A stretch of DNA of 32,759 bases from an uncultured Hyphomonadaceae bacterium (GCA_938011445.1 CALLUH010000236.1:1-32759), one strand, 5' to 3'. Counted from the first letter of the stretch, positions 1 through 32,759 are shown. Numbers and translations are program-made. Notes: generated from the letters alone by a model not told the origin.

Positions 1-612
1 TCTTTCCCGCTTCTATATTATGTGGATGCTGAACCGGACCTTGCGAAGATAGCCTCCGGTGAGGTGGATGCCAGCGCAGAAGAGCGCGCGGCCGCCGCTG
101 ATGGCTGGGTTACGGTCAAGGCGCAGGGCAATCAGTGGAACTGGACCTATAGCTATCCGGACGAAGTGGACGGCGATGGGTTTCCGCTAGAATTTACATC
201 CAACCCGATCCATTATGGCTTGAGTACGGACCCTGACATTGGCGAGAAATATCTGTCGGTCGATTACCCGCTTGTGGTCCCTGCCGGACGTTATGTGCGT
301 TATTATACGGCAGCATCAGACGTCATCCATTCTTTCGCGATGCCAAGTTTCGGGATCAAGACCGATGCGGTGCCCGGGCGGTTGAATGAGGGGTGGTTCA
401 AAGTTGATGAGCCGGGCGTCTATTATGGCCAATGCTCGGAATTGTGCGGCAAGAACCACGCCTTTATGCCGATTGAAATTCGGGCTGTCCCGCAGAGCCA
501 GTATGATGAGTGGCTTAATGTTATGCGCTCGGGTGATTTTGATGCTGCGGCGGGGCGGGTTGCCGAAATTGACACAGACCAACAATTTGCGCGCCTTCCG
601 GCTGCCGACTAA
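1..612 (+). CDS. coxB: cytochrome c oxidase subunit II, 5'-truncated by window start
   Basis: Frame open from base 1; CuA motif GQCSELCGKNHAFMPIEI; directly upstream of subunit I. Confidence 0.96.
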   Translation, partial: SFPLLYYVDAEPDLAKIASGEVDASAEERAAAADGWVTVKAQGNQWNWTYSYPDEVDGDGFPLEFTSNPIHYGLSTDPDIGEKYLSVDYPLVVPAGRYVRYYTAASDVIHSFAMPSFGIKTDAVPGRLNEGWFKVDEPGVYYGQCSELCGKNHAFMPIEIRAVPQSQYDEWLNVMRSGDFDAAAGRVAEIDTDQQFARLPAAD

Positions 613-630
613 GTAAGAGAGAGAATAGCC

Positions 631-2313
631 ATGCCAATGGATGAAGTCGCCCTCGACCATGCCCATGATGATCATGACCATAAGCCCGGATTTTTCGTGC
701 GCTGGTTCATGTCCACAAACCATAAAGACATTGGGACGCTTTACCTGATTTTTGCGTTGATTGCCGGGATTGTCGGCTATGCTCTGTCCGGTCTGATCCG
801 CTGGGAGCTGGCTTCGCCGGAGATCGGTCCGCTCATGGGCATGATGGAATTTTTCTATGGGCTTGAGGGCGATGCGGCCCGTGAACAGGCCAAGCAGTTC
901 TATAATACTGTGATCACCTATCATGGCTTAATCATGATTTTCTTCATGGTGATGCCCGCGCTGATCGGCGGATTTGGTAACTGGTTTGTACCGCTTATGA
1001 TTGGCGCGCCGGATATGGCGTTTCCGCGTATGAACAATATTTCGTTCTGGCTCACGGTGGCTGGTTTTGCGCTTTTGATCATGTCGATGTTTGTGCCGTC
1101 GGGGAATGGCGGGAACGGATTTGGTGGCGGCTGGGTGCTCTATCCGCCGCTTTCAGGGCTGAAGGGGCATTCTGGGCCGGCTATGGACCTTGTGATCTTG
1201 TCGCTACATACGGTGGGGATTGCGTCCATCCTCGGCGCGATCAACTTTATTGTGACCATTTTGAATATGCGGGCGCCGGGCATGACGATGCACAAAATGC
1301 CGCTCTTTGCGTGGTCTATTCTGGTGACGGCGGCATTGCTTCTGCTCGCGCTACCCGTGCTGGCAGGCGCATTGACCATGCTGTTGACAGACCGGAATTT
1401 TGGATCGCAGTTCTTCGTGCCTGAAGGCGGCGGTGATCCGATCATGTTCCAGCATTTGTTCTGGTTCTTCGGACATCCTGAAGTTTATATCATGATCCTG
1501 CCAGGCTTTGGCATTGTCAGCCATATCATTTCGACCTTCTCCAAGAAGCCGATCTTTGGCTATCTCGGCATGGCTTATGCGATGGTGGCGATTGGGGTGA
1601 TCGGCTTTATCGTCTGGGCGCACCATATGTATACGGTCGGCATGCCGGTCGATATGAAAGCCTATTTTGTCGCGGCAACCATGGTGATTGCGGTGCCGAC
1701 GGGGATCAAGATCTTCTCGTGGATTGCAACCATGTGGGGCGGCTCGATCACTTTCGCTGTGCCGATGCAGTGGGCGATTGGCTTCATCTTCCTGTTCACG
1801 CTGGGCGGCGTAACCGGCGTTGTGCTTGCGAATGCAGGTGTCGATCATGCGCTGCATGATACTTATTATGTGGTGGCGCACTTTCACTATGTCTTGTCGT
1901 TAGGGGCCGTGTTTGCGCTGTTTGCGGGCTGGTATTATTGGTTCGAGAAAATGTTCGGCGTGAAATATAACAGCTTCCTTGGGGCGGTGCATTTCTGGAT
2001 TACCTTTATCGGCTCGAACATGATTTTCTTCCCGCAGCATTTCCTCGGGCTGAACGGCATGCCGCGGCGCTATATCGACTATCATCCGGCTTATGAATAC
2101 TGGCATTACTGGTCGTCTGTGGGCTATGCCGTCTCGGCGGTCGGCACGCTGATCTTCTTTGTTGCCATGGCGGAAGCCCTGATTCGGCGGCGTAAAGCGG
2201 AAGCCAACCCTTGGGGCGAGGGCGCAACGACGCTCGAATGGACGCTGCCATCGCCGCCGCCGTTCCACCAATATAATACGCTGCCGCGCGTAACCGAGAC
2301 GGACGATCATTAG
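631..2313 (+). CDS. ctaD: cytochrome c oxidase subunit I (aa3 type)
   Basis: [33 protein letters not shown] and [20 protein letters not shown] signatures. Confidence 0.98.
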
Positions 2314-2339
2314 CAGCCGGTAAGCCCAATCTATCAATC

Positions 2340-2372
2340 AACCCTCCCTTGGATTTTCAGGGAGGGTTTTTT
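2340..2372 (+). terminator. Rho-independent terminator after ctaD
   Basis: Perfect 10-bp stem AACCCTCCCT / AGGGAGGGTT, loop TGGATTTTC, followed by a T run. Confidence 0.85.
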
Positions 2373-2523
2373 GTGGGAGGTGTTGTCTGACAGGTTGCCG
2401 GACAGCGTGTAGGATACGGGCCACTATGTCACGCTGATTGGGACTCTGGTCTTTGCTACACAGGCAGCAAGACTTAGGCGAAAGACTCTCTTAAGAGCGC
2501 ACAAATGAGCGAGATTGCGTCCG

Positions 2524-3468
2524 ATGACAGACCAGACCCTCACCCCTGAAGCCCCGCGCTATGCCACGGCGGGCGACTATGTTGAACTGATGAAGCCGCG
2601 CATCATGATGCTGGTTGTGTTTACCGCTTTGGCTGGCCTTGTGGCTGCGCCCGGCGTGATGAACCCGGTCATGGCAGGAATTGCGATTTTGGCGGTTGCG
2701 CTCGGTTCGGGCGCGGCGGGGGCGCTCAACATGTGGTATGACGCCGATATTGACGCGATTATGACGCGCACTTCGACGCGGCCGATTCCTTCTGGCGCAG
2801 TGCCGCGCGGGGAAGCTTTGGCGCTCGGGCTGATTATGTCGGGTGTCTCGGTCTTGCTCATGTGGATGGCGAGCAATTGGGTGGCTGCCGCATTGCTCGG
2901 ACTGTCGATTGCCTATTATGGCTGGTTCTACACCATGTTGCTCAAGCGACGGACGCCGCAGAACATTGTCATTGGCGGGGCGGCGGGGGCGTTCCCGCCT
3001 GTGATCGGCTGGGCGGCTGTGACCGGCTCGACCCCGCTTGATGCGTGGATATTGTTTGCGATTGTTTTCTTCTGGACCCCGCCGCATTTCTGGGCGCTGT
3101 CTCTTCTGGCGCATAAGGAATATGAGAAGGCCGGTGTGCCGATGTTGCCGGTGACGCATGGGGCAAAGGCGACGCGGCTGCAAATCTTGCTTTATACGCT
3201 TTTGCTTGTACCGCTTGGGCTCGCGCCGGTGGTAACGGGGCTTGGCGGTTGGCTTTATGCTGTTACGGCTGGCGGGCTGGGGCTGGCGTTTCTTTATGGT
3301 GCGGCCCGAGTCTTTTGCTCGAAGGCGGGGGATGTGGATGCGCCGGGCGGCGACATGAAAAAGGCGCGCAATCTGTTTCTGTTTTCGATCCTTTACCTGT
3401 TTGTTGTCTTCGCAGCATTGCTGGTCGAGCATGCCGGCTTTGGCGTGTATTTTCCGGTGGGAGGCTAG
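2524..3468 (+). CDS. ctaB: protoheme IX farnesyltransferase (heme O synthase)
   Basis: UbiA-type prenyltransferase: YVELMKPRIMMLVVFTALAGL, NMWYDADIDAIMTRTSTRPIPSG; position in cox operon. ATG at 2524 preferred over TTG at 2515. Confidence 0.95.
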   Translation: MTDQTLTPEAPRYATAGDYVELMKPRIMMLVVFTALAGLVAAPGVMNPVMAGIAILAVALGSGAAGALNMWYDADIDAIMTRTSTRPIPSGAVPRGEALALGLIMSGVSVLLMWMASNWVAAALLGLSIAYYGWFYTMLLKRRTPQNIVIGGAAGAFPPVIGWAAVTGSTPLDAWILFAIVFFWTPPHFWALSLLAHKEYEKAGVPMLPVTHGAKATRLQILLYTLLLVPLGLAPVVTGLGGWLYAVTAGGLGLAFLYGAARVFCSKAGDVDAPGGDMKKARNLFLFSILYLFVVFAALLVEHAGFGVYFPVGG

Positions 3469-3471
3469 GGC

Positions 3472-3666
3472 ATGAGCAATGTGTCTGAAGCAAGCGAGCG
3501 CGCGGGCGACCAATCGGCTAAAGCGGTTGAAGACGCGCGGCTGGCCGCTCAGAAGAAGCGCAATGTCTGGCTCGGGCTGGCCTTGCTCGGCTTTGTCTTG
3601 CTGGTGGGTGTTGTCTCGGCATTAAGGCTGGCGGAGAATATTCAACGCGTGAGCGGGGCGGGCTGA
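3472..3666 (+). CDS. small single-TM protein of cox operon (CoxF-like position)
   Basis: 64 aa, one hydrophobic segment (VWLGLALLGFVLLVGVVSAL), stop overlaps start of ctaG by 1 nt. Confidence 0.75.
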   Translation: MSNVSEASERAGDQSAKAVEDARLAAQKKRNVWLGLALLGFVLLVGVVSALRLAENIQRVSGAG

Positions 3667-4238
3667 TGGCGATCAAACCGGCAAGTCAGGCTTTTATCGC
3701 TGCGGGTGTGGTGGGAGCAATGCTTGCGCTGACCTTCGCGTCCAAACCGCTTTATGACACGTTTTGCCGTGTGACGGGCTTTGGCGGCACGACGCGCGTG
3801 GCCACCGAGGCGCCCGACCGCGTGCTTGAGCGCACCGTGAATGTCCGGTTTGACGCCAATGTCTCAGATGCGCCGATACAGTTTCGCCCTTCGCAGGTGA
3901 ATTTTGATGTCGCGCTCGGGCTGCACAGTTTGGCTTCTTATGAAGTGGTCAATTATTCGGACAGCGATATATCGGTGATTGCGAGCTATAATGTCACCCC
4001 GCACACGGCGGGGCGGTATTTTAACAAGCTTGAATGCTTCTGTTTTGAGGAGCGGGTGCTCAAAGCGGGCGAGCGCAAGACGCTGCCAGTGGTGTTCTTT
4101 GTGTCGCCGGACCTTGATGATGATCCGCTGATGAAGACACTTTCAACCATTACGCTGTCATATACGTTTTACCAGACCGATGATTTTGAGGGTGCGACGA
4201 AATCAGCCGCCCTTGCGAACACGGTTGCGCGGCCCTAG
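3666..4238 (+). CDS. ctaG: cytochrome c oxidase assembly protein CtaG/Cox11
   Basis: N-terminal TM, PLYDTFCRVTGFGGTT, and NKLECFCFEE Cu-binding motif. Confidence 0.96.
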   Translation: MAIKPASQAFIAAGVVGAMLALTFASKPLYDTFCRVTGFGGTTRVATEAPDRVLERTVNVRFDANVSDAPIQFRPSQVNFDVALGLHSLASYEVVNYSDSDISVIASYNVTPHTAGRYFNKLECFCFEERVLKAGERKTLPVVFFVSPDLDDDPLMKTLSTITLSYTFYQTDDFEGATKSAALANTVARP

Positions 4239-4286
4239 AGGGTCGGGGTAAAGGAAGACGAGAGAACGAGATTCGGGGTTTTGATT

Positions 4287-5159
4287 ATGGCTCATGACGA
4301 AGTAAGACACGATTATCATCTGGTGAACCCGTCGGCTTGGCCGCTTCTGGGCTCGCTGGCCGTGTCCACGCTGGCCATTGGCGGCGTTACTTATATGAAA
4401 GGGCTTTTCGGGTTTGAGGAAGGCTCTTGGCATATTATGGCGTTCGGCTTCGCTTTTGTCGCCTATGTCATGTTTGGCTGGTGGCGCGAAGTGATCAAGG
4501 AGAGCCGGGGCGGGGATCATACGCCTGTGGTTCAGATCGGTCTGCGCTATGGCATGCTGATGTTCATTGCCTCCGAGGTGATGTTCTTTGTGGCGTGGTT
4601 CTGGTCGTTCTTCGAGATGACGATTTTCCACGGTGCGCGCGCGGGGCTGACCTTTGACAGCGCCAATGTGCTTTATGAGGGTCTGTCGGCCTGGTCATCA
4701 TGGCCGCCGCCGGGCGTTGAGACGTTCAACCCGTTCCACTTGCCGCTGATTAACACGCTGATCCTGCTCTTGTCGGGGACCACGGTGACATGGGCGCACC
4801 ATGCATTGCAGCATGGCAATCGCAAGGACACGCGCACAGGGCTGATCCTGACGATTTTGCTCGGCGCGCTGTTTACCACGGTTCAGGTGATCGAATATGC
4901 CGAAGCGGGCTTTAGCTATTCGGGCACGCTTTATGGCTCGGCCTTTTTCATGGCCACGGGCTTTCATGGCGCGCATGTTTTGATCGGGACCATTTTCCTT
5001 GCGGTCTGCTTGTTCCGGCTGATGGCGGGCGGGTTTACACCGCAAAAGCATTTCGGCTTTGAAGCGGCCGCCTGGTATTGGCACTTTGTTGATGTCGTCT
5101 GGCTGTTCCTCTTTGCCTTTGTCTATGTTGCGCCCTATCTGATCCTCGAAGGCGGATAG
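4287..5159 (+). CDS. ctaE: cytochrome c oxidase subunit III
   Basis: YHLVNPSAWPLLGS, SEVMFFVAWFWSFFE, FHGAHVLIGTIFL, AAWYWHFVDVVWLFLF. Confidence 0.97.
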   Translation: MAHDEVRHDYHLVNPSAWPLLGSLAVSTLAIGGVTYMKGLFGFEEGSWHIMAFGFAFVAYVMFGWWREVIKESRGGDHTPVVQIGLRYGMLMFIASEVMFFVAWFWSFFEMTIFHGARAGLTFDSANVLYEGLSAWSSWPPPGVETFNPFHLPLINTLILLLSGTTVTWAHHALQHGNRKDTRTGLILTILLGALFTTVQVIEYAEAGFSYSGTLYGSAFFMATGFHGAHVLIGTIFLAVCLFRLMAGGFTPQKHFGFEAAAWYWHFVDVVWLFLFAFVYVAPYLILEGG

Positions 5160-5199
5160 GCATGTCGGGCAGTGTCTTGCCTGTTCTGGCAGGGACGCT

Positions 5200-5874
5200 A
5201 TGAGCTTTCGTCCGCTACCGGTTATGACGGTCTGCGTCGTTGTCTCGCTGGGCATTTTGTTGATGCTCGGGCATTGGCAATGGCAACGCTTTTCCGAGAA
5301 AGAGGGTGCGCTTGCGGCGGTGCCCGAATGGACTGCGCTTGAGGGCGGAGAACTGGCCTCGAATGGCGTGTTTTATATGTCTACGATCCTGAACGGGCGT
5401 GCGGCGTGGCGGGAGATACTGGCCATGGATATGGGCGAGGAGCTTGTGCTGGTGACCAATGGGGTTGTGTTCAGCATTGATCCGCCGGAGGTGCCTTTGT
5501 TTGATCCTGAAGACAGTGAGCCCGAATTTGGCGAAGGGTTGTTTCGCACCCCGCCTGAACCGGGTGCATTTACGCCGCCGTCCGATATTGGGAAACATCT
5601 CTTGTTCGGGTTCGATTTTGACGCGCTGGACGCGGAGCTTGGACGGGCTGTGCGTCGGCAAGTGTTCGAGCCGAGGCGGCTGATGGCGCGCGACGAGACG
5701 GGCGAGGGGATGATTGACAATCCGCAGGCTGATCCGGCGCTCGCTGATCCGCTGCCGCCTGCGCGACATCTGGGCTATGCGCTGACATGGTGGGGGATGG
5801 CGCTGGCGCTGCTCATTATGTATTTTGTCTATCATGCAAGCACGGGGCGGCTGAGCTTTAGGAACACGGTATGA
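5200..5874 (+). CDS. SURF1 family cytochrome oxidase biogenesis protein
   Basis: N-terminal TM followed by LGHWQWQRFSEKE, C-terminal HLGYALTWWGMALALLIMYFVYH; operon context. Confidence 0.88.
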   Translation: MSFRPLPVMTVCVVVSLGILLMLGHWQWQRFSEKEGALAAVPEWTALEGGELASNGVFYMSTILNGRAAWREILAMDMGEELVLVTNGVVFSIDPPEVPLFDPEDSEPEFGEGLFRTPPEPGAFTPPSDIGKHLLFGFDFDALDAELGRAVRRQVFEPRRLMARDETGEGMIDNPQADPALADPLPPARHLGYALTWWGMALALLIMYFVYHASTGRLSFRNTV

Positions 5875-7259
5875 AATATATCTCGACGCGCGGCGGGGCG
5901 GAGCCTGTTGATTTTGTGAGCGCCTGTCTGGCGGGGCTCGCCCCTGATGGTGGGCTTTACATGCCGCAAAGCTGGCCGCAGATCACCCCGCCCGCGCCGG
6001 ACGAGGCTTATACGGTAACGGCCGCGCGGGTGTTTGCCGGCTTTGCGGGAGAGACGATTGCGCACGCGGATTTGCTGGCCATGTGTGAGCGGGCCTATAG
6101 CAGTTTTGCCCATCAGAGCGTTGCGCCGCTGACCGAGCTTGGACGTAATGTCTGGATGATGGAGCTGCATCATGGGCCGACATTGGCGTTCAAAGATGTC
6201 GCCATGCAGATTATTGCACAGATTTATGACCATGCGCTTGAGCGGTCGGGCGAGCGTCTGTCGATTATTTGCGCAACGTCGGGCGATACGGGCGGGGCAG
6301 CGGCGGCGGCATTTGCGGGGGCGCGGCATTCGGATCTCTATATTTTGCACCCGCATGAACGGATTAGTCCGGTACAGCGGCGGTTCATGACGACGACGGG
6401 GCTCGCCAATGTGCATAATCTGGCGATTGATGGCGATTTTGATGATTGTCAGGCGATTGTCAAAGCGCTGTTTGCGGACAAGGGTTTTGTTGCCGAGGTC
6501 GGGCTTTCGGGAGTGAACTCGATCAATTCGGCGCGGATTGTGGCCCAGGCGGTTTATTATGCGAGCGTGCAGGTAAAGATCGGGAGCAAGGCCCGGTTTA
6601 TTGTGCCGAGCGGGAATATGGGTGATGCGCTGGCGGGCTATGTGGCGGCCAAGTGCGGCCTGTTGCCTTACGGGTTTGAGTGCCATTGCGCGGTGAACGA
6701 GAATGATGCGCTTGCGCGGATTTTGAATGCGGGCGAGATGAAGCGGGAGGCGGCGGTGATGACGCCAAGTCCGGCGATGGACATTTCGGTGCCGTCGAAT
6801 TTCGAGCGGGTCTTGTATGAGGCGTCCGGCGGGGACGCGGATTTTGTGCGCCAGACTTATGAGGCATATGGCCGGTCAGGTGAGGTTGCCTTGCCGGACA
6901 GTATTGTGGCCGAATTTGCCGCGCTTGGCTTTACCGCAGCGCGGGTGAGCAATGCTGAGACCAAGGCCGAGATGGTGCGTGTGCTCGACGAGACGGGTTG
7001 GCAGATCTGCCCGCATACGGCGGTCGGCACGTTTGAGGCGCGGCGCGAACCGCGTGGCGATGTCGTGAGCGTGGTATTGGCAACGGCGCATGCGGCGAAG
7101 TTTCCTGAAACGGTGAAGGCGGCGACGGGGCAGGACGCGGCGCTACCAGCCCGCTGCGGCGACATTGCAAGCCGCGCCGAAGTGTTCGAGCGATTGCCGG
7201 CCGAGCTTGGAATTGTGGGCGACTATGTTCGCAAGCATAGTGGCAAAGGCGCGATGTAA
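5871..7259 (+). CDS. thrC: threonine synthase
   Basis: MKYISTRGG...LAPDGGLYMP, FKDVAMQ, ATSGDTGGAAA, SGNMGDALAGY; ATGA overlap with SURF1 gene. Confidence 0.96.
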   Translation: MKYISTRGGAEPVDFVSACLAGLAPDGGLYMPQSWPQITPPAPDEAYTVTAARVFAGFAGETIAHADLLAMCERAYSSFAHQSVAPLTELGRNVWMMELHHGPTLAFKDVAMQIIAQIYDHALERSGERLSIICATSGDTGGAAAAAFAGARHSDLYILHPHERISPVQRRFMTTTGLANVHNLAIDGDFDDCQAIVKALFADKGFVAEVGLSGVNSINSARIVAQAVYYASVQVKIGSKARFIVPSGNMGDALAGYVAAKCGLLPYGFECHCAVNENDALARILNAGEMKREAAVMTPSPAMDISVPSNFERVLYEASGGDADFVRQTYEAYGRSGEVALPDSIVAEFAALGFTAARVSNAETKAEMVRVLDETGWQICPHTAVGTFEARREPRGDVVSVVLATAHAAKFPETVKAATGQDAALPARCGDIASRAEVFERLPAELGIVGDYVRKHSGKGAM

Positions 7260-7261
7260 GA

Positions 7262-7876
7262 ATGATCGGGCGCGCGTTCCGGCTTGAGGCAGAACAGATT
7301 TATCTGCGTTTTCCCAAACGGAGCGACTTTGCCGAATGGCGCCGGATCCGCAATCGAGACCGCGCGCATCTGATGCCATGGGAGCCGCTATGGGCGAGCG
7401 ACGCCAATTCGAGGCGCGAATGGCGACAGCGCATGGAAGGCTGGAAACGGGCGCGGCGAGAGGGCACTGGCTACGGCTTTCTTGTTTTCTCCCGAATGGG
7501 CGAACGCTTGCTTGGCGGGATTGCCTTGACGCATGTTCGCCAGGGGTCAGCGCGGACGGGCACTTTGGGTTATTGGCTTTCGGCTGAGGCGCAGGGACAC
7601 GGATTTATGAGCCAGGCTGTGAAACGGATTTGCATATTTGGCGAGACAGAACTTGGCCTCAAGCGGATCGAAGCTGCAACAATGGTCGACAATACCCGCT
7701 CGCAGAGCGTGCTTGAACGCTGCGGCTTTGAACGTGAAGGTTTGGCGCGTAGCTATTTGCAGATTGCCGGAGCCCGCCGTGATCATATACTGTTTGGGCG
7801 TGTTTCGGATTCAGAGACAATATATTCGGGGACAATATATGGTGAAACAGATGAGCAAGGTTCCAGAGAAAACTAA
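7262..7876 (+). CDS. GNAT family N-acetyltransferase (RimJ/RimL-like)
   Basis: LGYWLSAEAQGHGFMSQAVKRICIFGETELGLKRIEAATMVDNTRSQSVLERCGFEREG. Confidence 0.92.
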   Translation: MIGRAFRLEAEQIYLRFPKRSDFAEWRRIRNRDRAHLMPWEPLWASDANSRREWRQRMEGWKRARREGTGYGFLVFSRMGERLLGGIALTHVRQGSARTGTLGYWLSAEAQGHGFMSQAVKRICIFGETELGLKRIEAATMVDNTRSQSVLERCGFEREGLARSYLQIAGARRDHILFGRVSDSETIYSGTIYGETDEQGSREN

Positions 7877-8882
7877 AAATCCGCAAATTGGCCAATGGCA
7901 TTGGGATGTTGGCGAAAGCAAATTATCGGTCCAGACCGAGCCGTCCGGTCCGTTTCGTGATTTGGCTGGCGAGTGGAATGTCGATGCATTTGGCGTGCAG
8001 CTTGACGGGTTGAGCCGGTCTCGGCTGGGACGAACATTGTCCGCGCGGGCCGGAAATGTGTCGTGTGCGCTTGGCCTGTCTGACGGACGACGGGTGCAAT
8101 TGTCTGGCGGCTTTGATGCCGATGGTAATGGGCAGGGGCATCTGTTTTGTGAAGGGAGCAGTTTGAAAGCCATGGCCCGGCCCGGCCCTTTGCTGGTGCC
8201 CGCTTATCAGCCGATCATTTCCTTGCGCACGGGGCGCGCGGCGGGGTTTGAGGCTCTGGCGCGCTGGGACGGCGACGCTGCGGGGATTGATGGCTCGTTT
8301 GAAGATCCGGCATTGGCAACGAATATGCTGATCCATGCCACGCAAAGCCTTGCCGAGTGGCATGCTGAAACCGGACGGCGCGATTTGTTTGTGCAGGTAA
8401 ATCTGACCGCGCGCGATCTGGCCGAGGGGATGGTTGCAGACCTGATCGAGACATTGCTACAAGGCTATGCTTTGCCCGATGGGAGCTTGAAAGTCGAGCT
8501 AACCGAACAGGCCGCCCTGCGCAATATGGATGAGGCGTTGAAGGCTGTTTACGCGATCAAGAAAGCGGGTGCCGGGCTGGTGCTTGATGATTTTGGCTCG
8601 GGGCATTCGAGCTTTGCCTGGCTTGCCGATATGCCCGCTGATGGGTTGAAAATTGATTCAAGCCTGACCGCGCGGCTCGGGGATAAGCGGACCGAACATA
8701 TTCTGGAGGCGATTACATTGCTGGCTGGACGGCTTGGCATGGTGGCGACGGCTGAAGGGGTTGAGGATAAGGCGGTGGTGCACCGGCTGCGCGCGCTTGG
8801 CTTTACCCATGTTCAGGGTTTCGCTTTCTCCAGACCGATGGATAAGGATGAGGCGCTGGCGTTTCTGGAGGGGGAGGTCTGA
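7839..8882 (+). CDS. EAL domain cyclic-di-GMP phosphodiesterase, probably catalytically competent
   Basis: YQPIISLRTGRAAGFEALARW, VNLTARDL, VELTEQA, LVLDDFGSGHSSFAWL, LKIDSSL, ATAEGVED. Start taken as ATG 7839 (or 7851), not the 7638 ORF-track start. Confidence 0.9.
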   Translation: MVKQMSKVPEKTKNPQIGQWHWDVGESKLSVQTEPSGPFRDLAGEWNVDAFGVQLDGLSRSRLGRTLSARAGNVSCALGLSDGRRVQLSGGFDADGNGQGHLFCEGSSLKAMARPGPLLVPAYQPIISLRTGRAAGFEALARWDGDAAGIDGSFEDPALATNMLIHATQSLAEWHAETGRRDLFVQVNLTARDLAEGMVADLIETLLQGYALPDGSLKVELTEQAALRNMDEALKAVYAIKKAGAGLVLDDFGSGHSSFAWLADMPADGLKIDSSLTARLGDKRTEHILEAITLLAGRLGMVATAEGVEDKAVVHRLRALGFTHVQGFAFSRPMDKDEALAFLEGEV

Positions 8883-8905
8883 TCTGTGGGCCGCTGCTGC
8901 TCTTT

Positions 8906-9010
8906 TAGAGCGCGTTCTTATATATCGCGACCAAAGGGGTATTCTGGCTCTTTTGGTTTTCGGTGCATTATAGGCTCAAAACCAGTTCCCACTTTTGTGC
9001 ATGCGCTCTA
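8906..9010. repeat. 105-bp intergenic palindromic element with 8-bp terminal inverted repeats
   Basis: TAGAGCGC (8906-8913) and GCGCTCTA (9003-9010) are exact inverted repeats; minus strand reads TAGAGCGCATGCACAAAAGTGGGAACTGGTTTTGAG, resembling an intergenic repeat I recall from alphaproteobacteria. Confidence 0.6.
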
Positions 9011-10216
9011 GGCATTATACTGAGCGACAATACCCTGATTTTTAAGCTCTTCTATCTCTTGGGTGGATAGGCCAAGATTGGACAATATGATTTCGGAATG
9101 TTCGCCCAGTTTTGGCGCAGGGCCTTTGGGGCCATCGTCGGCATCCTGGAAACGGACCGGAGAGGCGGGCGTCTTGAAGGCTGCCTGACTGCCGCTGGCG
9201 GGGATCTGCGCGATGGCACCTGCGGCTGCGACTTGGGGATCGGCGGCAACTTCGGCGAGGGTTTGAAGGGGCGCCCATGCGATTTGTTCAGTATCAAGGC
9301 GTGCGCCGATTTGCGCTCGTGTGAAAGCGGCAAAGCCTGCGTCGAGAGCGGCGACGAGATCTTCGGAATTGTGCCTTCGGCCCTTGGCAGACGTATAGCG
9401 TTCGTCATGGATCAGCGCGTCAAGGCCTGTGGCGCGGCACAGAGGTTCCCAATCGACATTGCCTTGGCGGGCGACGATGCAAATCCATTTGTCATCGCTT
9501 GTTTTGAAGAAATTCATGATCGGTACAATTTGCTCGGTGCGGGATTTGGTTGAGCCGATGCGACCAAAAAATAGCTGGATGGCGAAATCACTTCCCATCG
9601 CGTAAAGCGCGGTACGTAGCAAAGAGGCTTCAACGAGGCGACCCTTTCCAGTTTTCGCCGCTTCAACCAGGGCTGCGCAGATGCCTGCGGCGGCGGCCAT
9701 GCTGGTGGTGTGGTCGCCGAAGGCTGTGCGCAAGGGGAAAGGGTCGCCGCCTTTGGGGATTGTCAGATTGGCCACGCCAGCGCGCGACCAGAAAGAGGCG
9801 ATGTCGAAACCGGGCTTGTCGGCGTCAGGCCCGGTCAGGCCATAGCCGGTGAGCGAGCAATAAACGAGTTTGGGATTGGAGGCTTTCAGGCTGTCATAGT
9901 CGAGCCCGGAACGGCTGAGCCCACCGGGGCGCACATTGGTCAGGAAAACATCGGCAGTGGCGGTCAATCGGCGGAGGATATCCTGACCTTGGGGTGTTGC
10001 TGTGTCGAGGCTGAGGGATTTCTTGCCGCGATTGTCAAAGGCGAAAACCGGATTTTCGGTGATGTCGGTGCCGATGGTTTTGAAGAAATTCCGGATTGGA
10101 TCGCCACTAATTGGCTCAATTTTGATGACGTCTGCACCCCAATCGCTTAGGATGCTTCCAGCGCCTGGCGCTGCCATATATGTTGCGTATTCGATCACGC
10201 GGAGGCCTTCGAGCAT
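9008..10216 (-). CDS. CaiB/BaiF (family III) CoA-transferase
   Basis: MLEGLRVIEYATYMAAPGAGSILSDWGADVIKIEP...NRGKKSLSLD...DVFLTNVRPG. Start trimmed to 10216 because the upstream part of the 513-aa ORF lacks family similarity. Confidence 0.92.
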   Translation of the reverse strand: MLEGLRVIEYATYMAAPGAGSILSDWGADVIKIEPISGDPIRNFFKTIGTDITENPVFAFDNRGKKSLSLDTATPQGQDILRRLTATADVFLTNVRPGGLSRSGLDYDSLKASNPKLVYCSLTGYGLTGPDADKPGFDIASFWSRAGVANLTIPKGGDPFPLRTAFGDHTTSMAAAAGICAALVEAAKTGKGRLVEASLLRTALYAMGSDFAIQLFFGRIGSTKSRTEQIVPIMNFFKTSDDKWICIVARQGNVDWEPLCRATGLDALIHDERYTSAKGRRHNSEDLVAALDAGFAAFTRAQIGARLDTEQIAWAPLQTLAEVAADPQVAAAGAIAQIPASGSQAAFKTPASPVRFQDADDGPKGPAPKLGEHSEIILSNLGLSTQEIEELKNQGIVAQYNA

Positions 10217-10256
10217 AAATCCGTCTTTCCAGTAGAGTGTTTTTCTTTGGTAAACG

Positions 10257-10297
10257 AAATTTAACCCAATTGGGGGAAATTTACAGGCAAATGCCTG
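10257..10297. promoter_or_regulatory. operator-like repeats in divergent intergenic region
   Basis: AAATTTA at 10257-10263 and 10277-10283 (20 bp apart), palindrome CCCAATTGGG 10265-10274, inverted repeat CAGGCA-AA-TGCCTG 10284-10297. Confidence 0.4.
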
Positions 10298-10322
10298 AAC
10301 ACCTGATTTCGAGGTAAGACTA

Positions 10323-11471
10323 ATGACCGTTGCTGCGATGCGCCCTGAATTGAGCGAAGCTGATATTCGCCGCCTGATCAAGGGCGACTCACCGGAGGAG
10401 CGCGCCTCGGTTGCCCATCGTCTGTGCCGACGGATTGCTTCGGATGTGCTAAGCGATGAAGAACGGCAATATGCCAAGGATATTATGGCGTTTCTCGCCA
10501 ATGATATGGCTGAACTTGTCCGCCGGACCCTGGCTGTTACTTTGTGCAACTCGCCGAGACTGCCGCGCGATCTGGCTTTGAAATTGGCTCATGACGTTGA
10601 GTCCATTGCCATTCCTGTGCTTGAAGCGTCGCCGTCTTTCACCGAGGAAGATATGATTGAGCTTGCCTTGTCAGCGACTGTGGCAAAACAGGCTGCGATT
10701 GCGGGGCGTCCGCGCGTGCCGGAATCTGTTGCTGAAGCGATTGCCGAGCATGCCGGGCTGGAAGCAGTGCGTGCGCTTGCAAGAAATAAGGGCGCAGAGT
10801 GGACGGACAAGGTTTTTGCGGACTCGCTTTTGCGGTATGGCGAGGATTCTCAATTGCAGGAGGGGATTGTCTTACGCGACCAGATCCCGGTGCATATTGC
10901 GGAGAAGATGGTCAGTCTTGTTTCGGGTCAGGTTTTTGATTTGCTGGTCAACAAGCATGAACTGCCGGCGCAAGTGGCGATTGATATTGCGGCTGGAGCA
11001 CGCGAGCGGGCGACCATTGATCTGGTTGAGCAAGCGGGCCGGACGCAGGATTTGCCGCGTTTTGCCCAACAATTGAATTTGAATGGACGGTTGACACATT
11101 CGCTTATCGTGCGCGCCTTGTGCACAGGGCAGATGCCCTTTGTCGAACATGCATTGGCTGAACTGTCAGGTGTTGCGCACAAGCGTATCTGGCTGCTCAT
11201 TCATGATGCCGGACCGCTGGGGCTTCAGGCCGTGTTTGATCGGGCCGGGTTGCCGCGTAAGCTGTTGCCAGCCTTCAAGATTGCGGTGGCGACTTATCAT
11301 GAAACCGAATTTGATGGTGAGCAGGGCGACAGGGAACGCTTCAAGATCAGAATGATCGAACGCGTGCTTACGCAGTATCAGGCGATTGCGAAGGATGATC
11401 TGGATTATCTGCTTGAAAAGCTCGACGCGTATTCGGACCAATACGGGCAAGATGATAGCGACGCGGCCTGA
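10323..11471 (+). CDS. DUF2336 domain-containing protein (HEAT-like alpha-helical)
   Basis: Repeated helical units (SPEERASVAHRLCRRIA..LSDEERQYAKDIMAFLANDMAELVRRTLAVTL), typical of DUF2336 proteins. Confidence 0.75.
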   Translation: MTVAAMRPELSEADIRRLIKGDSPEERASVAHRLCRRIASDVLSDEERQYAKDIMAFLANDMAELVRRTLAVTLCNSPRLPRDLALKLAHDVESIAIPVLEASPSFTEEDMIELALSATVAKQAAIAGRPRVPESVAEAIAEHAGLEAVRALARNKGAEWTDKVFADSLLRYGEDSQLQEGIVLRDQIPVHIAEKMVSLVSGQVFDLLVNKHELPAQVAIDIAAGARERATIDLVEQAGRTQDLPRFAQQLNLNGRLTHSLIVRALCTGQMPFVEHALAELSGVAHKRIWLLIHDAGPLGLQAVFDRAGLPRKLLPAFKIAVATYHETEFDGEQGDRERFKIRMIERVLTQYQAIAKDDLDYLLEKLDAYSDQYGQDDSDAA

Positions 11472-11484
11472 TCGGGCCTTGGTG

Positions 11485-12168
11485 CTAGGCGTCTGCGTAG
11501 GGCGAAATTCCAAATTCGATGCCAGCGCGGGCAAGCGCGTCTCCGTCACGCCATCTGGGTTTCTCGGCTATGATGGACACACCTGCGTCAACCGCGAAGG
11601 CGATCATATCTTCGAGGGTTTCGTCGAGGCCCATCGGATGGGCGGGCACCCGCAAAGTATCTATCATCAACCAACTCATGGGCTGCAATTGGCAGTGCCA
11701 GCTTTGTCTGGCGTCCATAGAGATGCGCAGACCGCGCGTGCGCAAAGCGCGCAACAAGCCGAAATCATATCCCGTATTGCGGACCATATCGGCGTCGGTA
11801 AACTCAAAGGCCAGCTCCTGGGGGCAAAGTTTGGTTTGTGAGAGTGTATCCAGACATGCATTTATCAGGCTCGGCGTCTCCAGAACGCTTGCGGGCACCG
11901 GGAGTATCAAGGGCCGCTGCTCTATTTGATTGGTTTGGCAAAGTTCCGCGAGCCGCTGTATCTGACCGAGCAGGCGTGCGCCCAGATCGTTTTCCAGTGT
12001 GTCTTCCTGGCGCGGACCGAAGCTGGGTCTGTCATCAAGCTGAAACATAGGCTCTACGAAGACGCCAATGGTTTCACCTTGCCCTAAATGGACGGCATGT
12101 TTGAGCCGGAGCGGACAGTCCAGAGCCGGTATTGCGCGAGCAGATTCCTTTGTTGTCGTTTGTTGCAT
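11485..12168 (-). CDS. degenerate EAL-domain protein, predicted non-catalytic
   Basis: EAL-fold landmarks kept in order (FVEPMFQL, ILPVPASVL, LAFEFTDADM, ISMDARQSW, LMIDTLRV, SIIAEKPRW) but EAL, DDFG and AEGVE residues lost. Start set to ATG at 12168. Confidence 0.65.
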   Translation of the reverse strand: MQQTTTKESARAIPALDCPLRLKHAVHLGQGETIGVFVEPMFQLDDRPSFGPRQEDTLENDLGARLLGQIQRLAELCQTNQIEQRPLILPVPASVLETPSLINACLDTLSQTKLCPQELAFEFTDADMVRNTGYDFGLLRALRTRGLRISMDARQSWHCQLQPMSWLMIDTLRVPAHPMGLDETLEDMIAFAVDAGVSIIAEKPRWRDGDALARAGIEFGISPYADA

Positions 12169-12278
12169 GGGATTTGCCAGTGCTCTAAGTGGAAGACGAC
12201 AATAACAAAACGATATGAAGATCGGGCTTGGCTGCGACGGCTGATTTTGACTAAATTTCAATAAAGTCTGGAGACGAT

Positions 12279-13079
12279 ATGACCGATATGCCTGCCAAGC
12301 CGAAGCTTTCGGCCACCGTGCTTCTGGTGCGTGACGAGGCCACGCTAGAAGTCCTGATGGTGGCGCGACATTATGAAATTGATTTTGCTTCAGGCGCGCT
12401 CGTCTTTCCGGGTGGCAAGGCCAATTCCGAAGACGAGGCGGATGATTGGGGCGGTTTGGTTGACGGACAGTTTGATGGCACCCAGCGGGCTGCGAGAATC
12501 TGCGCGATTCGTGAGGCGTTTGAAGAATCGGGAGTTTTGCTTGCGCGCGAGCGCCATGCGCGGGGGACTGACGCCGACCTTATTGGGCCAGATATTGCCG
12601 AGCGGCTTGCACCTATGCGCGGGGCGGTTGATCGGCAAGAGCAGAGTTTTTTAGAGCTAATCGGTGACAATGGTCTGGTTCTAGCGCTCGATACGCTGAT
12701 CCATTTTGGGCATTGGATTACCCCGGCGATGATGCCGAAGCGATTTGACACGCATTTCTATCTTGCACCGACCCCATCCGAACAGATCGCCTCCCATGAT
12801 GGCCGTGAAACAACGGATGCGCGCTGGCTGAATCCTCAAATGGCGCTGGATCTGGCTGCGCGGGAGGAGGCGACCATCATATTTCCAACGCGCATGAATT
12901 TACGGAAACTGGCGACCGCTCAATCCGTGATGAGCGCGCGGGAGTTGTTTTCTTCTGCAAATGTGGTGACGGTCGAGCCGCGTCTTGGTAAAAACGAAGA
13001 TGGGGAGGCGTGCCTGTTTATCCCCGAAGAGGCCGGATATGGTCAGACAACGGAGCGTTTGGATAGTGTCATGCGCTAA
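12279..13079 (+). CDS. NUDIX hydrolase (NUDT19-like, split Nudix box)
   Basis: GALVFPGGKANSEDEADD...RICAIREAFEESGVLLAR. Confidence 0.85.
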   Translation: MTDMPAKPKLSATVLLVRDEATLEVLMVARHYEIDFASGALVFPGGKANSEDEADDWGGLVDGQFDGTQRAARICAIREAFEESGVLLARERHARGTDADLIGPDIAERLAPMRGAVDRQEQSFLELIGDNGLVLALDTLIHFGHWITPAMMPKRFDTHFYLAPTPSEQIASHDGRETTDARWLNPQMALDLAAREEATIIFPTRMNLRKLATAQSVMSARELFSSANVVTVEPRLGKNEDGEACLFIPEEAGYGQTTERLDSVMR

Positions 13080-13660
13080 GACGCGTTTTGGATGTGTTTG
13101 GTTAGTTGGTTGACTTGCGCGTCGAGGGCATCACAGACGGCGCTTGAAACCTCGTCAATTTCATCATCACTTGCCGGGGCATGATTTGCCGCTGCCCGGC
13201 AGGCATCAATGTGCAAGTCTATCAGTTTTAACTGGCGGTGCCATGACTTGGTTTTGAGTAGCTTGTCGAGTGAATTGGCGAGCCTCGAAATTGCCGGATA
13301 GCCGTAGATGGTGGCCATTCCTTTGAGGTCATGAGTGGCAAGGCGCAGTTGTTTGAAGTGCGAAAGGTCTGTTATGTCGCTGCCAATAGCATGCCGGGCT
13401 TTGATCAAGCGAGACAAGTCGCGCTCAAGCCATGCCTGATATCTCTCATCAAGGGATTCAGGCGGGTCCTGGACGAGCTGTGTTTGATCGTCCGTTTTGG
13501 CGCGGGCCGTCCAAACCTTATCATCTGTCGCCGTGCGGGCTGTTTCGGCTTTGGTCTTTTGACGAAAGCTGGAGATGAGGCGGGCAATCTCGATATTGAA
13601 GCCATTGAACGGAGCCGCTGTGCCTCGGCGCTTTGATAGATTTCGCAGTCTACTGATCAT
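13076..13660 (-). CDS. Hpt (histidine phosphotransfer) domain protein
   Basis: LATHDLKGMATIYGYPAISRLANSLDKLL matches the H-x-L-K-G phosphotransfer motif. Confidence 0.75.
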   Translation of the reverse strand: MISRLRNLSKRRGTAAPFNGFNIEIARLISSFRQKTKAETARTATDDKVWTARAKTDDQTQLVQDPPESLDERYQAWLERDLSRLIKARHAIGSDITDLSHFKQLRLATHDLKGMATIYGYPAISRLANSLDKLLKTKSWHRQLKLIDLHIDACRAAANHAPASDDEIDEVSSAVCDALDAQVNQLTKHIQNAS

Positions 13661-13726
13661 GGAAAAGAGACTAGCAGGTTTTGTTTAACAGCTTCCTGAT
13701 ATGGGGGTGTAATTTTCGGTGTTCTG

Positions 13727-14491
13727 TCAGACGCGGAATTGTTCGCTCAGGATGCGTTCGTCAAGCGCGTGGCCGGGATCGAAAAGTAGAACGAGATTGC
13801 GTGATTTGTCTTCCTGAATATCGACGGAGACAATGTCGCGGACTTCCACATTGTCTGCGGTTGCCGAGACGGAGCGGTGTTCGGGGTCGATAACGTCAAG
13901 GCGGACATGAGCGGTTTCATCCAAAAGAGCGCCGCGCCAATGACGTGGGCGAAACGCGCTGACGGGGGTTAAAGCGAGTAAATTGGCTCCGATCGGCAGG
14001 ATTGGACCATAGGCTGAGTAATTATAGGCCGTTGATCCGGCGGAGGTTGCGACCATGACGCCATCGCATGCGAGTTCAGACAGGCGCTCTTGATGGTCAA
14101 CGATGATGCGGATTTTCGCCGTCTGGGCAGTCTGGCGCAAGAGCGAGACTTCATTTATGGCGAGGTGATGGTGGCGATTGCCATCGGTGTCGGTGGCAAT
14201 CATGCGCAAGGGCGACAGGGTGAGCCTTTCTGCTGCGTTGAGGCGGGCGGGCAGATCATCTTCGATATATTCATTCATCAAAAAGCCGACCGTGCCGCGA
14301 TGCATGCCGTAAACGGGTTTTTCGTCATCGAACCGCCGCCTTAGCGCGTCCAGCATGGCGCCGTCTCCGCCAAGGGCAACGATGACATCCGCCTCATCTT
14401 CGCCGACGGTGCCATAGCGTTTGTTTAGTATTTGCAAGGCGTGCTGGGCTTCGGGGCGCTGGCTTGCGGAAAAGGCGATCTTGGGTGTCAT
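13727..14491 (-). CDS. nadK: NAD kinase
   Basis: VIVALGGDGAMLDALRR, GMHRGTVGFLMNEY, INEVSLLR, CDGVMVATSAGSTAYNYSAYGPI. Confidence 0.95.
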   Translation of the reverse strand: MTPKIAFSASQRPEAQHALQILNKRYGTVGEDEADVIVALGGDGAMLDALRRRFDDEKPVYGMHRGTVGFLMNEYIEDDLPARLNAAERLTLSPLRMIATDTDGNRHHHLAINEVSLLRQTAQTAKIRIIVDHQERLSELACDGVMVATSAGSTAYNYSAYGPILPIGANLLALTPVSAFRPRHWRGALLDETAHVRLDVIDPEHRSVSATADNVEVRDIVSVDIQEDKSRNLVLLFDPGHALDERILSEQFRV

Positions 14492-14603
14492 GGCTTTAGG
14501 TGGCCAGAGTTTGAGCGAGGGTCAAGCGTCTTGGCGCGGAAATTTGACCTTGATGGGAAAAAGAATAACACTGAAGCAAATTGGTCAGAAAATGGAGATC
14601 CTG

Positions 14604-15380
14604 ATGGCGGACGGCGCAAAAGCGATTGATGTGAAAGCTTCGGTGAGCGAGGCGGAATGGAAGGCGCGGGTCGATCTGGCGGCGATGTACCGCTTAACGG
14701 CGCTGCATGGCTGGGACGATATGATTTTCACGCATATCTCCATGCGCGTACCCGGGCCGGAGCATCACTTTCTGATCAATCCTTATGGCTGGTTCTTCGA
14801 AGAGATCACGGCTTCCTCGCTGGTCAAGGTTGATCTTGACGGGAATGTCGTCAGTGAAAGCGATGCGATGGTCAACCCGGCTGGATTTACCATTCATTCG
14901 GCGGTGCATATGGCGCGGGAGGATGCGGTGTGTGTGATGCATGTGCATACTGATGACGGGGTTGCCGTATCGGCGCAAAGCCATGGCCTGCTGCCGATTA
15001 GCCAGACGGGCATGATTGCGATGTCGGATGTGGCGTATCATGATTATGAGGGGGTGGCGCTGGACCATGATGAGCGCGAGCGGATTGTCGCCGATATGGG
15101 CGAGAAGTCGCTGTTGATCTTGCGCAATCATGGGACATTGACGTGTGGCGCGTCGGCGGGACAGACCTTTATGCGGATGTTCTTTCTGGAGCGGGCTTGC
15201 GCGATGCAGGTGCGGGCGCTGTCGGCGGGGCGGGAAAACCTGATCGAGTGCGGGTCGGACATTCAGGATGTGGTGAAAGGACAATCGAACCCGCAAGGTA
15301 TGAAAGTGTTGGCGGATATGCTGGCGTGGCCGGGCCTGTTGCGACGGCTGGACCGCCAAATGCCGGGTTATGACAGCTAA
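14604..15380 (+). CDS. class II aldolase/adducin family protein
   Basis: HGWDDMIFTHISMRVPG...FLINPYGWFFEEITASSLVKVD...VMHVHTDDGVAVSA...ILRNHGTLTCG. Start at 14604 or 14592; longer ORF start is unlikely. Confidence 0.9.
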   Translation: MADGAKAIDVKASVSEAEWKARVDLAAMYRLTALHGWDDMIFTHISMRVPGPEHHFLINPYGWFFEEITASSLVKVDLDGNVVSESDAMVNPAGFTIHSAVHMAREDAVCVMHVHTDDGVAVSAQSHGLLPISQTGMIAMSDVAYHDYEGVALDHDERERIVADMGEKSLLILRNHGTLTCGASAGQTFMRMFFLERACAMQVRALSAGRENLIECGSDIQDVVKGQSNPQGMKVLADMLAWPGLLRRLDRQMPGYDS

Positions 15381-15429
15381 TTAGGCTATTTTCGGGGGGA
15401 GAGGGCATATTCGGAACAATTCGGGCCGG

Positions 15430-16143
15430 ATGAATTGGTCAGCGCGGGCTATGGCGCTTGGCGGTGGGCTTGGGCTGTCGCCTGTGTTTGGTGGCGACGC
15501 GATTGCTGGACCTTGGGGGCAAGGGGCGGGGCGGACTTATGCCGAGATTGCGGTGCTGGGCCAACGGATTGATGGTGTGGGTGCGGTGCGCGGGGAGCTT
15601 TACGCCGAATATGGGGTTTCGGATAAATGGACCGTGATTGGCCAAGCCGAAGGCGTCCGGTTTCCGCAATTGTCTGGTCAGGATCAATATGCGTATCGGG
15701 CAACGGTTCGGCGTCAAATCTGGCAAAAAGGACGGTTTACAGCGGCTTTGGAGGGGGGAGTTGTTGGCGGCGAAGCGATCGGCGGGACGATTGGGGGATG
15801 TGATAGCGTGGGCGGCGAAGCGCGGCTTTCAGTGGGCGCGGCGGGCCGGACGCGGCGGGCGGACCGAAACTGGTTTGCATTTGCTGATGCGATTGTACGC
15901 GAACATGGCAATTGTCGTCGCCAGCGGCTTGAGTTGGGCTATGGGCAGGAAGTGATCCCGAAATGGTGGAGTGTGAACAAGGTCTATGTCGAGACAGGAA
16001 CGGGGGATGCCCGCTCAATCAAGCTGGATTCGAAGATTTCACGCACATTTGGACGTAATGAACTAGGCCTTGGTTACAGGCAGGAGGTTTCTGGCCGATT
16101 TCGCGAGATCGGTGTGGTGGTGAGCCTTGTCCGGCGATTTTAG
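15430..16143 (+). CDS. putative outer-membrane beta-barrel protein
   Basis: Alternating hydrophobic/polar strands rich in G/Y/R and C-terminal ...GVVVSLVRRF ending in F; family not identified. Confidence 0.5.
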   Translation: MNWSARAMALGGGLGLSPVFGGDAIAGPWGQGAGRTYAEIAVLGQRIDGVGAVRGELYAEYGVSDKWTVIGQAEGVRFPQLSGQDQYAYRATVRRQIWQKGRFTAALEGGVVGGEAIGGTIGGCDSVGGEARLSVGAAGRTRRADRNWFAFADAIVREHGNCRRQRLELGYGQEVIPKWWSVNKVYVETGTGDARSIKLDSKISRTFGRNELGLGYRQEVSGRFREIGVVVSLVRRF

Positions 16144-16144
16144 G

Positions 16145-16708
16145 CTATTGGCCCGCTTCCCAGCCGGTTTCGGCCATCAAATAGGCGATAACGGCCGTTC
16201 TGTCGGCTGGTTTGCGCACGCCCTGAAAAGTCATGCGATTGCCGGGGAGAAATTCGCGGGGGTTTTCCAGCCATTGATCAAGCTGCTCCGGTGACCAGAT
16301 AAAGTCGGCATCTTTTACGGCGTTCGAGTAGTTGAAGCCTTCTGCCGAGCCGACCTGGCGGCCAAAGATCTGATATAGATTGGGGCCGATTGTGTTGGGG
16401 CCGTCCTCGGTGACGGTGTGGCATGTCGAGCAAAGTTTGAAAACGCGCTTGCCTGTTGCGTAGCTCGCCTCGCTGTAGGGGGCTGGTAAATCTGCAAATT
16501 CCGGTGACAGCTCAGCTGCCTGCGGCGCAGGCGCGGGTTCGGAGCGGGTTGCCTCTTGAATGGCTGATGCGGTGCGTGAAGACTCTGGGTTTGTCGATTG
16601 TATTTGAACGCTATTTTCTTGATTGCTCGTCCCTGCGGCTGGGCCGCCACAGGCTGCCAGGATGAGGCCAAAAGTGAGGAAGACTGGGCTGAAAGGTCGT
16701 TGCGCCAT
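16145..16708 (-). CDS. lipoprotein c-type cytochrome (class I)
   Basis: Lipobox LILAACGG, heme motif CSTCH, GPNLYQIFGRQVGSAEGFNYS, GNRMTFQGVRKPADRTAVIAYL. Confidence 0.9.
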   Translation of the reverse strand: MAQRPFSPVFLTFGLILAACGGPAAGTSNQENSVQIQSTNPESSRTASAIQEATRSEPAPAPQAAELSPEFADLPAPYSEASYATGKRVFKLCSTCHTVTEDGPNTIGPNLYQIFGRQVGSAEGFNYSNAVKDADFIWSPEQLDQWLENPREFLPGNRMTFQGVRKPADRTAVIAYLMAETGWEAGQ

Positions 16709-17018
16709 GGAAAATACCCTAATTCAAAGCTATTTCCCTATTATAGCGGGGTTTGGAGGGTGTCCGCAAGGCTCTGGCTGTGTGGCATTTGGAGGATAGA
16801 ATGGGTGTTATCAGCCTCTATTGCGCATGCAAAACCGTCCTATCTGCCTGATGCGATGTGTTATGGTATCGCTCTAGTGCTTGGAATTTTAACAAGTAAT
16901 TTTCTGTTGATATTCCTCAAGGTAATCGTTTCGGGCGTTTGGTAAGTGCCGTGGGAGAAGCGGAATATTAACCATAATCAGCTAGACTTCGCCCATAAAT
17001 GCAAGAATGGGTGATGTA

Positions 17019-17429
17019 ATGAAACGGGTAATTATTGGTATGACGGCAATAGTCGCGACCATTTCTAACCCTGCTTTGGCCGAGCCGGCAGATGCGAATC
17101 TGTGGGTTGGTCTGGAGAATGGCAGGGATGGTGTCCTTCTGGACGAAAAAACGGGCGAGGCGTGGCTTACGGGCACATGTCTGAAGCCTATCGCAAAAGC
17201 AACGCAAACCGGCACAGTCTGGCGTTCGCACACGGTGGAGCTTGTCTCCATCGGGCGGACAAAAATTGTGCTCGACCAAACCTTTACGCTGGAGACGCAA
17301 AGTGCGGCCCCGAGCCTGATGGTTGAAAGTGTCGATCGTGGTGGCCTGCAAAGCTTTCCAGCAATTGTCGAGACGGCTTGCCAGTCGTCTGCCAAATGCC
17401 GGGCACTTCTGGATGCGCCGGCCTGCTAG
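17019..17429 (+). CDS. small secreted protein of unknown function
   Basis: Signal peptide MKRVIIGMTAIVATISNPALA; Cys-containing C-terminus; alternative start 17007. Confidence 0.6.
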   Translation: MKRVIIGMTAIVATISNPALAEPADANLWVGLENGRDGVLLDEKTGEAWLTGTCLKPIAKATQTGTVWRSHTVELVSIGRTKIVLDQTFTLETQSAAPSLMVESVDRGGLQSFPAIVETACQSSAKCRALLDAPAC

Positions 17430-17463
17430 GCTTTAGCGGGCCCTAGGCCCTCTACACGCAAAC

Positions 17464-20400
17464 ATGAATTGCTCGACCGCCATACGCGCGGTCGTTTTTG
17501 CGACCGCAATGGGGCTGTGTTCCCCTGTTTTTGCCCAAACTGTTGGGACAGAGGGTGTATCTGCGCGCAGCGTCGAGGCGTCGATTGACGCACCTGTCAG
17601 CATTGAGACCGGCCAGCCGTCTGGCGTCGTTACGGCTGATGAAGATGCCGCCCCTGATGCCCCGCTGCAAATCGGCTTCGAGCATGCGCCCGATCAGGCC
17701 ATGTCGATCGAACATATTGATATTATTGTTGAAAACGAAACTCTATCTGTGCGCTCGCGACGCACGGACACTGACGGTGTCCTCATCGAGGCCAGCCCGA
17801 TCTTCACCCATTTGAAGGGCAAGGTCACGCTTGAGGGCACCGTCCTTTCTAATTTGCGTTTTCAGGATGGTGCGGTGATGTCGCTTGATGTCAGCAATGG
17901 CATTGTGCGGGCAAATGGGACCGAGCTCGGGGCCTTGCCTGATTTTGAACCGCTTGAAGCGGCGACGACGTGGATCAGCCCGAACACAATCGGTATTTTG
18001 ACTGGCACGGTGCCCGAGCAGAGTGAGGCGGGCGACTGGACGTTTACGCTCGACGATCGCCTGCGTCCGCGCTTTGACCTTGATTTGTGGATCAATGGCG
18101 AGCGGACGGTGACGCCCGAGGTAGAACCGCGCACGATCGGGCCGGTTTTGCTGGTGCCGCTGGAGACGGTGGCTGAAGCGCTCGGACATGCGCTGGAGCG
18201 TTCGGACGGCAATGTCATTACGGTGACGCGGATACAGGATGCGGCGCGCATCTCGCTCGATCTGTCTACGGGACTTGTGACGGTGAACAATACGCCGCGT
18301 GGGGTGACGCCGAACATTGCTTATGCCGACCCTGATTTACTGCTATTGCCATTTACGGCTGTCGAGACGCTGACGGGCACGCATATTTTGCTGGAGCCAG
18401 GTACGAGCGATATTGTGGTGACGCTGGACGATAGGCTGGGCGGGGGCGCATTGCCCGGAGAACGCGTTGTCGATGAGGCGGCGGCGACCGGCTGGGTGCC
18501 CGAGCAATTGCAGTTTGCGCTGAGTGATCGCGGGCCAGCGACTTTGCAGCTTGATTCGCGGCTAAGCTCGCTGAACACGCAGCTACGCTATGAGACGGTG
18601 GGCGGGCTGACGCGGCCCGAGGAACTTGCACCGGGCTGGGTGTCGCTGGAGGCCCAATCGCTTAATGGCTGGGTTGGCTCTGTGGGGGATTCAAATTCGC
18701 GGTTCCGCGAACTGAGCGGGGTTGACGAAAACCGCGTGCGCGGTGTCAGCTTCCGGACGCGGCGCGAGAAGACCGGCGATATTATTGCGCTGGCCGCTGG
18801 CGTGCCGCTAAGTGGGTCGCGCGAAGTATCGTCTACGGCGTCGCGGCCGGTGTTTTCAGGCTTTGCGGGTGGGGCGCGATGGATCGCTGCGGAAGGCGAT
18901 CAAGAGTTCGGGATTTCGGCGGCGAGTACGGAAGACGGTGGCGGTAAGCGCGTTGTGATTGGCGGGCAGAAGCATTTTCGTGGCTCGGGCGAAGAGACGG
19001 GGCTACAGCCTTTCTTTGTGGCGGCGGATGCGGGCGTGTTCAATACGGTCACGGGCACGGGTGTTGATTTTCGCGGCCGCGCACAGGGGGGATACAGGTT
19101 TAACCGGCAAGCGGGTGTTCAGGCGAGTTTGAGCTATGATGGCGGACGGTTTAATCAAGGCGGCGGGCTGTCTGGCAGCGCGAGCCTTGAGGGTGCGTTG
19201 AACGGGCCGTCGGCGTCGCGCTTTGTTGGTTCGGTTTCGACCGATTGGCGGGCGGTGAAAGATTGGGGGCCGGTGTCTAATGTAGCCGCCGGTATCCGCA
19301 CAAATTATACTCGAACGGGTGGTGATAATGGGTCGTCTTCAGTGACGGTTTCGAGCGCCTTTAATGGCCGGATTACGCCGCTTGATCTGAATGTGTCCGT
19401 AGACGCATCATATTCGAATACGAAGTCGGGGGATGTCAGAGGCTCGTCACGTTCGATTGGGGTGCGGGCGTTTCGGCGGTTTGACTGGGGCAATGTGCAG
19501 GCGTCCTATTCCAACACTGTGGCAGGCGGAGAAACCACGCAGCGATTGGTGTCGAGTGTTTCCGTTTTGCCATTTCGCAAGAATCTTGGGCAAGGTGCAA
19601 GCGTTGCGGCGGGACCAACAGCGTCTGCTGTGTGGTCGCCGGAGCGGTCATTTGCACGTGTTGGGGCAACGGTTTCGGCCAATAGCGGGCAGCGTTTCGG
19701 GGAGCGCTTTAATGTGCAGGGGCAGTTCTCGGCATTGCAGTCGGTTGATCCTGAAGATTCGCGCACGCAATTCTTTGCGTCGGTGAATGCTGGTTATGCG
19801 CTCACGCGGTTTATCCGGCTTGAGAGCACTTATTTTGACAATTTCTCTGGCGCACGGGACTTTTCAGTCGCGCTGCGCGGGCGGGTGACGTTTAACGAAC
19901 CGCGCAAGCATACAAAGCCAAAAGAGGGCTTGGGCATTTTGCGGGGATCTGTTTATTTTGATCGTAATAGAGACGGGATCCGGCAGCCTGATGAGGAGGG
20001 TGTGCCGGGGGTTCGTATTCAGGTGACAGGTACAAGGCTGGCACTTGGGGTGGACAGGGACGGTTTGTTTACGATCCAGAATATGCGCACTGGGCTTTAT
20101 GGGGTGACAGTGGACCGGCGGACTTTGCCGCTGGGGCTTCTGGTGCCTGATGATGTGTCGGCGCGGGCGACGATCGGGGATGGGCGAGTGACCGAGCTTG
20201 AGATCCCGATTGTGGCAAGCGGGCAAGTGCGCGGGGCGCTGTTTGTTGATGAAAACGGGGACGGCGAGGTCACGCCCGGAGAGCATCGGGTCGAGGGCAT
20301 GTTCGTGTCTTTGTTGCGGGTTGATGAGGACGCGAAAGAGGATGAGGAGCCGGTGTCCGCCATATCGGCCTCATTCGGGCAATATAGTTTCGAAAATCTG

Positions 20401-20574
20401 TCGCCGGGGCGTTATGAGCTGAGTGTGAATTTCAAAGGCGTTATCTATTCGCGGACGGTGGAACTTGGTGAGGATAATCTTTTTGTGGTACGGCCATTTG
20501 ATCTGCCGGCGGAGGAAAGCTATGGCCCCGGCGGGGAAGACGATTATTCTGGCGGGGTGATCGGGGAAGCCTGA
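17464..20574 (+). CDS. usher-like outer-membrane protein with N-terminal stalk-like region and C-terminal SdrD_B-like domains
   Basis: Signal peptide ending VFAQ; duplicated stalk-like units (VPLETVAEALG..., LPFTAVETLTG...); long barrel-like middle; YFDRNRDGIRQPDEEGVPGVRIQV and FVDENGDGEVTPGEHRVEGMFVSL repeats. Confidence 0.7.
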   Translation: MNCSTAIRAVVFATAMGLCSPVFAQTVGTEGVSARSVEASIDAPVSIETGQPSGVVTADEDAAPDAPLQIGFEHAPDQAMSIEHIDIIVENETLSVRSRRTDTDGVLIEASPIFTHLKGKVTLEGTVLSNLRFQDGAVMSLDVSNGIVRANGTELGALPDFEPLEAATTWISPNTIGILTGTVPEQSEAGDWTFTLDDRLRPRFDLDLWINGERTVTPEVEPRTIGPVLLVPLETVAEALGHALERSDGNVITVTRIQDAARISLDLSTGLVTVNNTPRGVTPNIAYADPDLLLLPFTAVETLTGTHILLEPGTSDIVVTLDDRLGGGALPGERVVDEAAATGWVPEQLQFALSDRGPATLQLDSRLSSLNTQLRYETVGGLTRPEELAPGWVSLEAQSLNGWVGSVGDSNSRFRELSGVDENRVRGVSFRTRREKTGDIIALAAGVPLSGSREVSSTASRPVFSGFAGGARWIAAEGDQEFGISAASTEDGGGKRVVIGGQKHFRGSGEETGLQPFFVAADAGVFNTVTGTGVDFRGRAQGGYRFNRQAGVQASLSYDGGRFNQGGGLSGSASLEGALNGPSASRFVGSVSTDWRAVKDWGPVSNVAAGIRTNYTRTGGDNGSSSVTVSSAFNGRITPLDLNVSVDASYSNTKSGDVRGSSRSIGVRAFRRFDWGNVQASYSNTVAGGETTQRLVSSVSVLPFRKNLGQGASVAAGPTASAVWSPERSFARVGATVSANSGQRFGERFNVQGQFSALQSVDPEDSRTQFFASVNAGYALTRFIRLESTYFDNFSGARDFSVALRGRVTFNEPRKHTKPKEGLGILRGSVYFDRNRDGIRQPDEEGVPGVRIQVTGTRLALGVDRDGLFTIQNMRTGLYGVTVDRRTLPLGLLVPDDVSARATIGDGRVTELEIPIVASGQVRGALFVDENGDGEVTPGEHRVEGMFVSLLRVDEDAKEDEEPVSAISASFGQYSFENLSPGRYELSVNFKGVIYSRTVELGEDNLFVVRPFDLPAEESYGPGGEDDYSGGVIGEA

Positions 20575-20596
20575 TTGTTTTGGTGGCAATGGTCCG

Positions 20597-21460
20597 TTAA
20601 TTGCGGAAGAAGTCGAATTCGATCTGGTAACGCAAATCACCAGCGCCAAGAGACAAATCATAGCCTTCAAAGCCGTAGACATAATCAAAGCGAATGGACT
20701 GTTCGGGCAGATCATCGTCGAATTCGCGTCGGATCGCGGTCGGAAATTCGGCGATGAATTGTGCGCTTGACGAGAGCGGGCCAAGGCTGTCGAAATTGCC
20801 AAGCTTGCGGAAACCACCCTGGGTGGCTGCACCGCCAAAGGCCATGCCGTCATCATTGCCTTGGGCGGTGATGCCATAATCGAAGCGGACATTGTTCAGG
20901 CGTGACACCTGATTAAGCGCGTCGGTGCCGCCGGTCAGCGTGGAGCGGGCAGAGATGCGGAAACCTGTTGTGCGCGAGGAGATGTAGAAGCTGCGCTGGG
21001 TTGAGGTATCGAGTACGCGCAGTGTGGTGTTCTGGTTGAGCTGGACCGTGCCAAAGACATCTCCCGCATCGAGAAAACCATTGCTGTTTCCGATGGCTTG
21101 AAGGTCTGGCGTGCCATTGCCGTTTTGATCAAAGCCCAGACGAGCGCCTTGTGTGTCGGTGGCGATGACGTGGAAGCCTTCAGTGCGGGAGCCTGTGAAG
21201 ACGGGATTGACCTCGCCTGTTCCCTGAAATGGATTGCCCGTCCACGGAATAAGTTCACCGCCGGGGGGGACGGTGCCATTATTGGTGAAAATGTGGACGT
21301 CATAGACATCGAAAGAGAAGCCGTCATGGACAATGACGCAGCCCTTTACGCGGCAGAAGAAATCTGAATCCAGAAAAGATGCATGTGCGGGTGCACTAAC
21401 CAGACAGGCCGGGCAAAGCGCCCCCAGTAGCAGGGCCGAGCGGCGTGCGCGGCCAGCTAT
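20597..21460 (-). CDS. secreted protein of unknown function, putative substrate/partner of the chaperone; no canonical start codon
   Basis: Hand translation of the minus frame is open from 21460 to TAA at 20597: IAGRARRSALLLGALCPACLVSAPAHA|SFLDSDFFCRVKGCVIVHDGFSFDVYDVHIFTNNG...YQIEFDFFRN. The ORF track only lists 20597-20908 because no ATG/GTG/TTG lies further upstream in frame. Confidence 0.65.
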   Translation of the reverse strand: MAGRARRSALLLGALCPACLVSAPAHASFLDSDFFCRVKGCVIVHDGFSFDVYDVHIFTNNGTVPPGGELIPWTGNPFQGTGEVNPVFTGSRTEGFHVIATDTQGARLGFDQNGNGTPDLQAIGNSNGFLDAGDVFGTVQLNQNTTLRVLDTSTQRSFYISSRTTGFRISARSTLTGGTDALNQVSRLNNVRFDYGITAQGNDDGMAFGGAATQGGFRKLGNFDSLGPLSSSAQFIAEFPTAIRREFDDDLPEQSIRFDYVYGFEGYDLSLGAGDLRYQIEFDFFRN

Positions 21461-22314
21461 GGATTCAGCTCTGTGCTGTCGGTGCCAGCACCAGGTTCTG
21501 ATGGGCGGACAGATTGGGACACGCGATAAGGCGGCAGAGCCAGTGTTTCGCCATTTGTCTGCGGGGCGAAAATATTGTTCAGGCGCACTTCAATCGAGGC
21601 ATCGTCGGACAGATTGTCGGGCAAGCGTGTGACGTAATCGCGGCGACCTTCATGCAGCACAACGAGATTGGAGACCGGCACGGTTTCGGTTGCACCGCCG
21701 GACGTGATCTCGATTACCCCTTGCAGGCGGGCGTGGGCATTGCCGGAGTTTTCGATGCCGAGATGTAGATTGCGCACGCCTTCATCATTGATGCTGACCT
21801 CGCCGCCCGTAATGGTCGCTTCGCTTTGGGCCGAGCCGGTGGTCAGATAGAACAGGGTGGCAATCTGATACTTCTTCCAGACGCCCGATTGGCCGGTGCG
21901 CTCCTCTGGCAGAACCGTCGAGGCGAGCAAGGCAAAGCGGTAGTCGCCAGACCGGCTCAGCCTTGTTGGCGTTGACATATCGACGATGACCTGTTCGGCT
22001 TCGCCGGGCTTGAGGGTGAGGAAAGCGGGGCTGAAGCGTGCCCATCCGGCAGCCGAAGAGGCCGTTTCGTCTGGCGGGGAGAGCTGGATCTGACCATTAT
22101 CGTCGAGCGACCAGTCGGCAAGGCCGAGCGTGAGCGAAATGGTTTTTTCGGTATGGACGTTTGCGATATTGACAACTTGCCGATTGCGTTCGCCCGGGGC
22201 GACTTCGATTTCGACGGTGGTGGGCTGTAGCCCGATGCCGAACGTCCATGCGGGGAAAGCCGCAAGGCCGAGTGCTGTGGCCAGAACAAATGTGCGAAAC
22301 GACAAGATGCGCAT
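21457..22314 (-). CDS. PapD-like periplasmic (fimbrial-type) chaperone
   Basis: Signal peptide, LQPTTVEIEVAPGERNRQVVNIAN, LTLKPGEAEQVIVDMSTP, SGDYRFALLAST. Confidence 0.82.
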   Translation of the reverse strand: MRILSFRTFVLATALGLAAFPAWTFGIGLQPTTVEIEVAPGERNRQVVNIANVHTEKTISLTLGLADWSLDDNGQIQLSPPDETASSAAGWARFSPAFLTLKPGEAEQVIVDMSTPTRLSRSGDYRFALLASTVLPEERTGQSGVWKKYQIATLFYLTTGSAQSEATITGGEVSINDEGVRNLHLGIENSGNAHARLQGVIEITSGGATETVPVSNLVVLHEGRRDYVTRLPDNLSDDASIEVRLNNIFAPQTNGETLALPPYRVSQSVRPSEPGAGTDSTELNP

Positions 22315-22438
22315 GTAAGATTAACCCTCATTAACTGTGCGCTGGAACCTTGCCACAAAGTTCGTTACCGCAAGGTTTACATCAGTTAGGCCGCTTGGGT
22401 CTTGTGACAACTTGGCGGCGGGTGCTAAGCGCACTGGC

Positions 22439-23131
22439 ATGGGCAAACGCCGCAAGAATCGCAAGCCGCACATTGTAGCGGATCTGGGCACGCCCGAGGG
22501 CCGTAAGCGCGCACGAGCCGAGATGATTTGGGGCGATCACGGATTTTTGCGGGCGCGATTTTCCAATTTGCACGCGATTTCAGAGGAGATGTGGCGGGCC
22601 AACCAGCCCTCGCCGCGCCAGATTGCAGGGCACAAGGCCGAGCGCGGTATTCGCACGATCATTAATTTGCGTGGGGTTTCGACGCGCGGATATTATTTGC
22701 TGGAACGCGAAGCCTGTGCGGCGGCGGGCATTGAGCTTCTTGATTATCAAGTGTTTTCGAGGGACACGCCGACACGAGAGACGGTTTTGGGCGTGCGGGA
22801 GCTGTTTGAGGGGCTTAGCTATCCGGCTTTGATGCATTGCAAATCCGGTGCAGACAGGGCGGGATTGATGGCGGTTCTGTATTTGATTGCCCGTCAGAAT
22901 CTGCCAGTTTCAGAGGCGATTGGGCAGCTTGGTTTCAAATATCTGCACGTTAAACAGGGTAAGACAGGGATGCTGGACGCGTTTTTCGCCGCGGCGCTGG
23001 CTGCGGGTGCGGATCGGCCTGAGGATTTTTTTGCATGGATTACTTCTGATTATGACCGGATGGCGATCAAGGGTGCTTTTCTGGAACGGCGGCAAAGGCT
23101 CGATCTGGCGTGGATTTTAGGGCGGGAATAG
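22439..23131 (+). CDS. tyrosine/dual-specificity-type protein phosphatase
   Basis: IRTIINLRG...ALMHCKSGADRAGLMAVLYLI contains the HCX5R active site. Start ATG 22439. Confidence 0.85.
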   Translation: MGKRRKNRKPHIVADLGTPEGRKRARAEMIWGDHGFLRARFSNLHAISEEMWRANQPSPRQIAGHKAERGIRTIINLRGVSTRGYYLLEREACAAAGIELLDYQVFSRDTPTRETVLGVRELFEGLSYPALMHCKSGADRAGLMAVLYLIARQNLPVSEAIGQLGFKYLHVKQGKTGMLDAFFAAALAAGADRPEDFFAWITSDYDRMAIKGAFLERRQRLDLAWILGRE

Positions 23132-23247
23132 CGCGCAGGCTGGTCTTTTGGGGTGTAAATATCATTTCCAAACCGTAAATTTCCATATGTCAATCTGCCG
23201 AGTTTGCTTGATTAAACATTAAGCCAAGGCGATAATCCGTTCCAGTT

Positions 23248-23264
23248 ATCTGCAAAATGCAGAT
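23248..23264 (+). promoter_or_regulatory. 5'-UTR hairpin next to the ribosome-binding site of the first mini-protein gene
   Basis: ATCTGCA-AAA-TGCAGAT, perfect 7-bp stem, 2 nt upstream of GGAGGG (23267-23272) and ATG 23280. Confidence 0.5.
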
Positions 23265-23279
23265 TTGGAGGGATGAATT

Positions 23280-23552
23280 ATGAAGTTCTTGATCATCAAC
23301 AGTTTCCGCTCAATGATTTACGTGGCTTATATTGCAATCATTGTATTCGGCGTGCTTGTCGGGGTCCATTCGCGTGGACGGGTTGCGGCGGAAATTCCCG
23401 GTGTGGACGGCTCTTTGGCGGCGGCGCTGGATGTCGTGTTTGGCCTGTTTGCGGGCTGGTTGGCGTCGAGCCTGATTTGCGGGCTGATTGTGACCATTCT
23501 CGATATTCGCGATGATCTGAACGATCGCCTTCCCGAAGAGAAGAAGTCTTAA
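23280..23552 (+). CDS. two-TM mini-protein, copy 1 of tandem pair
   Basis: MKFLIINSFRSMIYVAYIAIIVFG...SLICGLIVTILDIRDDLNDRLPEEKKS; strong SD; paralogous to next gene. Confidence 0.75.
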   Translation: MKFLIINSFRSMIYVAYIAIIVFGVLVGVHSRGRVAAEIPGVDGSLAAALDVVFGLFAGWLASSLICGLIVTILDIRDDLNDRLPEEKKS

Positions 23553-23592
23553 TGGGGGCCGCTAAGGCGCTGGCCGATGAGGAATTAGCACA

Positions 23593-23868
23593 ATGAAATT
23601 TTGGATTATCAACAGTTTCCGGACGGCCGTTTACACTGCGTTCTTTGCGATTATTGCTTATGGCGTGGTGTTTGGCGTGGTCAATGGCGGCAATGTAACA
23701 TCGCAACTGCCCGGCATAGAGGGCGATCTGGCGGTGGCGCTCGATGTGGTGGTCGGCCTTGTTGGCGGCTGGGTGGTTGCAAGCCTTGTCTGCGGGCTGA
23801 TTGTGACGTTTCTTGATATTCGTGACGATATTAATGACCGTTTGCCAGATGCGCGCCGTGATGATTAG
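23593..23868 (+). CDS. two-TM mini-protein, copy 2 of tandem pair
   Basis: MKFWIINSFRTAVYTAFFAIIAYG...SLVCGLIVTFLDIRDDINDRLPDARRDD; about 60% identical to copy 1 by hand count. Confidence 0.75.
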   Translation: MKFWIINSFRTAVYTAFFAIIAYGVVFGVVNGGNVTSQLPGIEGDLAVALDVVVGLVGGWVVASLVCGLIVTFLDIRDDINDRLPDARRDD

Positions 23869-23892
23869 CGGTTTGTCGGCCTAGATGATTTG

Positions 23893-23925
23893 AAAGCCCC
23901 GACCAAAACGGTTCGGGGCTTTTTC
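23893..23925 (+). terminator. Rho-independent terminator after mini-protein pair
   Basis: AAAGCCCCGA / TCGGGGCTTT perfect 10-bp stem followed by TTTTCTTTT. Confidence 0.88.
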
Positions 23926-23976
23926 TTTTGAGCTTTGATATGTTGCGTTCGGAGCCAAGCGAGGGCATCTAGCGCT

Positions 23977-25323
23977 ATGACAAAATTTTATCTGCCGCCC
24001 GCTGATCTTCTCAACTCTGTTCTGGAGGCGTGCACGCGCGCCGGTGCGAGCGATGCGGATGCACGGCTCGGGGTGTCTGAGGGCGTCAATGTGTCAGTGC
24101 TTGACGGCAAGCTGGAAACGATTGAGCGGGACGAGGCGGCGGGGCTGGCGCTGCGGTGCTTTTTTGGCCAGCGGCAGGCGAGCGTCTCGGGCTCGGATTT
24201 GAGTAAGGAGGGGCTTGAGGGGCTGGTCGAACGCTGTGTCGCGATGGCCGAAGCGGCGCCTGAAGACCCCTATTGCGGATTGGCGGCGGCTGAAGATTTG
24301 GCGACGGATTTGCCAGCGCTGGAGCTTGAGGGTGATGAGGGCGAGACGGCCGAGCGGCTTGAGGCTGAAGCACTTGAGGCGGAAGCGGCCGCGCTCGGAG
24401 TGTCGGGTGTTAAACAGGTGGCTGGATGCGGGACAGGGTGGAGCCGGTCTGAGCGCTGGGTGGCGGCGACGAACGGATTTGCCGCACATAAGGCGGGCGG
24501 CTCGTCTGGGGTGGGGCTGGCTGCATTGGCTGAGCAGGACGGCGCGATGGAGCGCGATTTTGCGTCGCGCACGACGCGTAAACGGGCCGACAGGTTAAGC
24601 CCGCGCGAGATTGGCGTTCTGGCGGGCGAGCGGGCGGTGGCGCGGCTTGGGCCGACCAAAATGGAGAGCCGGACGGCACATGTGATTTATGATGCGCGGG
24701 TGTCGGCGAGCCTTATTGGCGCGTTTATCAGCGCGATTTCGGGGCCGTCGATCGCGCGCGGGGTGAGCTTTCTGAAAGAGCGGATGGGCGAGCAGGTTTT
24801 TGCCAAGGGTGTCTCGATTATTGATGATCCGTTTCGGGCCAAAGGCATGGGCGGGCGCAATCATGACGGGGAAGGATTGCCGGTTTCGCGCACGGCGCTG
24901 GTTGAAGATGGCGTGCTGAAGACGTGGCTGCTTAATGGGCCTTCAGCGCGGCAATTGGGGCTTAGGCCAAACGGGTTTGGCGGCATGGGCTTTGGCGATC
25001 CGCCCGGGGTTTCGACATCGAATCTCTATCTTGAAGCGGGGACGAAGACACAGGCGCAATTGCGTGCCGATGCCGGCGAAGGCTTGTTGGTGACGAGCAT
25101 GTTCGGGCCGTCGATCAATCCCAATTCGGGGGACTATTCTGTGGGTGTATCGGGGGTATGGTTTGAAGGCGGCGAGCTTGCCTATCCGGTGGCCGAGGTG
25201 ACGATTGCGGGCGATTTGCCGAGCATGTTTGCGCGGATGATTTGTGGCAATGATGTGGAATTTCTCGGCTCTCGCGATGCGCCGAGCGTGTTGATTGAGG
25301 ATATGACCCTTGCCGGAGCCTGA
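23977..25323 (+). CDS. pmbA: TldD/PmbA family metallopeptidase
   Basis: VSVLDGKLETIERDEAAGLALRCFFGQRQASVSGSDLS, SINPNSGDYSVGVSGVWFEGGELAYPVAEVTIAGDL. Start ATG 23977. Confidence 0.9.
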   Translation: MTKFYLPPADLLNSVLEACTRAGASDADARLGVSEGVNVSVLDGKLETIERDEAAGLALRCFFGQRQASVSGSDLSKEGLEGLVERCVAMAEAAPEDPYCGLAAAEDLATDLPALELEGDEGETAERLEAEALEAEAAALGVSGVKQVAGCGTGWSRSERWVAATNGFAAHKAGGSSGVGLAALAEQDGAMERDFASRTTRKRADRLSPREIGVLAGERAVARLGPTKMESRTAHVIYDARVSASLIGAFISAISGPSIARGVSFLKERMGEQVFAKGVSIIDDPFRAKGMGGRNHDGEGLPVSRTALVEDGVLKTWLLNGPSARQLGLRPNGFGGMGFGDPPGVSTSNLYLEAGTKTQAQLRADAGEGLLVTSMFGPSINPNSGDYSVGVSGVWFEGGELAYPVAEVTIAGDLPSMFARMICGNDVEFLGSRDAPSVLIEDMTLAGA

Positions 25324-26128
25324 TCTGGCCGCTGATCTGGAATTGATGCGACGTGCTGCGCTGGAAGCAGGGGCATTGGCCATGAGCTTTCGGCGCGACG
25401 GGGCAAAATCATGGGATAAGAGCCCGGGCCATCCTGTGACCGAGGCGGACTTGGCCGTCAACGCATTGCTGCTGGAGCGGCTGGGGCAGGCGCGGCCTGA
25501 TTATGGCTGGCTGTCGGAGGAGACGGCGGACAAGGCCGAAGCCCGCTCGCAGATGCGGACATGGGTGGTCGATCCGATAGACGGGACGCGGGCCTATATG
25601 CGGCCAGCGGACCCGAACTGGTGCATTGCGATTGCTTTGGTCGAGGCGGGCGAGGCCATTGCGGGTGTGCTTTATGCGCCCATGCATGAGGAGCTTTTCG
25701 AGGCGAGCAAGGGCGGCGGGGCGTTTGTGAACGGGGCGGCTTTGTCGGTCAGCGGGCGGGCCGAGGAAGCGGGCGCGAGGGTGATTGTTGACGAGGCGGT
25801 GGTCAAGCATCCTGAATGGCCAACACCCTGGCCGGAGCTTGTCTTGCCGAAACCGAAGCCGAACGCCACGCTTTACCGGATGGCGCTCGTGGCGGCGGGG
25901 CGGTGGGACGCGACCTTTGCGCTGATCAGGAAATCCGACTGGGATCTGGCGGCGGGGGCGGTGCTTGTGGCCGAAGCGGGCGGGATTGTGAGCACGCATA
26001 ATGGGACGCCCTTAAGCTTTAACGGTGATATACCGGCGCAGCGATCTATGCTGGCGGCTGGAAAGGGCTTGCATGGTTTGCTATTGGACCGGATGAAACA
26101 TCTCGATTTGCCGGACCCGAACGGGTAA
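25310..26128 (+). CDS. inositol monophosphatase / 3'(2'),5'-bisphosphate nucleotidase family
   Basis: PVTEADLAVN, WLSEET, VVDPIDGTRAYMR, SDWDLAAGAVLVAEAGG. Apparent TTG start, 14-nt overlap with pmbA. Confidence 0.9.
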   Translation: MPEPDLAADLELMRRAALEAGALAMSFRRDGAKSWDKSPGHPVTEADLAVNALLLERLGQARPDYGWLSEETADKAEARSQMRTWVVDPIDGTRAYMRPADPNWCIAIALVEAGEAIAGVLYAPMHEELFEASKGGGAFVNGAALSVSGRAEEAGARVIVDEAVVKHPEWPTPWPELVLPKPKPNATLYRMALVAAGRWDATFALIRKSDWDLAAGAVLVAEAGGIVSTHNGTPLSFNGDIPAQRSMLAAGKGLHGLLLDRMKHLDLPDPNG

Positions 26129-26171
26129 TGTTCAGACGGCATTGGCGCGAACAAGGATTGGACAAGAGATT

Positions 26172-26426
26172 ATGAGTGAAGACGCAAACACAGCGAAACA
26201 ATTGCTGCACATTGTGATCGGCGGCGAGCTGCGCGATGTCACCGAGGTCGAGTTCGAGGATTTGAGCGCGATTGATTTTGTCGGCGCCTATCCCAATTAT
26301 GCCGCAGCATATGATGCGTGGAAAAACGCCGCCCACCGGACGGTGGACAATGCCGAGACGCGCTATTTCATTCTGCACGCGCATAAGCTGCTTGATCCGG
26401 AGACCGGGACGCATCACCACGTCTAG
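26172..26426 (+). CDS. DUF4170 domain-containing protein
   Basis: 84 aa, LLHIVIGGELRDVT...VGAYPNYAAAYDAWKNAAHRTVDNAETRYFILHAHKLLDP. Confidence 0.82.
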   Translation: MSEDANTAKQLLHIVIGGELRDVTEVEFEDLSAIDFVGAYPNYAAAYDAWKNAAHRTVDNAETRYFILHAHKLLDPETGTHHHV

Positions 26427-26466
26427 GCCTCAAACGGGGAGCCTGAAACGGCTTCTGGGGCAGCAT

Positions 26467-28188
26467 ATGTTGCCGCACTGGCGCTGGTTTGGCGCTGGCG
26501 CTTTATGTGCGCTCGTGACCTCTGCGGCCGTGGTGTCTTATGGATGGCTGATCAAGCGGTTGGGGGATTTGCTGCAAGGGCTGATCGAGAACGGGACACG
26601 AGAGACGGAGATTGTTGGCTCGGAGCAGATGCTGTGGCTGTTGCCGCTCTTGATTGTGGCGGCGGCAATCGTACGGGCGATTTCGCTCTATCTGATGACG
26701 ATTTTTAACAATACGGGCGTGCAGCGGGCGCTGGTTGATGTCTCGGATCATCAATATTCGGCGCTGATTGGCGGGGATTTTTCGCGGCTGGCCGATGGCG
26801 CGTCGGGCGGCTTTGTCTCGCGCTTTGTCAATGATCTGAACACGCTGCGCGACGCGGGGTTGCGGCTGGCCAATGGCGCATCGAAAAGCGTTTTGACCTT
26901 GATTGGCGCTCTGGCGGCGATGGTCTGGATGGACTGGCAATTGGCCCTTATTCTGGTCGTGATTTATCCGATTGCGTTTGCCCCAGTGGTGGCGCTTGGC
27001 AATCGGGTGCGCAAACAGGCCAAGCGGTCCCAAGAGCAGATGGAAGAAGTCACCTCGCTTCTTTCGGAGGGGTTCCAGTCGGCGCGGACGGCCCGTGCCT
27101 TCGGGCTGGAGCCTTATCAGAAAGAGACAGCCGCGCGCGGATTTCGTCAGCGGGCGGGCTTGTTTCTCAAAGTGCTCAAGAACAAGGCGGCGGTTGATCC
27201 GATATTGGAGGTTGCGGGCGGGGCGGCGATTGCGGGCGTGCTGGCATTTTCGGCGTGGCGGATTTCGAGCGGGGCATCAACGATTGGGGATTTCCTCGGC
27301 TTTATTGCACTGATCGCGATTGCTGCGCCGGAGGTGCGTTCGCTGGGTGGGTTGAGTGCGCTCGCGCAGGAGGCGCAGGCGGCGGGCGAGCGGTATTATG
27401 AGATTGTCGATGCGCCTTTGCGGACCGTTGACGGGACGGGCAAGCTGGGCGCGGTGGCGGGCGCAATTGCGTTTGAGGATGTGCACTTTTCCTATGGCGG
27501 GGCGGGCGGCGAGGCGGCGCTTTCAGGGCTTGATTTCGATGTGAAAGCGGGCGAGCGGGTGGCGATTGTTGGCGCGTCGGGGGCGGGTAAATCCACGCTG
27601 TTTAACTTGCTTTTGCGGCTTTACGATCCATCGGCAGGGCGGGTGTTGGTTGATGGGGTGGATGTGCGCGAAGTGCGTTTGGCCGACTTGCGCGGGCGTA
27701 TGGCGCTGGTCGAGCAGGAGCCGGTTTTGTTTGACGATACGGTGGGCGCGAATATCGGTTTTGGGCGGCTCGGCGCGGGGCCGAGCGAGATTGAAGCTGC
27801 GGCAAAGCTTGCGCATGCGGATGGATTTATCGGCGAGCTTGACGCGGGGTATGAGGCACGCGTGGGCGAGCGTGGCAATCGGTTGTCAGGCGGGCAGAAG
27901 CAGCGCATTGCATTGGCGCGGGCGTTCTTGCGGGATGCGCCTATTTTGCTGCTCGATGAGGCGACGAGTGCGCTGGACGCGACAAGCGAAGCGGCGGTTC
28001 AGGACGCTTTGCAGGCGTTCGGAGTTGGGCGGACCGTGCTGGTGATTGCGCACACGCTGGCGTCTGTGCGCTGGGCGGACCGGATATTGGTGCTGGAAGC
28101 GGGGCGTGTCGTGGAAAGCGGGACGCATGAGGAGTTGCTGGCGCGGGACGGGGCTTATGCGCAGCTTGCGCGCGACCAGTTGAGCTAG
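26467..28188 (+). CDS. MsbA-like ABC transporter (fused permease and ATPase)
   Basis: Multiple TMs, Walker A GASGAGKST, signature LSGGQKQRIALARAFLRDAPILLLDEATSALD. Start uncertain: homologous-looking sequence (LKRLLGQHMLPHW) begins before ATG 26467. Confidence 0.9.
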   Translation: MLPHWRWFGAGALCALVTSAAVVSYGWLIKRLGDLLQGLIENGTRETEIVGSEQMLWLLPLLIVAAAIVRAISLYLMTIFNNTGVQRALVDVSDHQYSALIGGDFSRLADGASGGFVSRFVNDLNTLRDAGLRLANGASKSVLTLIGALAAMVWMDWQLALILVVIYPIAFAPVVALGNRVRKQAKRSQEQMEEVTSLLSEGFQSARTARAFGLEPYQKETAARGFRQRAGLFLKVLKNKAAVDPILEVAGGAAIAGVLAFSAWRISSGASTIGDFLGFIALIAIAAPEVRSLGGLSALAQEAQAAGERYYEIVDAPLRTVDGTGKLGAVAGAIAFEDVHFSYGGAGGEAALSGLDFDVKAGERVAIVGASGAGKSTLFNLLLRLYDPSAGRVLVDGVDVREVRLADLRGRMALVEQEPVLFDDTVGANIGFGRLGAGPSEIEAAAKLAHADGFIGELDAGYEARVGERGNRLSGGQKQRIALARAFLRDAPILLLDEATSALDATSEAAVQDALQAFGVGRTVLVIAHTLASVRWADRILVLEAGRVVESGTHEELLARDGAYAQLARDQLS

Positions 28189-28200
28189 GGTTTTGCACAA

Positions 28201-28233
28201 AGAAAAATCGGCGACCCTGTGGAGCCGCCGATT
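28201..28233 (-). terminator. Rho-independent terminator for the minus-strand beta-barrel gene
   Basis: AATCGGCG / CGCCGATT 8-bp stem; minus strand continues into TTTTTCTTTG. Confidence 0.75.
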
Positions 28234-28256
28234 GATGATCTTAAATGGCCTGAACC

Positions 28257-29051
28257 TTAGAAGCGCAAACGCACACCCGCAGACAGGGTGAACCCGTCGG
28301 GCCGGTCTGATACGTCGGCATTGAACAGATCAGCATTGCCGCCGCCCAGGAAACGGCGTTCTGCACCAATGCCATAGGTCTTCAGATAACGGCCTTCGCC
28401 ATAAAGTTCGAGCTGTTCGGTCAGCACCACGGTCGCACCAATGGCGGTCTGGGTCGCAAAGCCCGTGTCATCGCCAATCACCCCAAAGGCCGGAGCAGGC
28501 GCAAATGGCGCGGCAGGCGGCACATAGAGGATATTTGTGTCGATAAAACCGACACCGAAACCGCCGCCGAAATAGGGGATGACAAGCTGGTCGTCGCGCC
28601 ATTTGATGTCGGTGTAATTATTGGCGAAGATGAACAGGCTTTCCTGCGAGCCGGAGAAAATCTGGTTGCCGCCATTGAAACTGCCGCCATCAATATCTGC
28701 GTCGAAATAGCTGACTTCCAGCTCGATGCGTGGATGGAACAGGCCCCAGAACTGGAAGGGGAGCTGGTAGCCGATCGCGCCGCCAAAATAGATGTCTGTC
28801 TCAAATTCGGCGATCGCGCTGGCTGGGGCACCCGCGACGCTGCCGCCGACTGTGGCAGGGATGGCCGGGTCCGGGTTCTGGGTGCCTTCGAAGCTGGCGT
28901 CGCCGGGGAAAGTTGCGCCGACAAAAGCGGACACGTAGAGGCTGCTTTCGGCAGGCTCGGAGCCAAACAGCCCTTGGGCCATAGCGGGCGTCGAAAGACA
29001 TGTAGCGGCGAAAAGGGAGGCGCAGCCGAGTTTCTTCATCATGGATGGCAT
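28257..29051 (-). CDS. outer-membrane beta-barrel protein
   Basis: Signal peptide ending AMAQ, alternating strands, C-terminal LSAGVRLRF. Confidence 0.78.
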   Translation of the reverse strand: MPSMMKKLGCASLFAATCLSTPAMAQGLFGSEPAESSLYVSAFVGATFPGDASFEGTQNPDPAIPATVGGSVAGAPASAIAEFETDIYFGGAIGYQLPFQFWGLFHPRIELEVSYFDADIDGGSFNGGNQIFSGSQESLFIFANNYTDIKWRDDQLVIPYFGGGFGVGFIDTNILYVPPAAPFAPAPAFGVIGDDTGFATQTAIGATVVLTEQLELYGEGRYLKTYGIGAERRFLGGGNADLFNADVSDRPDGFTLSAGVRLRF

Positions 29052-29288
29052 TGTAATTCTTGTCCTTTTTTACTTTGCAGGATTTTGGCAGTTGCCGTTT
29101 CTGTTTATCATTAATCTGGCGAAACCCAGATTACATTGTCGTGATATTTGTAAGAAACGGCTTCTGTTGCCCTAGGGACACAATCGGCGGCGCTTTGACG
29201 ATGGAAAATCTTGGGCGCGGCTATTGTGATGGTCTGGTAAAAGGGCCAAAGCATAGCGCGTGAATAGCGGATTTTAAGGTGGATGGTG

Positions 29289-30629
29289 ATGGCTCAGATT
29301 TATGATGTGTTGGTACGTGGAGGCATGGTGGTGACGCCCGGCGGCGAGGCACTGGCTGACATTGGCGTGACGGGCGGTAAGATCGTGGCCATTGGTGCGC
29401 TAGGGACGGCATCTGCGGGTGAGGTGTTCGAGGCGCGCGGATTGCATGTTTTGCCCGGCGTGGTGGACAGTCAGGTGCATTTCCGTGAGCCGGGGCTTGA
29501 GCATAAGGAAGACCTGGAGACGGGTGCACGCTCGGCCGCGCTTGGGGGTGTGACGGCGGTGTTTGAAATGCCAAACACGAACCCGTCTACGACAACGCCG
29601 GAGCTGATGGAAGACAAGCTCGCGCGGGCCAAGGGGCGGATGGATGTGGACCATGCGTTTTATGCCGGCGCAACAAAAGAGAACCCGCATTTGCTGGCCG
29701 AGATGGAGCGGATGGCGGGCTGCTGCGGAGTGAAAGTTTTTATGGGGTCTTCGACGGGCTCTTTGCTGGTGGATGATGATGAAGGCGTTGAGGCGGTGCT
29801 CAGGGCGATCAAGCGGCGCGCGGCGTTCCACTCTGAAGACGAGTTCCGGCTGAAAGAACGCGCAGGGCTTGCGGTGCAGGGGGACTGGAACTCCCATCCG
29901 GTGGTGCGCGATGTCGAGACGGCGGTGTCGTCTACGCGGCGGCTGATCGGCATTGCGCGCAAGACGGGCAAGCGGATCCATGTTTTGCATATTTCGACTG
30001 CCGAGGAGTTGGAATTGCTGCGCGAGGCAAAGGATGTGGCGAGTGTGGAATGTCTGCCCCAGCATCTGACTTTGGCAGCGCCGGATGTTTATGATCGGCT
30101 GGGCGCTTATGGTCAGATGAACCCGCCAATCCGCGAGATACGTCATCAAGAGGCTTTGTGGCGGGCGCTGAATGCGGGGATTGTCGATGTGATGGGCTCT
30201 GACCATGCCCCGCACACAATCGAGGAGAAGGCGAGGCCCTATCCGGCGTCACCATCGGGCATGCCGGGGGTGCAGACCATGGTGCCGCTTATGTTGACCC
30301 ATGTGGCCAATGGCAAGCTGACCTTGCAACGCTTTGTCGAGCTGACCAGCGCGGGGCCGCAGCGCGTGTTTGGCATGGCAGACAAGGGGCGTATTGCGGA
30401 AGGCTATGATGGGGATTTCACGATTGTTGACCTCAAGCGTAAGGAGACCATTACGACAGAATGGTCCAAATCGAAATCTGGCTGGACGCCATTTGACGGT
30501 TTTGAGGCGACCGGCTGGCCAATCGCAACGATCATTCGCGGGCGCGTTGTGATGAATGAGGGCGAAATTTTGCTCAAAGGCGGTGGCAAGCCAGTGAGAT
30601 TTAATGAGACGCTCGCAGCGCATGGCTAG
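29289..30629 (+). CDS. pyrC: dihydroorotase family protein
   Basis: GVVDSQVHFREPGLEHKEDLETGARSAALGGVTAVFEMPNTNP, GVKVFMGSS, HVLHIST, MGSDHAPHT. Confidence 0.9.
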   Translation: MAQIYDVLVRGGMVVTPGGEALADIGVTGGKIVAIGALGTASAGEVFEARGLHVLPGVVDSQVHFREPGLEHKEDLETGARSAALGGVTAVFEMPNTNPSTTTPELMEDKLARAKGRMDVDHAFYAGATKENPHLLAEMERMAGCCGVKVFMGSSTGSLLVDDDEGVEAVLRAIKRRAAFHSEDEFRLKERAGLAVQGDWNSHPVVRDVETAVSSTRRLIGIARKTGKRIHVLHISTAEELELLREAKDVASVECLPQHLTLAAPDVYDRLGAYGQMNPPIREIRHQEALWRALNAGIVDVMGSDHAPHTIEEKARPYPASPSGMPGVQTMVPLMLTHVANGKLTLQRFVELTSAGPQRVFGMADKGRIAEGYDGDFTIVDLKRKETITTEWSKSKSGWTPFDGFEATGWPIATIIRGRVVMNEGEILLKGGGKPVRFNETLAAHG

Positions 30630-30683
30630 ATGAACACTGCACAACAGGGTGGATTTGGGGCGTGAATATGACTATAGAAGCGT

Positions 30684-30709
30684 CTGAAGCGGGACTACAC
30701 TTGCTTCAG
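30684..30709. repeat. small inverted repeat between convergent genes
   Basis: CTGAAGC (30684-30690) / GCTTCAG (30703-30709), 12-nt spacer. Confidence 0.5.
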
Positions 30710-30733
30710 CCATAATCCCCTTCTTGGCAGATT

Positions 30734-30784
30734 TGGCTCACAATCGCCGGACGTTCTATTTGGAATGACTTCGATTGTGAGCCA
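30734..30784. repeat. perfect 13-bp inverted repeat between convergent genes
   Basis: TGGCTCACAATCG (30734-30746) / CGATTGTGAGCCA (30772-30784), 25-nt spacer, no clear T run. Confidence 0.7.
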
Positions 30785-30839
30785 TGATCTTTGGTTCTTC
30801 GCCGACCTTGCTCTGGGGCAATGCATTGTCTTGAAATGA

Positions 30840-32759
30840 TTATTTTTTGGATTGGGATTTCTTCCGCAGGCGGCTTTTCATGGTTGATGTCTTCTTGAGA
30901 GCTTTAGAGGTGGGCGCAGCTGAACTTGCGCGTTTGGCCTTGTAAGGGGCGTTGCCGCCGGATTTTGGGCCTTTGCGTTTGAATGGTTTATCCTCGCCTG
31001 ACTGTGGGCGATTATTGGTATCGCGATTTGGCTTGGCGGATTTATTGTCGGGTTTGGATTGGCCATGCGGGGCGTCCTTGCCGCGATACTCTGTGTTTTT
31101 GCCGTCCGGTTTGCGGCCGCCAAATTTCTTTCCGCCAGGTTTGCCGCCGCCGGGGCGACGAGCTGTACGTGGGCCGGAGGGACGCTTGGTGCGGGGGGGA
31201 CGGGCGTCACCCGCGTCTTCGGTGAGGACTTGGGGGATGCCGTCGATTTTGGTGACGGAGATGGATTTTTCGAGCAGCATGTCTTTGCCGATGGCTTTGA
31301 GGAAGCCTTCCGTGCTGGCGGGGGCAAGCTCTACGAATGTGACATTTGGATGGACGCGGATGGCGCCGATGGCGGACTTGTCGAGCTTGCCTTCCTTGCA
31401 GAGCATGGGCAGAAGCCAGCGGGCTTCGGCGGTCTGGTTGGCACCGACCGAAAGGGAGAACCATTCGCCATTTGCGAAATCATCGGCGCGGGGTTTGCGT
31501 TCGCGCGGGGCCCGGTCTGATCTTTCAGGGCGTTCGCCGCGTTCCTTTTTGTCGCGGGCGGGGCGTTGATCGCGCACATCGCGCAATTCTTCGGGGGCGG
31601 ACTTTTCGTCACGTTTGATGCGGACAAGGGCACCGGCGATTTGTTCCGCGCCATAGCGTTCGAGCAGGGCTGCGGCGAAGGCTTTGTCTTCTTCGCGGAC
31701 GGGTTCGGCGAAGATCGGGTTTTCCAAAAGGCGCTCATTGTCCTTGTTACGGACATCTTCGGCGGAGGGCGGCTTGACCCAATCGGCGTCGATTTTGGCG
31801 TTTTGTAAGAGCCGTTCGGTGCGGCGGCGGTCGGACGGGCCAGTGATGAGGGCTGAGACGCCTTTGCGGCCTGCGCGGCCTGTGCGGCCTGAGCGGTGGA
31901 GCAGTCCTTCGCGGTTTTTCGGCAGGTCGGCATGGATGACAAGTTCGAGGTCTGGCAAGTCGATGCCGCGCGCGGCGACATCTGTGGCGATGCAGACTTT
32001 GGCGCGTCCGTCGCGCATGGCTTGCAAAGCGTGGCTGCGCTCTTTCTGGCTGAACTCACCGGAGAGCGCGACGGCGGAAAAGCCGCGATTGTTCATGCGG
32101 GCATGGATGCGGTTGACCGCCGCGCGGGTGGCGCAGAAGACAATGGCGTTTTTGGCGTCATAATAGCGCAGGACATTAACAAGCGCGTTTTCCTTGTCGC
32201 CATGGGCAACGGTGATGGCGCGGTATTCAATGTCACTGTGTTGGGATTTTTCGGCAACCGTGTTCACGCGGACGGCCGCGTTCTGATAGGTCTTGGCGAG
32301 ATTGGCGATGGAGCGCGAAACGGTGGCCGAGAACATCAGCGTGCGGCGGTTTTCGGGGGCGGCATCGAGGATGGTCTGCAATTCGTCGCGAAAGCCCATA
32401 TCCAGCATTTCGTCAGCTTCATCGAGGGTGATGATTTTTAGCTCATCCATATTGAGTGAGCCGCGCCCGACATGATCGACAAGGCGGCCCGGAGTGCCGA
32501 CGACGATATGTGCGCCTTGGCCGAGCGCGCGGCGTTCGTCGCGCATGTCCATGCCGCCCACGCAAGAGGCGATTTTTGCGCCCGCTTTGGCGAAGAGCCA
32601 TTCCAGCTCGCGTTTGACCTGGAGGGCCAACTCGCGGGTCGGCGCGATGACCAGCATGAAAGGCAGGTCTGCGCGGGGCAGACGGCCATCTTCGCAGAGC
32701 ATGTCGGCGGCAGCGGCGATACCGAACGCGACCGTTTTGCCCGAGCCGGTCTGGGCGGA
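30840..32759 (-). CDS. DEAD-box RNA helicase with DbpA-like RNA-binding domain and basic C-terminal tail, N-terminus beyond window
   Basis: AQTGSGKT (frame continues to 32759), PTRELALQV, LDEADEMLDMGF, SATV, ARGIDLPDLELVIHADLP, HRSGRTGRAGRKG; K/R/G-rich tail. Confidence 0.95.
   Translation of the reverse strand, partial: SAQTGSGKTVAFGIAAAADMLCEDGRLPRADLPFMLVIAPTRELALQVKRELEWLFAKAGAKIASCVGGMDMRDERRALGQGAHIVVGTPGRLVDHVGRGSLNMDELKIITLDEADEMLDMGFRDELQTILDAAPENRRTLMFSATVSRSIANLAKTYQNAAVRVNTVAEKSQHSDIEYRAITVAHGDKENALVNVLRYYDAKNAIVFCATRAAVNRIHARMNNRGFSAVALSGEFSQKERSHALQAMRDGRAKVCIATDVAARGIDLPDLELVIHADLPKNREGLLHRSGRTGRAGRKGVSALITGPSDRRRTERLLQNAKIDADWVKPPSAEDVRNKDNERLLENPIFAEPVREEDKAFAAALLERYGAEQIAGALVRIKRDEKSAPEELRDVRDQRPARDKKERGERPERSDRAPRERKPRADDFANGEWFSLSVGANQTAEARWLLPMLCKEGKLDKSAIGAIRVHPNVTFVELAPASTEGFLKAIGKDMLLEKSISVTKIDGIPQVLTEDAGDARPPRTKRPSGPRTARRPGGGKPGGKKFGGRKPDGKNTEYRGKDAPHGQSKPDNKSAKPNRDTNNRPQSGEDKPFKRKGPKSGGNAPYKAKRASSAAPTSKALKKTSTMKSRLRKKSQSKK

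Follow-up and report, generated by a model that had tools for sequence, protein, structure and literature searches.

The window analysed here, a stretch of DNA of 32,759 nucleotides from a marine alphaproteobacterium, carries a group of genes that probably encodes a deeply diverged chaperone-usher secretion pathway exporting large subunits of about 260 amino acids. Few bacterial surface organelles have been studied as well as chaperone-usher pili, and the known ushers, to our knowledge, all have a gating plug and a recognisable sequence. The evidence in hand is gene content, co-occurrence, the usher-like predicted fold of one large protein (UL, for usher-like) and the absence of a plug-sized domain from its model. 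Our estimate covers both an ordinary archaic or alternative pathway that has drifted and a separate lineage. A literature search, which covered few subscription journals, found no description of these proteins. The genes and domains are arranged as follows:

17007..17429, + strand: small secreted protein, 140 amino acids, ATG at 17007
17464..20574, + strand: UL, usher-like outer-membrane protein, 1036 amino acids, ATG open reading frame (Pfam, AlphaFold, Foldseek)
18493..19890, + strand: predicted barrel region of UL, residues 344-809 (AlphaFold model)
19930..20508, + strand: two C-terminal Ig-like domains of UL, SdrD_B-like, residues 823-1015 (Pfam and AlphaFold)
20597..21460, - strand: partner, a secreted subunit, 287 codons from an ATA start (sequence, homologues)
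21457..22314, - strand: chaperone-like periplasmic protein, 285 amino acids, with a signal peptide and, judging by sequence, probably two Ig-like domains

The small-protein and UL genes on the plus strand converge with a minus-strand pair in which the chaperone gene comes first and the partner gene second. A sequence-only reading of this DNA had proposed UL at 17464-20574 with two C-terminal DxNxDG-type repeats, a chaperone, a 287-residue partner and a small upstream protein, and all of these lie where it put them. In the frame of the small protein, a later in-frame ATG leads into the signal peptide MKRVIIGMTAIVATISNPALAE. The partner frame offers neither ATG, GTG nor TTG as a start and has 287 codons if translation begins at the ATA at 21460. 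This ATA overlaps the stop codon of the chaperone gene (ATAG); the overlap recurs, as ATAA, in the sister species, and the partner homologues of other genera start with ATG. UL is 88% identical to its counterpart in the sister species and 42-46% identical to those of other genera of the family; in the nearer of these genera, identity is 54-59% for the chaperone and 52-56% for the partner. Since the genes are conserved across the sister species and other genera, they are not chance open reading frames. A homologue of the small secreted protein lies directly upstream of UL in 27 of the 33 UL loci, and it may have an accessory role; a factor for UL assembly or gating would be our guess.

Besides its signal peptide, UL carries a pair of SdrD_B/DxNxDG units at the C-terminus (two stretches matched by Pfam SdrD_B, E = 3.6e-14), and its N-terminal domains (residues 83-341) are Cu_amine_oxidN1-like, with a weak Pfam match in the window protein. 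Scanning the genome contigs with the single UL sequence found nothing; the scan repeated with an alignment gave 52 loci, among which L026-L058 constitute the UL family. The alignment of this family (n = 33) comprises the window protein and relatives from Caulobacterales, a gammaproteobacterial MAG and an Acidobacteriota MAG. The Acidobacteriota locus (L051), where both chaperone and subunit are absent nearby, was dropped as support. Cu_amine_oxidN1 is matched by 32 of the 33 proteins and SdrD_B by all of them, and none matches a Pfam usher model (Usher PF00577, PapC_N/PapC_C, TcfC, CooC_C) at E<=1. A PF00577 search of the window's genome likewise gave no match. Used as a control, E. coli EcpC matched TcfC and CooC_C; there were also weak CarboxypepD_reg matches in the C-terminal domain of this protein. 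When the UL profile was compared with six E. coli K-12 ushers, part of the barrel aligned weakly (probability 47%, E = 2e-4); direct comparison with EcpC yielded no match, and PDB sequence searches with UL returned SdrD/UafA-type matches to the C-terminal domains or chance matches only.

An AlphaFold model built on the alignment (mean pLDDT 80.5, rising to about 90 across most of the barrel; pTM 0.60) has mixed N-terminal domains at 83-341, about 26 strand runs in 344-809 and two Ig-like domains at 823-1015. By this prediction, UL would have the architecture of an usher, namely a periplasmic N-domain, a large barrel (24 strands in ushers) and two C-terminal Ig-like domains. In a Foldseek search of the PDB, the top twelve matches of the model were FimD/PapC ushers (E from 5.7e-20 to 2.6e-10), the best of them spanning 946 aligned columns, and barrels of other outer-membrane proteins (LptD, TonB receptors) ranked below the ushers, at about 1e-7 or weaker. 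A different placement of the domains relative to one another probably explains the low TM-scores (0.27/0.33). The proposal of an usher-like protein lacking the classical signature, with a barrel in its middle part, is supported by the unmatched usher models, the strand runs and the leading fold matches. The plug is a defining feature of known ushers. The longest gap between barrel strands in the UL model is 26 residues (560-585), so that it holds no plug-sized insertion.

Co-occurrence was surveyed in 348 genomes of the order, representing 56 genera. Full-length UL was found in 23 genomes and the chaperone in 43 (plus one weak match), among them all 23 with full-length UL. Subunits were found in 20 genomes, every one of which belongs to the 23, and in none of the other 325. 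The odds of this nested UL/subunit pattern would be about 1e-29 for independent genomes, which these are not; at the genus level, UL and the subunits occupy the same 7 of the 56 genera. The chaperone and partner genes are adjacent in 20 of 20 subunit genomes, and four-gene loci made up of a second subunit, the chaperone, the partner and UL occur in several Caulobacterales and in one gammaproteobacterial MAG (L046, L047, L048 and L054; G102, G198, G221 and G261). The four-gene loci, together with the nested pattern across the 348 genomes, show that chaperone, usher-like gene and subunits are encoded or inherited jointly, and the co-occurrence foreseen for the system is indeed observed. The idea of a cassette of two adjacent halves fared less evenly. 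It holds in the window and in some genomes, another family contributing five with the convergent layout (G102, G198, G216, G221 and G261), and it fails in most UL genomes, where the small-protein/UL pair and the chaperone/partner pair are at separate loci. The two pairs are about 50 kb apart in G059, G122 and G302. In a Henriciella-like genus (ten genomes) the chaperone is kept, UL is a remnant with the last domain, and subunits are absent; in the three genomes of this genus that were inspected, the remnant adjoins the trigger factor gene, as UL does in relatives. Judging by these sequences, the genomes with the UL remnant appear to have lost the subunits too. UL and chaperone are present in G033, G195 and G200, where no recognised subunit was found, and twenty genomes have the chaperone with neither full-length UL nor subunits.

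The large secreted partner does belong with UL and the chaperone, as had been suggested, but it is not a single protein. A profile of the partner and a paralogue of about 276 amino acids defines a family of secreted subunits with 2-5 copies per genome. Four members are found in the window's genome, on contigs C236, C206, C204 and C111, the three paralogues being unlinked to the partner. The view that no pilin is visible and that the product is not a pilus is wrong or at least incomplete; with 2-5 subunits per genome, assembly of a polymeric fibre is no less likely than the export of one protein. The subunits inspected have a signal peptide, about 260 mature residues, an invariant glycine within a hydrophobic N-terminal stretch and, near the C-terminus, a conserved alternating hydrophobic strand (YDLSMGxGxLxxxVxFxF). 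Chaperone-usher subunits likewise end in such a strand, and the partner family is likely to represent the subunits of the system. AlphaFold modelled the partner poorly (pLDDT 60), and Foldseek gave the model no significant PDB match (best E = 0.053, too weak for use). Of the 50 PDB matches listed for it, all non-significant, 13 are to pilus subunits or tip adhesins, a share that is only suggestive. PDB sequence searches with the subunits, as with the chaperone, returned chance matches only.

The window chaperone has no significant Pfam match. Its relatives match several Ig-like families weakly, namely fn3_5, WxLIP_PGBD and NPCBM_assoc (best E 7.7e-5, 6.3e-4 and 0.0018, respectively) and, in 1 of 12 relatives, PapD_N (E = 0.15); there is also a weak NCBIfam match to choice-of-anchor T. 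Compared with classical chaperones, the chaperone profile aligns its N-domain in register at an hhalign probability of 14.5%, that is, without confidence. It matches over both domains (251 columns, probability 97, E = 5.4e-11) a chaperone of another type, L024, which is encoded beside a different usher-like gene and itself has a weak PapD_N match (E = 0.0057). On this chain of sequence matches, the window chaperone may have a PapD-like two-domain fold. In EcpB, Pro60 (the kink proline) and Arg89 belong to domain 1, and Arg148 and the anchor Tyr169 to domain 2 (PMC4654587). An unguided alignment places Pro60, Arg89 and Arg148, located by their numbering, opposite a proline, Arg126 and Arg196 of the window chaperone; all 19 sequences have Arg/Lys126 and Arg196, most have the proline, and the position of Tyr169 is a valine. 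Since 1 of 100 shuffles reaches the score of this alignment, the residues are a pointer, not proof. The classical Arg8/Lys112 pair was not seen in a by-eye alignment with what we take to be the PapD sequence, where these residues fall opposite Thr33 and Thr153.

The pathway could operate as follows. Subunits of about 260 amino acids, the partner and its three unlinked paralogues, would reach the periplasm by means of their signal peptides, be captured there by the two-domain chaperone and be handed to the N-terminal domains of UL. They would then pass through the outer-membrane barrel to the surface, where donor-strand exchange would most likely link the released subunits, one after another, into a fibre or capsule. 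Donor-strand assembly is inferred, as the chaperone fold is reached through a chain of sequences and the subunit model is of low confidence. The partner, whose gene is always beside that of the chaperone, would probably be the tip or anchor subunit, and the paralogue of about 276 amino acids probably the main one. By sequence definition and by the plug, UL is outside the described usher family, though the system would work like a chaperone-usher pathway.

Counting against a chaperone-usher pathway are the missing usher signature and plug of UL, its weak profile alignment with E. coli ushers and low TM-scores, the low-probability match of the chaperone to classical chaperones, the poor subunit model, the three UL genomes with no recognised subunit and the twenty that have the chaperone with neither full-length UL nor subunits. 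The missing signature and plug would suit a UL that is a barrel displaying or anchoring a surface protein or layer rather than a polymerising usher, with the chaperone-like protein and the subunits forming a coat that leaves the cell by a different route and is retained by UL; surface adhesins often have SdrD_B-type domains, and the subunit fold depends on a model with a pLDDT of 60. We consider this improbable: the E-values of ushers in the fold search are several orders of magnitude lower than those of other barrels, and the subunits are accompanied, in occurrence and in gene clusters, by a dedicated chaperone, for which a passive anchor would have no use. On the least probable reading, the chaperone would be an Ig-like surface protein akin to WxL-interacting proteins, not of the PapD type, and the cassette a cell-surface complex. 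The weak fn3_5, WxLIP_PGBD, NPCBM_assoc and choice-of-anchor T matches speak for it, but WxL systems belong to Gram-positive bacteria, and the chaperone that the window protein matches has another usher-like gene as its neighbour.

Within the chaperone-usher reading itself, two forms have to be weighed. The genes may belong to a separate, undescribed lineage of the superfamily, with a plugless usher, copper-amine-oxidase-like N-domains, a conserved small partner protein and large subunits that come from scattered loci and are polymerised, a lineage akin to a second usher-like cluster of the family and to gammaproteobacterial clusters; we propose this tentatively, at somewhat below an even chance. 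Rather less likely is an ordinary archaic or alternative pathway with sequences drifted below detection, for which only the annotation is missing. The alignment of Arg/Lys126, a proline and Arg196 with Arg89, Pro60 and Arg148 of EcpB (PMC4654587) and the weak CarboxypepD_reg matches of the alternative usher EcpC would fit such drift. Against it, UL matches neither the TcfC and CooC_C models nor the general Usher model, the N-domains, the absent plug and the subunits of about 260 amino acids are out of the ordinary, and the EcpB alignment score is matched by 1 of 100 shuffles.

A branch missed by current models would mean that the pathway reaches further than has been known, into Caulobacterales and other environmental bacteria. 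It would also open the questions of how a plugless usher stays closed and how a chaperone recognises subunits nearly twice the usual size. The scattered multi-subunit layout also illustrates clearly how a system would escape notice if only genome neighbourhood were considered.

With the classical pathway (FimC/FimD, PapD/PapC), from which the best PDB fold matches of UL come, the system shares the order of domains in the usher-like protein, a periplasmic chaperone, several secreted subunits and, in some genomes, gene clustering. It differs in that UL has no Pfam usher match or plug-sized insertion and has Cu-amine-oxidase-like N-domains, the subunits are of about 260 amino acids, anchor residues of the Arg8/Lys112 type are not seen, and the genes are often at separate loci. 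The alternative and archaic pathways (EcpB/EcpC, CsuC/CsuD) are approached through the Arg/Lys and Arg of the chaperone that align with EcpB Arg89 and Arg148 and through the weakly CarboxypepD_reg-like C-terminal domain of EcpC, whereas UL lacks a TcfC or CooC_C match and a valine occupies the position of the EcpB anchor Tyr169. The second usher-like cluster, in related Hyphomonadaceae (L024), encodes a 910-residue usher-like protein, a 297-residue chaperone and three secreted proteins of 186-218 residues. Its usher has no profile match to E. coli ushers or EcpC and, unlike UL, carries a motif resembling the usher plug, GWQAELYRDGQLLGF...FGINRFRIELYGP; its subunits are small. It resembles the window's system in its homologous chaperone (hhalign probability 97), a Cu_amine_oxidN1-like N-domain and a similar C-terminal region (probability 90). 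The clusters L060, L062, L063 and L074, mostly from gammaproteobacterial MAGs, are far more distant (chaperone about 20-22% identical to that of the window) and have smaller subunits, but they too place an SdrD_B-type outer-membrane protein beside a chaperone homologue, with small secreted proteins that have pilin-like C-termini.

Ahead of the usher-like outer-membrane protein, window positions 15430-17429 hold the gene of the small protein, preceded by genes for a cytochrome c and for a secreted protein of 237 aa, and the gene order is identical in Henriciella-like genomes (loci L020, L021 and L022), in which the same two genes precede the small protein and the usher-like protein. On the minus strand, the chaperone stop codon is overlapped by an apparent ATA start of the gene of the partner, a secreted subunit (ATAG, 21457-21460). 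The ATA is conserved in the sister species, where the overlap reads ATAA; the partner gene of other genera starts with ATG. The ATA could be a natural AUA start codon. Downstream, at 23280-23868 (+), lie two membrane proteins of ~90 aa in tandem; this protein is likewise duplicated in the sister species (L018:6209-6792) and is present as a single copy in the remaining genomes searched.

Short ORFs, remnants of the usher-like gene, occur at L008, L010 and L011 (genomes G004, G013 and G025) and in seven further genomes of the same genus. They retain the last SdrD_B domain and have lost the barrel, and the trigger factor gene adjoins the remnant at all three loci inspected (L008, L010, L011). These genomes also lack the subunits, and the usher-like gene has apparently decayed in them.

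Related Hyphomonadaceae carry another, distinct chaperone-usher-like cluster, for which no usher Pfam match was found.

Second cluster (L024:6143-11581; L025:2765-6402)
usher-like protein, 910 aa, with a plug-like motif and a Cu_amine_oxidN1-like N-domain
chaperone, 297 aa
three small secreted proteins

Clusters pairing an SdrD_B-type outer-membrane protein with a homologue of the window's chaperone were found on further contigs, mostly from gammaproteobacterial MAGs (L063 is labelled Halobacteria).

Clusters with both proteins
L060:5102-9649
L062:2545-7536
L063:212-4034
L074:3234-8356

Small secreted proteins, two or three per cluster and pilin-like at the C-terminus, are also encoded in these four, which perhaps belong to a wider superfamily of unrecognised systems.
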